NCBI RefSeq assembly: GCF_014645735.1
Contig: NZ_BMMH01000002.1
Coordinates: 744,001-808,000, forward strand
Source of the DNA: Nocardia jinanensis
GTDB taxonomy: Bacteria; Actinomycetota; Actinomycetes; Mycobacteriales; Mycobacteriaceae
Reading direction: 5' to 3'
DNA length: 64,000 nt
Below the pieces are notes generated by a model. That model saw nothing but the letters and a program-made list of their open reading frames with translations, was not told where the DNA came from and did no database searches. Each line of letters starts with the position of its first letter. Position 1 is the first letter of the stretch. Positions 1-64,000 of this stretch are shown here, piece by piece. The translations under genes and the position numbers were made by a program.

Positions 1-1004
1 CGCCCTTGCTCGAACTGGTGCGCACCGGGTCCGGTAGCAGGCTGCTGCTCAAACTCGAACAGTTCAATCCGACCGGCTCGGCCAAAGTGCGTATGGCCCG
101 GGAAATGGTGCTGCGGGCCGAGCACAGCGGTGAGCTCGCACCCGGCGGCCATATCGTGGAACCCACCTCCGGCAATACCGGAACCGGGCTGGCACTCATC
201 GCCCTCGAACGCGGCTACACCTTCACCGCCGTGGTCGACGACCACGCCGCGAAGGACAAACTGCGCGCGATGAAGGCGATGGGTGCGCGACTGGTCACGG
301 TGGACAGCGACGGGCGCGGCGGCCCCAGCAGCGTCCGGCGCCGGAACATCGCCGCCGAGATCGCGGCGACCAGCGGCGCCTATCAGCCCGACCAGCACAA
401 CAATCCGCACAACAATGCCGGCTACCGGGATCTCGCCGCGGAACTGCGCAAGGATCTGGCGACCGATATCGACTACCTCGTCGGCGCGGTGGGCACCGGC
501 GGATCACTGTGCGGCACGGTCGAAGAGCTGCGCCGGCTCGGTTCCGGGGTCTGTGCCATCGGCGTGGAACCGGCGGGCTCCATCATCTTCGGCGGTGACC
601 CGGGTCCATATCGGCAGACCGGGGCGGGCAGCCCGGCGGGTTTCCCGGTGGGCCGCAATGTGAAATACGAAGTGATCGACGAGGACTTTCGCGTCGGCGA
701 TATCGAGGCCTTCGCGACGGCACGGGTGGCCGCGCGCCGCACCGGCATCCTGATCGGCGGCACCGCGGGCGCGGCCGTCCATGTGGCGCTGCGCAGACTG
801 GTGCGATTCCCGGCCGGCAGCACCGTGGTGGTGCTGGTGTGCGACGCGGGCGAGAAGTACCTCGATTCGGTCTACGACGAGGACTGGCTGGTCGCTCGCG
901 GTCTCTACGACCGGGCGACCGAGCAGCGCATCGTGCGGCTGTTCCGGGCCTACGACGAATCCCTGCGACTCGCGGCCCTCGATCTCGAACGAACGGGAGC
1001 CTGA
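1..1004 (+). CDS. PLP-dependent cysteine synthase/SbnA-like synthase (5' end outside window)
   Basis: Fold-type II PLP enzyme of the cysteine synthase/cystathionine beta-synthase/SbnA group. These enzymes do beta-replacement on O-acetyl- or O-phospho-serine. The PLP lysine lies in the NPTGSAKVR segment, the substrate loop is PTSGNTGTG and the phosphate-binding loop is GTGGS. The frame is open to the left edge and the visible sequence starts at the usual LLELVR segment, so the true start is probably just upstream. The gene ends 3 nt before a MATE exporter gene, which suggests co-expression and perhaps export of the amino-acid product. The product (cysteine, 2,3-diaminopropionate or other) cannot be read from the sequence. 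Confidence 0.8.
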   Translation, partial: PLLELVRTGSGSRLLLKLEQFNPTGSAKVRMAREMVLRAEHSGELAPGGHIVEPTSGNTGTGLALIALERGYTFTAVVDDHAAKDKLRAMKAMGARLVTVDSDGRGGPSSVRRRNIAAEIAATSGAYQPDQHNNPHNNAGYRDLAAELRKDLATDIDYLVGAVGTGGSLCGTVEELRRLGSGVCAIGVEPAGSIIFGGDPGPYRQTGAGSPAGFPVGRNVKYEVIDEDFRVGDIEAFATARVAARRTGILIGGTAGAAVHVALRRLVRFPAGSTVVVLVCDAGEKYLDSVYDEDWLVARGLYDRATEQRIVRLFRAYDESLRLAALDLERTGA

Positions 1005-1007
1005 CGC

Positions 1008-2411
1008 ATGACGTTTCAGTGGCGCGACTACCGCGCGATCCTCGCCCTCGCCGCGCCGATCGCCGGAATCCAGCTCGCCCAGGTAGCGTTGACCACCGTC
1101 GATCTGGCCATGATGGGGTTTCTCGGTGTGGCCGCCGTCGCAGCCGGCGGGCTCGCCCTGCTGCTGTACAACCAGCTGCGCACCATGTGCGTCGGTATGG
1201 TCACCGGCGTCGGGAATCTGGTCGCCGCGGCAGCCGGTCGGGGTGAGAAACGCACCGGAACACTAGAACTCGATGACGAGGCGCGCACCGAGATCCGCGC
1301 CTACCTGCGCGCCGCCCTGTTCGTCGCCACGACGACCGCCGCAACAGGAGCGCTCGCGCTGATCGCACTCGGTTACGCCCTGCGCTGGATGGGCCAGGAC
1401 GCCGCCGTCCTCGATCTGGCCCGCCCGGTCATCTGGATGCTCGCTCCCGGTCTGGTGCCGATGCTGTGGCTGAACGTGCTGCGGCAATTCGCGGTGGGGA
1501 TGCGCCGGGCGGGATCACTGCTGCGGGTCACACTCTGGTCGGTAGGGGTCAACGCGCTGCTCGACGCGTTGTTCGTGTTCGGCTGGTTCGGGTTCCCGAA
1601 ACTGGGACTCGCAGGTATCGGACTTGCCACCACCCTGGTCCAGTGCTGGACCTTCGGCGCCTATCTGAGCAGTGTCCGGCGTGATCCGGTGCTCGGCGCC
1701 CTGCTGTCGCTCCGCGCCTGGCAGGCCGATCGGTCCACTGTCGCGCGGATCGTGCGAATGGGGACACCGATCTCGCTGACCTACGGCGCGGAAGCCGCGA
1801 TCACCTCGATCGCGACCGTACTGATGGGCGGGTTCGGCCCGGTCGCGCTGGCCGCGAGCAATATCGTCAATCAACTCGCCTATATCGTCTACCAGGTCAA
1901 TATCGGTCTGTCCCAGGGCTCATCGATCCTGGTCAGCCGTACGGTGGCCCAGGGCGACCGGGGCGCGGTAGCGGCCATCGCGCGCCGTACCTTCGTCATC
2001 GGTTTCACCTTCATGACGGCGATCGGACTGCTCTACGTGCTGGCGCCGCACCTCGTACTCGCCCCCTTCCTCGGCTCGCACCACGACGACACCGCGGTGA
2101 TCGCGGCCGCCTCGGCACTGCTCTGGTTCGCGATCGTCCAGCAGTACTGCAAAGGTTCGCAGAACCTGTGCATCGGCCTGCTGCGCGGGATCGGGAACAC
2201 CCGGGCCGGAATGCAGAGCACCCTCATCGGGTACTTCGCGATCGGCGTTCCCGCGATGGTGCTGTTCGGCTTCGGGATCGGCCTGCACGGCCCCGGAATC
2301 TGGCTGGGCCTCTGCCTCGGCTTCGCCGCGACAGCCCTACTGGTCCTGCGCAGGTTCCGGCGCGGACTCCGGGACGAGATCGCCGGAGCGGAACTGGCGG
2401 GCCGGAGCTGA
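1008..2411 (+). CDS. MATE family efflux transporter
   Basis: Integral membrane protein of 467 aa with about 12 hydrophobic helices, the usual MATE size. Members export organic cations or small metabolites using Na+ or H+ gradients. The N-terminal half opens with a short cytoplasmic segment and helix APIAGIQLAQVALTTVD. The second half repeats the pattern around GTPISLTYGAEAAITS, the two-bundle MATE layout. ATG lies 3 nt after the stop of the upstream PLP synthase, so the two genes are probably translated together. The substrate is unknown and the synthase product is a natural guess. Confidence 0.85.
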   Translation: MTFQWRDYRAILALAAPIAGIQLAQVALTTVDLAMMGFLGVAAVAAGGLALLLYNQLRTMCVGMVTGVGNLVAAAAGRGEKRTGTLELDDEARTEIRAYLRAALFVATTTAATGALALIALGYALRWMGQDAAVLDLARPVIWMLAPGLVPMLWLNVLRQFAVGMRRAGSLLRVTLWSVGVNALLDALFVFGWFGFPKLGLAGIGLATTLVQCWTFGAYLSSVRRDPVLGALLSLRAWQADRSTVARIVRMGTPISLTYGAEAAITSIATVLMGGFGPVALAASNIVNQLAYIVYQVNIGLSQGSSILVSRTVAQGDRGAVAAIARRTFVIGFTFMTAIGLLYVLAPHLVLAPFLGSHHDDTAVIAAASALLWFAIVQQYCKGSQNLCIGLLRGIGNTRAGMQSTLIGYFAIGVPAMVLFGFGIGLHGPGIWLGLCLGFAATALLVLRRFRRGLRDEIAGAELAGRS

Positions 2412-2709
2412 TCCGGTGCCGCCGGGTCGCGCATCGTCCCGCCCACCATCCAGCGGCACGGCGTCCACCCCGCGATTCGGCGGTCCTCGATTTCGCCGAG
2501 GTTACGACACCGAGTACCACACAACCGGTCGGTGTTAACGGCGGACGAGAAATCCCAGGGAGACGATTACACCGCACCCGATCCCACCCGCTCGCGCGAA
2601 CCCGGCGATTCACTCGCGAGACGCGGATCTAGTTGCACCCCAGCAATTTCCAGCGCCGAGCACAACAATCAGCACCGTTAACATCCGGATATTCCGTCTT
2701 CTTCCGGAC

Positions 2710-2725
2710 GTGACCAATCGGAAAC
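2710..2725 (+). promoter_or_regulatory. GlnR-like box upstream of the Nit1C cluster
   Basis: The bases gtgac-caatcg-gaaac fit the actinobacterial GlnR half-box pattern gTnAc-n6-GaAAc. They also contain the AC-n9-AC spacing described for mycobacterial GlnR sites. The box lies about 100 bp before the first gene of a cluster whose family name refers to nitrogen starvation. Only one clear a/b half-box pair is visible; the following bases match a second pair poorly. The rest of the 414-bp gap (2412-2825) shows no gene. Confidence 0.4.
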
Positions 2726-2825
2726 GATTCGGGCGTCAACTTGATTCATCGGTGAACCGCTCCTCCACTGAGCAGTCTCCCCCGTTCCACCGATCCCCAC
2801 CCGACCCGTTCGCAGGAGACCGATC

Positions 2826-3371
2826 ATGTCCGCACCCGCCGAGGCGACGTCCGATATCGATAAGGCCATCGAGGAGAACATCGCGAAATCCCTGGCCGAG
2901 ATCCCGCATCCGGCGCTGCCCAAAGGCACCGATATCTACGGGTCCACCAAGATCTTTCCCGACTACCGGGCCGAGGCCGGGGAAACCTATTTCACCCTCG
3001 TCCACGGCATCGCGCACGAGTCGTCGGTGAGTTTCGTGGCCGTCCTGCAGGCCACCCGGGCGCTGCGCAAGGGTTTCGAATCCGCCCTCTACTTCTACGG
3101 CCCCGGCGCGATCAACTGCATCGCCAACCGCGGTTTCCCACTCACCGGCGACAGCGGTTTCCCCGGTGAGCAGAACATCAACGACGCGCTCGCCACCTTC
3201 ATAAAAGAGGGTGGCACTGTATTCGCGTGCCGGTTCGGACTCGCCCTGCACGGCGCCCGCGAAGAAGACCTCATCGAGGGAGTCGTCCCCGCGCACCCGC
3301 TGGATGTGCAGGACGCGCTCATCCACTACGCCCGCAAGGGCGCCATCATCAATTCCACCTACCAGGTCTAG
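2826..3371 (+). CDS. MSMEG_0572/Sll0783 family nitrogen-starvation protein (NitB-type)
   Basis: 181-aa protein of the family known from Synechocystis Sll0783 and M. smegmatis MSMEG_0572, the first gene of Nit1C clusters. Biochemical function is unknown. In Synechocystis the protein is nitrogen-starvation induced and linked to polyhydroxybutyrate accumulation. Recognisable segments are ETYFTLVHGIAHESSVSF in the middle and INSTYQV at the C-terminus. The start is ATG with caggag 5-10 nt upstream. It is the first gene of a tight co-directional cluster. Confidence 0.85.
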   Translation: MSAPAEATSDIDKAIEENIAKSLAEIPHPALPKGTDIYGSTKIFPDYRAEAGETYFTLVHGIAHESSVSFVAVLQATRALRKGFESALYFYGPGAINCIANRGFPLTGDSGFPGEQNINDALATFIKEGGTVFACRFGLALHGAREEDLIEGVVPAHPLDVQDALIHYARKGAIINSTYQV

Positions 3372-3381
3372 GCCCACCACG

Positions 3382-4440
3382 ATGACCGAGGTATCCACCC
3401 GAGTAGACCTCGCGCTACTCGGCATCCGCGTCGACGCGCCGGTGCAGCGCCGAGCCGGGGCCGGTCCCAGCGATGACGGTCATATGCTGTTCGGGGGCGC
3501 CGGCGCTGCCGTCCCCATCCGGTCCGACAGCCCGTACACGGTGCGTGGAAACCGATTGTTGTTCGAAGGCTCCGACGCCGGGGTCTCGGTGGAGCCGGTC
3601 CGGCGACCCCGCTTCTACGATCTGCGCACGGCCGACGGGATCGCCTACGACCGGATCGCCCGGTTGCACGGCGCGGATGTGCTGGCCACGACAGTGGTGC
3701 AGACATGTGTCCGGTATACCGAGGACCAGCGCTGCCGCTTCTGCGCCATCGAGGCATCGCTGACAGCCGGAGACACCGTGGCGGTGAAACGTCCCGGGCA
3801 GCTGGCCGAGGTCGCGGCCGCTGCGGTCCGGCTCGACGGGGTCCGCCAGATGGTGATGACCACAGGTACCTCCGCGGGCCGGGACCGCGGTGCGCGGCAC
3901 CTGGCCCGCTGTGTCCGGGCCGTGAAGGCGGCCGTACCCGGCCTGCCGATCCAGGTGCAGTGTGAACCGCCGGGCGACCTCGGTACTCTCCGCGAACTAC
4001 GCGAGGCCGGTGCGGATTCGATCGGGATCCACGTGGAATCGCTCGACGACCGGGTACGCGCCCGGTGGATGCCGGGCAAATCGACCGTCCCGCTGGCCGA
4101 GTACCGCGCGGCGTGGTCGGAGGCGGTGCGCGTATTCGGTCGCAATCAGGTGTCCACCTATCTGCTGGTGGGCCTCGGGGAAGATCCCGACGAACTGGTC
4201 TCGGGCGCCCGGGAACTGATCGAGATGGGAGTTTACCCGTTCGTCGTCCCGTTCCGGCCGCTGAACGGAACCCTGGCCGTGGACGTCGACGGCGCACAGG
4301 CACCGTCTGCGCAGCACCTCGAGGATGTGACCCGGCGGGTCGCCGCGGAACTCCGCGCGGCCGAGATGTTCGGATCCGGGCAGAAGGCCGGATGCGCGGC
4401 GTGCGGGGCGTGCAGCGTGCTACAGACCACGGGAGCCTGA
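3382..4440 (+). CDS. MSMEG_0568 family radical SAM protein (NitD-type)
   Basis: Radical SAM enzyme of 352 aa, the standard partner in Nit1C clusters; its reaction is not established. The candidate SAM [4Fe-4S] ligands are C109, C118 and C121, giving Cx8CxxC rather than the classic Cx3CxxC. A second cysteine group, C338/C341/C344, sits at the extreme C-terminus and could hold an auxiliary cluster. The start MTEVSTRVDL fits family length and lies 10 nt after the previous stop; a much longer in-frame extension overlaps that gene and is not plausible. The stop is followed after 1 nt by the next start. Confidence 0.85.
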   Translation: MTEVSTRVDLALLGIRVDAPVQRRAGAGPSDDGHMLFGGAGAAVPIRSDSPYTVRGNRLLFEGSDAGVSVEPVRRPRFYDLRTADGIAYDRIARLHGADVLATTVVQTCVRYTEDQRCRFCAIEASLTAGDTVAVKRPGQLAEVAAAAVRLDGVRQMVMTTGTSAGRDRGARHLARCVRAVKAAVPGLPIQVQCEPPGDLGTLRELREAGADSIGIHVESLDDRVRARWMPGKSTVPLAEYRAAWSEAVRVFGRNQVSTYLLVGLGEDPDELVSGARELIEMGVYPFVVPFRPLNGTLAVDVDGAQAPSAQHLEDVTRRVAAELRAAEMFGSGQKAGCAACGACSVLQTTGA

Positions 4441-4441
4441 G

Positions 4442-5905
4442 ATGAGCACACCCGATACGCTGTCCGTACCGCGCTCCTGGCCGATCGGATCACCACTCTC
4501 CGCGGCGCCCGCTCCGGATCACTGTGTCCTGTCCGGATATCCATCGCCGGCGCCACCGGCGCACGGGTTCCTGATCAGGACCGCCGACGCACGGCAACTC
4601 GCCGCGTACCGCAGGCTCCGGCGGGAGAACTTCGTCGTCGAACAGCACTTGTTCGACAGCTCCGACGCCGACGATATCGACGACGACCCGCGCACGGTGG
4701 TACTGGTCGCGGTCGCCCCGGTCGGCACGGTCCTCGGTGGCGTCCGCCTCGCCCCCGCCACCACCGAGGATCTGGGCTGGTGGACCGGCAGCAGATTGGT
4801 CGTGGACCGCCACCGGCGCACCCGCGGTGTGGGCAACGCCCTGGTCCGGGCCGCATGCGCCTACGCCGAGGACACGAACGCCCTGCGCTTCGAGGCCACC
4901 GTCCAGCAGCGGCACGCGCCGATGTTCACGCACCTGGGCTGGATCCGGACCGGTGAGACCCGGATCGGCGGCGTGCCGCACACGAGAATGCGCTGGCCCA
5001 TCGATCGGATCGAACGGCTCGCACGGTCGGCCAAGGCGATGCTCGGTCCGCTGCTGCGCACCCTCGGCTCCGCGCCGATGACACTGGGCGGCCCCGGATT
5101 CCACGGTGACGACGGCGCTCCCGTGCCCGGCAGCGATCTGGTCGCGGCGTGTGATGCCATCATCCCGTCGATGGTGCAACGCGACCCCGAATGGGCCGGA
5201 TGGTGTTCGGTGCTGGTGAACCTCAACGATCTCGCGGCCATGGGCGCGCAGCCGGTCGGGTTGCTGGACTCCGTCGCTGCCCCCACCCGCTCGTCGCTGA
5301 CCCGGATCCTGCGCGGTCTCGCCCGGGCGAGCGAGATCTGGGACGTCCCGGTGCTGGGCGGGCACACGCAGCTGGGACCGGCCGCCCTCTCGGTCACGGC
5401 GCTGGGACGCACGCACCGGCCGGTGCGCGGCGGGGGAGGCAGAGCCGGGCACGAGGTGCGGCTGACCGCTGATCTCGGTGGTGGCTGGCGGCCCGGATAC
5501 CGCGGGCAACAGTGGGATTCGTCGTCACACAGGGCGGCACCGGAGCTGCGGGCCATGGGCCGGTTCGTCGCGGACACCGGACCCGCGGCAGCGAAGGATG
5601 TGAGCATGGCGGGGATCGCCGGTACAGCCGGAATGCTCGCCGAGGCGTCCGGAACAGGGGTCGAGCTGGATATCGCGCGCCTGCCCCGGCCCGACCGGGT
5701 CGCCCTCGCCGACTGGCTCACCTGCTTCCCCGGATTCGCCATGTTGACGACCGATCGCGCCGGGGCACCGATAGCCGCCACGGGACCGGCCACCTCGGCG
5801 GTGTGCGGAGTACTGACCGCAACGCCAGGGGTGCTGCTGCGCTGGCCGGACGGAACCACCACCACAGCGGTGCCCGGCACCGTCACCGGATTGGGACACT
5901 CATGA
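4442..5905 (+). CDS. Fused GNAT acetyltransferase / AIR synthase-like protein (NitE-NitF fusion)
   Basis: 487-aa two-domain protein. Residues about 40-190 are a GNAT acyltransferase with the acetyl-CoA loop RRTRGVGNALV. Residues about 200-485 resemble the ATP-binding PurM/AIR synthase fold (Sll0787 family). In cyanobacteria the two domains are separate proteins (Sll0786 and Sll0787); mycobacterial MSMEG_0567 is a comparable fusion. Substrates are unknown. The fusion suggests that acyl transfer and ATP-dependent activation act on one intermediate. ATG is 1 nt after the radical SAM stop, and the last codons overlap the nitrilase start by 4 nt. Confidence 0.85.
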   Translation: MSTPDTLSVPRSWPIGSPLSAAPAPDHCVLSGYPSPAPPAHGFLIRTADARQLAAYRRLRRENFVVEQHLFDSSDADDIDDDPRTVVLVAVAPVGTVLGGVRLAPATTEDLGWWTGSRLVVDRHRRTRGVGNALVRAACAYAEDTNALRFEATVQQRHAPMFTHLGWIRTGETRIGGVPHTRMRWPIDRIERLARSAKAMLGPLLRTLGSAPMTLGGPGFHGDDGAPVPGSDLVAACDAIIPSMVQRDPEWAGWCSVLVNLNDLAAMGAQPVGLLDSVAAPTRSSLTRILRGLARASEIWDVPVLGGHTQLGPAALSVTALGRTHRPVRGGGGRAGHEVRLTADLGGGWRPGYRGQQWDSSSHRAAPELRAMGRFVADTGPAAAKDVSMAGIAGTAGMLAEASGTGVELDIARLPRPDRVALADWLTCFPGFAMLTTDRAGAPIAATGPATSAVCGVLTATPGVLLRWPDGTTTTAVPGTVTGLGHS

Positions 5906-6825
5906 CCGAACTCACCATGTCTGTAGCCGCGGCCGAATTCGGCCGCGATATGGAACGCTGTTTCCATACTGTCGCGGATCTGATCGAACGCGCCCGCGCC
6001 CGGGGCAGCCGGCTGCTCGTCCTGCCGGAAGCCTGCCTCGGCGGGTATCTGCCCAGCCTGGGCGGCGGAACCGAATCCGAGGAAGCCAGACAGCGCCGCC
6101 TGCGAAGCCTGCCGCCCGCGCTCGGGCTCGACGGACCCGAACTGGGCCGGATCGCGGCCCTGGCCGGGGATCTCGTAATCACCCTCGGATTCTGTGAAGC
6201 CGACGGCGATATCCGCTACAACACCGCGGTAACCCTCACCGGTGACGGCATCCTGGGCTCCTACCGCAAGGTCCACCAGCCCCTCGGGGAGAACCTCTGC
6301 TACGCCGCGGGGTCGGAGTACCGCGCCTTCGACACTCCGGTCGGCCGGATGGGTATGCAGATCTGCTACGACAAGGCCTTCCCGGAAGCCGCCCGGGCCC
6401 TGGCACTCGACGGCGCGGAGATCATCACCTCGCTCTCGGCCTGGCCCACCTCCCGTACCGCCACCGCCGAACGCCTCGAGGACGACCGGTGGACCCAGCG
6501 CTTCGATATCTACGATCGCGCTCGCGCGGTGGAGAACCAGGTGGTGTGGATCGCGTCCAACCAGGCCGGCACCTTCGGCTCGCTGCGCTTCGTGTGCAGC
6601 GCCAAAATCGTCGGTCCCGGCGGGGAGGTTCTCGCGAGCACCGGCACCGAACCCGGACTCGCCACCGCGACCGTCGATATCGGGCAGGCCCTCGACGCGG
6701 CGCGCGGCGGCGGAATGTACAACCTGCGTGATCGGCGGCCCGAAGTCTACGACCGCGTCGTAGCGCGGCACGGTGTCGTCGGCCGCCCCGCGCTTCCCGG
6801 GGAACTGGCGGCGACCCATGCCTGA
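5902..6825 (+). CDS. nitC: Nit1C cluster nitrilase/carbon-nitrogen hydrolase
   Basis: 307-aa member of the nitrilase superfamily that hydrolyses C-N bonds of nitriles or amides through a thioester intermediate. The catalytic triad is intact: E43 in LPEACLGGY, K123 in SYRKVHQP and C155 in MQICYDKAF. Nit1C nitrilases are required for growth on cyanide as nitrogen source in pseudomonads, so a role in nitrile or cyanide nitrogen recovery is likely but inferred. Start ATG overlaps the upstream stop by 4 nt (ATGA). A close paralogue lacking the active residues lies two genes downstream. Confidence 0.85.
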   Translation: MTELTMSVAAAEFGRDMERCFHTVADLIERARARGSRLLVLPEACLGGYLPSLGGGTESEEARQRRLRSLPPALGLDGPELGRIAALAGDLVITLGFCEADGDIRYNTAVTLTGDGILGSYRKVHQPLGENLCYAAGSEYRAFDTPVGRMGMQICYDKAFPEAARALALDGAEIITSLSAWPTSRTATAERLEDDRWTQRFDIYDRARAVENQVVWIASNQAGTFGSLRFVCSAKIVGPGGEVLASTGTEPGLATATVDIGQALDAARGGGMYNLRDRRPEVYDRVVARHGVVGRPALPGELAATHA

Positions 6826-6844
6826 GATGACCTTCGATATCCGC
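6818..6844 (+). pseudogene. Remnant of an MSMEG_0570-type (NitG-type) gene
   Basis: An ATG that overlaps the nitrilase stop opens with MPEMTFDIR, which from memory matches the start of the roughly 90-aa MSMEG_0570 family found at this place in related clusters. After nine codons the similarity stops. The frame runs on into out-of-frame flavoprotein sequence as low-complexity Arg-rich translation. I read this as an internal deletion that removed nearly all of the gene and left its first codons next to the flavoprotein ribosome binding site. Confidence 0.5.
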
Positions 6845-6869
6845 CCCCGAACCACTCCGGAGGAGAACC

Positions 6870-8141
6870 GTGAACCCGCAGCCCGAGCCGATCGGACCGA
6901 TACCGCACCACGACGTCGTGGTGATCGGTGCGGGGCAGGCCGGCCTGTCCATGAGCCGGCAGCTCACCGATCGCGGTATCGACCATATCGTCTTCGAACG
7001 CGACACCATCGCCCACGAATGGCGTGATACCCGCTGGGACAACTTCACGCTCGTCACACCGAACTGGCAGTGCGCGCTCCCCGGTTATCGTTACGACGGG
7101 CCGGACCCGGATGGATTCATGACACGCGAGGAGGTCTACGCGTGGGTCCGCGCCTACGCGGACACCTTCGCGCCCCCGGTCCGCGAACATATCGCGGTCA
7201 CCGCGGTCACCGCCGCGGCAGCCGGTGGGTTCGACATCGAAACGACTGCGGGGCGCCTGCATGCCGATCAGGTGGTGGTCGCGGCCGGCGGCTACCACAC
7301 GCCTACCGTTCCACGTTTCGCCGAGCGGTTACCCGCCGGCATCCGGCAACTGCACTCCGCCGAGTACCGCAACGCCGCAGACCTGCCCGAAGGCGGCGTA
7401 TTCGTCGTGGGCACCGGGCAATCCGGCGCCCAGATCGCCGAAGATCTCCATCTGGCCGGCCGGGAAGTACACCTGGCGGTCGGGAGCGCCCCCCGGGTGG
7501 CCCGCTTCTACCGGGGGCGCGATTGTGTGGCCTGGCTCCAGGACATGGGCCACTACGACCTCCCCATCGAGAACCAGCCCGGCGGCCTCGGAAAGCGTGA
7601 GAACACCAACCACTACGTCACCGGACGCGACGGTGGCCGCGATATCGATCTCCGCCGATTCGCACTGGAGGGGATGGCCCTGTACGGCCGGATGGTCGAC
7701 GTCCGGGACGGATCTTTTCTCTTCGAGCCCTCGCTGGAGAAATCTCTCGACGCCGCCGATGCGGTGGCCGAGGGGATCAAGGACTCGATCGACGCCTATA
7801 TCGCTCGTGCGGCGGTCGACGCGCCCATCGAACCGCGCTACCAACCGGTGTGGCGGCCCGATCACGAGACCACCGTCCTCGACCCCGTGGCGCTGGGCAT
7901 CACTTCGCTGGTGTGGGCGGTGGGTTTCCGGACCGACTACCGGTGGTTACGCGTCGGAGTATTCGACGGGGAAGGACATCCCTGCCACAATCGCGGCGTC
8001 ACCGGTACGGACGGTCTCTATTTCCTGGGGCTGCCCTGGTTGCACACCTGGGGTTCCGGGCGTTTCGCCGCCGTGGCGCGCGACGCCGAATATCTCGCCG
8101 ACCGGATCCGCCGCACGGCCCGCGAAACCGCCGCGGCCTGA
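6870..8141 (+). CDS. MSMEG_0569 family flavin-dependent oxidoreductase (NitH-type)
   Basis: 423-aa FAD/NAD(P)H oxidoreductase resembling flavin-containing and Baeyer-Villiger-type monooxygenases. The N-terminal FAD dinucleotide motif is VVVIGAGQAGLSMS (about residue 15). The second, NADPH-binding, motif is VVGTGQSGAQIAEDL (about residue 180). Start is GTG with a clear ggagga 5 nt upstream. The gene is standard in Nit1C clusters and probably oxidises a nitrogenous intermediate, but the substrate is unproven. Its upstream spacer contains the nitG-like remnant. Confidence 0.85.
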   Translation: MNPQPEPIGPIPHHDVVVIGAGQAGLSMSRQLTDRGIDHIVFERDTIAHEWRDTRWDNFTLVTPNWQCALPGYRYDGPDPDGFMTREEVYAWVRAYADTFAPPVREHIAVTAVTAAAAGGFDIETTAGRLHADQVVVAAGGYHTPTVPRFAERLPAGIRQLHSAEYRNAADLPEGGVFVVGTGQSGAQIAEDLHLAGREVHLAVGSAPRVARFYRGRDCVAWLQDMGHYDLPIENQPGGLGKRENTNHYVTGRDGGRDIDLRRFALEGMALYGRMVDVRDGSFLFEPSLEKSLDAADAVAEGIKDSIDAYIARAAVDAPIEPRYQPVWRPDHETTVLDPVALGITSLVWAVGFRTDYRWLRVGVFDGEGHPCHNRGVTGTDGLYFLGLPWLHTWGSGRFAAVARDAEYLADRIRRTARETAAA

Positions 8142-8151
8142 GCACGCCGAT

Positions 8152-9003
8152 ATGGCAGTCACCAGAATCGCCGCCGTGGCAGCACATTTCGGTGCGGATA
8201 TCGCACGATCGATGGACAAGATCAGCGGCATCGTGGAGCGGCTCGCTGCCGACGGCGTCGATCTGCTCGTGCTGCCCGACGCCACTCTCGGCGGCTATAT
8301 CGGCGACCTCCGCAACCCGGATCCGGCGACCGCACCGGAGGCCATCGATCCCGACGGTCCCGAGATCCGGCTGCTGTGTCGCCTGGCCGGGGCGATGACC
8401 GTCTGCGTCGGTTACGCCGAACGCGCCGGTACGACCCGGTACAACGCCGCGGTATGCCTCTCCGGCGACGGGGTGCTGGGCCGCCACCGCAAGGTGCACC
8501 AGCCGGCGGGCGAACACCTCGCCTACGCCGCGGGCGACCGCTTCACCGCCTTCGACACCCCGGTGGGCCGGATCGGGATGCTCATCGACTACGACAAGAC
8601 CTTCCCCGAATCGGCGCGCGCCCTCGCACTCGACGGCGCACGCACGCTCGCCGCGCTCTCGGCCTGGCCCGCCAGTGTCACCGACCGCGCCTCCCGCATG
8701 CCCAACGACCGTCAGGCCCGCCTGTTCGACCTCTACGACCAGGCACGGGCGGCCGAGAACCAGGTCGTGCTCGCCTCTTCCAACCAGACGGGGATCACCG
8801 GTAGCCTGCGCTTCCTCGGCCAGGCCAAGGTAGTCGGACCGGGTGGTGACATCCTCGCCAAAACCTGGTCCAAGGGCGGTCTCGCGGTCACCGATATCGA
8901 TATCGATGCCGAGGTCGATCGCGCGCGCCGGGTACTGCGCCACCTCGAGGAACGCCGCGTGCACGCCTATCACAATCTGCTGACAGATAAGGGCGGACGC
9001 TGA
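8152..9003 (+). CDS. Nitrilase-fold paralogue lacking the catalytic Cys and Glu
   Basis: 283-aa nitrilase-superfamily protein clearly homologous along its length to the cluster nitrilase (shared blocks RKVHQP, FDTPVGR, YDK-FPE-ARALALDGA and AENQVV). Two triad residues differ: the glutamate is D43 in LPDATLGGY and the nucleophilic cysteine is D146 in MLIDYDKTF. K114 remains. I checked both codons in the nucleotide sequence (gac and gac). Thioester chemistry is therefore impossible, so this may be a regulatory or structural partner, or an enzyme with changed chemistry. The stop overlaps the next start (TGATG). Confidence 0.8.
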   Translation: MAVTRIAAVAAHFGADIARSMDKISGIVERLAADGVDLLVLPDATLGGYIGDLRNPDPATAPEAIDPDGPEIRLLCRLAGAMTVCVGYAERAGTTRYNAAVCLSGDGVLGRHRKVHQPAGEHLAYAAGDRFTAFDTPVGRIGMLIDYDKTFPESARALALDGARTLAALSAWPASVTDRASRMPNDRQARLFDLYDQARAAENQVVLASSNQTGITGSLRFLGQAKVVGPGGDILAKTWSKGGLAVTDIDIDAEVDRARRVLRHLEERRVHAYHNLLTDKGGR

Positions 9004-10142
9004 TGCGCATCGCTTTGCTGACCTATTCCACGAAACCCCGCGGCGGTGTCGTGCACACGCTGAACCTCGCCGAAGCCCTGGCCGCACTCGGTGAATCGGT
9101 GACCGTGTGGACGCTGGGACGCGGCGGTGACGCTGCCTTCTTCCGGCCGGTCGACCCCGCGGTCACGGTGCGCGTCGTGCCGTTCGCGAGTACAGACGGC
9201 GAGCCGGTGGGTCACCGCATCCTGCGTTCCATCGATGTACTGCGGGCCGCGTTCACCCCCGGCCACTACGACATCGTGCACGCCCAGGACTGCCTCAGCG
9301 CCAACGCCGCCGGGCCCTGCCTGCGCACCGTCCACCACCTCGATACGTTCACCACACCCGAACTCGCCCGCTGCCACGAACGCGCGATCGTCGAGCCCTA
9401 TGGTCTCGTCTGCGTATCGGAGGCCGTCGCCGGCGAGATCCGAGCCGGGTGGGGATTGCGCGCCTCGGTGATCCCCAACGGGGTCGAATACGACCGCTTC
9501 GCCCACGCCGCCGGTAATACTGCCGGTGCGGCCGACGCCCGATCCGCCTGGCAGCGGCGGCTCGGACGGTACGTTCTGGCAGTCGGCGGTATCGAACCCC
9601 GCAAGGGCAGTATCGATCTGCTCGAGGCATTCGCGCTGTTCCGGCGCGAGGAACCCCGGCTGCGCCTCGTCTTCGCCGGTGGCGAAACGCTGTTCGACTA
9701 CCGCGACTACCGTCTCCACTTCGATGCCCGGGCCGCCGAGCTCGGCATCCGGCCGACCGTGCTGCCTACCGTCGCACATACGGAACTACCCGCACTGATG
9801 GCCGGCGCGGCCGCGGTTCCGTTCTTCTCCACCAAAGAGGGGTTCGGCCTGGCCGCGATGGAGGCGCTCGCCGCCGGTGTACCGGTTGTCGCGCGCGACC
9901 TCCCGGTGCTGCGCGAAGTCTTCGGCGACGCCGTCCGCTACGCCACGACTCCCGCCGAGATGGCGGCGGGTCTGGCCCGTGCGCTACACCCGGATCCACA
10001 CCGCATCACCTACGGGGCGGCCCTGGCGGCGCGATTCGATTGGGAACGTGCGGCACTCGCCCACCGGGCTTGCTACCAGCACCATCTGTCGAGGTCGAAG
10101 AATTTCGCGAGGCCTTCGGCACCGCCTCGCGTCCGGGTCTGA
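9003..10142 (+). CDS. MSMEG_0565 family GT4 glycosyltransferase
   Basis: 379-aa GT-B fold retaining glycosyltransferase. The N-terminal part has the start MRIALLTYSTKPRGGVVHTL with the glycine-rich acceptor-domain loop. The C-terminal part has the GT4 pattern EPRKGSIDLLEAF and the sugar-nucleotide site FSTKEGFGLAAMEALAAGVPVVA with the E-x7-E motif. It starts inside the stop of the preceding gene (1-nt overlap) and closes the cluster, as in M. smegmatis. A glycosylated product or intermediate is implied; donor and acceptor are unknown. Confidence 0.85.
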   Translation: MRIALLTYSTKPRGGVVHTLNLAEALAALGESVTVWTLGRGGDAAFFRPVDPAVTVRVVPFASTDGEPVGHRILRSIDVLRAAFTPGHYDIVHAQDCLSANAAGPCLRTVHHLDTFTTPELARCHERAIVEPYGLVCVSEAVAGEIRAGWGLRASVIPNGVEYDRFAHAAGNTAGAADARSAWQRRLGRYVLAVGGIEPRKGSIDLLEAFALFRREEPRLRLVFAGGETLFDYRDYRLHFDARAAELGIRPTVLPTVAHTELPALMAGAAAVPFFSTKEGFGLAAMEALAAGVPVVARDLPVLREVFGDAVRYATTPAEMAAGLARALHPDPHRITYGAALAARFDWERAALAHRACYQHHLSRSKNFARPSAPPRVRV

Positions 10143-10177
10143 GGGCGGTATGGGGCGATGTGTCGTAGCGTTTCACC

Positions 10178-11077
10178 ATGCAGGCCGATACACCGCCCGG
10201 GCGGTACACGCGGAACCGGTTGACCTCGTTCGTCAACGACGATCTCACCTTCGATGTGATCGACGAGGGCCCGCTCGACGGCACGCCGATCGTACTGTTG
10301 CACGGGTTTCCCCAGACCGCCACGCAGTGGTCGCGGCTGACCCCGTTCCTGCACGAATCCGGTTACCGCACCATCGCTCCCGTGCAGCGCGGGTACTCGC
10401 CCGGCGCACGTCCCCGCGGGCGTTTCGCCTACCGGATCAGCGCGCTGGTCGGTGATACGACGGCGCTGATCACCGCGCTCGGTGACGGGCCCGTCCATCT
10501 CGTCGGGCACGATTGGGGATCCACCGTCGCCTGGGCCACCGCGGCACAACGCCCGGATCTGGTGCGGACGCTCACCTCGGTATCGGTTCCGCATCCGATG
10601 GCTTTCGCGCGGTCCCTGGTGAGCAGTAGCCAGGCCTTCCGCACCTGCTATATGGCTCTGTTCCAGTTGCCCTGGATCCCCGAGGCGGTGATCTCCGCTG
10701 CGTTCCGCGCGGCCGGTCCGGCCGGCCGGCCGGGTCTGCGACGGCGTGCGGCCGCCCTGTCGGGGCTCGACGAAGAGCAGTTCGATCGGGTGCGCCGCGA
10801 TATCGTCGACAGCGGTGCGCTGAGCTACGCCCTGAACTGGTATCGGGCGATGCCGATCGTCGACCGGCGGCGGGCCGGGCAGAAGGTCAGCGCTCCGACG
10901 ACGCATGTATCGAGCACCCGGGATGTCTTCATGGCCCGTCGCGGCGCCGAACTGACCGCCGAGTACGTGACCGGTCCGTTCGGCCACGAAATTCTGGACG
11001 CCACCCACTGGATTCCGGAGGAACGCCCGGCCGAACTGGCCGCGATCATCCTCGCGCGCACCGGCGGAGCCGGCTGA
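10178..11077 (+). CDS. Epoxide hydrolase-like alpha/beta hydrolase
   Basis: 299-aa alpha/beta-fold hydrolase. The oxyanion motif is LLHGFPQ. The nucleophile elbow is VGHDWGS with Asp (D112) in place of Ser, as in epoxide hydrolases and haloalkane dehalogenases. The late catalytic His is H277 in DATHWIPEE. It follows the Nit1C cluster by 35 nt on the same strand but is not a usual member, so a functional link is uncertain. Convergent with the following PucR-type gene. Confidence 0.8.
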   Translation: MQADTPPGRYTRNRLTSFVNDDLTFDVIDEGPLDGTPIVLLHGFPQTATQWSRLTPFLHESGYRTIAPVQRGYSPGARPRGRFAYRISALVGDTTALITALGDGPVHLVGHDWGSTVAWATAAQRPDLVRTLTSVSVPHPMAFARSLVSSSQAFRTCYMALFQLPWIPEAVISAAFRAAGPAGRPGLRRRAAALSGLDEEQFDRVRRDIVDSGALSYALNWYRAMPIVDRRRAGQKVSAPTTHVSSTRDVFMARRGAELTAEYVTGPFGHEILDATHWIPEERPAELAAIILARTGGAG

Positions 11078-11140
11078 GACGTCGCGCCGGGAACGTGTTC
11101 GGCCCGCTGCGGCCGCGCCGGGCACACACGGAGGACGAGG

Positions 11141-12505
11141 CTATCCGATTCCCACCCCGGCGGCCTCGGCGAGCAGTTCGCGCGCCCGCTGATCGGGGCC
11201 TGCCGGATCCGCACCGGCCGGGCCGGGATGCTTCGCGCTCTCCTGTTCCACCGGAACCACGATCGGGCCGCCGACCGCCGGGTCGGTTTCGTAGGCGTTG
11301 GCGACAAGGGCGGCTTGCAGATGCCACAGATCATCGGCGTGGGCGGGATCCAGACCGGTGTGATGGGCGATGCGGCGCAACCGGTAGTCGAGGGTGTTGG
11401 CATGGATGTAGAGCGCGCGGGCGGTGAGCTGACGGTTGCGGTCGTTGGCCAGATGCGTAGCGAGGGTGTGCAGCAGTTCGGGCTGGGACAGCAACGGGTC
11501 CAGTGCCGTCGCCAGCCGCCGCCGGGCCGGGCCTGGCCGGGTTATCTGGTACTCCACCGCCAGATCGGCCAGCCGGTACAGCCGGGCCGGCCGGTGCAGA
11601 CGCTGGGCGAGGTCGAGCAATTCGTGCGCACGCCGGGTGGCGTCGGGGATCTCCTCGCGGCGAGCATGCACGACGGTGGCAAGCAATGGGCTGCGGGCCG
11701 CGACCCGCAGCCGCTCGAACAGCCGGGTGACCGCGACGTCGTCGTCTCGGTACCGGGGGACGAGGACGGTGCCACCGGCTTCACTGAGCCGGGCGGGCGG
11801 CATATCGCCGCCGACGCAGAGTTCGGTGCGCAACCGGCGCAGCCGGCGGCGGGCACCCGTGCGGTCGTATCCGGCATCGGCGGCGTCGTGCGCCGCGCCG
11901 GGGAGGGCGAGGGCCAGCACCGCATAGGAATCCGCGTTCCGGAAACCGTTCTCACGCGCCGTCTCCGCGGTGCCGGCCCCCGCGATCAGCGCGGCGGCCA
12001 GCGCTTCGGCACCCGCGTGACGCGCGGCCGTGTTGGCCCGGAGCTCGCGCAGGTAGGCCCGGGTGAAGCCGGTGATGATGCGATCCAGAACCTCGGCCAG
12101 GCGCTGACCCGCGGCCACCATCATCGGACCGTCGGCACCGTGGGCCCGGCCGGCGAGCAGTTCCAGCACGAACCGGAACCCGAGGTGGGTGGCGTGCTGG
12201 ACGGCCTCCAGTGCCACTCCCTCCGCGGCCCAGTCCTCGATCCTGCTGTGCAGCCGCTCGGGCACATCGCCCACCGCACGACCCTGCAACGCCGCCGCTA
12301 CCAGCTCCAGGCAACCGGCCACCACCTCGGCGGCTTCGCGGCGCACCACGCCGCACGGCATCGTCGCGGCCGGCTCGGCACCGTTGTCACCCGCCAGGTG
12401 GTCCAGTAACTGCTGGGATAGTCGGTGGGTTCGGCGTAGATGGGTCACCGCGGGCATCCCGGCGATCTCCAGTTCTGGAATAGCGTGAGAGCTGCTCGTC
12501 AACAC
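11141..12505 (-). CDS. PucR/CdaR-type helix-turn-helix regulator
   Basis: 454-aa transcriptional regulator. The N-terminal 200 residues form the helical domain seen in actinobacterial PucR-like proteins (AAEGVALEAVQHATHLGFRF). A GGDEF-like middle part follows. The C-terminal PucR helix-turn-helix is ARALYIHANTLDYRLRRIA (about residues 375-395), followed by a proline-rich tail. GTG start is preceded by aggagg 9 nt upstream. It faces away from a MerR/cyclase pair; the 231-bp divergent region shows no clear palindrome. Target unknown. Confidence 0.8.
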   Translation of the reverse strand: MLTSSSHAIPELEIAGMPAVTHLRRTHRLSQQLLDHLAGDNGAEPAATMPCGVVRREAAEVVAGCLELVAAALQGRAVGDVPERLHSRIEDWAAEGVALEAVQHATHLGFRFVLELLAGRAHGADGPMMVAAGQRLAEVLDRIITGFTRAYLRELRANTAARHAGAEALAAALIAGAGTAETARENGFRNADSYAVLALALPGAAHDAADAGYDRTGARRRLRRLRTELCVGGDMPPARLSEAGGTVLVPRYRDDDVAVTRLFERLRVAARSPLLATVVHARREEIPDATRRAHELLDLAQRLHRPARLYRLADLAVEYQITRPGPARRRLATALDPLLSQPELLHTLATHLANDRNRQLTARALYIHANTLDYRLRRIAHHTGLDPAHADDLWHLQAALVANAYETDPAVGGPIVVPVEQESAKHPGPAGADPAGPDQRARELLAEAAGVGIG

Positions 12506-12736
12506 TGACCTCGACCTCCTTGCTGCCTATGCACGGGCCTCTGTGCGCCCGGCTGGGCAGGCCGTCCATATCAGTAAAAACTGTAACCGATGGTGAGTTG
12601 GCCCACAATGAAGGCGTGCCGACCGCGCATCGACGACAGATGTACCCCTCGAGTTCCGTGTTCGAATCAGCATCTACTGAGACAGTGTGGTTAAGCTTGC
12701 CGTGATTCGGCTCGCGAACCGGTGAGCGGGAGGACG

Positions 12737-13519
12737 ATGATGACGCCACGAACACAGGAGTACCGGGTCGCCGAACTGGCCGAGGCCGCCGGCGTCGCGG
12801 TGCGGACAGTGCGCTACTACCAGGAACGCGGCCTGCTCGAACCCCCGCGGCGGCAGGGCAGGCACGCCTTCTACAACCACACCCACCTCGAGCGGCTGAA
12901 GCTCGTCGCCGATCTGCTCGCGCGCGGCCACAGCCTCGAAGGTATCGCCGACCTGCTGACCAGTGCCGAGCACGGCGGCGGGGTCTCGGAACTACTGGGA
13001 TTCGAAACCGCGGCCGCGGTGGCGTGGGGTGACGGAGAAGTCGATATCGATTTCGCCGAGATGCTGACCCGCTTCGGCGAACAGGCGACCCCGCAGGCCA
13101 TCGCCGAAGCGATCGCCCTGGGTTACCTCCGCATCGAGGAGGACCGTTTCGTCTATTCCAGTGGCCGGCTGCTCGAGGCCGCCACCGCGTTCGTCGCCGT
13201 GGGTCTCCCGCTGCGCTCGATACTCGCGTTGAGCTGGGAACTGGAGGCGGCCTTCGACCGGATGGCCTACGCGTTCGTCCGGGAATTCCGGGTAAACCTG
13301 GTCAACCAGGTCCTGGAAAACCCCTCCCCCGAGCGATTACACGACCTCGCCGGTACGCTCACCGAACTCCGCCCGGCGGTCCGCCTGGTCGCCGACGAAC
13401 TCCTCGCCCGGGCCATGGACCGCCGCATCCACGCGGACCTGCCCGAAGTCTCCCAGCAGTTGAGCCAGGCCACCAGCGCGGACCCGGCGCCCGGCGACGA
13501 CGACACTGCCTCTCGATAG
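12737..13519 (+). CDS. MerR family transcriptional regulator
   Basis: About 260 aa with an N-terminal MerR winged helix (YRVAELAEAAGVAVRTVRYYQERGL, first 30 residues) and a long helical C-terminal part of unknown ligand. The cysteine metal-binding loop of classic MerR is absent, so a metal sensor is unlikely. ATG at 12737 or 12740 is favoured over an upstream GTG because gggagg lies 4-10 nt before it. The gene lies 6 nt ahead of a cyclase gene and the two are probably one transcript. Confidence 0.8.
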   Translation: MMTPRTQEYRVAELAEAAGVAVRTVRYYQERGLLEPPRRQGRHAFYNHTHLERLKLVADLLARGHSLEGIADLLTSAEHGGGVSELLGFETAAAVAWGDGEVDIDFAEMLTRFGEQATPQAIAEAIALGYLRIEEDRFVYSSGRLLEAATAFVAVGLPLRSILALSWELEAAFDRMAYAFVREFRVNLVNQVLENPSPERLHDLAGTLTELRPAVRLVADELLARAMDRRIHADLPEVSQQLSQATSADPAPGDDDTASR

Positions 13520-13525
13520 GCCCCG

Positions 13526-14314
13526 GTGATGATCGCATACCTACTCGCGGCAATCGCCGTATCCGAAGCTGCCGGCCTGATCGTGCTGTGGCGGTTGCTG
13601 GTACACAGCCGTCACGAACTCGCCGAGCTACAGAGCCGACCGGACACCCGGCAGTTGCTGATGAACGGCGGCCGCGAAGCGGTGAGAACCGTCTGGCAGA
13701 CCGCGAGCCTGGTGCGCCGCAAGGGTTTGCGCGCGGCCGTACTCAGCTCGATCGAAGACCTGGCCGGATGGGCCCAGGTCGAAAGACCCGATCTGGCACG
13801 GCTCACCGCCGGAGGTGATGTCGTGATCGCGTTCTCCGATATCGAAGGATCCACCGCGCTCAACGAGCGGCTGGGCGATCGCGCGTGGGTCGCTCTGCTC
13901 GGCCGCCACGACCGGCTGATCCGCAGACTCGTCGCCGGGCACGGTGGGCATATCGTGAAGAGCCAGGGCGACGGTTTCATGATCGCGTTCGGTGACGCCG
14001 AGCAGGCGGTGCGCTGCGGCCTGCGGGTGCAGGGTGCCATCGGCACCGTCGCCGCACCTGTCGCCCGGGTGCGCGTGCGTATCGGTATCCACTCGGGCAG
14101 ATCGGTTCGCCGCGGTGACGACCTCTTCGGACGGAATGTGGCCATGGCCGCCCGCGTGGCCGGCCAGGCACACGGTGGAGAGATCCTCGTCAGCGAGGAG
14201 GTACGCGACGCAGTGGCCGGTCGGCCCGATATCACCGTCACCGCCGCGCGCGAAGCCGAACTGAAGGGTTTCAGCGGCACCTATCAGCTCTACACTGTCG
14301 CGGATCGGAACTGA
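13526..14314 (+). CDS. Class III adenylate/guanylate cyclase, membrane anchored
   Basis: 262-aa protein with one N-terminal membrane helix (residues 3-27), a linker, then a class III cyclase catalytic domain (about 95-255). Metal-binding aspartates are D105 (AFSDIEGST) and D149 (SQGDGF), and K145 is the likely purine-selecting residue. The usual transition-state N-x3-R pair is altered: R210 is present, but the residue four before it is Ala, with N204 two positions earlier (GRNVAMAAR). This variant occurs in other actinobacterial cyclases as I recall, so activity is plausible but not certain. GTG at 13526 and ATG at 13529 are both possible starts. Confidence 0.8.
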
Positions 14315-14475
14315 AACAAGCTCTCCGCGAACATCTCCCACATCGGACCGCCGTCGCATCGACATCCACCGGCCGAGCCGCTCGGGCCGACTTCGGACCC
14401 ACGGGCGGGCGCCCTCATCGGCGCCCGCCGCAGCACCGCCGGGGACAGCGACCCGGGCTGCCCCGGTGACATCGC

Positions 14476-15636
14476 CTATTCCTGGCCCGCGGCGCGGATC
14501 TGGGACAGGAATTCGAAGTTTGTGGAGGTCTGACGGAGACCGGTCCGCAGCAGCTCGAGCGCCTGCTGGGGGTCACGGCCCGCGAGGGTTTTCCGGAAGG
14601 ATCGGGTGGCGGTGAGTTCGCCCGGGGACAGCAGCAGTTCCTCTTTGCGGGTGCTCGACCGGTCGATATCGATCGCGGGGAACAGGCGGCGGTCGGCGAG
14701 ATGGCGGTCGAGTTTCAGTTCGGCGTTTCCGGTGCCCTTGTACTCCTCGAAGATGACGGTGTCGGCGAGCGATCCGGTCTCGACCAGGGCCGTGGCGATG
14801 ATGGTGAGCGAACCGCCGTTCTCGATATTGCGGGCGGCACCGAGGAATTTCTTGGGCGGGGCGAGCGCCGCCGCGTCCACGCCGCCGGAGAGGACGCGGC
14901 CGGACCCGGTGGCGGCCAGGTTGTAGGCGCGGGCCAACCGGGTCAGCGAGTCCAGGAGTACGACCACATCGCGTCCCGATTCGACGAGCCGTTTGGCACG
15001 TTCGATGGCCAATTCCGCGAGCGCGATATGTTCGCGGGCAGGTTGGTCGAAGGTCGCGGCGGCGATCTCGGCGGGCACCGCACGGGACAGGTCGGTGACC
15101 TCTTCCGGGCGTTCGCCGACCAGGACGAGCATCAACTGACATTCGGGATGGTTCTTGGCGATACCGTGGGCGATGGATGCCAGTACCGAGGTCTTGCCCG
15201 CTTTGGGCGGTGCGACCACCAGCGCGCGCTGGCCCTTGCCGATCGGCATGACCAAATCGGTGATCCGGGTGGTCAGCTCGTGCGGTTCGGTTTCCAGGAC
15301 CAGGCGGTCCTGCGGGTAGAGCGGGACCAGATCGGCGAAATGCGGTCGCGGACCGGCGGTACCGGCCGGCACACCGTTGACGGTGTCGACTCCGGCCAGC
15401 GATACCGTCGCGCCGCCGTCACGACCGGGTCCGACTGTGCCGGTAAGGGTATCGCCGCGGCGGAGTCCGTACCGGTGCAGCAGCCGGGACGGAACGCGGG
15501 CATCGCGTGGCCCGGGCAGGTAGCCGTCGACTCGTAACGTGGCACGATTGCCTTCGATATCGAGGATTCCGGCGACGGGCGTCGCCGGGTCGATCGCGGT
15601 TGCGGTGTCCTGATCGTGGACAGTGTTGTTCTGCAT
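14476..15636 (-). CDS. rho: Short Rho transcription termination factor paralogue
   Basis: 386-aa Rho-type RNA-dependent ATPase. Walker A APPKAGKTS (142-150), Walker B VVVLLDSLTRLARAYN and the Q-loop region SGGVDAAALAPPKKF are well conserved. The N-terminal helix bundle and the long Arg/Gly-rich insert of housekeeping actinobacterial Rho are missing. The primary RNA-binding fold begins almost at once, and where normal Rho has the aromatic GFGFLR strand this protein has GNRATLRV. ATG at 15636 is preceded by aggagg. An in-frame extension to 15816 has no family similarity. Probably a second, specialised Rho or a Rho modulator. Confidence 0.85.
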   Translation of the reverse strand: MQNNTVHDQDTATAIDPATPVAGILDIEGNRATLRVDGYLPGPRDARVPSRLLHRYGLRRGDTLTGTVGPGRDGGATVSLAGVDTVNGVPAGTAGPRPHFADLVPLYPQDRLVLETEPHELTTRITDLVMPIGKGQRALVVAPPKAGKTSVLASIAHGIAKNHPECQLMLVLVGERPEEVTDLSRAVPAEIAAATFDQPAREHIALAELAIERAKRLVESGRDVVVLLDSLTRLARAYNLAATGSGRVLSGGVDAAALAPPKKFLGAARNIENGGSLTIIATALVETGSLADTVIFEEYKGTGNAELKLDRHLADRRLFPAIDIDRSSTRKEELLLSPGELTATRSFRKTLAGRDPQQALELLRTGLRQTSTNFEFLSQIRAAGQE

Positions 15637-15986
15637 GGCTCCTCCTCGGGAGGAAGTTGTGGATTCGGCAGGCCGATGGGGGCTGCCGATGGGAACGGAC
15701 GCTCGCCGCACACGTTGTTGCGCCGGAACGGTCCGGGACGAGCACGAAATCCGCGGCGGCCGGGCCGCCGAGGTGAACGATGATCCTCGTGGGAGGGAAC
15801 TGACACCTACATCCACAAGGTGAAGACGGGACCAACGGTAGCGTCACTGGGAAGAACACGCAACCGTGCCCGATTGTTCCACTGCTCACACGCGAATCCG
15901 CGAAGTGGCCGGCATGCGCCCTCACCGAGCCTTCGCCCCGTCCTCGCCGCAGGGAACCCGGACGCCTTCCGAAACGTCCTGTGGGT
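15637..15986. other. Divergent intergenic region (rho paralogue / histidine phosphatase)
   Basis: 350 bp without a convincing gene; short open frames on both strands have no recognisable product. It must hold the promoters of both flanking genes. The rho side carries a good ribosome binding site (cctcctc on + strand at 15641). No clear inverted repeat stands out. Confidence 0.4.
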
Positions 15987-16733
15987 ATGAGTACCTATCC
16001 ACCCGGCGCCCCCGAGCCCCCGGGCCCGCGCGCACAACCCTGCACACATCGCGCGGACCCGAGCCCGCGCCTGCTCTACGCCGTCCGGCACGGCCAGAGC
16101 ACCGTCAATGCCGGTCTCCGTCCCGCGACCGCCGCCGAAGCCGACGATATGGTCATCGAACTCACCGAGCTCGGTGCGCGGCAGGCGTCCGCCCTCGGAC
16201 GATGGATCGCCGCGCTGCCCTCGGGGCACCTCCCGGATATCGTGCTGTGCTCGCCGTACCGGCGGACTGTCGCCACCTGGCAGTTCGCGGAAGCGGAACT
16301 ACGAGCCGCGGGTGTCGCGGTGCCCTGCCTGCAGACCGAGCCGCACCTGCACGACCGATTCCGGGGCACTCTGTCCCATATCCCCGCCGAGGAGGTGCGG
16401 CAGCGCTACCCCGAGCAGTACGCGGCCGAACAGGCCGATCCGCTCGGCTACCGGCCACCCGGCGGCGAATCCTTCCGCGACGTCGCGACCCGCCTGACCG
16501 GGGTGGTCGACCGTATCGCCCGCGACACCCGGCATCGCCGGGTGCTCATCGTCGCCCACGACGCGGTGATCCTGCTGTTACGCCGCCTGCTCGAAAATCT
16601 CGACGACACCGGAACTCTCGCCGTCGCCGCGGGCGGCCTGGCCGGAAACGCCTCGATCACGGCATGGACGCGGGAGCGGGACGACTATCGCCTGCTGTAC
16701 TACGACCGTCGCGACCACCTCCCCCACGGATGA
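15987..16733 (+). CDS. Histidine phosphatase (phosphoglycerate mutase-like) family protein
   Basis: About 248 aa. The catalytic RHG motif is AVRHGQSTVN near residue 34 and the second histidine is in VLIVAHDAVI (about residue 189). A conserved GGESFRDVATRL block sits between. Members act as phosphatases on small phosphorylated metabolites or proteins. The N-terminal 25 residues are Pro-rich and non-conserved. The ATG here is chosen over a GTG two codons upstream. Stands alone, divergent from the rho paralogue. Confidence 0.8.
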   Translation: MSTYPPGAPEPPGPRAQPCTHRADPSPRLLYAVRHGQSTVNAGLRPATAAEADDMVIELTELGARQASALGRWIAALPSGHLPDIVLCSPYRRTVATWQFAEAELRAAGVAVPCLQTEPHLHDRFRGTLSHIPAEEVRQRYPEQYAAEQADPLGYRPPGGESFRDVATRLTGVVDRIARDTRHRRVLIVAHDAVILLLRRLLENLDDTGTLAVAAGGLAGNASITAWTRERDDYRLLYYDRRDHLPHG

Positions 16734-16850
16734 CCGGCGCGTAGGCCCGCGGTGGCCCCGGGGCGCAGTGGATATTTCGGTGGCGTACTCCGGCCTCGTG
16801 CGGTTACGGTGATCCCGGTCGCGACGAGGTGGCCGAAGGAGGGAAAACCC

Positions 16851-17585
16851 GTGTCCACCAAGCTGAATCAGCTCATCGCCATCGAGAAGGGCGCGAAGGC
16901 ACAGGCGACCGCCGATGTGACCGCGGCCTACCAGCGCGTGGGCAAGGCCGATCTGCTGTCGGGTATTTCGCGCACCTATCGGCCGCTGGACGATATGGGC
17001 GAGGAGTTGCCGGCGGAGTCCAAGCGGGTCCAGGTGCGGGCGGGCGAGGTGATCGCCGATGTGAAGCGCACGCTGACCCGGTTGTTCGACGTGACAGCTA
17101 CGAAGGACACCGCCAACTGCTCGGCGAAGGCCGATATCACGGTCGACGGCGTCACCATCGCCCGCGAGCTGCCGGTCACCTACCTGTTGTTCCTGGAGAA
17201 GCAGCTGAGCGAACTGAAGAAGTTCGTCGCCAAGCTGCCGACTCTGGATCCGGCCGAATCGTGGTCGTTCGACAATGTCACCGACTGCTACGCCACCCAG
17301 CCGTCGCAGACCGTGCGGACCAAGAAAGTGCCGCGTAACCACGTACTGGCCGCGGCCACCGATAAGCACCCGGCGCAGGTGGAGGTGTACCACGAGGATG
17401 TGGTGGTGGGCCGCTGGACCACCACGAAGTTCTCCGGTGCGCTGCCCGCGAAGGAGGTCGGCGACCTCACCGATCGGCTCGGCAAACTGCTCGACGCGGT
17501 ACGTATCGCCCGTGAAACGGCGAACGCGGCGCCGGTGAGCGATATCGAGCCCGGTCACGCCATTCTCGGCTACCTGTTCGGTTAG
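16851..17585 (+). CDS. Conserved actinobacterial hypothetical protein (DUF7873-like)
   Basis: 244-aa soluble protein of a family common in Streptomyces and related genera, recognised by MSTKLNQLIAIEKG at the start, SGISRTYRPLDD, VTATKDTANCSAKADI, LPTLDPAESWSFD and a YLFG C-terminus. Function unknown; no transmembrane segment or signal peptide. GTG start has gaaggaggg 7 nt upstream, which decides against the longer frame. A hairpin follows the stop. Confidence 0.8.
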   Translation: MSTKLNQLIAIEKGAKAQATADVTAAYQRVGKADLLSGISRTYRPLDDMGEELPAESKRVQVRAGEVIADVKRTLTRLFDVTATKDTANCSAKADITVDGVTIARELPVTYLLFLEKQLSELKKFVAKLPTLDPAESWSFDNVTDCYATQPSQTVRTKKVPRNHVLAAATDKHPAQVEVYHEDVVVGRWTTTKFSGALPAKEVGDLTDRLGKLLDAVRIARETANAAPVSDIEPGHAILGYLFG

Positions 17586-17598
17586 CCGGGACACGAAC

Positions 17599-17616
17599 TC
17601 CCCCTGCGAGGGGGGA
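17599..17616 (+). terminator. Hairpin after the DUF7873-like gene
   Basis: tccccct and agggggga form a 6-7 bp stem around a gcg loop, 14 nt after the stop codon. There is no T-tract, as is usual in this GC range. It separates the upstream gene from the RNA locus that follows. Confidence 0.5.
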
Positions 17617-17730
17617 TGGAGCACAATCTGAAACTGAAGTTCAAGCTCACCCGTGCGGGCGCTGCCAGGGCCTGCCGATAGATTCAGCTTCTCGCTCCAA
17701 GCTCTACAACTCCATCGATCGCTCGGCGTG

Positions 17731-17844
17731 CGGATATGCTGCGACGCACCCCCGAGATCCGGGTTCGATTCCCGGTGGCGGCTCTCCCTGCCGCTGTAGC
17801 GTAAAGGCAACGCGCGGGGTTACTCATGATGACTCGTATCCGCG
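17731..17844 (+). tRNA. Circularly permuted tRNA-like gene (3' half precedes 5' half)
   Basis: The upstream piece holds a 3' half in order: anticodon-stem strand ccccg (17751-17755), variable loop agat, T arm ccggg-ttcgatt-cccgg (17760-17776) and acceptor strand tggcggc (17777-17783). A 7-nt linker follows. Then comes a 5' half: acceptor strand gccgctg (17791-17797), T8/A9, D arm gcgt-aaaggca-acgc (17800-17814), G26 and anticodon-stem strand cgggg (17816-17820), followed by tt. The acceptor strands pair 7/7 (two G-U), the anticodon strands 5/5. Outer flanks 17731-17739 and 17836-17844 pair over 9 bp. Conserved A14, R15, G18, G19, A21, U33, T54, T55, C56, A58 and C61 are present. Joining in the anticodon loop could give ACC (Gly), CGC, AGC or ACT; U73 and the first three acceptor pairs suit Gly. 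Confidence 0.65.
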
Positions 17845-17867
17845 GATCGGCGATCACAGGTGGGGCA

Positions 17868-17941
17868 CACGGTAGCTCATCTGGTAGAGCATCGGACTGT
17901 TAATCCGACGGTAGTGGGTTCGAATCCCACTCGTTGTTCAG
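17868..17941 (+). tRNA. tRNA-Asn-like gene (anticodon GTT) with abnormal acceptor stem
   Basis: D arm (tagctcatctggtagagca), anticodon arm tcgga-ctgttaa-tccga and T arm gtggg-ttcgaat-cccac are all canonical and give anticodon GTT. The acceptor strands do not pair cleanly over 7 bp. aca+cgg pairs with tcg+tgt only if one T (17935) is bulged, as if one base were lost from the 5' strand. The discriminator is T, not the G usual for tRNA-Asn, and no full CCA is encoded (ttca). It may be a divergent second tRNA-Asn or a decaying one. Confidence 0.65.
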
Positions 17942-17974
17942 GAGGGGCCGGGAAGGGTATTCCCGGCCCCTCCG
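17942..17974 (+). terminator. Strong hairpin closing the RNA locus
   Basis: ggaggggccgggaa and ttcccggcccctcc form a perfect 14-bp stem with a gggta loop starting directly at the tRNA-Asn-like 3' end. It probably terminates the small RNA transcript. About 110 bp up to the convergent gene end at 18089 follow, with nothing else visible. Confidence 0.7.
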
Positions 17975-18088
17975 CCTGTCCGTGGCACCGTCTCGGGCGA
18001 GCACCGACGGGGTACCCCGCGCTGGGCACCGACACCCGAAATCACCCGGCGGCGATGAGCGGAACGCCGGTCCCCGGTTCCGGCACGC

Positions 18089-18922
18089 TCAGCCGCGGGC
18101 CGCTCGAACGATGTGCGCATCCGGTAGGACGGCACTCAGCACCGCGTCGATGAACTGTTGTGGCGCGCGTGCGGGAAACTGCCCGCTGACGGGCATCTCG
18201 ATCACCCGTGTACCGGGGATCCGGGTGAAGACCACCGGGACATCGGGGGTCATCCGCCCGCTCGGCGGTTCGAGAAAGGTGAGCTCGATCCCCGCGTCGA
18301 CCAGCGCGTGCGTATCCAGCCACGACTGCGGCATATGACGGAACACGGCCGGATAGATCGAGTTGTAGCGTTCGATATTCCCCACGACCTCGGCGACGCA
18401 CAGCGACAGCTCCCGCGGTGAATCGCTTCCGTAGATACCCACGTTCTTCTGCCACAGCTGCCGGAAGATCGCACCGTCCGCGGTCACCTCGAGGTCGGGC
18501 GCCCAGTTGGCCGCCCAGTACTCGCATACCTCGGCATCCGGTTCTTCGAGCGCGTAGAGGACCGCACGCTGCACACGACCGGTGTCCAGCAGCAGGCGCG
18601 CGATCTCGGTGGCGAGGAAACCACCGGTCTTCATTCCGACCGGTACGAAGCCGTCGATCCCGAGTGCGTCCATCGCCTGGATCAGGATCCGGCCGTAATC
18701 GGCCATGGTGGCACCCGCCGGTGCGGAATCGCTGAGCCCGAATCCCGGAGTGTCGAACGCGAAGACCGGCACCCGTTTCCCGAGTTCATCCATGATCGGC
18801 TCGTACACCAGCGACGACCTCGGCGATTCGTGCAGTAGCACCACCGCATTCGTATCCGGAGGCGGTGGGCCGGATCGGCGATAGTGCACCTGCCCCCAGT
18901 CGGTATCGGCGTATCCGCGCAT
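18089..18922 (-). CDS. Alpha/beta hydrolase-fold protein with Lys at the nucleophile elbow
   Basis: 277-aa alpha/beta-fold protein. The oxyanion region is LLHESPRSS (29-37) and a typical FDTPGFGLSD follows. The nucleophile elbow reads VGMKTGG, which puts K98 where Ser, Asp or Cys is expected. The region that normally has the catalytic His (GHF) reads SGQFP, with Q248. A paralogue one gene away shows the same changes. ATG at 18922 is chosen because the paralogue begins at the same MRGY-DT-WG-HY motif and aaagga lies upstream. The start is 1 nt from the stop of the MFS gene: last gene of the operon. Confidence 0.8.
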   Translation of the reverse strand: MRGYADTDWGQVHYRRSGPPPPDTNAVVLLHESPRSSLVYEPIMDELGKRVPVFAFDTPGFGLSDSAPAGATMADYGRILIQAMDALGIDGFVPVGMKTGGFLATEIARLLLDTGRVQRAVLYALEEPDAEVCEYWAANWAPDLEVTADGAIFRQLWQKNVGIYGSDSPRELSLCVAEVVGNIERYNSIYPAVFRHMPQSWLDTHALVDAGIELTFLEPPSGRMTPDVPVVFTRIPGTRVIEMPVSGQFPARAPQQFIDAVLSAVLPDAHIVRAARG

Positions 18923-18923
18923 C

Positions 18924-20426
18924 TCATCGGTCCTTTCGATCAGTTCGTACACACTCGGTTTCCACCGATGGCGGCTCACCCGCCACGCCTGGTGAAGGGT
19001 CGACGGTGACCGGAGGCAATCGCGTCACGGCGAGGAGCCCGGCCGTCACCACCGCCGCGGCGAGGAGGAAGACGACCGGGAGCCCGTGGGCGTACGCCGC
19101 ACGACTCGACGCACCACCGGCCAGAAGTGCGGTCACCCGAAGGTCGAGCGCCGCGCCGTAGCCGACCAGGCCGACGGTCCCGCCGAGGGTGAACACGAGC
19201 GAGATCATCGACGACACCGACCCGATCCGATCCGGTGGCGCGAGGGTCTGGCCCGCCAGCACGAGATTCGGCAATCCCAGCCCGGTACCGGCCGAAATCA
19301 ACAGCGATCCGGCGAGGGCCAGGACGACCGGCGCAATGTTCGCGAGAGCCATCGCGATATTTCCCGCCAGCAGCAGCACTCCTGTCGTCACGAGTACGGG
19401 CCGCAGATGTCCGGAGAGACTGATCGAGCGACCGGCGACCCAGGAAGCGGCGATCGTGCCCACCGCCATCGGCGCGAGCAGCAGTCCGGCGACGGCCGGA
19501 CCGAACCCCAGGCCCCACTGCAGGTACTGCGTAGCGAAAACCGTCCCGCCGAAAAGCGTCGATCCGAAGCACAATGCGGCGACCGTCGTGAGAGCGAGAG
19601 TCCGGTGCCGGAGCAGGCGCACCGGCACCAGCGGATCTCGGATCCGCGTCTGCGACCGGACGAACATCCCCAGTGCGGCGATGCCGAAGGCCGCGAATCC
19701 GGCAGCCCACAGCACTGCCCCGCTGGTGGCCAGCGTCAGTGAGATCAAGCAGGCCGGAAGACCGGTCGCCGCCAGCACCGCCCCGAGATAATCGGTCTCC
19801 GTCGTCTCCAGCCGGATTCTGGGGACTTCGCGCAACCAGATTCCGACGAGGACGATCGAGGCCACCGCGAACGGGACCGATACGGCGAAACACCAACGCC
19901 ACCCCGCCCACTCCACAACGGCACCGCCGACCAGCGGCCCCAGCACCATCGCCGTCGTCATGGTGCTCTGCAGCAGTCCGTTGACCCGGCCGCGGTCGCG
20001 CGGTGCCACCAGCCCCGCGGCCACCACCAGCACCGTCGATCCGATCCCGCCCAGGCCGATCCCCTGGACGGCACGAGCGATCAGCAGCACCCAGATCTGT
20101 GGAGCGAGCACCGCCAGCACCGAACCGGTGACGAAGACCGTGATCGCGGCGACGAGAACCGTCCGGCGGGCCAGCAGATCGCACAGCCGGCCCCAGATCG
20201 CGGCACTCGCGGTATTGCCCAGGATGGTCGCGGCGATGAGCCAGGTCGATACCGACGCAGGCGCCGCGAGATCGGTGACGACGGTGGGCACCGCGGTGGC
20301 GACGACCGTCGCGGAAAGCCCGGACGCGAACTGTGCCGACATCAGCCCGGAAAGCGGCGCCAGCACCGGTCGTAGCGAACTCGTCCTAGCTCTTCCGGTC
20401 GCTGTCGGCGGTTTCGCGCGGATCAT
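18924..20426 (-). CDS. MFS transporter, DHA2 (drug/metabolite) family
   Basis: 500 aa with about 14 predicted membrane helices, the DHA2 type of H+-coupled exporter. The GRLCDLLARRTVLVAA segment after helix 2 is the signature loop A and ARAVQGIGLGGIGS is motif C-like. It is embedded between two alpha/beta-hydrolase paralogues with a 4-nt start overlap on one side and a 1-nt gap on the other, so it is certainly part of that operon. It may move the substrate or a product of the monooxygenase pathway. Confidence 0.85.
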   Translation of the reverse strand: MIRAKPPTATGRARTSSLRPVLAPLSGLMSAQFASGLSATVVATAVPTVVTDLAAPASVSTWLIAATILGNTASAAIWGRLCDLLARRTVLVAAITVFVTGSVLAVLAPQIWVLLIARAVQGIGLGGIGSTVLVVAAGLVAPRDRGRVNGLLQSTMTTAMVLGPLVGGAVVEWAGWRWCFAVSVPFAVASIVLVGIWLREVPRIRLETTETDYLGAVLAATGLPACLISLTLATSGAVLWAAGFAAFGIAALGMFVRSQTRIRDPLVPVRLLRHRTLALTTVAALCFGSTLFGGTVFATQYLQWGLGFGPAVAGLLLAPMAVGTIAASWVAGRSISLSGHLRPVLVTTGVLLLAGNIAMALANIAPVVLALAGSLLISAGTGLGLPNLVLAGQTLAPPDRIGSVSSMISLVFTLGGTVGLVGYGAALDLRVTALLAGGASSRAAYAHGLPVVFLLAAAVVTAGLLAVTRLPPVTVDPSPGVAGEPPSVETECVRTDRKDR

Positions 20427-21238
20427 GTCCGCACGGCGAGCACCGCGTCGAGCACAGCAGCGGTGAAGGCCCGCGGAGCCCGCACCGCGAACTGCCCGTT
20501 CACCGGCATTCGCACGACCCGGGTGCCGGGAACGTGGACGAATTCGATCGGTGCGTCCGGGGTCATCCGCGCTTCGGTGGGTTCCAGTACCGTGACCGCG
20601 ACACCGTCGCGGATCAGGGTCAGATTATCGTCCCAGGTCTGCTGGTGACCTCGGAAGACGGCTGGGTATATCGAGTTGTACCGCTCCAGGTTGAGCACCG
20701 TCTCGGCCACGCACCCGGCGATCTGGGCGGGACAACCGGTGCCGTAGATACCGGTGTTCTTACGCCAGAGTTCGTCGAAGATGGCCCCGTCCGCGGTCAC
20801 CTCGAGCGCCGGCGCCCAATTCCGGGCCCAGTACTCGCTGTTCCTCGTCGCCGGATCCGACAACCCGTACAGGACCATCCGGTCGACTCGCCCGGTACCA
20901 CGCAGCGTGGTGGCGACGGCGGTGGCCAGCGAACTCCCGGTTTTCATACCCACGGGCACGAACGGGCCCACACCCAGCGCGTCGAGCGCCTGGACGAGGA
21001 TACGCGCATAGTCGGCCAGCGCCGCGCCCTCGGACGCGGAATCGCTGGCTCCGAATCCCGGGGTGTCGAAGGCGTATACCGCGACCTTCTCCCCCAGTCT
21101 GTCCAGGACCGGCTCATAGACCGCCGACGATCTGGGTGATTCGTGCAGCAGCACGACGACTGCGCGGGCCGCTCCGATTTCCGGCCCGGCGTTGCGGTAG
21201 TGCAGCTGGCCCCATTCGGTATCGACGTATCCGCGCAT
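20423..21238 (-). CDS. Second alpha/beta hydrolase-fold protein with Lys at the nucleophile elbow
   Basis: 271-aa paralogue of the hydrolase at 18089, colinear throughout (MRGY-DTEWGQLHY, LLHESPRSSAVYEP, AFDTPGFGASDS, NWAP-LEVTADGAIF, RYNSIYPAVFR). It has the same elbow VGMKTGS (K99) and the same NGQF (Q249) in place of a catalytic His. Conservation of the replaced residues in both copies argues for a changed function rather than decay. It overlaps the MFS start by 4 nt, and its own ATG overlaps the stop of the upstream monooxygenase by 1 nt. Confidence 0.8.
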   Translation of the reverse strand: MRGYVDTEWGQLHYRNAGPEIGAARAVVVLLHESPRSSAVYEPVLDRLGEKVAVYAFDTPGFGASDSASEGAALADYARILVQALDALGVGPFVPVGMKTGSSLATAVATTLRGTGRVDRMVLYGLSDPATRNSEYWARNWAPALEVTADGAIFDELWRKNTGIYGTGCPAQIAGCVAETVLNLERYNSIYPAVFRGHQQTWDDNLTLIRDGVAVTVLEPTEARMTPDAPIEFVHVPGTRVVRMPVNGQFAVRAPRAFTAAVLDAVLAVRT

Positions 21239-22548
21239 CAGAACTCCAGCAGATTGTCACGAAGCTGCGCGAAGGAGTAGCGATCGCGGGTGAGCCCCCG
21301 CCGCTGCAACTCCGGTACCAAGCCGTCGCAGATCTCGGCGATGAAACGCCGGGTGACACCGTCGGAGCAGATCAGGAAACCGTCGCCACCCACCATTTCC
21401 ATGATCTCCGCCAGCTGGTCGGCTACCGACTCCGGAGTGCCGGCCACCATGGCCCCGTTGCCGATACCGCGACCGAGCACCGCCTCACGCAGGGTCCGGT
21501 CCGCATTGCGGCGGGCGAATTCGGCGAACTGCTGCGTGCCGTTGGTGTTCAGCGCCAGCTCCCCGAGCGGCTCGTCGAGCGGCACCTCCGCGAAATCGAT
21601 ATCGGTGGATTTCGCCATCTTGGCCAGCTCCACCTCGATATTCGCCGCCATCTCCGCTCTGCGCTGCTCGATCCGCTCCTGCGCCTCACGCTCGGTGCCG
21701 GCGACGATAGGACCGATACCGAACAGCACCTTGATCTCGTCGGGTTTGCGTCCCGCGTCGATGGCCGCCCCCCGGACGCGCTCGCGATAGTCCCGCATCT
21801 TCTCCGCGGTCGGCTGGATGGCGACGATCGTATCGGCATGCTTCGCCGCGAAGGCGATTCCCCGCGGGGAGCCGCCCGCCTGGGCGATGACCGGCCGGCC
21901 CTGCGGCATCGGGCCGGTGTTGAGCGGTCCACGTGTCGAGAAGTACGGCCCCGCGTGGTCGGCACGACGAACCTTCGTATGGTCGGCCCAGTACCCGCTC
22001 CGGTGGTCGGCGACCACCGCGTCACCGTCCCAGGTGTCCCACAGCGCCTTGGTCGCCGTGACGAAATCCTCGGCGATGTCGTAGCGGCTGTCGTGCTCGT
22101 CCATTCCGGGATATCCGTAGTTCTGCAGAGCACGATCCGATGTCCCGGTGACGAAGTTGACGCCCATCCGCCCCCGCGAGACCTGATCGAGCGTGGCGGC
22201 GAGCCGTGCCAGCATGTACGGGTGGTAGGCGAAAGTGCCTGCTGTGGCGATGATCCCGAGGCGCTCGGTGGCCTGTGCCAGCAGGGTCGCCACGATCATC
22301 GGGTCCTGCCGGGGAGCCTGGAAGGCGTACTTCAGGTAGACCTCCATCGAATCCCCGTAGGTATCACCGACGAAGGTGTTGTCCTCGATCAGGACGTAGT
22401 CGAAGCAGGCGCGCTCCATCGCACGCGCCAGGTCGGCGAAGATCTCGGCGTGCTGCCACTGGGTGCCGATCGAACCGCTGAACGGCCTGTTCCAGGCCGG
22501 CACACTGGTGCCGTTGAGGAACCAGCCCAGATGGAACGGCTTGGTCAT
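21238..22548 (-). CDS. FMN-dependent monooxygenase, NtaA/SnaA/DszA type (LLM family)
   Basis: 436-aa luciferase-like monooxygenase of the nitrilotriacetate/dibenzothiophene-sulfone group, which uses FMNH2 supplied by a separate reductase. Family marks are the N-terminal FHLGWFLNGTS, SRGRMGVNFVTGTSDRALQNYG, VIAQAGGSPRGIAFAAKHAD and the C-terminal GTPESVADQLAEIME and GGDGFL blocks. The oxidised substrate is unknown; the family acts on amines, thioethers and sulfones. First of two LLM genes in tandem (about 50 nt apart), and followed by hydrolase-fold and MFS genes. Confidence 0.85.
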   Translation of the reverse strand: MTKPFHLGWFLNGTSVPAWNRPFSGSIGTQWQHAEIFADLARAMERACFDYVLIEDNTFVGDTYGDSMEVYLKYAFQAPRQDPMIVATLLAQATERLGIIATAGTFAYHPYMLARLAATLDQVSRGRMGVNFVTGTSDRALQNYGYPGMDEHDSRYDIAEDFVTATKALWDTWDGDAVVADHRSGYWADHTKVRRADHAGPYFSTRGPLNTGPMPQGRPVIAQAGGSPRGIAFAAKHADTIVAIQPTAEKMRDYRERVRGAAIDAGRKPDEIKVLFGIGPIVAGTEREAQERIEQRRAEMAANIEVELAKMAKSTDIDFAEVPLDEPLGELALNTNGTQQFAEFARRNADRTLREAVLGRGIGNGAMVAGTPESVADQLAEIMEMVGGDGFLICSDGVTRRFIAEICDGLVPELQRRGLTRDRYSFAQLRDNLLEF

Positions 22549-22601
22549 GGGGAAACTCCTTGCTGGACCGGCCCCACCGGATCGGTCCGACGACTGGGTG
22601 G

Positions 22602-23915
22602 TCAGAAGGCCGACAGATTCGCCTTGAAGGTCGGCTTGTCGTAGGCGCTGCGGATCAGGCCGCGCCGGCGCAGCGCCGGCGCCAGACCCGAGGCGATCTC
22701 GTCTACGTAGCGCCGCGAGTGTGTGCGCACGGGCTCGCCGCGCACCAGGAATCCGTCACCGCCGACGGCGTCGGCGACCTCTTCCAGTTGTGCGGCCACC
22801 GAGTCGGGGGTGCCGACCAGCGGTACGGCCGGATTCGTACGCCCGAGCAGGGCCTCGCGCAGGGTTCTCCCGGCGGCGGCCTTGACCAGTGATTTCAGGC
22901 TCGACGCGTGACCGTTGGTGTGGATGTCCTCGGGCAGTGGGGAATCCAGGTCGAACTGCGCGAAGTCGACCTCGGTGGTGATCGACATGATTCCCAGCTG
23001 GGTCTCGATCTGGTCCTGTGTCAGCTCGTCGCGGCGGGCCGCGAGCTCCTTCGCTTCCTGGGCGGTCTCGCCGAGCACCGGCTGAATGATGTACATGACC
23101 TTGATGTCGTCGGGATTGCGCCCGTGAGCGGCGGCACGGGCCCGGATATCGTCGCGGTATTCCTTCATCTCGTCCAGGCCCGACGGCTGGCACAGCAGCA
23201 CGTTCGCGTGTTTCGACGCGAAGTCGCGCCCGGCGGGTGATCCGCCCGCCTGACAGATCACCGGGTGGCCCTGCGGCCCGGGCGGAAGGTTCAGCGGGCC
23301 ACGCACATCGAAGTACTTGCCTTTGTGGTGGATGGGATGGACCTTGGTGGGATCGACCAGAACTCCGGTCTCGCGGTCGGCGATGATCGCGCCCGGCTCC
23401 CAGGAATCCCACAGCCCCTTCACCACGGTGATGAACTCCTCGGCCATCACATAGCGCTCGTCGTGTTCGAGCAGTTTCTCGATTCCGTAGTTCTGTGCCG
23501 CGAGGTTCTCCGAGGAGGTCACGACATTCCACCCGACGCGACCGCGGGTCAGATGGTCCATGGTCGCCATGGTGCGGGCGAGGATGAACGGCGGGTAGAA
23601 CGAGGTGGACATGGTCGCGATGAAACCCATGTGCTTCGTATGCTGGGCCAGGATCGGCAGCAGCGGAACCGGATCGCCCTTCGGCGAGTGCAGCCCGTGT
23701 TTGAGATCGTTGTCCTGGCTGCCCCCGTAGGTATCGGAGACGAGAGTGGAGTCCTCGAACATCATGAAATCGAATCCGGCGCGTTCCAGGGCGCGGGCCA
23801 TATCGATGTAGTAGTCGCCGTTGAGCCATTCGGTGGCGGTGCCGGCGGCCCAGGGGCTCTTCCACGCCGGCGTCTTGAAGGGCGTGAACCAGGCGAGATG
23901 GAACGGGTCGGCCAT
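22602..23915 (-). CDS. FMN-dependent monooxygenase, NtaA/SnaA/DszA type (second copy)
   Basis: 437-aa LLM monooxygenase related to its downstream neighbour but clearly diverged (MADPFHLAWFTPFKTPAW start, TRGRVGWNVVTSSENLAAQNYG, VICQAGGSPAGRDFASKHAN, GTPDSVAAQLEEVADAVGGDGFL). Likely another step of the same pathway, or a heterologous partner. ATG at 23915 has aaggag 7 nt upstream, and the longer frame into the 5' region has no family similarity. It heads the monooxygenase operon, which is separated from the ABC operon by a strong hairpin. Confidence 0.85.
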   Translation of the reverse strand: MADPFHLAWFTPFKTPAWKSPWAAGTATEWLNGDYYIDMARALERAGFDFMMFEDSTLVSDTYGGSQDNDLKHGLHSPKGDPVPLLPILAQHTKHMGFIATMSTSFYPPFILARTMATMDHLTRGRVGWNVVTSSENLAAQNYGIEKLLEHDERYVMAEEFITVVKGLWDSWEPGAIIADRETGVLVDPTKVHPIHHKGKYFDVRGPLNLPPGPQGHPVICQAGGSPAGRDFASKHANVLLCQPSGLDEMKEYRDDIRARAAAHGRNPDDIKVMYIIQPVLGETAQEAKELAARRDELTQDQIETQLGIMSITTEVDFAQFDLDSPLPEDIHTNGHASSLKSLVKAAAGRTLREALLGRTNPAVPLVGTPDSVAAQLEEVADAVGGDGFLVRGEPVRTHSRRYVDEIASGLAPALRRRGLIRSAYDKPTFKANLSAF

Positions 23916-24140
23916 CGGAATTCTCCTTCGGATATGGATGGACTGTCGCGGATCGCTCCCCGGCGCCCGCGCGTCTCGGTCGGCTCCTCCATTCGACGCC
24001 GAGGTGATTTCGGCCGAAGGCCTGAGCGGTAAGGATTTCTTTTCGCGTACGGAACATTCGTAAAAAGGCCGCTGATCTGGGGCAATCGCTATGCCACAAG
24101 TCAATTCGCCGCTTGCGGCGGCCGCGCCGGATCACACAGC

Positions 24141-24173
24141 GGGTCCGTAACGGCAATTCGCCGTTACGGACCC
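24141..24173 (-). terminator. Hairpin between ABC importer and monooxygenase operons
   Basis: gggtccgtaacggc and gccgttacggaccc form a perfect 14-bp stem with a 5-nt loop, 19 nt beyond the stop of the substrate-binding protein gene. It probably ends the ABC operon. The rest of the 277-bp gap (23916-24192) has no gene and should hold the promoter of the monooxygenase operon. Confidence 0.65.
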
Positions 24174-24192
24174 GATCCGCGGAGATACGCGG

Positions 24193-25725
24193 TCACTGCC
24201 AGGACGCGGTCCGCCAGTCCACATGACCATCGGCGCGGGGCTGCCACTGCAGGCCGATGGTCTTGCCGTAGGTCGATACGGTGTAGTCGAGATTGACGAC
24301 CCAGGATCGTTGCTGGTTCAACGCCCAGATCTCCGATATCACCGCCCGCCGCTGCCGCTGGTCCACCGTTGTTCCGGCCCGCACGATCAGCGCATCGATA
24401 TCCGGGTCGGAGAACAGGGCGTTCCCGGTGGGGCCGAACAGATAGTTCAACGTGGTGGAGGCATCCATCATCGACGGCGAGAACTGCGAGAGATATAGAC
24501 CCCGGAACTGGTGGGTGGTCCATTTGAGATCGAAACTCGCCGCATCCGACCCCCGCAGTTCGATGTCGATGCCGATCCGGGAGAGTTGCGCGGCCACCGC
24601 CTGGGCGAGCTGACTCGACATCGGAACATTGCCGTCGGTGGGATAATCCAGCGGAATCGCGGTGCCGCGGTATCCGCTCTCGGCCACCAGCCGCTCGGCC
24701 GTCGCGAGATCGTGATCGAGTGGCGCGAGTGTGCCGTCGTAACCCTCGACATCGGGGGCGACGGCCGATCCACTGGCTACGGCACCGTACCCGTAGAGCA
24801 CGGTATCGATGATCGTCTCGCGGTCGATGGCCATACTGATCGCATTGCGCAGCTTCTGATCCGCCAGCGGCCCACCGGCCTCGGCGTTACCCGACAGGTA
24901 CACGAGCTGGTTCGCCTGCTTCTCCACCGGTTCGGCCGCGCCCCGGACCGCGCTGATCTGCGCGGGTGTGAGCGATGTCAGGTCGATATCACCGGCGAGC
25001 AGGCCGTTGATCCGTGCTTCCGGATCGGCGACCGGCAGGACGGTGACATGGCCGATCGACGGTTCACCGCCCCAGTACCGCGGATAGGAAGCCAGCTCGA
25101 CCGACACACCGGGCGTCCAGCTCACGAACCGGTACGGGCCGGAACCGATCGGCCGATCGGCGAACCCTTTCGATCCGACCCGCCGGTAGTACTGCTCCGG
25201 CACGACCGAGATGTAGTAGGCCATCCGCGGGAACGCCGCGTCCGCCTTCTTCAAGGTGAACACCACCTCGCCGTTCGCGCCGGTCCCGACACTCGCGATG
25301 TTGTTCGTGTAGATCCGGTTGAGCGATCTCGGGTTGTCCATCACGGCCCGGAAACTGAAGACGACATCGGCGGCGGTCACGGGTGTGCCGTCGTGGAATA
25401 CGGCGTCCCGGCGCAGCGGGAAAGTCCACACCCCACCGTCGCCGGACGCCGTCCATCCGGTGGCGAGACGAGGTGCCAGACTTCCGTCCGGCATGACCTC
25501 GTTCAGCTGATCGAAGACCGACCGGAAGATATTCGTCGAGTACAGACTGTTGTCGACCACCGGATCTGGCGATTTCAGGTCCATGGGCTGGGCGACGGTG
25601 ATCGAATCCGTCTCCGCGCCCGTGGGACCGGCGCAGCCGGCGAGGACGAGAGCGCCCGCCACCAGGGCGGCGACCGCAGCGGTAGCGCGTCCGCGGGCCG
25701 CGCGCATCGCAGGAAGCCGGCTCAT
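24193..25725 (-). CDS. ABC transporter substrate-binding lipoprotein (dipeptide/opine type, SBP family 5)
   Basis: 510-aa extracellular solute-binding protein. The signal peptide runs to about residue 30 with lipobox LAGC (C31). The family 5 core includes LAPRLATGWTASGDGGVWTF, AVFHDGTPVTAADVVFSF and LRNAISMAIDRETIIDTVLYG. It feeds the permeases and ATPase encoded just upstream. Start MSRLPAM overlaps the ATPase stop by 4 nt (ATGA), which excludes a much longer in-frame reading. Family members bind peptides, opines, nickel chelates or glutathione; the ligand here is unknown. Confidence 0.9.
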   Translation of the reverse strand: MSRLPAMRAARGRATAAVAALVAGALVLAGCAGPTGAETDSITVAQPMDLKSPDPVVDNSLYSTNIFRSVFDQLNEVMPDGSLAPRLATGWTASGDGGVWTFPLRRDAVFHDGTPVTAADVVFSFRAVMDNPRSLNRIYTNNIASVGTGANGEVVFTLKKADAAFPRMAYYISVVPEQYYRRVGSKGFADRPIGSGPYRFVSWTPGVSVELASYPRYWGGEPSIGHVTVLPVADPEARINGLLAGDIDLTSLTPAQISAVRGAAEPVEKQANQLVYLSGNAEAGGPLADQKLRNAISMAIDRETIIDTVLYGYGAVASGSAVAPDVEGYDGTLAPLDHDLATAERLVAESGYRGTAIPLDYPTDGNVPMSSQLAQAVAAQLSRIGIDIELRGSDAASFDLKWTTHQFRGLYLSQFSPSMMDASTTLNYLFGPTGNALFSDPDIDALIVRAGTTVDQRQRRAVISEIWALNQQRSWVVNLDYTVSTYGKTIGLQWQPRADGHVDWRTASWQ

Positions 25726-27383
25726 GCCACCGCCACCTCGTCGGCGCGGCGAACGGCCCGGCGCGACGGGTCGGGTACCGGCGCCGAATCCAGCAGCATC
25801 CGCGTGTACTCGTGCTGCGGGTCGCCGAATACCTGTTCGGCGGGACCGTATTCGACGAAGCGGCCCCGCCGCATCACCGCCACCTCGTCGGCGAGGCTGC
25901 GCACCACTGCGAGATCGTGGGAGACGAACAGATACGCCAGCCCCAGCTCTCGTTGCAGGTCGCGCAGTAGGTCGAGGACCTGGGCCTGGATGGAGACATC
26001 GAGCGCCGATGTCGGCTCGTCGAGGATCAGCGCCTCGGGGCGCAGGGCCAGGGCTCGGGCGATACCGATCCGCTGACGCTGGCCACCCGAGAACTCCGCG
26101 GGACGCCGCCGCGCCATCGCCGTGGTCAGGCCCACCTGGTCGAGAACTTCCGCGACGCGCGCCGGCGAATAGCATTTGTCGATACGCAGCGGTTCGGCGA
26201 CTATCTCGTGCACGGTCAGCCGTGGGTCGAGACTGGAGTACGGGTCCTGGAACACGGCCTGGACCGCGCGGCGCAACGGCCGTCGGGCGCGATCGGACAA
26301 CCTGGTGACGTCCCGTCCGTGCACATACACCGCCCCCGACGTGGGCTTCTGGATACCCAGGATCGTCTTCACCAAGGTGCTCTTCCCGCAGCCCGATTCG
26401 CCCACCAGGCCGATGGTGACGCCTTTGTCCAGACGCAGGGTCACACCGTCCACCGCCCGGAACTGTTCCGGTTTCGAGCGCCACGAGTTCCGGATCGGAT
26501 AGTGCACGTGGACGTCTTCGACGTCGACGACGGGCCGGCTCCGTTTCGTATCGGGTAACGGCGCGGCCTTGCCGGCTACGCGCCCGTCGCCCAGTGCGAG
26601 CACCGCGGACAGGAGCCGGCGCGTGTATTCCTCGCGCGGACTCCGGAAGATCTCGAGCGTAGTTCCCTGTTCCACCAGCTTGCCGCGGTACATGACCAGT
26701 ACCCGGTCGGCGTTCTCGGCGACCAGGCCGAGATCGTGGGTGACCAGGACGAGCGAGGAGCCGACCCGTTCACGCACCTCCTGCATCACCCTCATCACCT
26801 GTGCCTGCACCGTGACATCGAGCGCGGTGGTCGGTTCGTCGGCGATGAGCATGCGCGGATCGTGGGCCATCGCCATGGCGATCATCACCCGCTGCCGCTG
26901 GCCGCCCGAGAGCTCATGGGGATAGGACCGCAGTGTGCGTTCGGGATCGGGCATATGCACCGACTCGAGCAATTCGAGGCACCGGGACCGGACCTCGTCC
27001 TTGGTGAGACCACCGGCATGCAGTCCGATCATCTCGGCCATCTGCGTGTAGACACGCATCACCGGATTCAGCGACATCATCGGATCCTGGAAGACCATGG
27101 CGAGATCGGCGCCCCGCACGGCCCGTAGGGACCTGTCGTCCGCTGTCAGCAGGTCGAGGTCCCCGAGCCGCACGCTGCCACCGGTGACTCGCACTCCGCG
27201 TGGCAGCAGGCCCATGGCGGCCAGCACGGTCATCGACTTGCCGGATCCGGATTCGCCCACCAGTGCGACCGCTTCGCCGGGATGGATATCGAACGAGACG
27301 CCGTCCACCAGCCGGTTCGGCGCGTGGGCGGGTCCGGCTTCGATCACCAGGTCACGAACACTGATCACTTGTTGTCGGGTCAT
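25722..27383 (-). CDS. Fused dual ATP-binding protein of dipeptide-type ABC importer (DppD-DppF fusion)
   Basis: 553 aa with two complete nucleotide-binding domains. The first has Walker A GESGSGKS (about residue 40), signature LSGGQRQRVMIAMA and Walker B MLIADEPTTALD. The second has Walker A GESGCGKS (about 335), signature FSGGQRQRIGIARAL and LILDEPTSALD. Both halves appear catalytically intact. It overlaps both neighbouring genes by 4 nt, showing strict operon organisation. A similar fused protein is encoded at the right end of the window. Confidence 0.9.
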   Translation of the reverse strand: MTRQQVISVRDLVIEAGPAHAPNRLVDGVSFDIHPGEAVALVGESGSGKSMTVLAAMGLLPRGVRVTGGSVRLGDLDLLTADDRSLRAVRGADLAMVFQDPMMSLNPVMRVYTQMAEMIGLHAGGLTKDEVRSRCLELLESVHMPDPERTLRSYPHELSGGQRQRVMIAMAMAHDPRMLIADEPTTALDVTVQAQVMRVMQEVRERVGSSLVLVTHDLGLVAENADRVLVMYRGKLVEQGTTLEIFRSPREEYTRRLLSAVLALGDGRVAGKAAPLPDTKRSRPVVDVEDVHVHYPIRNSWRSKPEQFRAVDGVTLRLDKGVTIGLVGESGCGKSTLVKTILGIQKPTSGAVYVHGRDVTRLSDRARRPLRRAVQAVFQDPYSSLDPRLTVHEIVAEPLRIDKCYSPARVAEVLDQVGLTTAMARRRPAEFSGGQRQRIGIARALALRPEALILDEPTSALDVSIQAQVLDLLRDLQRELGLAYLFVSHDLAVVRSLADEVAVMRRGRFVEYGPAEQVFGDPQHEYTRMLLDSAPVPDPSRRAVRRADEVAVA

Positions 27384-28240
27384 CGGTCACTCTTTTCCGG
27401 CGTCTCGGCGCTCGTCAGTCGTTTGCTGAGGAATTGGAGACCGGCGATGAGCATGAAGAGCAGCACGCCGGGGACAACGGTGAGCATCGGCTCGGAGCGC
27501 AGGAACGACTGACCGTCCCGGATCATCCCGCCGAGGCTGGGTGTGGGTGCCTGGATCCCGAGCCCCAGATACGACATGGCCGCCTCGTAGAGCACGATGG
27601 TGCCGACATCGAACGGGATCATGATCAATACGGTGGGCAGCGCGTTGGGGAGCAGGTGCCGCCGCAGGATCCAGGCGGTGCCCGCCCCGTGGGTTTTCGG
27701 CGCCCAGATGAATTCGCGTTCACGCAGCGACCACGCCGTGGCACGCGAGACACGGGCGTACCCGACCCAATTGGCGAGTCCGATCACGATGACGAGAACG
27801 GGGATCGACGGCCCGAGCGCCGAGACGATCGCGATCAGCAGCAGCATCACCGGCATGGCCAGCTGGATATCGGAGATAGCCGAGATGATGTTGTCGAGCC
27901 GGCCACCGAAGTAGCCGGCGCACAACCCGAGGAGCACACCTAGCACCACGCTGATGAGTACCGCGGGCACCGCGACCAGCAGGCACATACATCCGGCGAC
28001 CGCGAGCCGCGACAGCGTGTCCCGGCCGAGATCGTCGGTGCCGAGCGGATGCGCCGGATCGGCCAGCATCGGCAGGAAACGGTTCTGCAGATCCTGTCCG
28101 GTCGGATCGTAGGAGGGCAGGATCGGGGTGACGACGACCACGAGCAGGACCACCGTGAGCATGGTGACGGCGATCGCCACGCTGGGATCGATCCGGCGGC
28201 GCCGGGCGTCGGGACGTGATCCGATGGCTACAGAAGTCAT
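27380..28240 (-). CDS. ABC transporter permease, DppC-like
   Basis: 286-aa membrane protein with about six helices. The DppC/OppC marks are HPLGTDDLGRDTLSRL near residue 75, and the EAA-loop region WSLREREFIWAPKTHGAGTAWILRRHLLPNALPT, which contacts the ATPase. ATG at 28240 overlaps the stop of the DppB-like gene by 4 nt. Forms the inner-membrane channel with the neighbouring permease. Confidence 0.9.
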   Translation of the reverse strand: MTSVAIGSRPDARRRRIDPSVAIAVTMLTVVLLVVVVTPILPSYDPTGQDLQNRFLPMLADPAHPLGTDDLGRDTLSRLAVAGCMCLLVAVPAVLISVVLGVLLGLCAGYFGGRLDNIISAISDIQLAMPVMLLLIAIVSALGPSIPVLVIVIGLANWVGYARVSRATAWSLREREFIWAPKTHGAGTAWILRRHLLPNALPTVLIMIPFDVGTIVLYEAAMSYLGLGIQAPTPSLGGMIRDGQSFLRSEPMLTVVPGVLLFMLIAGLQFLSKRLTSAETPEKSDR

Positions 28241-29154
28241 TTCAGCCTCACTCGCGGGTCGATGACCGAGTACAGGAGGTCGACCGCCAGGTTGACCACG
28301 ACGAAGAAGAGGGCGATCACCAGAATCGAGGTCTGCACCACCGTGTAGTCGCGCCCGGCGATGGACTGGATCAGCAACTGGCCGATACCGGGCCAGTTGA
28401 ACACCAGTTCCACGACGATGGAGCCACCCAGCAGAACGCCCAGGTTGATACCGGCCACCGTGATGACCGGCAGCACCGCGTTGGGGAGCATATGCCGCAA
28501 CAGGACTACCCCGCGCCGCTGACCTTTCGCATACGCGGTGCGTACATAATCGGCGCTCCGCTGTTCGACGAATGCGGTATCGAGCAGCCTGATGTACAGC
28601 GCGCATTCGAGTGTGGCGATGGTGATCGCCGGGAGCACGATGGACAGCGGACTGTTGTTGCCCAGCGCCGGGAACATGCGCAGTGTCACCGCGAACACCA
28701 TGACCAGCATGACGCCGAGCCAGAACGACGGGATCGCCTGGCGCGCACTGGCGAACCACAGCACGGCCGCACGCAGCCGCGCGGAGTCGGTGTACTGGAG
28801 GATCATCACGACGGCGAAGGCCGCCGCGATACCGAGGACGAAGCCGGTCGACGCGAGTTCCAGGGTCGCCGGCAACCGCTGTGCGACGAGGTCCAGGCTC
28901 GGGATGTTCTGTTTCAGCGACATTCCCAGATCGCCCGTGACGGCGTCACCGAGGAATCGGCCGTACTGCACCACCAGCGGATCGTCGAAGCCCAATGTCT
29001 TCGAGAGTTCGTCGACGTCCGCGGCGGAGGCGTCGGGCCCCAGCAGCAGCGCCGCGGGGTTACCGGAGAGCCTGACCAAGAAGAACGCGACCGTGACGAC
29101 ACCGAAGATCGTCACGAGGCTCTGCACGATCCGGCGAGCCAGATATCGGGGCAC
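28237..29154 (-). CDS. ABC transporter permease, DppB-like
   Basis: 305 aa, six membrane helices. N-terminus MPRYLARRIVQSLVTIFGVV and the FFLVRLSGNPA segment are typical of DppB/OppB; a C-terminal DPRVRLK tail is also characteristic. GTG start. First gene of the ABC operon in transcription order, preceded by a 242-bp region with two palindromes that may hold its promoter and operator. Confidence 0.9.
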   Translation of the reverse strand: MPRYLARRIVQSLVTIFGVVTVAFFLVRLSGNPAALLLGPDASAADVDELSKTLGFDDPLVVQYGRFLGDAVTGDLGMSLKQNIPSLDLVAQRLPATLELASTGFVLGIAAAFAVVMILQYTDSARLRAAVLWFASARQAIPSFWLGVMLVMVFAVTLRMFPALGNNSPLSIVLPAITIATLECALYIRLLDTAFVEQRSADYVRTAYAKGQRRGVVLLRHMLPNAVLPVITVAGINLGVLLGGSIVVELVFNWPGIGQLLIQSIAGRDYTVVQTSILVIALFFVVVNLAVDLLYSVIDPRVRLK

Positions 29155-29221
29155 CAGAGACCCTCCTGTTCACATGTCTCGGGTTGGTTCGGCACCCCAC
29201 GCGAACGATGGGCGGGTGTGC

Positions 29222-29240
29222 CGGGTCGTGATACGACCCG
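29222..29240 (-). promoter_or_regulatory. Inverted repeat upstream of the ABC operon
   Basis: cgggtcgt-gat-acgacccg, 8-bp perfect arms, about 70 nt before the DppB-like start. Could be an operator or the terminator of the upstream flavin reductase gene; the short loop and GC content allow either. Confidence 0.35.
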
Positions 29241-29301
29241 TAGAGATTCCATCCGGCGGCTGTTTCGCGAGCTGGTCCGAGCCGTCATGTTTTGATTTCG
29301 C

Positions 29302-29320
29302 CGAAACCGATTCGGTTTCG
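29302..29320 (-). promoter_or_regulatory. 19-bp palindrome, candidate operator
   Basis: cgaaaccga-t-tcggtttcg is a perfect palindrome with 9-bp arms and a single central base, in the gap between the flavin reductase gene and the DppB-like gene. The spacing suits a dimeric regulator. The GntR-family regulator encoded at 30112 is the nearest candidate. Confidence 0.45.
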
Positions 29321-29396
29321 TACGACCTGACCTGGTCTTTTCAGTGGCTTCCGCCGGTATTCGCCTACGCCGGTGTGGACGATTTCGATCCAATGT

Positions 29397-30065
29397 TCAT
29401 CGAAGGTCGGTCACCGGTACTCCGGTGGTGCGATCGGCGTGACTTCCGGCCAGTTCTACCGACCGCTTCCCGGCCAGGACATCGGCCGCGGCGGGAACCG
29501 GAATCCGGTACGACTCGGCGACAGTTGTGTACAGCGCACCACCCAGTCGGCCCACCGGACGGTAGGCGGCGATATCGATACGCCCCCGCTCGTCGAGCAC
29601 GCCATCGTCGACATGGATCGCGACGACCTCGGCGAATACCAACGTGGTCCCGGGCATGGCCTTCTCCTCGACCGCCCGGCACTCGAGGGCGGCCTTGGCC
29701 CCCGCCAGACGGGGCGCCCGGACCGCTGTTCCCGCTACGGTGCGCAATCCGAGCAGCTCGGCCTCGTCGATCTCCGGTGGGACGACCGCGGCGGTATCGG
29801 TTTGTGTGCCGGCCGATCCCTCGGTGACGAGATTGACGACGAAATCGCCCGTCTCACGGATATTGTCCAGCGTGTCCTTCCGACCGGTGAACGACACCAT
29901 CAGCATCGGCGGGTCCATCGTGACCAGCGCGAAGTAGCTGTACGGTGCGAGATTCCCCACACCCGTGGCCGAAACAGTGCTCACCCAGGCGATCGGGCGG
30001 GGCACCACGGCATTCTTGATCATCCAGGTGAAATCGACCCGGTCCGAAGACATGTCGAGGTACAT
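29397..30065 (-). CDS. Flavin reductase family protein (FMN-binding split barrel)
   Basis: 222 aa. Family marks are KNAVVPRPIAWVSTVSATGVGNLAPYSYF, the FMN-binding DPPMLMVSFTGRKDTLDNI, and GDFVVNLV. Such proteins either reduce FMN with NAD(P)H for two-component monooxygenases or bind flavin as an oxidoreductase. In this region it is the first of three potential reductase partners for the LLM monooxygenases. It lies about 46 nt downstream of the GntR regulator gene on the same strand. Confidence 0.85.
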   Translation of the reverse strand: MYLDMSSDRVDFTWMIKNAVVPRPIAWVSTVSATGVGNLAPYSYFALVTMDPPMLMVSFTGRKDTLDNIRETGDFVVNLVTEGSAGTQTDTAAVVPPEIDEAELLGLRTVAGTAVRAPRLAGAKAALECRAVEEKAMPGTTLVFAEVVAIHVDDGVLDERGRIDIAAYRPVGRLGGALYTTVAESYRIPVPAAADVLAGKRSVELAGSHADRTTGVPVTDLR

Positions 30066-30111
30066 GACTCACTCCTAGCTCAGCGCGACAGACCCGCCCC
30101 GCGGGTGGATC

Positions 30112-30927
30112 TCAGTGGGATTCGTCCACGACCTGGTGCATAGCGCGCACGCTGTCGTCACGGGCCCAGAGCGCGACGCGATCGCCGCGATAGTGTCCGT
30201 AGGCCAGCATGCGAGGACGGCCCGTGGCGTCGCGGACGAGGGTTTCGCGCACCAGCAGCGCCGAGCCCGGTTCGACGCCGAGCACCTTGGCCGTCCGCTC
30301 GTCACAGTTGACCGCTTCGACCGTCGCCTCGATATGCGACTCCGACATCGCGCGCAGCTCGGACAGCTGGGTCTCGAGGTCTCCGCGGGGGTCCGGGGCC
30401 CCGGGCCGGTGATAGCCGACGATGATGCCGATCACCTCACCACCCCGGCGCACGAGATCCTCCTGCAGGACGACCCGGAAATCGTCGAGTTCGAGGCGGG
30501 CACGGAGGTATCCGTCGGCGAGGACAGTGGTCCGTTCGACGTGTTCGAGTTCGACACCCAGGGAGGGATGGTCGACCCCGCCGGTGGAGGATCGCCAGGT
30601 GCCGACCGGGAGCATTTCGAGGAGCGGGAGTTCGGAGATGGCGGCGACGACCCGGGTACCGACCTTCTGACGACGTTGGATGAGCCCTTCACTGCCCAGC
30701 ATCTGCAGCGCGGACCGGATCGAGTTCCGCGTCATCATCAGGGACATGACGAGATTCTCTTCCGCGAATGCGTCGCGATCGGTCAGCAGGTGCCGCCGTA
30801 TTCCGGCCCGGAGCAGTACATGCGCCCGGCGCGGGGACGACTGGAGCAGTTCCCGGACCCGTTTGCTGCTGCCCGCACGAGCACGCCCGAGCGCCTCGGT
30901 GAGTTCGTCGTGCGACGACACGGTCAT
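30112..30927 (-). CDS. GntR family regulator with UTRA domain (HutC type)
   Basis: 271 aa. The winged helix at about residues 40-95 (AEENLVMSLMMTRNSIRSALQMLGSEGLIQRRQKVGTRV split over the motif) is followed by a UTRA ligand-binding domain (about 115-265, with VERTTVLADGYLRARLELD and SALLVRETLVRDATGRPRML). Likely the local regulator of the monooxygenase/ABC region, sensing a small pathway molecule. The 166 bp upstream (30928-31093) separate it from ribBA and contain no obvious palindrome. Confidence 0.85.
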   Translation of the reverse strand: MTVSSHDELTEALGRARAGSSKRVRELLQSSPRRAHVLLRAGIRRHLLTDRDAFAEENLVMSLMMTRNSIRSALQMLGSEGLIQRRQKVGTRVVAAISELPLLEMLPVGTWRSSTGGVDHPSLGVELEHVERTTVLADGYLRARLELDDFRVVLQEDLVRRGGEVIGIIVGYHRPGAPDPRGDLETQLSELRAMSESHIEATVEAVNCDERTAKVLGVEPGSALLVRETLVRDATGRPRMLAYGHYRGDRVALWARDDSVRAMHQVVDESH

Positions 30928-31093
30928 GACGGTCCCCTTTCGTGGGTTGCCATACGCCGACCGCGCCTGCCTTTACCGGCGTAGCGTCGACGCAGAGCAG
31001 TCTTTCGACACCGGGTGACAAAAGAATTACGCCGCGTGACGCAGGTGGAAATTGTCCGAAATCAGCGAACGATAAGCCCGTTACCTGTGTTTT

Positions 31094-32368
31094 TCACTGC
31101 TCCGGCACTCTTCCACCGGATACCGCACGGTGACGTAGGTCGAATTCTCCGGCCGCGGCGGCGTCGAAGAGGTGTCCCATCCGCCGCCGTTTGGCGTCGA
31201 GATAACGCACATTCGACGCCGCCACTCCGACGACCAAGGGAATGCGCTCGGCGATATCTATGCCCGCGGTCTGTAGTCCCCGGACCTTGTCCGGATTGTT
31301 CGTCAGCACGCGGACCCGATCGATGCGGAGGTCGCGCAGGATGGCCGCGGCGGCACCGTACTCGCGGCCGTCGACCGGCTCGTCGAGTTCGATATTCGCC
31401 TCGACCGTATCCAGCCCCCGGTCCTGCAGCCGGTAGGCCGCGAGCTTCTTCAGCAGTCCGATACCGCGCCCTTCGTGGCCACGCAGGTACACCACCACCC
31501 CGCCGTCGCGACGGATCCGGTCGAGCGCCGCGTCCAGCTGTGGCCCGCACTCGCAACGCCGGGAGTGGAAGGCCTCGCCCGTGAGGCATTCCGAGTGCAC
31601 CCGCACCAGCGGCGCGCCCCGGTGCACATCGCCGGAGAGGAGCGCGATGTGCTCGGCACCGGTTTCGGTGTCCTGGTAGCCGATGGCTCGCAGCTCCCCG
31701 GACAGCGTAGGCAGGACGGTTTCCGCGCCACGGCGAACCCGCGGGGCCACCTCCCAGCGGTCCGGATCGTGGCGGCGGCGATACTCGGCGAGTTCCGCGA
31801 TCGTCAGAACCGGCAGACCCATCCGGGTGCCCAGCGCCGCCACCTGCGGATAACGCATCATCGACCCATCGTCGGCGACGAGTTCGGCGATCACACCGAC
31901 CGCCGGAAGACCGGCCAGCGTGCACAGGTCCACCGCGGCCTCGGTATGGCCGGGTCGTTCGAGTACCCCGCCGGGGCGAGCCCGCAGCGGCAGCACATGT
32001 CCGGGGCGGGTGAAATCCGCCGGGCCGGCCTCCGCCGCGGCGAGCAGCCGCAGCGTATGCCCTCTGTCCGCGGCGGAGATCCCGGTCGAAACACCCCGCG
32101 CGGCATCGACAGTCACGGTGTAGGCGGTCGACTTCGGATCTTCGTTGTGGGCCACCATCGCCGGCAGGTCGAGGGCGTCGGCGCGTTCGGCGGTCATCGG
32201 CGCGCACAGCAGCCCCGAAGTGTTGCGCACCGTCCACGCGATCCATTCCGTACCGACCCGGTCCGCCGCGAGGACGATATCGCCCTCGTTCTCCCGATCC
32301 GCGGCATCGGTCACCAGCACCGGACGACCCGCACGCAGCGCGTCGATTGCCGCGTCGAACACACTCAT
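31094..32368 (-). CDS. ribBA: Bifunctional DHBP synthase / GTP cyclohydrolase II (RibBA)
   Basis: 424-aa enzyme for the two entry reactions of riboflavin synthesis. Residues 1-200 form 3,4-dihydroxy-2-butanone-4-phosphate synthase with DRENEGD (24-30) and the RPGHVLPLRA block. Residues 205-410 form GTP cyclohydrolase II with zinc ligands C261, C272 and C274 (HSRRCECG) and LRGHEGRGIGL. No other riboflavin genes are nearby. It overlaps the flavin reductase gene upstream by 4 nt, so it belongs to a flavin-handling operon serving the FMN monooxygenases rather than a housekeeping rib operon. Confidence 0.9.
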   Translation of the reverse strand: MSVFDAAIDALRAGRPVLVTDAADRENEGDIVLAADRVGTEWIAWTVRNTSGLLCAPMTAERADALDLPAMVAHNEDPKSTAYTVTVDAARGVSTGISAADRGHTLRLLAAAEAGPADFTRPGHVLPLRARPGGVLERPGHTEAAVDLCTLAGLPAVGVIAELVADDGSMMRYPQVAALGTRMGLPVLTIAELAEYRRRHDPDRWEVAPRVRRGAETVLPTLSGELRAIGYQDTETGAEHIALLSGDVHRGAPLVRVHSECLTGEAFHSRRCECGPQLDAALDRIRRDGGVVVYLRGHEGRGIGLLKKLAAYRLQDRGLDTVEANIELDEPVDGREYGAAAAILRDLRIDRVRVLTNNPDKVRGLQTAGIDIAERIPLVVGVAASNVRYLDAKRRRMGHLFDAAAAGEFDLRHRAVSGGRVPEQ

Positions 32369-32865
32369 TCGCTCTCCTGAACCAGACGGCGGAACTTGCT
32401 GCCGTGGAACACCATCGGCGCGATCTCCCCCGCGATCTCGAACCCGCTCACTGCCATCAGCACGATGTCGTGGTCACCGGCGGGCATCTCCTCGGTCACC
32501 ACCGCCTCCATCCACATACTCGCGCCTTCGACGAACAGTGCCCCGGCCTCGGTGGACCGGGTCGCCAACCCCGCGAAGCGGTCCCGGTCCTTGGCGGCCA
32601 ACGCGCGTGCCGCGTCCTGATGGTCCTCGCCCAGGACACTGATTCCGAGCTGTGCCCCGGTGCGCAGCCTCGGCCAGGTGGTCGAGGTCCGCTGGACACA
32701 GAACGCCACCAACGGCGGGTCCAGCGAAACCGTCACGAAGCTGCTCGCCGCCATCCCGACGTATTCACCGCCGACGACCGCGCACAACGCCACGACGCCG
32801 CTGGGGAAACGGCCGTACGCCCGGCGTAGTGCGACCTGATCGAACGGGACCGCCGCCGCCGTCAT
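32365..32865 (-). CDS. Flavin reductase family protein (HpaC/DszD-like)
   Basis: 166 aa, the normal length of short-chain flavin reductases. Core motifs are LRRAYGRFPSGVVALCA, AASSFVTVSLDPPLVAFCVQRTSTTWPRL and a GDHDIVLMAV segment near the C-terminus. It is expected to reduce FMN with NAD(P)H and pass FMNH2 to the LLM monooxygenases. ATG at 32865 overlaps the stop of the upstream FMN reductase by 4 nt and its stop overlaps the ribBA start by 4 nt. Confidence 0.85.
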   Translation of the reverse strand: MTAAAVPFDQVALRRAYGRFPSGVVALCAVVGGEYVGMAASSFVTVSLDPPLVAFCVQRTSTTWPRLRTGAQLGISVLGEDHQDAARALAAKDRDRFAGLATRSTEAGALFVEGASMWMEAVVTEEMPAGDHDIVLMAVSGFEIAGEIAPMVFHGSKFRRLVQESE

Positions 32866-33368
32866 CGCGCGTCCGTCCGGTCCGGCACCGATACCTTCAG
32901 CACCGAGCCCCATCGTGCCGCGTAGTCCGCGATCGCCGAACTCGTCGCGTACTCCGAATCCAGCAGGTAGAGGCCTGGTGCGGGCAGAGTCGCGCCCAGT
33001 TCCCGCAGCACCTGCTCGAGATACATCGGGGCCATCGCGTGCCCGGGGCCGGCGCCGAGCATGAGTGGGATCGCGACCACATCCCGCAAGCCGGAACCGG
33101 TCGCGAACTGGTCCAGAAAGAGTTTCAATACTCCGGTGAAGCTGCCCTTGAAGGTCGGGCTGGCGAACACCACCAGATCGGACACCCGGGTCTTCTCCAC
33201 GGCGGCGGCGACGCCTTCGTCGCCCCAACCCAGCAGACCCGGCCCCAGGGTGATCACATCGACGATCTCATCGGCGTCGCGGCCGGTTGCCGCGGCCGCC
33301 AGCAGCCGCGCCGCGTCCAATGTTCGCGACTGCGGTTTCGGGTTTCCCGCAACGACGGTTACCTTCAC
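32862..33368 (-). CDS. NAD(P)H-dependent FMN reductase (SsuE/MsuE-like, flavodoxin fold)
   Basis: 168 aa. The flavodoxin-like start KVTVVAGNPKPQSRTLDAARLL and the FMN-binding segment VVFASPTFKGSFTGVLKLFLDQF identify an NADPH-dependent FMN reductase of the group that serves alkanesulfonate monooxygenases. GTG at 33368 with gaggag upstream is preferred over a longer reading. First gene of the reductase/reductase/ribBA operon. Confidence 0.85.
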   Translation of the reverse strand: MKVTVVAGNPKPQSRTLDAARLLAAAATGRDADEIVDVITLGPGLLGWGDEGVAAAVEKTRVSDLVVFASPTFKGSFTGVLKLFLDQFATGSGLRDVVAIPLMLGAGPGHAMAPMYLEQVLRELGATLPAPGLYLLDSEYATSSAIADYAARWGSVLKVSVPDRTDAR

Positions 33369-33779
33369 GACCCACTCCTCGGTACCTCGTCGATCTACTT
33401 GCGACTCCATTGGATACGCAGGCGATGTCGGTGATGAAACCTGCCGGTGGCCGCCTCATTTCGCCGGTCGGTCGCCGAGGAAAGCGCAGGTGAGCGCGGT
33501 GCACCTGCCGGTGGCCGCCAGGAAAAACCTCGTCGGCGCGCGAAACCGCCGGTGCCGTGCGCACAGTCCGGCACCACGATCGCGGTATCCGGGCCGAGAG
33601 GTACCGGGCGTTCGGCCGGCGAGCGGGAAGGCGGTCGCCGAACGGCCGGGTCACCGCCGCCGAGGAACGCCTCGAACAGCGCACCCACCGACCGGCCGGC
33701 GCGCCATCGGGTCGGCCGCGCGGTACGCCGACCCGGCGATCCGCGCACGACGATCGGCCGGCCGGGTATACCGTCGCGC
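33369..33779. other. Intergenic region with a 17-bp direct repeat
   Basis: 411 bp between two minus-strand transcription units; it should hold the promoter of the FMN reductase operon. Frames on both strands have no family similarity. A 17-bp direct repeat (acctgccggtggccgcc) occurs at 33439-33455 and 33503-33519. I found no FMN riboswitch here despite the flavin context. Confidence 0.4.
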
Positions 33780-35456
33780 TCAGTGCCGATCGAGAACGGC
33801 GGCGAAATCGGTCCCGGCAGGCAGGGATCCGTACTGCAGATCACGATCCTCGCCCAGTCGCGCCGCGAGAAACGCCTCCGCGACCGCCGTCGGTGAGTAG
33901 CGCAGCAGCAGTGACGCCTGCAGTCCCAGCGCCATCGACGACGCGACCGCCCGGGCCCGCAACTGCGCCCGGTCCGGCGAGAGCACCGATAGTTCGGTGA
34001 GCGCGGTGCGCATACGGTCGTGCTGACGGTCGAACAGGACGGAGGCACCGCGCGCCCGCGCGAGTTCGGCGTCGAATGCCTGTACCGACTCGGGTTCGCG
34101 GGTCATCGCCCGCAGCACGTCCAGGGCGATGACATTGCCCGACCCCTCCCATACCGCCATGACCGGCTGCTCCCGGTACCGCCGCGCCAGCGGGAACGAT
34201 TCGGTGTAACCGTTACCGCCCAGACATTCGAGGGCCTCGTAGGCGTGGTGCGGGCCGCGTTTGCAGATCCAATATTTCGAGACCGCGGTGGCCAGGCGGC
34301 GGAATGCCTTCTCGCTCGCGTCGGCGTCCGCGTCGTGGGCGCGAGCGAGTCGTAGCGCGGTGACGGTGGCGGCCTCGGATTCGAGCGCGAGATCGGCGGC
34401 GACCGCGGTCATGGCGGGCTGGTCGATCAATGTCGCGCCGAAGGCGGAGCGGTGCCGGATATGCCACAACGCCTCGGCGACGGACTGCCGCATCCCGGCG
34501 GTCGAGCCGTAGACGCAGTCCAGGCGGGTACGGGCGACCATCTCGATGATGGTGCGTACCCCGCGGCCCGGCTCACCGACGAGATAGCCCACGGTGCCGT
34601 CGAGTTCGATCTCCGAGGACGCGTTGGACTTGTTGCCCAGCTTGTCCTTGAGGCGCTGGATCCGGAATACGTTACGCGTGCCGTCCGCGAGCACCCGCGG
34701 TACCAGGAAGCACGACAGGGTCGCCTCATTGCCGGGCAGGTAGGCGTCCTGTGCCTGCGCGAGGATCAGGAATCCGTCGGACATGGGGGCCGAGCAGAAC
34801 CATTTGTGCCCGGTCAGCGACCAATTACCGTCCGAATTCGGGACCGCGCGGGTGGTGTTCACCCGGACGTCGGAGCCACCCTGCTTCTCGGTCATCGCCA
34901 TACCGAAGAGCACACCGGGCTTCTCACCGGGAGGCCGCAGGCGGCCGTCGTAGCCGCGGCTGTAGAGCCGCGGCAACCAGGTCTGCGCGATCTCGGGCGA
35001 GAACTCCAGCGCCGGAACCACCGAGTGGGTCATCGAGACCGGACAGGCATGGCCCGCCTCCACCTGCGAGAACAACATGAATGTCGCGGCTCGCGCGATA
35101 TTCGCACCGGGCTTCGGATCCGCCCATGCCGCGGTATGGGCGCCGTGCGCCACCGCGGCGCCGATGATCCGGTGGTAGGAGGGGTGGTATTCGACCTCGT
35201 CGATCCGGTTGCCGTACCTGTCGTGGGACCGGAAGACCGGGGTGACGGTGTTCGCCAGCTCGGCGTCGTGCTGGAAGGATTCGGTGCCCACCAGCTCGCC
35301 GATGTCGATCAGTGCTTCGGTCGCCCACGCGGCGTCGTGCCGGGAAACTCCCTCGACCAGCGGGATATTCGAGGTGTACTCGTTCACGCCGGTGCGCGGC
35401 GGCGCCTGGTTGAACACCTCATGGGTGCGGAATCCCGCGGGGGCGATGGCTGTCAT
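33780..35456 (-). CDS. aidB: AidB-like acyl-CoA dehydrogenase family protein
   Basis: 558-aa flavoprotein of the acyl-CoA dehydrogenase superfamily, AidB branch, as shown by length, FRTHEVFNQAPPRTGVNEY at the start, AMTEKQGGSDVRVNTTRA, and the C-terminal domain with ALECLGGNGYTESFPLARRYREQPVMAVWEGSGNV. E. coli AidB is induced by alkylating agents and binds DNA; the natural reaction is unresolved. Start overlaps the TetR gene stop by 4 nt, so that regulator probably controls it. Confidence 0.85.
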   Translation of the reverse strand: MTAIAPAGFRTHEVFNQAPPRTGVNEYTSNIPLVEGVSRHDAAWATEALIDIGELVGTESFQHDAELANTVTPVFRSHDRYGNRIDEVEYHPSYHRIIGAAVAHGAHTAAWADPKPGANIARAATFMLFSQVEAGHACPVSMTHSVVPALEFSPEIAQTWLPRLYSRGYDGRLRPPGEKPGVLFGMAMTEKQGGSDVRVNTTRAVPNSDGNWSLTGHKWFCSAPMSDGFLILAQAQDAYLPGNEATLSCFLVPRVLADGTRNVFRIQRLKDKLGNKSNASSEIELDGTVGYLVGEPGRGVRTIIEMVARTRLDCVYGSTAGMRQSVAEALWHIRHRSAFGATLIDQPAMTAVAADLALESEAATVTALRLARAHDADADASEKAFRRLATAVSKYWICKRGPHHAYEALECLGGNGYTESFPLARRYREQPVMAVWEGSGNVIALDVLRAMTREPESVQAFDAELARARGASVLFDRQHDRMRTALTELSVLSPDRAQLRARAVASSMALGLQASLLLRYSPTAVAEAFLAARLGEDRDLQYGSLPAGTDFAAVLDRH

Positions 35457-36139
35457 GAGGGTGTCCCATCGGTATGCGGAGTCGGTTGCGGTGCGTCCGG
35501 GGCGCGGCGGGCCGCGTCACCGGTGTAGTCGATGCCGTGGAAGCAGAACCGCAGGATCGACTCCACGATGCGGCGGTCGTCGGCCTCCTCGTCGGCGGTC
35601 ACGGCGTGGCTCGGGGAGAGCCGGCCGGTGAGTGATTCGCTGACGGCGCCGATCAGCGCTGCCGCGGTGACACCGAGATGCTGGTCCCCGAACACCCCCG
35701 CCTCGATGCCCTCCCGCAGGATCTCGGTGGTCAGCCGGTGGTAGGCGGCCCGGTAGGTCAGGCGCTCGGCTTCGATCCGAGGGTCGACGGGCTCGAACAG
35801 CAGCGACCAGGCCAGTTGCCTGCCGCGGATCGCCCGCATCGCGAACGTCTCGACCAGAGCGCGCACCCGGGCGGGCGCGTCGTCCGCGCGGCTGACCGCC
35901 GCTTCGATCACCGCGAGCTCCTGATCCGCACCGGCCCGGAAGACCGCGGCGAGCAGGTCGGTATTGCCGTCGAAGTAGGAGTACACCGTGCCCACGCTGA
36001 GCCCGCTGCGCTCGGCGATCGCCTTGACGGTGGCGGCGGCGAACCCACCGGTCGCGACCAGTTCGGTGGCTTCTTTCAGGAGCGCGGCCCGCCGCTGCGC
36101 CCGGGCGGCGCGCGTCTTCTCCGTCGGCCGGTACACCAC
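35453..36139 (-). CDS. TetR family regulator
   Basis: 228 aa. The N-terminal helix-turn-helix runs over residues 12-60 (LLKEATELVATGGFAAATVKAIAERSGLSVGTVYSYFDGNTDLLAAVF). The all-helical ligand domain follows. GTG start. A perfect palindrome sits 26 bp upstream, suggesting autoregulation of the tetR-aidB pair. Confidence 0.85.
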   Translation of the reverse strand: MVYRPTEKTRAARAQRRAALLKEATELVATGGFAAATVKAIAERSGLSVGTVYSYFDGNTDLLAAVFRAGADQELAVIEAAVSRADDAPARVRALVETFAMRAIRGRQLAWSLLFEPVDPRIEAERLTYRAAYHRLTTEILREGIEAGVFGDQHLGVTAAALIGAVSESLTGRLSPSHAVTADEEADDRRIVESILRFCFHGIDYTGDAARRAPDAPQPTPHTDGTPS

Positions 36140-36164
36140 TTGCCCGAACTCCCTCCAGTAAGCT

Positions 36165-36180
36165 TTGAATCACGATTCAA
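36165..36180 (-). promoter_or_regulatory. TetR-type operator
   Basis: ttgaatc-ac-gattcaa, 7-bp perfect arms, 26 bp upstream of the tetR start. Its symmetry and position suit a repressor site for the TetR regulator. Confidence 0.6.
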
Positions 36181-36341
36181 TTCTTAGTACGTGAACTGTA
36201 GACCGAAACCCGACCCGCGGCAACGCCCGGAGAAATGGGCGCACTCGACCGACACCGGCGGGACGCCGTCAACCGGTCTCCACCCGCCTACCGGACGGGC
36301 CAGATCCGGGCGCCGCGACCGAGGCGGGCAGAATACCCCTG

Positions 36342-37982
36342 GTGAGCGCAACATTGCAGGCCAGCGGTCTAGCGGCCGGGCACGCCGAACGCACCCTGTT
36401 CGCCGACCTCGACTTCACCCTCGCCCCCGGCGATGTGATCGGTCTGGTGGGCGTCAACGGTGCAGGCAAATCCACCCTGTTGCGGATGCTCGCCGGCGGC
36501 GCCCCGGACGAGGGCACGATCACGCTGAGCCCGCCCGACGCCACCGTCGGCTACCTCGCTCAGGAACCCGAACGCGTCGAGGGCGAGACCGTACTCGGAT
36601 TCCTCGCTCGCCGAACCGGCGTCGCAGCCGCCCAGCAGGTCATGGACGCGGCGGCCGAACGCCTCGGCGACGGCGGCGCCGACGATTACTCCCCCGCGCT
36701 CGAACACTGGCTCGCCCTCGGCGGCGCCGACCTCGATCAGCGGGCCGAGGAGGTCGCCGCCGACCTCGGACTGACCGACAACCTGGCCGGCGGGCTGGAC
36801 ACGCCGATGACGGGCCTGTCCGGCGGACAGGCCGCCCGTGCCGGTCTCGCCTCGGTCCTGCTCTCGCGTTTCGACATCCTGCTGCTCGACGAACCCACCA
36901 ACGACCTCGACCTCGACGGACTCGAACGCCTCGAACGCTTCGTCACCGGTGTCCGGACCCCGCTGATGATCATCAGCCACGACCGGGAGTTCCTGACCCG
37001 CACCGCGAACGGCGTACTCGAACTCGACCTCGCCCAGCAGCAGGTCGGTTTCTACGACGGGGGCTACGACTCCTACCTGACAGAACGCGAGATCGCGCGC
37101 CGCCACGCCCGCGAGGCCTACGACGAATACGCAGATACCAGATCCGGTTTGGAATCCCGGGCGCAGAGGCAACGCAACTGGCTCGAACACGGTGTCCGCA
37201 ACGCGCGCCGCAAGAGCAAGAACGATTCCGACAAGGCCGGCCGCAAAATGCGCGCGGAGTCCACCGAGAAACAAGCCGCCAAAGCCCGCCAGACCCAGCG
37301 GCGTATCGAACGGCTCGACGTGGTCGAGGAGCCGCGCAAGGAATGGGACCTGCGGATGGCGATCGCGACGGCTCCGCGCAGCGGTTCCGTCGTCGCGACC
37401 GCCGGTAATGCCACTGTCACACGGGGCGATTTCACCCTCGGCCCGGTGACCACCCAGATCGAGTGGGCCGACCGCATCGTCCTGGCCGGTCCGAACGGCT
37501 CCGGCAAATCCACCCTGCTCGCCCTGCTGCTCGGCAAGCTCCGCCCTGATTCCGGCACTGCCGCACTCGGTTCGGGAGTGCACGTCGGCGAAGTCGACCA
37601 GGCGCGCGGCCTGTTCCGTGGTGACGCGACCCTCGCCGCCACCTTCGGCGCGGCGATGCCGGACTGGCCCGATGCCGAAGTGCGTACCCTGCTGGCCAAA
37701 TTCGGCCTGCGCGGCCCACACGTCAACCGCGCCTGCGACACCTTGTCTCCCGGGGAGCGCACCCGCGCCGCGCTCGCCCTGCTCCAGGCTCGCGGCGTGA
37801 ACCTGCTCGTCCTCGACGAGCCGACCAACCACCTGGATCTGCCCGCTATCGAACAGCTCGAGCAGGCCGTCGAATCCTTCACCGGCACACTCCTGCTGGT
37901 CACCCACGACCGCCGCATGCTGGACTCCGTGCGCGCGACCCGCCGCTGGCATATGTCCGGCGGACAGCTCACCGAGGAGTAA
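36342..37982 (+). CDS. ABC-F family ATP-binding protein
   Basis: 546 aa, two ATP-binding domains without membrane helices. Domain 1 has Walker A GVNGAGKST and LLLDEPTNDLDL. Domain 2 has GPNGSGKST and LVLDEPTNHLDL. A charged linker (about 250-340) with many Arg/Lys residues forms the arm that inserts into the ribosome in characterised members. ABC-F proteins tune translation or protect ribosomes from antibiotics; which applies here cannot be told. GTG start. A 13-bp hairpin follows the stop. Confidence 0.85.
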   Translation: MSATLQASGLAAGHAERTLFADLDFTLAPGDVIGLVGVNGAGKSTLLRMLAGGAPDEGTITLSPPDATVGYLAQEPERVEGETVLGFLARRTGVAAAQQVMDAAAERLGDGGADDYSPALEHWLALGGADLDQRAEEVAADLGLTDNLAGGLDTPMTGLSGGQAARAGLASVLLSRFDILLLDEPTNDLDLDGLERLERFVTGVRTPLMIISHDREFLTRTANGVLELDLAQQQVGFYDGGYDSYLTEREIARRHAREAYDEYADTRSGLESRAQRQRNWLEHGVRNARRKSKNDSDKAGRKMRAESTEKQAAKARQTQRRIERLDVVEEPRKEWDLRMAIATAPRSGSVVATAGNATVTRGDFTLGPVTTQIEWADRIVLAGPNGSGKSTLLALLLGKLRPDSGTAALGSGVHVGEVDQARGLFRGDATLAATFGAAMPDWPDAEVRTLLAKFGLRGPHVNRACDTLSPGERTRAALALLQARGVNLLVLDEPTNHLDLPAIEQLEQAVESFTGTLLLVTHDRRMLDSVRATRRWHMSGGQLTEE

Positions 37983-38030
37983 CCCACAAAGCCCGCCTCG
38001 GGCTCGGCCACCCGGCCGCGAGGATCAGGA

Positions 38031-38060
38031 GACCGCGAGCCGGTGTCCCGGCTCGCGGTC
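38031..38060. terminator. Bidirectional hairpin between convergent genes
   Basis: gaccgcgagccgg and ccggctcgcggtc form a perfect 13-bp stem with a tgtc loop, between the stops of the ABC-F gene (+) and the GH76-like gene (-). No T-tract on either side. Confidence 0.7.
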
Positions 38061-38083
38061 GTCGCGGTACTCGGAAAGCCCCC

Positions 38084-39286
38084 TCACAATCCGGCGGCGG
38101 TGAGCCGGTAGTCGGCTTCCAGCAGCATCCAGCCGCTCAGCTGTACCGAGAGATCGCGGCTCAGGTTCGACGAGACAGCGGCTGCCGAGTCCGTGAGCAG
38201 GGGAAAGGACTCCGGACGCCCCGGTTCGGTAACCGCGCGGCTCCAGTCCGCGCCGAACAGCGGTAGCCCGTCCACTTCGGCGCGGTTTTCCCAGGCCGCC
38301 CGCGCGGAAGCGCGCACGACTTCCGCGGCGGTGGGGTCGCCCAGCGAAACTGCGGCTACGGCGAGATAGCGCGCGAGAATACCCATGAACAGCCCGGTAT
38401 CGTCCCCCGCGGCCGCGACGATGACTCCCGCGTCCGTGAGCCCGGATTCGGCCGCGGCGACGAGCGCGGCCGCGCGGCGGTAATGCACGGATTCACCGGT
38501 ACGCACGGCCAGTTCGGTTTCGAGTCCGATGGCTACCCCCTGGCAGTAGGTGTAAATCGTACGATCCACTCGTCCACCGGGTTCGTGAACGCCGTCGAGC
38601 ACGAGGCCGCTGCCGTTGTCACGCAACCGTGTGTACAGGAAATCGGCGAGTTGCCGGGCGCGAGCGAGGTCACCCGAACGCACCAGCGCGATACCGGCCG
38701 GACCGTTGGCGGGGGTGTTGTAATAGTCGTCGCCGACCCGCCAGGGCAGCGCGCCGACGGCGGTGTTCCATCCGGCGAGCAATGCGATGCGCAACTCGCC
38801 GACAGCGTCACCGAATCGGACGCCGAGCAACCGGTCGGCCCGTTCCAGCGCCAGCATCAGCCACGCCATATCGTCGTAGTACCGGTTGGTCCAGCCGGTG
38901 AGATTCCGGGTGCGGATACCGCGCGCGAGAGATACGACCCGGTCGATGCGCTCGGGAGTGCGGGCGCGGTGCGCGGCATCGACAGCGCAGTCGAGCAAAT
39001 GGGCCTGCCACCAGTAGTGCCACTGCGCGAACGACTGTCCGGGTAGATAGCCGGGCCAGGTGAGCGTACCCAGCCGCATCCGCCGCATACCCCACAGCGT
39101 TCGCACGTGCCGCGTCACGATCGCCTGTTCCGCCAGGTCCGCCCGCTTCCCGGACTCATCGGGACCGGTCGATATCTGCCGCGTGATCGTTCCCGCCTGT
39201 ATCGGCTGTGCCAGTACGGTGAGCGCGATTCCCGATCCCGCGGCACACAGCACGCTGCGTCGGCTCATCCCCATCCGGCGATCCAT
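38084..39286 (-). CDS. Secreted GH76-like (alpha-1,6-mannanase family) protein
   Basis: About 400 aa. The N-terminus carries a twin-arginine-like signal (SRRSVLCAAGSGIALTVLA) with a likely cleavage after AQPIQA. The body is an alpha/alpha barrel with NRYYDDMAWLMLAL, whose adjacent aspartates (D138, D139) match the catalytic pair of GH76 endo-alpha-1,6-mannanases; YYNTPANGPAGIALVR is also typical. In a mycolate organism the natural target would be mannan or lipomannan of the envelope. Several starts are possible; ATG 39286 is used because ggagga lies upstream of it. Confidence 0.75.
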   Translation of the reverse strand: MDRRMGMSRRSVLCAAGSGIALTVLAQPIQAGTITRQISTGPDESGKRADLAEQAIVTRHVRTLWGMRRMRLGTLTWPGYLPGQSFAQWHYWWQAHLLDCAVDAAHRARTPERIDRVVSLARGIRTRNLTGWTNRYYDDMAWLMLALERADRLLGVRFGDAVGELRIALLAGWNTAVGALPWRVGDDYYNTPANGPAGIALVRSGDLARARQLADFLYTRLRDNGSGLVLDGVHEPGGRVDRTIYTYCQGVAIGLETELAVRTGESVHYRRAAALVAAAESGLTDAGVIVAAAGDDTGLFMGILARYLAVAAVSLGDPTAAEVVRASARAAWENRAEVDGLPLFGADWSRAVTEPGRPESFPLLTDSAAAVSSNLSRDLSVQLSGWMLLEADYRLTAAGL

Positions 39287-39481
39287 CCGCTCGGACTCCT
39301 CCAACTGAACAACGATCCTCGGAGATGGACACCGGACAGCCGGAGCCTATCCCGCCACGGCTCCGGCAGCACGACAGAACTCGACCGCGGTGACCAGCAC
39401 CACCGTCGGCCGACGGCACGTAGTGGGCCACGCACCGTGTCGGGTCACCAGCAAGCTCAGCGGCTCGGCCGCGAATCGGGC

Positions 39482-39512
39482 TTGACCTGGAGTGAGCTCC
39501 AACTTCTAGCCT
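39482..39512 (+). promoter_or_regulatory. MerR-type promoter with 19-bp spacer, probably leaderless
   Basis: ttgacc (39482-39487) and tagcct (39507-39512) are separated by 19 bp, the long spacing typical of promoters activated by MerR proteins. The spacer contains a centred dyad tggag-tgag-ctcca. The ATG of the oxidoreductase lies 7 nt after the -10, so the transcript probably starts at or near the start codon. Confidence 0.5.
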
Positions 39513-39518
39513 GGTGTC

Positions 39519-40367
39519 ATGCGATTCGCGTTCAAGACCTCGCCACAGGACACCACCTGGGCCGATATGCTGGCCGTCTGGCGGGCCGCCGACGATATCG
39601 AGATCTACGAATCCGGATGGACCTTCGACCACTTCTATCCGATCTTCTCCGATTCCACCGGCCCGTGCCTCGAGGGCTGGACCACCTTGACGGCGCTCGC
39701 ACAGGCCACCGAACGCCTGCGTCTCGGCACGATGGTCACCGGCGTGCACTACCGGCATCCCGCGGTGCTGGCCAATATGGCCGCCACCCTCGACGTCATC
39801 TCCGGCGGCCGTCTCGAACTCGGCATCGGCGCCGGCTGGAACGAGGAGGAGTCCGGTGCCTACGGTATTCCGCTCGGCACGATCACCGAACGTCTCGACC
39901 GGTTCGAGGAGGCCTGCCAGGTCCTCATCGGCCTGTTGAGCCGGGAGACCACGGATTTCGACGGCAAGTTCTACCAACTGACCGCCGCCCGGAACGAACC
40001 CAAGGGTCCGCAGCGCCCGCATCCCCCGATCTGCATCGGCGGCAACGGCGAGAAGCGCACCCTCCGCATCACCGCCCGCTACGCCCAGCACTGGAACTTC
40101 GTCAACGGAACCACCGAGGAGTTCGCTCGCAAGCGTGATGTATTGGCAGCCCACTGTGCCGATATCGGTCGCGACCCGAAGGAGATCACGCTCTCGGCGC
40201 AGAAGCGGCTGGACCCGCAGCTCGGCTACGGCGAGCTGATCGACTGGGCGGCCGCGCTGGGCGCGGAGGGCCTGGAACTCGCGATCATCTACCTGCCGCC
40301 GCCGCACGATCCGGCAGTGCTGGAACCGCTGGCCGAGGCCATCCGGGATTCGGGGCTCGCCTCGTGA
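39519..40367 (+). CDS. LLM class oxidoreductase, probably F420-dependent
   Basis: 282 aa, luciferase-like TIM barrel. MRFAFKTSPQDTTWADM at the N-terminus, YESGWTFDHFYP, GTMVTGVHYRHPAVLANMAATLDVISGGRLELGIGAGWN and PPICIGGNGEKRTLRI place it in the F420-dependent actinobacterial branch. Substrate unknown. No ribosome binding site is visible, in keeping with a leaderless message from the MerR-type promoter just upstream. Confidence 0.85.
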   Translation: MRFAFKTSPQDTTWADMLAVWRAADDIEIYESGWTFDHFYPIFSDSTGPCLEGWTTLTALAQATERLRLGTMVTGVHYRHPAVLANMAATLDVISGGRLELGIGAGWNEEESGAYGIPLGTITERLDRFEEACQVLIGLLSRETTDFDGKFYQLTAARNEPKGPQRPHPPICIGGNGEKRTLRITARYAQHWNFVNGTTEEFARKRDVLAAHCADIGRDPKEITLSAQKRLDPQLGYGELIDWAAALGAEGLELAIIYLPPPHDPAVLEPLAEAIRDSGLAS

Positions 40368-40381
40368 ACACGGCATAGCGC

Positions 40382-41296
40382 TCACTCTCGGCCGAGGAGG
40401 GTGCCGCGCTGCTCGTCCAGTACCGACCGGATCGCCGCGACCACCGCGGCGACTTCCGGACGGCGCAGCGTCTCGGCACGGGCGACCAGCCAGTAGCCGA
40501 GAGTCACGGCCACCGAATCCGCCAGGACGCGTACCAGATCGGGGTGACGGTCGGCCATGAAACAGGGCAGCAGGCCCAGTCCGGCGGATGCGCGCGTCGC
40601 CTCGACGTGCACAAAAACATTTGTCGAGGTAACGGATTCGCGCATACCGGGGACGAATCCGGAGGCCAGGTCGAGGTCGTCGACCCGGAGCATGGAATCG
40701 ATGAAGTACACCAGCGGGTACCCGGCCAGATCCTCGACCGTCGCGGGAGCATCGTGTTCACGCAGGTATTCGCTGGATCCGTAGAGGCCTAGACGGTAGT
40801 CCGCCAGCTGAGTGGCTGTTGCCCGGCGCACCTGTGGCTCGCCGACGACGATCTCGAGATCGAGCCCGGAACGATGTTGCGACGCCCGCCTGGTGGTCGC
40901 CACGATCTCGACCGCCACGTTCGGATGATCCCGCCGCACCCGTGCCGCCGCGGGCGCGGCGATATAGGCGCTGAAGCCGTCGGTCGCCGAGATCCGGACC
41001 ACGCCCTCCAGTAGCCGGTTTCCGTCCGCGTCCGCCGCGAGCGATTTCACCGCCGACTCCACCGCCTCGGCCGCGGCCAGCGCTTCCCGGCCGAGATCGG
41101 TCAGTTCCCAGCCGCCGGTCACCCGCGTGAGTACCCGGCCGCCGAGGGTCTGCTCCAGCCCGGCGATCCGCCGGGAGATGGTGGTGTGGTTCAGGCCGAG
41201 TTCCTCGGCCGCGGTCACGAATCGGCCGGAACGCCCGACGGCCAGGAGTACCAGAAGGTCGTCCGCGCTGGGACGACCCGAAAACGCCGTGCTCAT
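40382..41296 (-). CDS. LysR family regulator
   Basis: About 304 aa. The N-terminal winged helix (ADDLLVLLAVGRSGRFVTAAEELGLNHTTISRRIAGLEQTLG) is followed by a periplasmic-binding-like effector domain (about 90-300). It faces away from the ketone-body transporter operon with about 140 bp between, so it is the natural regulator of that operon. The start could also be 13 codons upstream; neither has a good ribosome binding site. Confidence 0.8.
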   Translation of the reverse strand: MSTAFSGRPSADDLLVLLAVGRSGRFVTAAEELGLNHTTISRRIAGLEQTLGGRVLTRVTGGWELTDLGREALAAAEAVESAVKSLAADADGNRLLEGVVRISATDGFSAYIAAPAAARVRRDHPNVAVEIVATTRRASQHRSGLDLEIVVGEPQVRRATATQLADYRLGLYGSSEYLREHDAPATVEDLAGYPLVYFIDSMLRVDDLDLASGFVPGMRESVTSTNVFVHVEATRASAGLGLLPCFMADRHPDLVRVLADSVAVTLGYWLVARAETLRRPEVAAVVAAIRSVLDEQRGTLLGRE

Positions 41297-41436
41297 ATCT
41301 GCATTTTTGCACATCACTGCTGCGGAAGTGGTCATTGCGGCGCCTTACCTCTGCACGAATACTCGAGACAGCCGTTTATTGTGGGGGCCGTCACATCGAG
41401 TCCGACGTGTGGCCCCAGGCACGAAGGAGTAGTGCG

Positions 41437-42837
41437 ATGAGGGAGCACACCGCCGGGTCCGACCCGGCCGGAGCGAAGGACGCCGATCCCGGCGGGACGG
41501 CCGGGGGTCTGCGGCGCGTGGTGGCCGCGTCGATGGCGGGCACCGTCGTGGAGTGGTACGAATTCTTCCTCTATGGCACCGCCGCCACGCTCGTGTTCAG
41601 CAAGGTGTTCTTCGCCGCGGGCACCAGCGATCTCGACGCGATTCTCGCGGCGTTCGTCACCTACGCGGTCGGTTTCGCGGCACGCCCGCTGGGCGGCGTG
41701 GTCTTCGGCCATTACGGCGACAAGTACGGCCGCAAGAAGCTGCTGCAACTGAGTCTCGTCCTAGTGGGCGCCGCGACCTTCCTGATGGGTTGTCTGCCCA
41801 CCTTCGGGCAGATCGGATACTGGGCGCCGGCCCTGCTGGTGACCTTGCGTTTCATCCAGGGTTTCGCGGTGGGCGGCGAATGGGGCGGCGCCGTACTGCT
41901 CGTCGCCGAACACAGTCCGAGCCGCAGCCGCGGTTTCTGGGCCAGCTGGCCGCAGGCGGGGGTTCCCGCGGGCAATCTGCTGGCCACGGTGGTGCTGCTG
42001 GTGCTGACCTCCACACTGTCCGACGACGCGTTCCTCAGCTGGGGCTGGCGTGTCGCGTTCTGGTTGTCGGCGGTGGTGGTACTGGTCGGCTACTACATCC
42101 GCACCAAGATCACCGACGCACCCATCTTCGTCGCGGCGCAGCAGGAAGCCGAGGCCCTCGAGGCCACCTCGCTGAGCGTTGTGGAGGTGCTGCGCCGCTA
42201 CCCGCGCGGCGTGCTCACCGCGATGGGACTGCGTTTCGGCGAGAACATCATGTATTACCTGGTGGTCACTTTCACCATCACCTATCTGAAGGTGGAGGTG
42301 CACGCCGACACCACCGAGATCCTGTGGTGGCTGCTCGCCGCGCATGCGGTGCACTTCATGGTGATCCCGCTGGTCGGCAACCTGTCCGACCGCTTCGGCC
42401 GGCGCCCGATCTATATGGTCGGCGCGCTGACCGCGGGCACCTGGGGTTTCTTCGCCTTCCCGATGATGGACAGCGGTAACCACGTGATCATCCTGTCCGC
42501 CATCATCATCGGTCTGGTCTTCCATGCCTTCATGTACGCCGGGCAACCCGCGATCATGGCCGAGATGTTCCCGACCCGGATGCGTTATTCCGGTGTGTCC
42601 CTGGGCTATCAGGTGACCTCGATCGTGGCCGGATCGCTCGCGCCGATCATCGCCGTCAAGCTGCTCGACACCTACGGTTCCGCGGCACCGATCGCCTGGT
42701 ATCTGGCCGGCGCGGCGGCGGTCAGCGCTGTCGCGGTAGTCGCCGCCCGCGAAACGAAGGGGCTGGCCCTGGAGAGTATCGACCGCGCCGACGCCGAGAG
42801 CCTGGGCGCGCGCACCGACGAAGTGTCGGCACGATGA
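41437..42837 (+). CDS. MFS transporter, metabolite:H+ symporter (MHS) family
   Basis: 466 aa, 12 membrane helices. MHS family motifs include GTVVEWYEFFLYGTAATLVF in helix 1, FGHYGDKYGRKKLLQLSL in loop A, RFIQGFAVGGEWGGAVLL in helix 4, and LSDRFGRRPIYMVG between helices 8 and 9. Members carry small carboxylates and betaines. It overlaps the 3-hydroxybutyrate dehydrogenase gene by 4 nt and acetoacetyl-CoA synthetase follows, so uptake of 3-hydroxybutyrate or acetoacetate is likely. ATG at 41437 has aaggag upstream. Confidence 0.85.
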   Translation: MREHTAGSDPAGAKDADPGGTAGGLRRVVAASMAGTVVEWYEFFLYGTAATLVFSKVFFAAGTSDLDAILAAFVTYAVGFAARPLGGVVFGHYGDKYGRKKLLQLSLVLVGAATFLMGCLPTFGQIGYWAPALLVTLRFIQGFAVGGEWGGAVLLVAEHSPSRSRGFWASWPQAGVPAGNLLATVVLLVLTSTLSDDAFLSWGWRVAFWLSAVVVLVGYYIRTKITDAPIFVAAQQEAEALEATSLSVVEVLRRYPRGVLTAMGLRFGENIMYYLVVTFTITYLKVEVHADTTEILWWLLAAHAVHFMVIPLVGNLSDRFGRRPIYMVGALTAGTWGFFAFPMMDSGNHVIILSAIIIGLVFHAFMYAGQPAIMAEMFPTRMRYSGVSLGYQVTSIVAGSLAPIIAVKLLDTYGSAAPIAWYLAGAAAVSAVAVVAARETKGLALESIDRADAESLGARTDEVSAR

Positions 42838-43580
42838 GCGATCTGGCGGGGCGTAGCGCCCTGATCACCGGCGGCGCGAGCGGTATCGGCGCGGCGTGCG
42901 CCCGGGCGCTCGCGGCCCGCGGCGCCAATGTCACGGTGGCCGATATCGACGAGGCCGGCGCCGAAACCGTGGCCCGGGAGGTAGGCGGCATACCGTGGAC
43001 CGTGGACCTGCTCGACGTGGCGGCACTGGAGGATCTGGCACTCGGCACCGACATCCTGGTGAACAACGCCGGGGTGCAGCACATCGGCCCGATCGAGCAG
43101 TTCGCGCCACAACGGTTCCGCGCTCTGCAGACGCTGATGGTGGAGGCACCGTTTCTGCTGGTGCGCGCTGCCCTGCCGCATATGTACCGGCAAGGGTGGG
43201 GGCGAATCGTCAATATCTCCTCGGTGCACGGTCTGCGGGCCTCCGCGTACAAAGTCGCCTATGTGACTGCCAAACACGGGCTGGAGGGGTTGTCGAAGGT
43301 GACCGCGCTGGAGGGCGGCCCGCACGGTGTGACGAGCAACTGCGTCAACCCCGGCTATGTGCGCACTCCGCTGGTGGACGAGCAGATCGCGGACCAGGCT
43401 GCGGCGCACGGCATCCCGGAGCAGGAGGTGCTGGCGAAGATCCTGCTCACCGAGAGCGCGATCAAACGTCTCGTCGAACCGGACGAGGTCGCCTCCCTCG
43501 TGAGCTGGCTCGCGTCCCCCGAGGCCGCGATGGTCACCGGCGCGGCCTACACGATGGACGGCGGGTGGAGCGCGCGATGA
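42834..43580 (+). CDS. 3-hydroxybutyrate dehydrogenase (SDR)
   Basis: 248-aa short-chain dehydrogenase. The NAD motif is TGGASGIG (12-19), NNAG is at 77-80, and the catalytic residues are S130, Y143 and K147 (YVTAK). VQHIGPIEQF, GWGRIVNISSVHGLRASAYKVAYVTAKHG and CVNPGYVRTPLVDEQI are the blocks that separate D-3-hydroxybutyrate dehydrogenases from generic SDRs. It would oxidise 3-hydroxybutyrate to acetoacetate, the substrate of the next enzyme. Confidence 0.85.
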   Translation: MSDLAGRSALITGGASGIGAACARALAARGANVTVADIDEAGAETVAREVGGIPWTVDLLDVAALEDLALGTDILVNNAGVQHIGPIEQFAPQRFRALQTLMVEAPFLLVRAALPHMYRQGWGRIVNISSVHGLRASAYKVAYVTAKHGLEGLSKVTALEGGPHGVTSNCVNPGYVRTPLVDEQIADQAAAHGIPEQEVLAKILLTESAIKRLVEPDEVASLVSWLASPEAAMVTGAAYTMDGGWSAR

Positions 43581-43645
43581 GGGCACGCTCCACCCGCGCG
43601 GGTGGCCCGAACCGCTGATCACCAGTTCCACTGCCAGGGAGAGAC

Positions 43646-45601
43646 ATGATGCGACCGCTGTGGGTGCCGACCGAACAGGATGTGGCCGACGCCAGGGTCA
43701 CCGATTTCGCGCGATTCGTGGCCGAGCGCACCGGGGTGCGCGCCGACGGCTATCACGCGCTGTGGCGGTGGTCGATCGAGGATCTCGCCGGGTTCTGGCA
43801 TGCGCTCTGGGACTACTTCCAGCTCGGTGAGATCGGCGGCGAGGTACTGGCACGGGCGGAGATGCCGGGCGCGCGCTGGTTCCCCGGCACGAGGCTCAAC
43901 TACGTCGATCACGTGGTTCGCCGGATACAGCCCGACCGGCCCGCGATCAGAGCGGTCGGCGAGGACGGCCCGATTCGCGAGATCTCCTGGGCGGAGCTGA
44001 TCGACCACACCGCCGCCCTCGCCCGGACGTTACGCACCCTGGGCGTCCGGCCCGGCGATCGCGTGGCGGGATATCTGCCGAATATCGCGGAGGCGGTCGT
44101 CGCGTTCCTCGCCACCGCGAGCCTCGGAGCGGTCTGGAGCGCCTGCGGCCAGGACTATTCGCCGAAAGCCGCGCTGGACCGGCTCGGACAGCTCGAACCC
44201 ACGGTCCTGATCACCGCCGACGGCTACCGCTTCGGCGGCCGGGCCCACGATAAACGCGACGATATCGCCGCGATGCGAGCGGGCCTGGACTCGCTGCGGG
44301 GCACGGTCGTGGTTCCCCGGCTCGGCCTCGGCGTGCCGGGCACGATGTCGTGGGACGACGCGATCCGCGCCGGCACCGGGCCGCCGGACGCGATGATCAC
44401 CACCGAACCGGTCGATTTCGACCATCCGCTGTGGATCGTGTTCTCCTCGGGCACCACCGGCCTGCCCAAGGGCATCGTGCACGGACACGGCGGTGTATTG
44501 CTGGAACACCTCAAAGCCGTGGCGCTGCACTTCGATATCGGATCCGAGGACACATTCTTCTGGTACACCAGCCCGAGCTGGATGATGTGGAACTTCCAGG
44601 TCGCGGGGCTGCTGGCCGGGGCGACCATCATCACCTACGAGGGCAGCCCCACCGCGCCGGCCCCGGACGCGTTGTGGCGAATCGCCGCCGATGTCGGTGC
44701 CACCGTTCTGGGCGCCAGCCCCGGCTACGTGCTGGCCTGCGGTAAAGCGGGATCTGTACCACGCGCCGAGCACGATCTGTCCGCGCTGCGCACCGTCGGC
44801 ATCACCGGCTCCGCGCTACCGGCCTCCTCGGCGTTGTGGCTGAGCGAGAACGTCGGCGAACACGTCCAGGTCTCCTCGATCAGCGGCGGCACCGATGTGG
44901 TGTCGGCGTTCGCCGGCGGCGTGCGGACCGTGCCCGTATGGCCGGGCGAGCTGTCGGCACCCTACCTCGGTGTCGCGCTCGACGCCTACGACCCGGCCGG
45001 GCGGCCGGTGCGCGGCGAGGTGGGCGAGCTCGTCATCACCGCACCGATGCCGTCGATGCCGGTCGGCTTCTGGCGCGACGAGGACGGGAAGCGTTATCAC
45101 GAAGCGTATTTCGATATGTTCCCCGGCGTGTGGCGGCACGGCGACTGGATCACCGTCACCGATCGCCACAGTGTGATCGTGCACGGCCGTTCGGACTCCA
45201 CACTCAACCGGCACGGTATCCGGATGGGTAGCGCGGATATCTATCAGTCCGTCGAACGGCTGACCGAGATCGCCGAGGCACTGGTGATCGGCGTCGAACA
45301 ACCCGACGGCGGATACTGGATGCCGTTGTTCGTGGTGCCGGCGCCCGGTGCCGAACTCACCGGAGAACTGATATCGCGCATCGCCGCCACCATCCGCACC
45401 GAGGTATCACCCCGCCACGTCCCCGACGAGATAATCCAGGCCCCGGGTATCCCGCACACCCGCACGGGTAAGAAACTGGAGGTACCGATCAAGAAGCTGC
45501 TCCAGGGCGCCGACCCGGACCACGTCGTCGACCGTAGCGCGGTGGACCACCCGGACCTGCTCGACTGGTATCGCACGATCCGTCCGAGCCGGGGCAGCTG
45601 A
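43646..45601 (+). CDS. aacS: Acetoacetyl-CoA synthetase (acetoacetate-CoA ligase)
   Basis: 651-aa ANL-superfamily adenylating enzyme of the AacS type, shown by length, the N-terminal FWHALWDYFQLG-like cap region and LNYVDHVVRR. The AMP-binding P-loop is IVFSSGTTGLPKGIVHG, and GRSDSTLNRHGIRMGSADIY is the hinge region; a C-terminal lysine lies in RTGKKLEVPIKKLL. It activates acetoacetate to acetoacetyl-CoA for thiolysis. Third gene of the ketone-body operon. Confidence 0.9.
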   Translation: MMRPLWVPTEQDVADARVTDFARFVAERTGVRADGYHALWRWSIEDLAGFWHALWDYFQLGEIGGEVLARAEMPGARWFPGTRLNYVDHVVRRIQPDRPAIRAVGEDGPIREISWAELIDHTAALARTLRTLGVRPGDRVAGYLPNIAEAVVAFLATASLGAVWSACGQDYSPKAALDRLGQLEPTVLITADGYRFGGRAHDKRDDIAAMRAGLDSLRGTVVVPRLGLGVPGTMSWDDAIRAGTGPPDAMITTEPVDFDHPLWIVFSSGTTGLPKGIVHGHGGVLLEHLKAVALHFDIGSEDTFFWYTSPSWMMWNFQVAGLLAGATIITYEGSPTAPAPDALWRIAADVGATVLGASPGYVLACGKAGSVPRAEHDLSALRTVGITGSALPASSALWLSENVGEHVQVSSISGGTDVVSAFAGGVRTVPVWPGELSAPYLGVALDAYDPAGRPVRGEVGELVITAPMPSMPVGFWRDEDGKRYHEAYFDMFPGVWRHGDWITVTDRHSVIVHGRSDSTLNRHGIRMGSADIYQSVERLTEIAEALVIGVEQPDGGYWMPLFVVPAPGAELTGELISRIAATIRTEVSPRHVPDEIIQAPGIPHTRTGKKLEVPIKKLLQGADPDHVVDRSAVDHPDLLDWYRTIRPSRGS

Positions 45602-45625
45602 GACTGCTGCGCGAAGGCTCGCCGC

Positions 45626-45670
45626 CGGCCCCGGGCGTAGCAGGACTCGTGCTCCTGCGGCCCGGGGCCG
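45626..45670. terminator. Bidirectional hairpin between convergent genes
   Basis: cggccccgggc and gcccggggccg form an 11-bp outer stem, and gcagga/tcctgc an inner 6-bp stem around ctcgtgc. The structure lies 24 nt after the aacS stop and before the end of the convergent SnoaL-like gene. Confidence 0.65.
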
Positions 45671-45704
45671 ATGTCATGCGGCGATCAGACCTTCCCGAAC
45701 CCGC

Positions 45705-46070
45705 TCACCCGGCGGGAGGGACGAATTCGGGCTGGTCGAGCAGGCGCAGCCAGCTGCCGTCCGGCTGACGCCGGACAACCTGTGCCCGGGCGCCGGTGCC
45801 GTCCTTCGGCGGGGTGGAAGTGAGCGCGATATCTCCGCTGTGCAGTGTCGGCAACGGCGATTCCGGCTCGAAGTGGGGACGTCCGGACAGGACTTTCTCC
45901 CACAGCACGCGGATCGCTTCCCGCCCCACCGTCCGGCTGCCGGGCGGGTAGGCCAGGACCGCGTTCTCTTCGTACAGCTCGGCGACACCGGCCGCGTCAC
46001 CGGCGTTGGATCGTTCGACGAACAAGCGGGTGAGGTCCTCGGGACGCAGGGCCTTCTCGTATTCCGCCAC
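45705..46070 (-). CDS. SnoaL-like (NTF2-fold) protein
   Basis: 121-aa single-domain protein with the NTF2-like fold of ketosteroid isomerase and SnoaL families: DLTRLFVERSNAGDAAGVAELYEENAVL, then GREAIRVLWEKVL and a C-terminal beta region WLRLLDQPEF. Active residues cannot be assigned. GTG start has a strong aggagg 7 nt upstream. It is divergent from a LysR gene across a clear palindrome and is probably that regulator's target. Confidence 0.8.
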   Translation of the reverse strand: MAEYEKALRPEDLTRLFVERSNAGDAAGVAELYEENAVLAYPPGSRTVGREAIRVLWEKVLSGRPHFEPESPLPTLHSGDIALTSTPPKDGTGARAQVVRRQPDGSWLRLLDQPEFVPPAG

Positions 46071-46143
46071 AGCTTTTCCTCCTGATCGTTCTGTTTCGGT
46101 ACCTTCCCAGCGTGCTCAGCCACGACCCAGAAGTCCAACAGAT

Positions 46144-46171
46144 ACTTCTGATATAAACTATGATCAGAAGT
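46144..46171. promoter_or_regulatory. LysR-type operator between snoaL-like and lysR genes
   Basis: acttctgat-N10-atcagaagt, perfect 9-bp arms, ending 1 bp before the GTG of the lysR gene and about 75 bp upstream of the divergent snoaL-like gene. The long spaced dyad with T/A ends is typical of LysR sites. Binding would block the lysR start and could activate the divergent gene. Confidence 0.6.
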
Positions 46172-46172
46172 T

Positions 46173-47150
46173 GTGGAATTGAGGCAGCTCGAATACTTCG
46201 TCGCGGTCGCCGAGGAACAGAACTTCACCCGGGCGGCCGAGCGGGTGCACATCAGTCAATCCGGTGTCAGCGCCCAGATCCGACAGTTGGAACGAGAGCT
46301 CGGCGCCGACCTGTTCGACCGGACGACCCGCACCGCGACGCTCACCGTGGCGGGAAAGGCCGCACTCGACCACGCGCGCGCCGCGCTCGCCGCCGCCGCG
46401 GCGGTGGGTCGAGCGGTCGGCGAGGTCACCGACCTGATCCAGGGCACACTCACCGTCGGAATGGTCATGGGCTGCACCATCACACCGCTGTTCGACGCTC
46501 TGTCCACGTTTCACCGCGCCCACCCCGGTGTCGAGATCTCGCTGTCGGAGGACAACTCCGACCGGCTCGTCGACGCGGTACGCGCCGGTGTCCTCGACCT
46601 CGCTCTCGTCGGCACGGCCACTGCCACACCGGAGGGATTGCCCGCGCTGACCGTCGCCAGCGAACGAATCGTCGCGGCGGTCCCCGCCGGACATCCCTTG
46701 GCGACACAGCCCCGAGTGACTCTGCGCGAGCTGTGCGCCCACCCGCTCGTCTGCATGCCGGCCGGCACCGGACTGCGTGCGGTACTCGACCAGGCCTGTG
46801 CCGCACAGAACCTCCGGCCCGTGATCGCGCTGCAGGCCGGTGCGGCGGACACCATCGCAGATCTCGCCACTCGCGGTCTGGCCGTCGCCGTCCTCAGCGA
46901 CTCGATGGCGGCACACTACAGCGACCGGCTCAGTGCCCGCCCCATCGTCGATATCGAGATTCCCGCACTGCTCGCCCTGGTCTGGCAGCACACACACAAT
47001 CCGGCGATACGCGAATTCCTCGCCCACGGCCGCCGGGCATTCACCGGGCCATTCCCCGACGCCGGTGTCAGGCCTCCCAGCGGGTCAGCGGATCGTGCCG
47101 GTCCCGGCGATCAGCGGCAGATCGAGCGCGGTCACCCAGCCGGGCGGTAG
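46173..47150 (+). CDS. LysR family regulator
   Basis: 325 aa. Winged helix at residues 1-60 (MELRQLEYFVAVAEEQNFTRAAERVHISQSGVSAQIRQLERELG), effector domain about 90-290, then a polar tail that lies over the 3' end of the convergent gene (66-bp overlap at 47085-47150). The tail is likely non-conserved. GTG start is directly beside the palindrome, implying autorepression. Confidence 0.85.
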   Translation: MELRQLEYFVAVAEEQNFTRAAERVHISQSGVSAQIRQLERELGADLFDRTTRTATLTVAGKAALDHARAALAAAAAVGRAVGEVTDLIQGTLTVGMVMGCTITPLFDALSTFHRAHPGVEISLSEDNSDRLVDAVRAGVLDLALVGTATATPEGLPALTVASERIVAAVPAGHPLATQPRVTLRELCAHPLVCMPAGTGLRAVLDQACAAQNLRPVIALQAGAADTIADLATRGLAVAVLSDSMAAHYSDRLSARPIVDIEIPALLALVWQHTHNPAIREFLAHGRRAFTGPFPDAGVRPPSGSADRAGPGDQRQIERGHPAGR

Positions 47151-48164
47151 GTTGTTGACGGCCGGGACGGCATTGAGCGCGCGCATACCGGTCGCCAGGC
47201 ACCCCGCGATCGCCGGAGTGCGGCCCGAGCCGTCGGTGAACCGGAACGAGGTCTCCTGCGAAATCGACGGGGAGCCCAGGATATCCACCCGGTAGACATC
47301 GTCGCGGATGCCCGAAGGCCAGTCCGGCGCGGCGTCGAGGCCGATCCGGTTGACGTGTTCGAGTGTGATCACCTCCCGGTCGTGGTGAATACCGTTGACG
47401 GTGAACCGGATCGCCGCGACGGTCCCCGCCCGGACCGTGCCCTTCGCCGACGGACGATCCACCGGCGTGACCCACTTGTCCCAGGTGGTGGTGATGCGCT
47501 CCAGATCTATCCCGGCGGCCTCCGCGATCATGGGCACCGTCGGACCCCACGCCATGATCAACAGATCGGGGTGTTCGAGCAGGGCGGTGTACTCCGGCGG
47601 TTTGCCGATGCCCATCTCGAGTTCGTAATCACCCTCGTAATCGGTGTAGTCCAGCAGCTCCGAAGCACGCACCGACTGCACCTCACCGCACAGCCCCATC
47701 AGGGTCATCGGGAACAGATCGTTGGCGAAACCCGGGTCGATACCTGTGGTGAAACAGGACGCCCCGCCGGTGGCGCAGGCTTCGGAGATCGGATCGCGCC
47801 AGACACCGGGGATCTTGTCCATCGACGGCCACACCCAGGGCGTCATGGCGGTGGAACACACATCGATCCCGGCGCGCAGGAAATCACCGATGACCCGGAT
47901 GTTCTCGTCGGCGAACTGGGCGGTGGGGCCGTAGTGCACCACCGCGTCGGGCCGCAGGGCGATCAGCTCGGCGACCGAACCGGTCGCCGATATTCCGGTT
48001 TTCGGTGCGCCACACAGGTCACCGGCATCCAGACCGATCTTCTCCGGATTGCTCACGCCGACCCCGACCAGCTCGAACCGTGGATGGCGCAGGATCTCGG
48101 CCAGCACCATCGATCCGACGGTGCCGGTGCCCCACAGCACGATTCGTTTCCTCGCGTCCGTCAC
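47085..48164 (-). CDS. NAD(P)-dependent dihydrodipicolinate reductase/diaminopentanoate dehydrogenase-like protein
   Basis: 359 aa. N-terminal Rossmann fold VLWGTGTVGSMVLAEILRHPRFELVGVG; the rest resembles actinobacterial NADH-dependent amine dehydrogenase-like proteins (CFTTGIDPGFANDLFPMTL). The substrate is unknown; such genes often sit in steroid or ring-degradation loci. GTG start with aaggagga upstream. It lies 17 nt after an SDR gene on the same strand, so both are probably one operon controlled by the divergent TetR. Confidence 0.75.
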   Translation of the reverse strand: MTDARKRIVLWGTGTVGSMVLAEILRHPRFELVGVGVSNPEKIGLDAGDLCGAPKTGISATGSVAELIALRPDAVVHYGPTAQFADENIRVIGDFLRAGIDVCSTAMTPWVWPSMDKIPGVWRDPISEACATGGASCFTTGIDPGFANDLFPMTLMGLCGEVQSVRASELLDYTDYEGDYELEMGIGKPPEYTALLEHPDLLIMAWGPTVPMIAEAAGIDLERITTTWDKWVTPVDRPSAKGTVRAGTVAAIRFTVNGIHHDREVITLEHVNRIGLDAAPDWPSGIRDDVYRVDILGSPSISQETSFRFTDGSGRTPAIAGCLATGMRALNAVPAVNNLPPGWVTALDLPLIAGTGTIR

Positions 48165-48181
48165 GGTTCCTCCTTACGCGG

Positions 48182-49009
48182 TCAACGGTGGAATTCACCG
48201 CAGTCGACGGTCAGCATCTGCCCGGTGACCGCGGTGGCCAGATCACTGGCCAGGAAGAGTGTCGCGCGGGCGACTTCTTCCGGTCCGGCGAGTCGCCGCA
48301 GATCGGTAGGCGCGGCTTTCTCTCGATAGATGTCCTCGTGAGTGACCCCGGCCTGCGCGGCCAGCCAATCGAAATACGCCTTGTTGATGTCCTCGTACAC
48401 ATACGACGGCGCGACGCTGTTGACCCGGATTCCGCGCGGTCCCAGCTCTGTCGCCAGCGACGAGGCCAGATGCGCCAGTGCGCCTTTCGACAGTTTGTAA
48501 CCGGAGTATTCGGGCTGCGAGCTGTAGGACACGCACGAATTGAGCATGATGACAGAGCCCCGCGACGCCGCGAGCGCGTCGGCGAACAGCGCCGAAAGTC
48601 GCAACGGCGCGAAGACATTCGTCTCGTTGGCCGTGCGCAACGCGGCGAGATCGATCCCGGTGATCGGGTCCATGGGCGGAATGGCGAAGGCGTTGTTGAT
48701 CAGGCAGTCGACCCGGCCGAATTCGGCCACCACCCTTTCGGCCAGTCCCGCGCGCTGCTCTTCATCGGTGATATCGGCCGGGATCGGTAACACCGTCCGG
48801 CCGTCGGCGCGGATCTTCTCGGCCAATCGCTCGAGTTTGCGTTCGGTACGGCTCACCAGCACCAGGTCGGCGCCCATTCCGGCGGCCTCCACCGCGAGCG
48901 CGGTACCCAGACCGGGGCCGACACCGGAGATCACGACGACCTTGTCCTGCAGCAGGGGTACCGGCCGATATATCCGATCGGATGTGGCGACTGCGGGGTC
49001 AGCGGGCAC
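48182..49009 (-). CDS. Short-chain dehydrogenase/reductase
   Basis: About 275 aa. NAD-binding VVVISGVGPGLGTALA (a G-x3-GxG variant), LINNAF, and the catalytic serine region NSCVSYSSQPEYSGYKLSK with YxxxK. C-terminal TGQMLTVDCGEFHR is typical of SDRs in actinobacterial degradation clusters. GTG at 49009 is chosen because ggaggagg lies just upstream. The substrate is unknown. First gene of an operon with the dehydrogenase at 47085. Confidence 0.8.
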   Translation of the reverse strand: MPADPAVATSDRIYRPVPLLQDKVVVISGVGPGLGTALAVEAAGMGADLVLVSRTERKLERLAEKIRADGRTVLPIPADITDEEQRAGLAERVVAEFGRVDCLINNAFAIPPMDPITGIDLAALRTANETNVFAPLRLSALFADALAASRGSVIMLNSCVSYSSQPEYSGYKLSKGALAHLASSLATELGPRGIRVNSVAPSYVYEDINKAYFDWLAAQAGVTHEDIYREKAAPTDLRRLAGPEEVARATLFLASDLATAVTGQMLTVDCGEFHR

Positions 49010-49032
49010 ATCTCCTCCTCCGAGCACCAGCG

Positions 49033-49074
49033 GTTACACGGTGTAACGGCTTTGTTGTGACAGACTGTAACGAC
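49033..49074. promoter_or_regulatory. Two TetR-type operators in the SDR/TetR divergent region
   Basis: gttacac-g-gtgtaac (49033-49047) is perfect with 7-bp arms. A second imperfect 21-bp dyad, gttgtgacag-a-ctgtaacgac (49054-49074), repeats the tgtaac element. Both lie between the divergent SDR operon and the tetR gene and are probably bound by that repressor to control both promoters. Confidence 0.6.
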
Positions 49075-49103
49075 TCCTGCTCATTCGGACAAGGACGGAT
49101 TCG

Positions 49104-49739
49104 GTGACCGCACGCCATCGTCTGGGCCCGCACCGCGACCCCGCGGTGGACCGGGCGGTACTCGAAGCCGCGCGCGACCTCCTGGTCGAACGGGGTTACG
49201 CCGCCACGTCCATCGACGCGATCGCCACGCGCGCGGGTGTCAGCCGTCCGGCGATCTACCGGCGCTGGCCGTCCAAGGCACACCTGATCGCCAAGGCCGT
49301 GTTCCCCGATGTGAGCACCGACGAGGTCGCGCCCGATCTGGTCAGCGAGGTGCGCACGGTGATCCGCGGCACGATTCAGCTGTTCGGTTCGGCCGAGGCG
49401 CGCGCGGCCATGCCCGGACTGATGGCGGATATGCGCGCGGATTCGAACCTCTACCAGAAGCTTTCGGCACGGCTGGATTCACCGACCCGCAAGGAACTGT
49501 CGGGCTACCTGTCCTCGGGGCGCACTTCCGCGGGACCCGTACTCGATTCGAATACGCTGCTGGACACGATCGCGGGCGCGGCCTTGTTCGCCATGTGTAT
49601 CCGCGATATCGACGACCTGGACGGTTTCGCCGAATCGCTGGAAGATCTGCTGCTCCACGGTATCGCCGGGCGGAACGCCGATTCCGCCCGGCCCGGGGAG
49701 GCCGGCCCCGAAGGCGACGACGCACCGGCGGCTCCGTAA
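49104..49739 (+). CDS. TetR family regulator
   Basis: 211 aa. Helix-turn-helix at about residues 15-62 (VLEAARDLLVERGYAATSIDAIATRAGVSRPAIYRRWPSKAHLIAKAVF). The C-terminal part contains the TetR_C-like helical region ending in a low-complexity Ala/Gly/Pro tail. GTG start. The paired operators upstream point to control of the divergent SDR/dehydrogenase operon. Confidence 0.85.
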   Translation: MTARHRLGPHRDPAVDRAVLEAARDLLVERGYAATSIDAIATRAGVSRPAIYRRWPSKAHLIAKAVFPDVSTDEVAPDLVSEVRTVIRGTIQLFGSAEARAAMPGLMADMRADSNLYQKLSARLDSPTRKELSGYLSSGRTSAGPVLDSNTLLDTIAGAALFAMCIRDIDDLDGFAESLEDLLLHGIAGRNADSARPGEAGPEGDDAPAAP

Positions 49740-49814
49740 CCGCTCGCCCCGGGGCCGCCGCGTCCGACGGACCGGCCGGTGTCACCTACCGCCCTACCGC
49801 GGAGACGAAGTTCC

Positions 49815-50687
49815 TCACTGCGTGCGGGCGATGACGCGCTCGGCGAAGCGGGAAAGGTTCGCGATCTTGGTATCGACGGTTTCGGTGTCGTGGTCCCGCG
49901 TGTAGGGATTGCGGAAGCCGACGATGACGTCGGTGACGCCCTTGTCCTCCAGCCGCCTTATGCCGTCGACGGTGAAACCGTCGACCGAGATGACATGCAC
50001 CTCGAAATCCGCACGGGTGTCGTATTCCTTGCGCAGCGCGTCGAGTTCGGCGAGCAATCGGTCCAGTTCCGCCGGATCGCCGCCGGCGTGCATCCAGCCG
50101 TCACCGCGCCGGGCGGCGCGGCGTAGTGCGGGCCGGCTGTGCCCGCCGATGAGCAGCGGAATCGGCTCGGTGGGCACCGGCGAGATCTTGATCGGCGGCA
50201 GATCGTAGAACTCGCCGTGGAATTCGAAGTACCCGCCCGCGGTGAGCCCGCGGACGATATCGAGACATTCGTCCATCCGCTTGCCGCGTGCGTCGAACGG
50301 CACATCGAGGATCTCGAAATCGTCCGGCCACGGGCTGATCCCGACGCCCAGTCCGAGCCGGTTACCGCTGAGCGCCGCCACCGATGCCGCCTGCTTCGCC
50401 GTCAGCACCGGGGGCCGGATCGGCAGCTTCAAGACGAACGGAGTGAACCGCAGCGTGGTGGTGGCCGCAGCCAGCGCGGCGGCGAGAACGAAGGTTTCGA
50501 TGAACGGCTTGTCCTCGAGGAACTCCCGGCCGCCGTCCGGCGTGTAGGGGTAGGTGGCATCGGAGTCGCGGGGGTAGGCGACGCTGTCGGCCAGCGCCAT
50601 CGAGGTGTACCCGGCGGCCTCGGCGGCCTGCGCCAACGGTATGTAGTAGGACGGGTCGGTCATGGCCTCTGCGTAGGTGAACCTCAT
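49815..50687 (-). CDS. LLM class F420-dependent oxidoreductase
   Basis: 290 aa, luciferase-like barrel. MRFTYAEAMTDPSYYIPLAQAAEAAGYTSMALADS, RLGLGVGISPWPDDFEILDVPFDARGKRMDECLDIVRGL, and IPLLIGGHSRPALRRAARRGDGW are typical of actinobacterial F420 enzymes of the TIGR03619 type. Substrate unknown. Divergent from the EthD-domain gene across 111 bp. Confidence 0.85.
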   Translation of the reverse strand: MRFTYAEAMTDPSYYIPLAQAAEAAGYTSMALADSVAYPRDSDATYPYTPDGGREFLEDKPFIETFVLAAALAAATTTLRFTPFVLKLPIRPPVLTAKQAASVAALSGNRLGLGVGISPWPDDFEILDVPFDARGKRMDECLDIVRGLTAGGYFEFHGEFYDLPPIKISPVPTEPIPLLIGGHSRPALRRAARRGDGWMHAGGDPAELDRLLAELDALRKEYDTRADFEVHVISVDGFTVDGIRRLEDKGVTDVIVGFRNPYTRDHDTETVDTKIANLSRFAERVIARTQ

Positions 50688-50798
50688 GAGCCGGCCTTTC
50701 TGCGGATCCGGTCCGCGTGTCTGGCGGGGTGGGCGCCCAGATTAGCCGTCCTACCCGATCTGTGGATCGGAAATTGGAACACGTGCTAGTTTTCCGCC

Positions 50799-51473
50799 AT
50801 GACGAAGGTGATCCTCGCACTGCACGTCACCGATCCGGAGACGCGGCTCTCGGCGCCCGCGTTCCGGACAGCGCTGGCAACCGGAGGAGCGACCGCGGTC
50901 CAGCTGAACCTCGACGACGCCGACGTCGCGCCGGCGGCGATGCGATTCGGCCCGGGCGAGCCGATCACCGCGCTCGTCTCGGTATGGACCGGCGGAGACC
51001 CTGCCGACGCTGTGCGCACTGTGGCCGACGCCGCGGAGGAATCCGCGCTCCACGCCTACCGCGTCCGTGAACATGTGCGTCTGGACCCGGTGCCGGTACC
51101 CGACGGCGTCCGTTGCGACGCTCTGGTCAATGTCGCACTACTGCGCAGGCCCGAATCGATGACCAGGGAGGAATACCTGCGCTACTGGCAGATCCACCAC
51201 ACGCCCATCGCCATCCGCACGCAGAACACCGTCGCCTATATCCAGAACACCGTCGAGGAAGTACTGACCCCGGCGACACCGGAGGTATCGGCCATCGTCG
51301 AGGAACATTTCCCCATGGCGGCGATGACCGATCCGCACGCGTTCTACGGCAGTCGCGGCGACGACCGGGAACTCGACCGCCGAGTCACCGAATTGATGGC
51401 CAGTGTGGCCCGATTCGGCGCGGACACCGGCTTGGACCTGGTACCCACCAGCCGATACCACTGGAATCTCTGA
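50799..51473 (+). CDS. EthD domain-containing protein
   Basis: 224-aa protein with a ferredoxin-like EthD fold. The second half carries the clear motif RPESMTREEYLRYWQIHHTPIAI and a late DPHAFYG. The N-terminal half looks like a second, weaker copy of the fold (MTKVILALHVTDPET). EthD proteins assist ether-degrading P450 systems or act as small dehydratases. No P450 is nearby; function unknown. Confidence 0.75.
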   Translation: MTKVILALHVTDPETRLSAPAFRTALATGGATAVQLNLDDADVAPAAMRFGPGEPITALVSVWTGGDPADAVRTVADAAEESALHAYRVREHVRLDPVPVPDGVRCDALVNVALLRRPESMTREEYLRYWQIHHTPIAIRTQNTVAYIQNTVEEVLTPATPEVSAIVEEHFPMAAMTDPHAFYGSRGDDRELDRRVTELMASVARFGADTGLDLVPTSRYHWNL

Positions 51474-51630
51474 CTTCGCGCGGCTACGCCCCGAGGCGCG
51501 GGCCTGCGCCCGGCAGTTGCTCTGACCTGGTACAGATCGCGGCGAAGAAGCTAGTGCGGTGCGCCCACCCCGCACCCTCGGTTCGGTTCGCAAGGGCGAG
51601 GCCGTCCCCCAGGAGGTCGAGGGCGCACGG

Positions 51631-52665
51631 TCATCCGCGGGACGATCCGCCGCGGCCACCAGCCGGACCACCCGCGATGGCGGCGCGGCCGATGCGGGCC
51701 CGTTCCTGCAGCAGAACGGCGAAGCCGTCGAGGTGACGTGCCAGTCCGTACTCGAACAGTCCGTCGAGGTCGGCTGTCGTTTCTCCGGGTATCGCCGCGA
51801 GCAGGGGAAAACGCCCGGTGCCCAGAAGTTCGGCGGCGCGGGCGCGCGCCGCGGACTGCCATCCGTCGAGCGTGACACCGGTGTTCTGTTCCGCCTCGAC
51901 TTCTTCCGCCGCGGACAGCGCCGCGGTGATGACGAGCGAGTGCAGGGTGAGGGCTTCGCGCATCCGGACCTCCACGGGAAGTCCCAGCCCGTCGAGCGCA
52001 CGGAGTATCCATTCGGTCTGCGCCATCATATTGGGTGCCAGCACGGGGCGGGTGAAAGAGACGACCCTGGGCAGCCACAGATGCCGTCGGCACAGCTGCC
52101 ACTGCAGGCGAGAGATCTCTTCGAGGTCGGCGCGCCACCCGCGGGAGCCCGGCTGCGGGAGGTCGAGCTCCCCGAAGACCGTGTCGGCCATCTGGGTCAG
52201 GAGTTCGTCCTTGTTCGCCACATGCCGGTACAGCGACATCGGGCCGGCACCGAGTTCGGTGGCGAGGCGTCGCATCGATACCGCGTCGAGCCCCTCCGAA
52301 TCGGCGATGGCGATGGCCGCGGGCAGCAGGCGCTCACGGTGCGAGCCCCGATCGGCGGTAGGACCCGGCCGTCGCGACGTCCGTGTGGCACTCAGGTTCG
52401 TCGACAACGGATCGGCCGGTCCGCCCCGGCCGCCGGGCCCTCTGACAACCGTGCCCGAACCGACCTTCGCCTCGACCAGACCTTCCGCGCGCAGAGCCGC
52501 CGTGACCTTGGTCGCGGTGGCGACCGCGACCCCCCACCGCTGGGCGATCTGCCTGATCGAGGGCACCCGATCGCCGGGCCGCAGGTCACCGGTCTCGATC
52601 CGGGTGCGGATCGCCGCGGTGATCGCCTGATACGGCGGATCCGGATGCTGCGATAGCGCCGACAT
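51631..52665 (-). CDS. Fusion regulator: GntR winged helix + TetR repressor
   Basis: 344 aa with two DNA-binding domains. Residues 10-75 are a GntR winged helix (YQAITAAIRTRIETGDLRPGDRVPSIRQIAQRWGVAVATATKVTAALRAEGLV). Residues about 110-160 are a TetR helix-turn-helix (LLPAAIAIADSEGLDAVSMRRLATELGAGPMSLYRHVANKDELL), followed by a TetR_C ligand domain. A 39-bp palindrome lies 40 bp upstream. Its divergent target is a broken monooxygenase gene, so the regulator may now be orphaned. Confidence 0.85.
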   Translation of the reverse strand: MSALSQHPDPPYQAITAAIRTRIETGDLRPGDRVPSIRQIAQRWGVAVATATKVTAALRAEGLVEAKVGSGTVVRGPGGRGGPADPLSTNLSATRTSRRPGPTADRGSHRERLLPAAIAIADSEGLDAVSMRRLATELGAGPMSLYRHVANKDELLTQMADTVFGELDLPQPGSRGWRADLEEISRLQWQLCRRHLWLPRVVSFTRPVLAPNMMAQTEWILRALDGLGLPVEVRMREALTLHSLVITAALSAAEEVEAEQNTGVTLDGWQSAARARAAELLGTGRFPLLAAIPGETTADLDGLFEYGLARHLDGFAVLLQERARIGRAAIAGGPAGGRGGSSRG

Positions 52666-52704
52666 GGTTCCTCCAATGCTCCGATGCGGTGCACATCTCC
52701 TATC

Positions 52705-52743
52705 ATGTGTACTAGTTCAATTGCAATTCGAACTAGTACACAT
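52705..52743. promoter_or_regulatory. 39-bp palindromic operator
   Basis: atgtgtactagttc and gaactagtacacat are perfect 14-bp arms around an 11-bp spacer that itself contains aattgcaatt. It sits between the GntR-TetR fusion gene and the divergent monooxygenase remnant. The length suits a protein with two DNA-binding domains per subunit. Confidence 0.7.
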
Positions 52744-52904
52744 TTCGGCGCCAAAAGTAAATAATTGCCAATATGGTCTGCCTATTCTGGGTGTTCAGGA
52801 AACGCCGTACGCGTACATCGTACTGGCATCAATCGCACAGTTGCCATCCCGTCCCCGATCCCGGGACCCGGCCGACGACCTCGACCAGACAGCAGGAGAA
52901 AGCG

Positions 52905-53040
52905 ATGAAGAACTGGAACATCCTGATTTCCGGTACCGGGATCGCCGGCCCGGCCCTGGCATCTGGCTGCCCAGATATGGCTTCCACCCCACTGTGGTGG
53001 AACGCGCCAGGACCCCGGCTATCGAGGCCCGTGGGGCTGG
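52905..53040 (+). pseudogene. Collapsed FAD-dependent monooxygenase gene (N-terminal fragment)
   Basis: With a good aggag 7 nt upstream, ATG opens MKNWNILISGTGIAGPALA, the FAD-binding start of PHBH-type aromatic/antibiotic monooxygenases. The next codon has lost one base (tc at 52962-52963 where ttc, Phe, is expected). The +1 frame then continues WLPRYGFHPTVVERA, exactly the family sequence. Similarity ends near 53030, just before a long inverted repeat, so the remaining roughly 350 codons are gone. Gene is dead by frameshift and truncation. Confidence 0.75.
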
Positions 53041-53050
53041 ACCAAAAGAC

Positions 53051-53102
53051 CCTCGGTGCCGCACCGGCCACGGTGTTCGCCGTGGCAAGTGCGGCACCGA
53101 GG
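53051..53102. terminator. Two-tier inverted repeat at the pseudogene break
   Basis: cctcggtgccgcac and gtgcggcaccgagg form a perfect 14-bp outer stem, with an inner 7-bp stem gccacgg/ccgtggc. It lies between the truncated monooxygenase and the end of the convergent deacetylase gene. Most likely a bidirectional terminator that also marks the deletion boundary. Confidence 0.55.
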
Positions 53103-53125
53103 TAGCGGATATGGTCCCGGATATG

Positions 53126-54037
53126 TCAGCGGCCGATACATTCCGGCCGTTCCGGGCGGTCGAACGGATAGCGTGACCGGAATTCGACGGCAGCCTCGGC
53201 CATCGTCACGAACTCGACCCCGTCGAAGGATGCCCAACGGTCCAGCAGGCGTTCGAGCGCGAGGAGTACCTGCGGCCGTCCGGATACATCCGGATGCAGG
53301 GTCACCGGGACGACCGCGTAGTCCAGTTCCCGGTACACCCAGTCGAACTGGTCGTTCCACATCTGCTCGATATCGCGCGGATTGACGAATCCGTGCGAGT
53401 TGGGGTGCGCCTTGATGAACATCATCGGCGGCAGATCGTCGACATACCAGTTACCGCAGAACTCGACCAGATCGATTTCTCGCCCGTGCACGAGCGGTTT
53501 CATCCAGTGCGCGGCCGGCCCGGAGGTGTCGACGGGCGTCCAGGTGTCGCCGACTCTGGCGTAGAAGGGGACGAAATCGTTGTAGTTCTGCGAGTGGCCG
53601 TAGGAGAACCCGTACTCGGCGAGAATCGAAGCGGTGTGCTCGCTCATCTCCCACCACGGCGCGACATAGCCTCGGGGCGGGCGGCCGCACAGTCCCTCGA
53701 TGAGTTCCACGCACTTGGCCATGACATCGCGTTCCTGCGCAGGGGTGAGCGAGCGCGGATTCTCGTGGCTGTACCCGTGCGCGCCTATCTCGTGTCCCGC
53801 CTCGACACACAACCGGGCCGGTGCGGGAAATGTCTCCAGGGAATGCCCCGGCCAGAACCAGGTGCTACGGATACCGCGCCGCTCGAGCAGCCGCAGCAGC
53901 CGCGGCACTCCGACCTCACCGGCGAATACGCCGCGTTGCATATCGTTGGGCGAATCCTGGCCGCCGTAGGAGCCCAGCCATCCGGCGCAGGAATCGACAT
54001 CTATCCCGAGGGCCACCTGGATCTTCTTGTTCGTCAT
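53126..54037 (-). CDS. Polysaccharide deacetylase-fold hydrolase
   Basis: 303-aa NodB-homology protein of the allantoinase/cyclic-imide hydrolase-like group, not the secreted peptidoglycan type: no signal peptide. Marks are GIDVDSCAGWLGSYGG (metal Asp), STWFWPGHSLETFP, HEIGAHGYSHENP (metal histidines), and late VPVTLHPDVSGRP. It probably hydrolyses an amide or imide in the cytoplasm. ATG 54037 is chosen because the conserved start MTNKKIQVALGIDVDS follows at once. Confidence 0.8.
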   Translation of the reverse strand: MTNKKIQVALGIDVDSCAGWLGSYGGQDSPNDMQRGVFAGEVGVPRLLRLLERRGIRSTWFWPGHSLETFPAPARLCVEAGHEIGAHGYSHENPRSLTPAQERDVMAKCVELIEGLCGRPPRGYVAPWWEMSEHTASILAEYGFSYGHSQNYNDFVPFYARVGDTWTPVDTSGPAAHWMKPLVHGREIDLVEFCGNWYVDDLPPMMFIKAHPNSHGFVNPRDIEQMWNDQFDWVYRELDYAVVPVTLHPDVSGRPQVLLALERLLDRWASFDGVEFVTMAEAAVEFRSRYPFDRPERPECIGR

Positions 54038-54326
54038 GCACCACGTCCTCTGCTGGTCGGCGGTCGAGGAGAACACAACGCTGGCCGGATGTTCGCGCGG
54101 AAGATACGGCCGGCAGCGGGCGCACCGGCCCTGCCGCGCTATCGCGGCCGGCCCTTCCGGGGCGGAGCATCCGAGCACTCATACGATAGGCCGCGTGCGG
54201 CGTACCGGCCGGAACGGCACTCGGTCCGCCGAATCGCCGGAAGGTCGGTGATCGGCCCGTCGGTGCGTGGTGCCACGGTCCGGAGCAGCGCCCCACACCG
54301 GGCCGCAGCGGCCCGGTCCGCAGCGA
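54038..54326. other. Intergenic region
   Basis: 289 bp upstream of the deacetylase gene and downstream of a LysR gene on the same strand. No gene or strong dyad seen. Confidence 0.4.
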
Positions 54327-55316
54327 TCAGCCGGGCAGCTGGTCGTCCACAGCAGTTCGCTCCCTGTCCCCCGCGAATCTGCTGAGCACGAAGCGCCGAA
54401 ATGCCAGAGACGCCTTGGTGATCCGTGGTTCGGTCAGCCAGGTCAGCACGAGCTGCCGCTGCGCCAGGGCTCCCGATATCGGGATCTCGCGACACCCTCT
54501 ACCCACCGCGACCTTCTGGTCGGAATGCGGAAGTATCGCGACACCGAGGCCGGCGGCGACGACCCCTCGAGCAGTCGTCGTGTCCTGGACCTGGAACCGG
54601 GCCCTGGGGGTGAACCCGGCTTGCCGGCAGAGGGTGTCGCTCAGCGAGCGCAGGCCTACTCCGGGTGTGAAGACGATGAAGTCCTCGTTCTGTACCTCCG
54701 ACAGGTCCACCGACTTCCTGCTCGCTACCCAGTGCCCGGCCGGCACGGTGAGCAGAAGTTCCTGCGCCTGAATCGTTTTGGAGATGTACATCGATTCCGA
54801 CGGCGCAGGCGAGACGAAGGCGAGATCGACTTCTCGCCGGCCGAGTGACCGTAGGCAGTTCTCCCGATTGTCCTGCATGAGCACGAAATCCACACCGGGG
54901 TGGTCAGCCCGGAATTCCGCGATGAGTTCGGGAACGAATCGGGCACCCAGGGTGTGCAGGAACGACAGGGTGACCGTGCCACGTGATCGTCCGCTCTCTT
55001 CACGAGCTTCCAGAATTCCGTGCTGGAACTCCTCCAGGCTGCGCCTGGCGAAGGGTAGAAGCCGGAGACCGACAGGCGTGAGGACGATATTCCTGCCTTC
55101 CCGCCGGACCAGTTCCAAGCCCAGTTCGCGCTGGAGCCGAGCGAGCATGCGGCTGGCGGTCGGCTGGCCGATCCGCACCCGATCCGCCGCCCCGGTCAAT
55201 GTCGACCAGTCCGCGAGTCCGACGAAGACGGCGAGTTCGGGCAGCAGGGACCGCACGCCGTGGTCGAGGAGCTCGTCGAGGTCCCGCGCACCACCCGTTT
55301 CCATGACGAAAAGCAT
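54327..55316 (-). CDS. LysR family regulator
   Basis: 329 aa. The winged helix is shifted to residues about 22-80 (LLPELAVFVGLADWSTLTGAADRVRIGQPTASRMLARLQRELG), after a 20-residue extension. The effector domain follows (GTVTLSFLHTLGARFVPELIAEFRADHPGVDF). ATG 55316 has aggtgag a few bases upstream. Divergent from an MFS gene across 59 bp, a classic LysR-target arrangement. Confidence 0.85.
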   Translation of the reverse strand: MLFVMETGGARDLDELLDHGVRSLLPELAVFVGLADWSTLTGAADRVRIGQPTASRMLARLQRELGLELVRREGRNIVLTPVGLRLLPFARRSLEEFQHGILEAREESGRSRGTVTLSFLHTLGARFVPELIAEFRADHPGVDFVLMQDNRENCLRSLGRREVDLAFVSPAPSESMYISKTIQAQELLLTVPAGHWVASRKSVDLSEVQNEDFIVFTPGVGLRSLSDTLCRQAGFTPRARFQVQDTTTARGVVAAGLGVAILPHSDQKVAVGRGCREIPISGALAQRQLVLTWLTEPRITKASLAFRRFVLSRFAGDRERTAVDDQLPG

Positions 55317-55334
55317 ATCTCACCTATCATTCAT

Positions 55335-55353
55335 GCAATTGTGCAGCGATTGC
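55335..55353. promoter_or_regulatory. Short dyad in lysR/MFS divergent promoter
   Basis: gcaat-N9-attgc, 5-bp arms, near the centre of the 59-bp divergent region. Spacing resembles LysR sites; the short arms make this only a candidate. Confidence 0.35.
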
Positions 55354-55375
55354 GCTCCGGTCTACCTTGACCGCC

Positions 55376-56671
55376 GTGAGCACACCGACCCGCGCACTCG
55401 AGCCGGCGGAAGGCGATGCCGGCGCCGGCACGCTGCTCCGCCGAGGCGAGGCGCGCTACCGGATGCTGCTCCTGGCCCTGTTCGCGGCCGGTGTCGTGAC
55501 ATTCGCGCAGTTGTACGCGCCGCAGAGCGTGCTGCCCCTCATCGAGGCCGAACCGGGCTGGGACCTGTCGGCTTCCCAGGCCGCTCTCACAATCTCCGCG
55601 GCCACTTTCGGTCTCGCCGCATCCGTCTTGGTCTGGGCGGTCCTCGCCAAACGTTTCGGCGCTTTCCCGATCATCTGCGCGTCGTTGACCCTCACCACGG
55701 TCATGAGCTTCGCCGTCGCCGTGGCACCCGATTTCGGCGTCCTGCTGGCGATCCGCGTCCTCCAGGGCATCGGCGCCGCGGGCATGGCGGCGCTGGCCGT
55801 GGCCTACATCGTCGAACGGGTCAGCCCCCGCGACGTCCCGGTCGTCGCGGGGATATATGTATCCGGCACCACGATCGGCGGCCTGTCCGGCCGTATCGCG
55901 GGAGCCGCGCTGGCAGGTGTCGCGGATTGGCGGGGTTCCCTGCTGGGTGTGGCGCTGATATCGCTGCTCTTCGCGGGTCTGTTCATTTACGCGGGCTGGA
56001 GGTCCCGCCCCCGACCGGCCACGGAGGCGGGTGCCACCCCCTCGGCCGATCACGCGGTAGCGACCACCACCGCCACCGATCTCGTCGAATGCCTGACGCA
56101 CCGGCCGGTGGCCGGGCTCTACCTGCTGATCTTCGTCCTCATGGGCAGCCTGGTAGCCCTGTACAACTACTTCGCCTTCCACCTCGCGGACCCGCCTTAC
56201 GATCTGTCCGCCGCCAGGGTGGGCCTGTTCTACTTCGCCTACCTCGGCGGGACCGTGGGCGCCCGGCTCGCCGGTTCGGCTGCCGGACGTTTCGGACGCG
56301 GCACAACGCTCGCCGTCGCGGTCACGCTCATGCTCGCGGGCGCCGGGGTGACACTGCTCGACGAGCTCGGCGCGCTCGCGGCCGGACTCCTTCTCTTCAC
56401 CACTGCCTTCTTCGCGGCCCACGCGGTGGCATCGGGCTGGGTCGGGCAGATCGCCGGGCCGCAGCGGAGTGCCACAGCCTCCGCCCTGTACTCGCTCTTC
56501 TACTATGCGGGCTCGGCGGTGCTCGGCTGGCTGTTCGGTTTCCCGTACGAGCATTTCGGCTGGACTATCTTCGTTCTCGTGTTACTGGGCGGCTGTATCG
56601 CAGCGGCCCTCCTCTCCTGGGCGCTGCTGCGATCGACGGGCCCGGGCTCCGCACGGTCCGGTGTGTCCTGA
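55376..56671 (+). CDS. MFS transporter
   Basis: About 431 aa with 12 membrane helices, closest in pattern to YnfM-like exporters (LLLALFAAGVVTFAQLYAPQSVLPLIEAEPGW, RVLQGIGAAGMAALAVAYIVERVSPRDV). GTG at 55376 is used; a TTG three codons upstream is also in frame. No ribosome binding site is visible. Likely controlled by the divergent LysR regulator. Confidence 0.8.
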   Translation: MSTPTRALEPAEGDAGAGTLLRRGEARYRMLLLALFAAGVVTFAQLYAPQSVLPLIEAEPGWDLSASQAALTISAATFGLAASVLVWAVLAKRFGAFPIICASLTLTTVMSFAVAVAPDFGVLLAIRVLQGIGAAGMAALAVAYIVERVSPRDVPVVAGIYVSGTTIGGLSGRIAGAALAGVADWRGSLLGVALISLLFAGLFIYAGWRSRPRPATEAGATPSADHAVATTTATDLVECLTHRPVAGLYLLIFVLMGSLVALYNYFAFHLADPPYDLSAARVGLFYFAYLGGTVGARLAGSAAGRFGRGTTLAVAVTLMLAGAGVTLLDELGALAAGLLLFTTAFFAAHAVASGWVGQIAGPQRSATASALYSLFYYAGSAVLGWLFGFPYEHFGWTIFVLVLLGGCIAAALLSWALLRSTGPGSARSGVS

Positions 56672-56765
56672 TCGAACCGGCCCGCCCGGCGCCCGTTACC
56701 CTCGACCAGCCGCCGCCCGCGTTGTTCCGGCCGGGCCGGATACGCCAGAGGAGGCCACACCGGAA

Positions 56766-57893
56766 CTACGTCCGCGGCCGCGAGCCCGGCGCCCGGAGCG
56801 ATCGTGCCTGCAGGGCCAGATACAGCAGGGCCGCATCCGCCGGTGCCGCGAACGCCGTACCGGTGAGCCGTTCGATCCGCTCGAGACGATGCAGGACTGT
56901 GTTCCGGTGCAGGTGCAGGCGCTCGCCCACCGCCGAGGTGGAGCCACCGAGTTCGTACCAGGCCGAGGCGGTCTGCACGAGCAGATCGGCCTCGCCGGGA
57001 GGGAGCCGATCGAACGCGGAGAGCATCTCGGAGAAGACATCTGCGGCGAGTGCGGGATTCGCGGCGATCAACGCCCGCGACGGCGAGGAGGCGAATATAT
57101 GGACCCCGGTGTCCGTCGGACTCAGGCACCGGAACGCGAGGCGCGCCTGGTCCAGGGCAGCGGGCGCAGCCGCGAGATCGGTGAACTGCCGGCTGGCCCC
57201 GGCCCTCGCCTGCGCGGTCCGCAGCGCGCTCGCGAGCGTATCCGGCGAGAACATGGCAGCGAGAGTGACCCGTTCGCCGGTGAGCAGGGCTTGGACGGTG
57301 GTCACCCCGGTCGTGGTGAATCGGATCTCACCGACCAGGACAACCAGTGCGGCTCGGTGGGGCAGACGCATCCTGCTACCCAGTTCTTCGCGTTGCGCCG
57401 AGGGGAAGCCGGGGTCGAGAAGCGCCCGCAGCAAACCCTGCTCGGGACGGTCCGTCCCGGCGGCGACCACACGCCGGTAGGTTTCGGCGGCGGCGACGGA
57501 GTATTCGTCGACGGTGGCCCAGACCAGGGTGGACAGCCGGGGCAACGTGCCGCGATCGTCCGGGCCGGCATATTCGACGATGATCTCCCAGAATGCCAGG
57601 CCCGCGACGCGGAAGGCGTGCAGCAGACTTTCCAGCGGAATACCGCGCTCGGCCTCGAGTCGTCCGGCGCGCTGTGCGGGCGCGAGTGAGTACGGCGCCT
57701 CGGCGAGGGCATCCAGCCAGGCCGCACAACTGTCGGCGACAAGGCCCGCCAACTCGTCCTGTGCGAGCGCGGCATTGCCGTAGTCGGTGTCGTCGTGCTG
57801 GATCCGGGCGGTCACCGAATCGGCGATCGCACTCGAATCGGCCCGCAGGTCGCCCAGCAGCCGCGAATGATCAGCGGGTGTGTCCTGGCTCAC
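56766..57893 (-). CDS. PucR-type helix-turn-helix regulator
   Basis: About 375 aa. N-terminal helical domain (RGIPLESLLHAFRVAGLAFWEII), a middle GGDEF-like part (ALVVLVGEIRF...), and the C-terminal PucR helix-turn-helix STSAVGERLHLHRNTVLHRLERIERLTG (about 318-345). Second regulator of this type in the window. GTG 57893 is one of two plausible starts. It lies convergent to the MFS gene, about 95 bp away. Target unknown. Confidence 0.8.
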   Translation of the reverse strand: MSQDTPADHSRLLGDLRADSSAIADSVTARIQHDDTDYGNAALAQDELAGLVADSCAAWLDALAEAPYSLAPAQRAGRLEAERGIPLESLLHAFRVAGLAFWEIIVEYAGPDDRGTLPRLSTLVWATVDEYSVAAAETYRRVVAAGTDRPEQGLLRALLDPGFPSAQREELGSRMRLPHRAALVVLVGEIRFTTTGVTTVQALLTGERVTLAAMFSPDTLASALRTAQARAGASRQFTDLAAAPAALDQARLAFRCLSPTDTGVHIFASSPSRALIAANPALAADVFSEMLSAFDRLPPGEADLLVQTASAWYELGGSTSAVGERLHLHRNTVLHRLERIERLTGTAFAAPADAALLYLALQARSLRAPGSRPRT

Positions 57894-58125
57894 TGCCGCC
57901 AACCTAGCGTCGATTGTGCGCGAGCACAACGAGTCACGACAAGTGGTGGCTTCCGCCCATCGCCAGGACGGATAGTCCTCTCCGATACTGGGTTTCCCCG
58001 ATCGACGCGGAAGGAGCGCGCCGGTTGCGCGGGCCGGCTGAGCCGGTCGCGGCCGACCGGAATCGTCGCCTCCGCAGTCCGCGCGAACCGGGATCGTTCC
58101 TCGCCGTCACGCCTCGGAGGTGCCC

Positions 58126-58502
58126 GTGACCACTACCACCCGCGAACTGTTCGAGCGCTACCACGCCCGCTGGGTCGATCGCGACCCCGACCGGATCGTC
58201 GAACTCCACTCCCCCGATTCGATATTCCACCTGCACTCCGGACAAGAACCCGCCCGTGGCCGGGCCGCCATCCGGGAGGCCGCGGCGAATACGTTCGCCC
58301 TGGTTCCGGATCTGACTTCCATCTGATCTCGTTGCGCACCGGAGCGGACTTCTGGGTGGTGCAGTGGCAGTTGACCGGCCACTCGGCGAGCGGTCGACCC
58401 GTCCGCGTAGACCTCGCGGACTACGTCCTGGTCGAGGAAGGCGCGGTCGAGGAGAAACATTCCTATGTCGACGGGGTCGCCATGCAGGCAGCGCTGGCCT
58501 GA
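58126..58502 (+). pseudogene. Frameshifted SnoaL-like (NTF2-fold) gene
   Basis: GTG with cggagg 5 nt upstream opens TTTTRELFERYHARWVDRDPDRIVELH and runs to LVPDLTS, where it meets a stop at 58324-58326. The neighbouring frame picks up in register with FHLISLRTGADFWVVQWQL and continues to a normal C-terminus at 58502. Together they make one complete NTF2-like protein of about 125 aa. A one-base change near 58310-58320 separates the halves; sequencing error is possible. Confidence 0.65.
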
Positions 58503-58642
58503 AGACCATCGAGCTCGCCGGGAAGCCGGTCCGAAGTGCCGCACCGGGACCGTCCGCCGACAGCTCCTGACCGGCGATGATCCGATAGGCCGAGGTAGCG
58601 GGGCGCGGCTGTCCGGCCACACCTCGCTACCACCGCACGGCT

Positions 58643-59638
58643 CTAGGCGCCAGGTGCCGGTGCTTCCGTTCCGAGGTTCTGCGGCTGCAGGGACCGGTGC
58701 CCGGCGACCCGGTCGGCCAGCTTCTCGAGCCGGCTCACCTGGTCCCCCGACAATTCGACCGTGCGGGCGCCGGCGTTCTCACGGACGTATTCGGGATGGC
58801 GGGTCCCGGGAATCGGCACAACATCGGTACCCCGCCCGAGCACCCAGGCGAGTGCCACCTGGGACGGGCGGATCTCCAGTTCCTCGGCCACCGCGGCGAC
58901 CTCGGCGGCCAGCGCGCGATTGGTTTCGAAATTCTCCTCGGCGAATCGCGGGTGTGCCGCGAGCTGCTCCTCGATATCGTCGCGCGAGCGCACGGTACCG
59001 GTCAGCCAGGCCCGCCCGAGGGGCGAGTACGGGACCAGCGCGATCCCCAGTTCCCGCGCCACCGGTACGGTCGAACTCTCGATATCACGGCTGAACAGCG
59101 ACCATTCGCTCTGGATCGCCGCGATCGGGTGGACCGCGTGTGCGCGGCGGATGGTGTTCGGACCGGCCTCGGACAGTCCGATGTACCGCACCTTGCCCGC
59201 CTCGACCAGTTCTTTCAGCGCTCCGACCGTATCCTCGATCGGAACCGTGGGATCCACGCGGTGCAGGTAGTAGAGGTCGACGTGGTCGACATCCAGTCGC
59301 CGCAGCGAGGCGTCGATGGCGGACCGGAGGTATTCCGGCCGCCCGTCGATCCGGGGATCCGGATTGGTGGCGCGGTCCAGGGGATTACCGAACTTGGTCG
59401 CGACGACCGCCTGATCACGGCGACCCCGCAACGCCCGGCCGAGCAGGATCTCGCTGTGCTCGGGGCCGTACACGTCGGCGGTATCGAAGAACGAGATCCC
59501 GGATTCCAGGGCCGCGTCGACGACCTTGTGCGCGGCACGCTCGTCCTGCGGTCCCGCCCCGGCCCGGAAGCTCATGAATCCGACACCGATCGGCGAAACC
59601 CATGGTCCGTCGGTGCCGAGCCGGCGCTGGTCGGTCAT
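58643..59638 (-). CDS. Aldo/keto reductase
   Basis: 331-aa (beta/alpha)8 NADPH oxidoreductase with the full catalytic tetrad: D52 and Y57 (FFDTADVYGP), K82 (VATKFGN) and H126 (LYYLHRVDP). C-terminal ALAWVLGRGTDVVPIPGTRHPEYVREN binds the cofactor phosphate. It is the last gene (in transcription order) after an LLM monooxygenase and ABC importer, 33 nt away, and could reduce the carbonyl product of the monooxygenase. Confidence 0.85.
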   Translation of the reverse strand: MTDQRRLGTDGPWVSPIGVGFMSFRAGAGPQDERAAHKVVDAALESGISFFDTADVYGPEHSEILLGRALRGRRDQAVVATKFGNPLDRATNPDPRIDGRPEYLRSAIDASLRRLDVDHVDLYYLHRVDPTVPIEDTVGALKELVEAGKVRYIGLSEAGPNTIRRAHAVHPIAAIQSEWSLFSRDIESSTVPVARELGIALVPYSPLGRAWLTGTVRSRDDIEEQLAAHPRFAEENFETNRALAAEVAAVAEELEIRPSQVALAWVLGRGTDVVPIPGTRHPEYVRENAGARTVELSGDQVSRLEKLADRVAGHRSLQPQNLGTEAPAPGA

Positions 59639-59671
59639 TGTTGTCCTCGAATTGTGTTGGTCGACAGGTAT

Positions 59672-60916
59672 TCAACCGTCGTGTTGCCGGAAATTGTCGC
59701 GGAGGGTGGTACCCGTGTATTCGCGCCGATGGACGCCGCGCTCCCACAGCAGCGGCACGATATGCTCGGCGAATAGGGGCAGCGACTCCACGAATACCGT
59801 GAAACCGTCCGCGGCGCCGCGCTCCACCCAGCCGATCAGCTCGTCCGCGATCGACTCGGGCGTGCCGAACACCCGCCGATGGCCACCCCCGCCGAGCACG
59901 ATGAATCTGCGCAGCGTGAGACCCGGGTTGTTCGCCGCCAGATCGACCCCGCCCCGCGCGAACCCGATCGAACGGGTACTGCCGGTCACCGCGACCTCCG
60001 GCGGTACCGGTCCGTCGAGGTCCACGGTCGCGGGGTCGAGATCGAATCGGGACAGGAAACGATGCAGGACATCCGAATCGTCCAATGCCTGCTCCGCCTC
60101 GTGCAGCAGTCGCTCGACCTCGCCGGTGGTACTTCCGATGGTGCAGAAGATACCGGGTAGTACGAGTACCTCCGCCGAGTCGCCGCGCCGGCTCCTGGCC
60201 TCCTTGTTCAACCTTTCCCGGTAGTCCCGGGACGCCGCTTCGCCGAGTCCGACCGAGAAGACGGCGTCGGCGAATTGCGCCGCGGTGTCGATCCCCTGAT
60301 CCGACCCGCCGGCCTGGAAGACCACCGGCTTGCCCTGACGGGATCGTGGTAGCTGCAACGGCCCGGCTACCGAGAAGAACTCGCCGTGGTGATCGATCGG
60401 AGCGCGCCGCAGACCGTCGAGATCCCACACTTCGGTGACATCGTCGCGCCACGAGGCCCACAGCTTGTCGACCACTTCCGTGAATTCCTGTGCGCGGCGG
60501 TATCTCTCCTCCCGGGGCGGGGGCGTGCGCAATCCGAAATTGCGGGCCACGGCCGGATCCATCGTGGTGATGATGTTCCAGCCCGCGCGGCCGTGCGAGA
60601 TGTGGTCGATCGACAGAATCGACCGGGCCAGCGCGTACGGCGTTCCATAGGTGGTCGACGCCGTCGCGACGAGACCGATGTGCTCGGTCTCGCGTGCGAG
60701 CGCGGGCAGAACCACCAGCGGGTCGAGGTAGGCGAATCCCCTACCGTCGGGCCCGATTCCCTGCGAATCGGCGAAGAACACGGCATCGAATCTCGCCTGC
60801 TCGGCGAGTCGCGCCGAGCGGACGAAGTCGTCGATATCGATGAACGGGTGCGATCCGTCCGGGGCCTGTAGCGGACCCGGAATCAGGTTGACCGTGAGGC
60901 GGATATATCGACTCAT
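59672..60916 (-). CDS. FMN-dependent monooxygenase, NtaA/DmoA type (LLM family)
   Basis: 414 aa, third NtaA-type monooxygenase in the window. Marks: FDAVFFADSQGIGPDGRGF, HISHGRAGWNIITTMDPAVARNFG, KPVVFQAGGSDQGIDTAAQFADAVF, and FGTPESIADELIGWVERGAADGFTVF. Substrate unknown. Its start overlaps the ABC ATPase stop by 4 nt, so substrate uptake and oxidation are encoded together. No flavin reductase gene lies in this operon within the window. Confidence 0.85.
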   Translation of the reverse strand: MSRYIRLTVNLIPGPLQAPDGSHPFIDIDDFVRSARLAEQARFDAVFFADSQGIGPDGRGFAYLDPLVVLPALARETEHIGLVATASTTYGTPYALARSILSIDHISHGRAGWNIITTMDPAVARNFGLRTPPPREERYRRAQEFTEVVDKLWASWRDDVTEVWDLDGLRRAPIDHHGEFFSVAGPLQLPRSRQGKPVVFQAGGSDQGIDTAAQFADAVFSVGLGEAASRDYRERLNKEARSRRGDSAEVLVLPGIFCTIGSTTGEVERLLHEAEQALDDSDVLHRFLSRFDLDPATVDLDGPVPPEVAVTGSTRSIGFARGGVDLAANNPGLTLRRFIVLGGGGHRRVFGTPESIADELIGWVERGAADGFTVFVESLPLFAEHIVPLLWERGVHRREYTGTTLRDNFRQHDG

Positions 60917-62565
60917 ACGCCTGCCTTCGGAATCGAGTCGACCAGTGTCGCGGTGTACTCCCCCGCCGGATTCGAGAACACGTCCGCGGTATCGCCGTAT
61001 TCCTGGACCTCACCGCGCCGTAGCACGGTCACCGTATCCGCCAGCTGCCGCACCACGCTCAGATCATGGGAGATGAACAGGTAACTGACGCCCAACCGGG
61101 CCTGCAGATCGACCAGAACCTCCAGGATCTGTGCCTGCACGGTCACATCCAATGCCGATGTCGGCTCGTCGAGTACGAGCACCTTCGGGCTCAGGCCCAG
61201 GGCCCGCGCGATGGCCACGCGCTGCCGCTGCCCGCCGGAGAGCCGGCGGATTCCGCGGGTCAGGAACGACTCGTCGAGACCGACGAGATCCAGGACCTCG
61301 ATCACTCGCTCCCGCCGCTGCGCTCTCGACCCGACGCGGTAGCGCACGAGCGGCTCGGCGACGAGCCGTCCGACCGTGTACGTGGGGTCGAGCGAGTGGA
61401 AGGGATTCTGGTACACCAGTTGCAGATTCCGGCGCGCATCGCGGAGCTCACGGCGGCCCAGGTGCGAGATGTCCCGGCCGCCCACCAGTACCTGCCCCGA
61501 GTCCGGCTCCAGCAGTCGCAGCGCGATCCGGGCGAGAGTGGATTTTCCCGACCCGGATTCACCCACGAGGGCATGCGTACGGCCGGACGGGATGTCGAAG
61601 GACACACCCTTCAGCGCCTGCGTCCGGTGCGCACCGACCTGGAACACCTTGTGCACATCGATCACCGTCAAGGCAGCCTCGTCGTCCGGCTCGGCACGAC
61701 CGGCCTTCGCGGCAGCGAAGCGGTCGGGATCGATACTCGGAATATCACCGATCAGTGTGCGCGCGTAGTGCGATTCCGGTTCTCGGAGCACCTCCCACGA
61801 GGTGCCCGCCTCCTCGACCCGGCCGGAATTCAGCACGACGATCCGGTCTGCCCGCTCGGCGGCGAGCGAGAGGTCGTGAGTGATCAGCAGTACGGACAGC
61901 CCGTGCCGGTCCTTCAGCCGGTCGATGAGATCCAGGATCGTCTTCTGGATGGTTACGTCCAGCGCGGAGGTCGGTTCGTCCGCGATGACAAGGGCGGGGC
62001 GCTGCGCGATCGCGATCCCGATCAGGACACGCTGGAGCTGACCGCCGGAGAGCTGATGCGGATACGAGTGCAGCGCACGCTCGGGATGGGCGATGCCCAC
62101 CGAGTCCAGTAGGTCGACCGCCTGGTCGTGGAAACGACCGGAGTGAGCGTATTCGGGCAGCCCGGACGACCGGAAGGCTTCGAATATCTGGCGGTCGATG
62201 CGCCGTACCGGGTTCAGCGACGAGGTCGGGTCCTGCGGCACGAAACCGATCTCGCGACCGCGGATACGGCGGACATCGCGTTCCCGCAATCGGAGTATGT
62301 CGCGACCCTGGAACTCGGCGGTGCCGCCGACCGCCACCCGGTGGTCCAGCAGTCGGAGGATCGCGTTCACCACTGTCGATTTTCCGGACCCGGATTCACC
62401 GACGATCGCCACCGTGGTGCCGGGCCGCACGTCGAACGACACCCCCGAGACCGTCGGCGTCTCCAGCTTCCCGCTGTAGGACACCGCCAGATCGCGCACG
62501 GTGAGCAGCGGTGCCGGAGTCGTCGCCCGATCGGAATCGACCTGCAGGTCTGCTGTCGCTGTCAT
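60913..62565 (-). CDS. Fused dual ATP-binding protein of dipeptide-type ABC importer
   Basis: 550 aa, two nucleotide-binding domains: GESGSGKSTVV with LSGGQLQRVLIGIA and LVIADEPTSALD, then GESGSGKSTLA with LSGGQRQRVAIARAL and LVLDEPTSALD. Note the first signature has Gln-Leu-Gln rather than Gln-Arg-Gln. Start ATG 62565 is 1 nt after the permease stop. Same fused design as the protein at 25722 but diverged in sequence. Confidence 0.9.
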   Translation of the reverse strand: MTATADLQVDSDRATTPAPLLTVRDLAVSYSGKLETPTVSGVSFDVRPGTTVAIVGESGSGKSTVVNAILRLLDHRVAVGGTAEFQGRDILRLRERDVRRIRGREIGFVPQDPTSSLNPVRRIDRQIFEAFRSSGLPEYAHSGRFHDQAVDLLDSVGIAHPERALHSYPHQLSGGQLQRVLIGIAIAQRPALVIADEPTSALDVTIQKTILDLIDRLKDRHGLSVLLITHDLSLAAERADRIVVLNSGRVEEAGTSWEVLREPESHYARTLIGDIPSIDPDRFAAAKAGRAEPDDEAALTVIDVHKVFQVGAHRTQALKGVSFDIPSGRTHALVGESGSGKSTLARIALRLLEPDSGQVLVGGRDISHLGRRELRDARRNLQLVYQNPFHSLDPTYTVGRLVAEPLVRYRVGSRAQRRERVIEVLDLVGLDESFLTRGIRRLSGGQRQRVAIARALGLSPKVLVLDEPTSALDVTVQAQILEVLVDLQARLGVSYLFISHDLSVVRQLADTVTVLRRGEVQEYGDTADVFSNPAGEYTATLVDSIPKAGV

Positions 62566-62566
62566 A

Positions 62567-63460
62567 TCACCTGTCCCTGCCGATCTGCTTGCCCAGTTGT
62601 CCCAGCGCCAGAACGGACGCCACCATGACAATCCCTGGGGCGTAGACGAACCACGGGTAGCGGTAGAAGAAATCCTTGCCCTCGGCCACGAGCAGCCCCC
62701 AGTCCGGGCTCGGTGGGGGGTTCCCGTAGCCGAGGAACGCCAGCGCCGAGACATTGATGATGGCCAGCCCGAACTGCAGTACCGCCAGTGCCAGCACCGA
62801 TCGGTACACGTTCGGAAGGACGTGGTGGAACAACACGGTGAGCTTCCCGCCGCCGATGAGGTGGGAGGATTCGATGAACGCCCGGTTCTTCACCCACAGG
62901 GTCTCCGATCTGATCAGCCGGGCGAAGACGGCCACCGAGGAAATACCCACCGCGATGGCCGCATTGACACTCGTGAAGCCCAGTGACACCACCACGATGA
63001 CGGCCAGCAGGAAACCGGGAATCGCCAGCAGCGCGTCGATAACCCGCCCCAGGACCGCGTCGACGGTACGTCCGAAGAATCCCGCGACCAATCCGACGAC
63101 GCTGCCCGCGAACAGTCCGATGGCCACGGCCAGCAGTGCTGTCAGTACGGCCGGCCGCGTTCCGTAGACGACTCGCGCCGAGATGTCGCGGCCCAGCTGA
63201 TCGGTCCCGAACGGGTGTTCCCAGGACGGTGCCCGGAAGTTGTCGGCGGTGATCCCGGAGTAGGGATCCTGGTCGGTGAACAGCCCCGGGGCGATTGCCC
63301 AGGCGGTGATCACCACGACGACGACCACGGCCAGAAACGTGTAGGTGTTCCAGAGATCCGTTGCCGCCGGCCGGAGTCTCGTGCGCGGGGTCGCGTAGAT
63401 CGCCACCATATCCTTCGGCCTTTCCTCGATACTTCTCCGTGGGCCGGCTGCTGTCGTCAT
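62567..63460 (-). CDS. ABC transporter permease, DppC-like
   Basis: 297 aa, about six helices. HPFGTDQLGRDISARVVYGTRPA and ETLWVKNRAFIESSHLIGGGKLTVLFHHVLPNV (EAA loop region) identify a DppC/OppC permease. A long cytoplasmic N-terminus of about 35 residues precedes helix 1. Overlaps the DppB-like gene stop by 4 nt. Confidence 0.9.
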   Translation of the reverse strand: MTTAAGPRRSIEERPKDMVAIYATPRTRLRPAATDLWNTYTFLAVVVVVVITAWAIAPGLFTDQDPYSGITADNFRAPSWEHPFGTDQLGRDISARVVYGTRPAVLTALLAVAIGLFAGSVVGLVAGFFGRTVDAVLGRVIDALLAIPGFLLAVIVVVSLGFTSVNAAIAVGISSVAVFARLIRSETLWVKNRAFIESSHLIGGGKLTVLFHHVLPNVYRSVLALAVLQFGLAIINVSALAFLGYGNPPPSPDWGLLVAEGKDFFYRYPWFVYAPGIVMVASVLALGQLGKQIGRDR

Positions 63461-64000
63461 TTCGCGACCACCGCCGGGCGCAGCCGCGGATCCAGTACGG
63501 GATAGACCAGGTCCACCACGAGATTGATGGCGAGGAAGAGCGCGGCGGCGAGTACTACCACCGCCTGCAGGACCGGAACATCCTGCTCGCCGACCGCCTT
63601 CTCGACGATGGTGCCGACACCGGTACGCCCGAAGATCGCCTCGGTGATGATCGAACCGCCGAGCAGATCGCCGACGATGATCGCCGCGATCGTCGACGTC
63701 GGTAGCGCGGCGTTGGGCAGCAGATGCTCGGTGAGCAACTCGAATCGGCCGAGGCCTTTCGAGATCGCCACTGTCGCGTACTGCTCCGCGCGGGCGCTGT
63801 CGAGAGCGGTGATGAGCACCTGGGCGATCGGAGCCGAGGCCGGAACAGCCAGCGTGACCGCGGGATAGATCAGTGCGTCCGCACTCCGGAAATCGCTCAG
63901 CACGAACAGTCCGAGCTGAAAGGAGAACACATTGATGACGACCAGCCCGATGAAGAAATTGGGCACCGACAGGAACAGCGACGGGAAGGCACGCAGCAGC
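63457..64000 (-). CDS. ABC transporter permease, DppB-like (5' end outside window)
   Basis: C-terminal 180 or so residues of a DppB/OppB permease: PNFFIGLVVINVFSF, then EQYATVAISKGLGRFELLTEHLLPNAALP (EAA loop) and the terminal VDLVYPVLDPRLRPAVVAK. The frame is open to the right edge with typical upstream sequence (LFLSVPNFF), so an internal GTG is not the start. The substrate-binding protein gene probably lies beyond the window. Confidence 0.85.
   Translation of the reverse strand, partial: LLRAFPSLFLSVPNFFIGLVVINVFSFQLGLFVLSDFRSADALIYPAVTLAVPASAPIAQVLITALDSARAEQYATVAISKGLGRFELLTEHLLPNAALPTSTIAAIIVGDLLGGSIITEAIFGRTGVGTIVEKAVGEQDVPVLQAVVVLAAALFLAINLVVDLVYPVLDPRLRPAVVAK

Follow-up and report, generated by a model that had tools for sequence, protein, structure and literature searches.

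A permuted tRNA-like arm in Nocardia as part of a conserved multi-arm RNA adjoining a DUF7873 gene

The permuted tRNA-like arm considered here (m2), which lies in a 64-kb window (the whole stretch of Nocardia DNA that was analysed), is the second tRNA-like arm of an RNA of approximately 350 nt situated behind a DUF7873 gene, and is no lone tRNA gene. Sequence comparison provides good support for identifying this molecule as a conserved multi-arm tRNA-mimic RNA that forms a cassette with DUF7873. It is widespread in actinobacteria and many phages and has apparently gone undescribed: a literature search under the name DUF7873 found no paper, and a search of titles and abstract starts found none describing the DUF7873-linked RNA.

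Reading of the sequence together with a minimum free energy (MFE) fold identifies in m2 a complete set of tRNA parts in which the 3' half precedes the 5' half (Table 1), and the permuted tRNA architecture claimed by a first-pass annotation of this DNA is thereby borne out, all parts being found in the permuted order. The helices that it had described are present, but its positions were one base too high, and the strands as it had printed them fail to pair; at corrected coordinates its 7/7 acceptor pairing with two G-U pairs and its 5/5 anticodon stem both hold, whilst the pairing of the outer flanks, put by it at 9 bp, extends to 10 bp in the MFE fold. The m2 linker of the window has U(-1) and C(-2), and CCA is absent from it. 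In a scan of both strands of the 64 kb for the module (linker of at most 20 nt, acceptor 7/7), m2 was the sole match on the + strand, where the chance level is a mean of 0.01 per strand (100 first-order Markov shuffles). One minus-strand match, at window position 36940 with a 19-nt linker and a 7/7 acceptor, is perhaps a chance occurrence.

Table 1. Positions of the DUF7873 gene and of the elements of the adjoining RNA, in window coordinates
Feature	Position	Strand	Detail or basis
DUF7873 (PF25283) gene	16851..17585	+	E 8.3e-106
5' GC hairpin CCCCC/GGGGG, ahead of RNA core	17600..17614	+	sequence; similar in relatives by eye
Stem A	17618..17698	+	GGAGC 17618-17622 with GCUCC 17694-17698, by eye
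YUNARR hexamer repeats, enclosed by stem A	about 17628-17651	+	
Permuted tRNA-like arm m2, including outer flank helix	17729..17844	+	fold, Rfam, covariation
m2 outer flank helix	17729-17738 with 17835-17844		10 bp in MFE fold
m2 anticodon-stem strands	17750-17754 with 17815-17819		CCCCG with CGGGG, 5/5
m2 T arm	17759-17775	+	
m2 acceptor strands	17776-17782 with 17790-17796		3' strand UGGCGGC, 5' strand GCCGCUG; 7/7, two G-U
m2 linker between acceptor strands	17783..17789	+	UCUCCCU (U73, then CUCCCU)
m2 D stem	17799-17802 with 17810-17813		
3' core strand	17820..17866	+	in relatives, RNAalifold pairs its counterpart with the stretch lying between stem A and m2
m3, normal-order tRNA-like arm	17867..17939	+	read by ARAGORN as tRNA-Asn GTT (17869-17939); acceptor end weak, CCA absent
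GC-rich terminal hairpin, likely transcript end	17941..17973	+	counterpart covaries in 84 bacterial loci

Among 150 genomes of the genus, 31 contain a sequence resembling m2 at E <= 0.01, which in 17 of them extends over about 80-149 nt (the window's own genome included). Across these 17 Nocardia orthologues the T, acceptor, D and anticodon helices are paired in 100% of cells; the flank helix is paired in 73.5%, a figure lowered because four rows (L020-L023) look shifted by one, and five of its ten pairs are changed on both sides. Comparison of the sequences thus confirms the predicted permuted tRNA-like fold as one that is conserved with compensatory changes. Loss of the pairings in homologous loci was one of the outcomes that the first-pass annotation had named as refuting its idea, and the pairings were found to be kept.

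The arm is embedded in a larger unit, for which the usual order of elements, read by eye, is hairpin, stem A with YUNARR repeats, a permuted arm (m1), core, m2, core, an optional third arm (m3) and terminal hairpin. The window's clade has a plain stem in place of the m1 of its relatives. Stem A shows parallel changes in L155 (GGGACA/UGUCCC) and L159 (GGGGU/ACCCC), as seen by eye with no formal count, and the placing of the window's 3' core strand is likewise a correspondence drawn by eye, the window's clade being outside the alignment of 84 loci described below. The YUNARR hexamers were treated as a putative RNA repeat. A coding reading of them, as an alternation of Leu with Lys/Arg, is plausible in bacteria; phage loci such as L173 and L155 have no in-frame start by eye, and this reading was not adopted.

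To assess covariation beyond the window's clade, 84 nonredundant bacterial loci, taken from 104 outside that clade and each carrying at least one arm, were aligned with MAFFT and folded with RNAalifold. The resulting consensus recovers m2, its anticodon stem, three core helices and the terminal hairpin. Of the core helices the outermost hardly varies and the remaining ones carry compensatory changes, and a single acceptor pair is AU in 23 loci, GC in 22, CG in 20 and UG in 18. Missing from this 84-locus consensus are stem A and the greater part of m1. A further set comprised 64 diverse m2 arms; their T, acceptor and D stems are paired in 99.6% of cells, with 277 double-change cells compared with 72.9 (sd 6.1) after shuffling; these arms were pre-selected for 7/7 acceptor pairing, and the 84-locus alignment is for that reason the less biased test of covariation.

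The window's DUF7873 gene probably starts at the GTG at 16851, the longest open reading frame running from 16752, and its product scores 353.6 bits against a Pfam cut-off of 27, which places it within the family. A DUF7873 gene is found just upstream in 16 of the 17 orthologous RNA loci, the exception being L023, where a DUF7873 match is absent. With the window's genome counted in both sets, DUF7873 occurs in 62 of 148 genomes of the genus and in 7 of 396 of the phylum. Relatives were confirmed in at least 458 stretches of bacterial genomes and in 228 predicted viral contigs, of which the best 80 of each were taken on, and tblastn identified 73 phage records with DUF7873, whose hosts are Gordonia, Arthrobacter, Rhodococcus, Rhizobium, Klebsiella, Serratia, Vibrio and cyanobacteria; the cassette loci include Nocardia, Streptomyces, Actinomadura and phages. 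The 600 nt downstream of DUF7873 were then scanned for arms in a set of 241 loci, of which 221 contained the gene according to tblastn and 218 passed the criteria (at least 80% cover of DUF7873 and at least 400 nt downstream). A permuted arm is present downstream in 206 of these 218 loci, as against 10/218 upstream and 2/218 in shuffles, and 101 have two or more; counted by distinct sequence, 181/191 have at least one arm and 95/191 at least two. A single arm was found in each of four distant phage loci, namely L236 (Klebsiella), L237 (Vibrio), L238 (Rhizobium) and L239 (cyanophage). Twelve loci were missed by the scanner: L049 and L059 gain an arm if the D-loop GG is not required, and in L155 one is visible by eye, whilst in 10/218 an arm is absent under the relaxed scan too. 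No conserved third gene emerged from the 152 loci compared (1,695 crude open reading frames, DUF7873 and its antisense frame aside), as no other cluster was found in more than nine of them. RtcB, in the window's genome, is on another contig. In L055 (G149:C1:7680205-7680441, 7682906-7683631), matches to the arm model lie about 2.5 kb from a stop-containing DUF7873 frame, further downstream, and the cassette of that genome seems to be broken or pulled apart.

A structure model of DUF7873 derived from 17 sequences was poor, and one derived from 65 sequences (pLDDT 93.8) was used in its stead. The fold search found no PDB match at E <= 0.001; the best VIA-align result (Z 7.5 over 69 residues) is within the range of unrelated folds, and the best BFVD match is an uncharacterised phage protein (E 2.4e-3, TMq 0.45). 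A sequence relative in the PDB was likewise not found, and these null results do not amount to a new fold.

Signs of tRNA-like maturation were sought in the linkers, with N73 and CCA counted in 241 distinct arms with 7/7 acceptors (103 viral, 138 bacterial), linker ends counted in the 232 arms left after stricter duplicate removal, and the labels m1 and m2 assigned by script from the shape and position of the D arm. N73 is A in 100/114 m1 arms, and in the 127 m2 arms is U (90) or G (31); N74 is C in 94/114 m1 and 123/127 m2 arms. CCA immediately follows N73 in 44/103 viral and 22/138 bacterial arms, compared with 32/1,780 and 24/787, respectively, at other linker offsets and with encoded CCA in 102/430 of the normal tRNA genes in the same viral loci. 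Within viral loci the CCA status of m1 tends to match that of m2 (p 0.014), both having CCA in 10 loci and neither in 15, with 11 discordant; arm CCA does not track the CCA of the contig's tRNAs (6/8 versus 18/28, p 0.69). At the linker end, U(-1) is found in 40/57 viral m2, 25/45 viral m1, 33/67 bacterial m2 and 9/63 bacterial m1 arms, and in 212/430 normal viral tRNA genes. The dinucleotide A(-2)U(-1), which PMC9433436 gives as optimal for E. coli RNase P, occurs in 24/57, 15/45, 4/67 and 4/63 of the same classes in that order and in 109/430 of the normal genes, its counts inside the linkers being 67/900, 38/387, 0/35 and 7/215. G(-2)U(-1), among the slowest leaders according to that paper (PMC9433436), is rare in normal viral tRNA genes (6/430) and is present in 15/57 viral m2, 5/45 viral m1, 16/67 bacterial m2 and 2/63 bacterial m1 arms; the anti-determinant GG ends the linker in 18/63 bacterial m1 arms. 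On these linker-end counts the viral arms are the most similar to RNase P substrates, the bacterial m2 arms are less so and the bacterial m1 arms are not. Such patterns suggest that the linkers may be removed by tRNA enzymes, with G(-2)U(-1), the bacterial m1 arms, the small share of bacterial arms with CCA, the lack of CCA in the window's linker and the mismatch between arm and contig CCA as counter-signs, and lend some support to the idea that cutting would leave pieces held together by base pairing, as in two-piece tmRNA. RNase P acts poorly on G(-2)U(-1) leaders, and normal tRNA genes seldom have them; their frequency among the arms therefore weakens a reading based on cleavage and strengthens a rival one in which the arms resemble YrlA.

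YrlA, as outlined in PMC8394870, is an RNA of 90-150 nt in which the basal stem holds Rsr and PNPase is bound by the tRNA-like domain, and it is also known from mycobacteriophages (Chen 2014, as cited in PMC12282133). Like the DUF7873-linked RNA, YrlA with Rsr/Ro60 has a permuted T/acceptor/D module on a basal stem and a partner protein gene nearby, and m2 possesses the permuted module with D, T and acceptor arms by which YrlA is recognised. It is therefore possible, though in our estimation rather unlikely, that the RNA is a divergent YrlA relative in which closed, uncut arms tether DUF7873, replacing Rsr, to a ribonuclease such as PNPase, and in which CCA and U(-1) are relics of tRNA ancestry or loop preferences; the occurrence of G(-2)U(-1) and short linkers in many arms favours a loop over an RNase P leader, and within the genus a TROVE/Rsr gene stands beside a YrlA-like RNA with the same type of arm (L268). 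The Rfam scores can be read in either direction: the window arm matches full-length YrlA (RF02553) at 22.9 bits (E 0.21) and 6 of 12 relatives searched do so at 23.7-42.2 bits, but every one of these scores is below the gathering score of 69, and no family reached threshold on the arms of the loci searched. Against the proposal, a search for Rsr/Ro60 (TROVE, PF05731) across the 70 contigs of the window's genome, whose completeness is estimated at 100%, gave 0 matches at E <= 0.001, and the neighbour of the RNA is DUF7873 rather than TROVE; the unit is of some 350 nt with a larger core, and at least two arms lie within 600 nt in 95/191 distinct loci, whereas YrlA is described as having 90-150 nt and a single tRNA-like domain (PMC8394870). 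N73-CCA, often encoded in viral members, is in addition an enrichment unexpected for a capped loop. Accordingly we keep the DUF7873-linked RNA apart from YrlA, yet its function may be like that of YrlA.

More conventional explanations of m2 were also weighed. The first-pass annotation had taken it for an ordinary permuted tRNA gene, with ligated ends among the options and tRNA-Gly as the suggested product, and the complete canonical arms, in permuted cloverleaf order, count in favour of this, as does U73, which we take to be Gly-like. The anticodon stem, however, opens and runs on into the covarying core and the flank helix, which argues against joining of the ends, and relatives often carry two arms per RNA, closely linked to DUF7873 as in 16 of the 17 orthologues; that annotation had found the arm and missed DUF7873, the rest of the RNA and the place of the adjoining tRNA-Asn in the unit. 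Precedent for permuted tRNA genes exists in algae and archaea, where, as PMC3978253 describes, the 3' half also comes first with a linker at the acceptor and CCA is encoded in the archaeal cases; there tRNA splicing joins the outer ends, whereas those of the DUF7873-linked arm run on into the rest of a larger molecule. It is unlikely that the arm gives a translating tRNA-Gly, and an ordinary permuted gene that yields one through end joining is highly improbable. Scarcely more credible is a tmRNA relative, namely a permuted two-piece tmRNA with the YUNARR repeats (Leu-Lys/Arg codons) as its tag reading frame. The topology equals the gene form of permuted tmRNA, in which, in the account given in PMC11915505, tRNA enzymes remove the linker between the acceptor strands and the pieces stay base-paired, and the repeats are codon-like in bacterial loci; however, no consistent in-frame start or stop surrounds them by eye (L173, L155), and the Rfam matches listed for the window locus (one lower-scoring clan match left out) and 12 relatives include none to tmRNA or permuted tmRNA at E <= 1, weak tmRNA-model matches being confined to the DUF7873-less arms L269 and L272. 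Two-piece tmRNA (RF04321, RF01849-RF01851) shares the permuted order and the linker between acceptor strands, and differs from the DUF7873-linked RNA in the latter's two tRNA-like arms, intact D stems and DUF7873 linkage; its linker is removed, whereas in the DUF7873-linked RNA the sequence signs of cutting point both ways. That tRNA genes leave fragments, and that the arm model also matches ordinary tandem tRNAs (391/396 genomes have some match, L270 being a case), could be cited for two unrelated truncated tRNA remnants or for chance, but double changes conserved across bacteria and phages, and the shuffle expectation of 0.01, leave this with practically no probability.

The third arm, m3, is a tRNA-like arm in normal order. 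In 15 loci of the window's clade ARAGORN reads eight different anticodons in it (14 full triplets and one short loop), and in the alignment of these copies variation is concentrated in the anticodon loop and the outer acceptor ends, with very little in the D stem, the T arm or the anticodon stem. Four of the 15 copies (L009, L010, L013, L018) are CCA-ended, the window's copy not among them, and a normal-order tRNA follows the last arm in 42/181 distinct loci, some of which may be neighbouring tRNA genes of phage clusters; as few loci possess m3 and those four copies do end in CCA, it could be a tRNA on its way to decay. Phage tRNAs that vary in the anticodon loop have been proposed to evade host anticodon nucleases (PMC10264068), and m3 has in common with these a tRNA body and a changing anticodon loop, but is embedded in a larger conserved unit and usually has a weak acceptor end. 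Of eight phage regions read, seven have annotated tRNA genes, three of them as dense clusters. A second site with a tRNA-Asn-like anticodon is present in the window's genome. In L158, L162, L173 and L183 a bare hairpin resembling an anticodon arm, with no full m3, precedes the terminal hairpin, and its triplets differ (by eye).

With moderate confidence, we favour an account in which a large noncoding RNA with two to three tRNA-like arms and DUF7873 together form a cassette, its product being a bound and processed particle that occupies tRNA enzymes, with m3 as a decoy. DUF7873 would bind the RNA, and tRNA-maturation enzymes would treat the permuted arms as pre-tRNAs; the linkers would be cut, at least in many phage members, and, if tRNA enzymes do the cutting, N73 would be spared. 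The predicted product is an RNA in several pieces that have CCA-type ends and stay together through base pairing, which as a particle would occupy tRNA-handling enzymes. Where present, m3 would be a tRNA decoy open to change, and the conflict between phage and host makes nucleases that target anticodons its most likely opponents. The decoy role for tRNA enzymes is proposed because of the phage tRNA clusters and the changing anticodon, and the particle is putatively a tRNA-mimic ribonucleoprotein, perhaps a decoy. A more specific version is doubtful: in it both arms are cut to give a three-piece ribonucleoprotein with two CCA-ended, possibly chargeable acceptors, bound by DUF7873 and equipped in certain lineages with an anticodon arm that can be exchanged, which acts as a tRNA weapon or shield of phage or host. 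Were this version true, it would constitute a new ribonucleoprotein class common to phages and hosts. The DUF7873-linked RNA represents tRNA mimicry by circular permutation outside Ro60/Y RNA and offers a concrete test case for the maturation of multi-piece RNAs.

Related arms were also encountered elsewhere. The arm model R1 is unspecific genome-wide, with some match in 148/148 and 391/396 genomes, and was left out of counting for that reason; eight of its stronger places (L267-L274) were inspected. L267, L268 and L274 proved YrlA-like, TROVE when tested being present in L268 alone; L271 and L272 are orphan arms, L273 is a DUF7873 RNA and L270 comprises two ordinary tandem tRNA-Asn genes. Several strong arm matches in related genomes that lack a DUF7873 match prove to be YrlA-like RNAs. 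One related genome has, in L268, a YrlA-like RNA and a TROVE/Rsr gene close together (4525-4586 and 5137-6741), and the classical Y RNA system thus occurs in the same genus as the window. L269 (about 2953-3277, minus strand), from a genome without a DUF7873 match, has two YrlA-like modules separated by about 240 nt, and the linker of one of them has ACCA. The window's own genome contains another permuted tRNA-like RNA (G000:C46:11061-11149; L001; L271 5061-5149), which has the genome's best YrlA score (41.3 bits); a GC hairpin comes after it, and neither DUF7873 nor TROVE is known at that place. The orphan permuted arm of L272, in another genome, is similar to it.

The DUF7873-linked RNA may lie behind certain questionable tRNA annotations, the window's 'tRNA-Asn' among them. 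In Klebsiella phage vB_KpM_FBKp24 (L236 5012-5091) a 'tRNA-Sup-TTA' is annotated about where m3 would be expected, and may be a misannotation. In Gordonia phage Phendrix (L241 1075-1603), an unannotated tmRNA match of 89 bits lies between the annotated Asn and Arg tRNAs of that phage's tRNA cluster.
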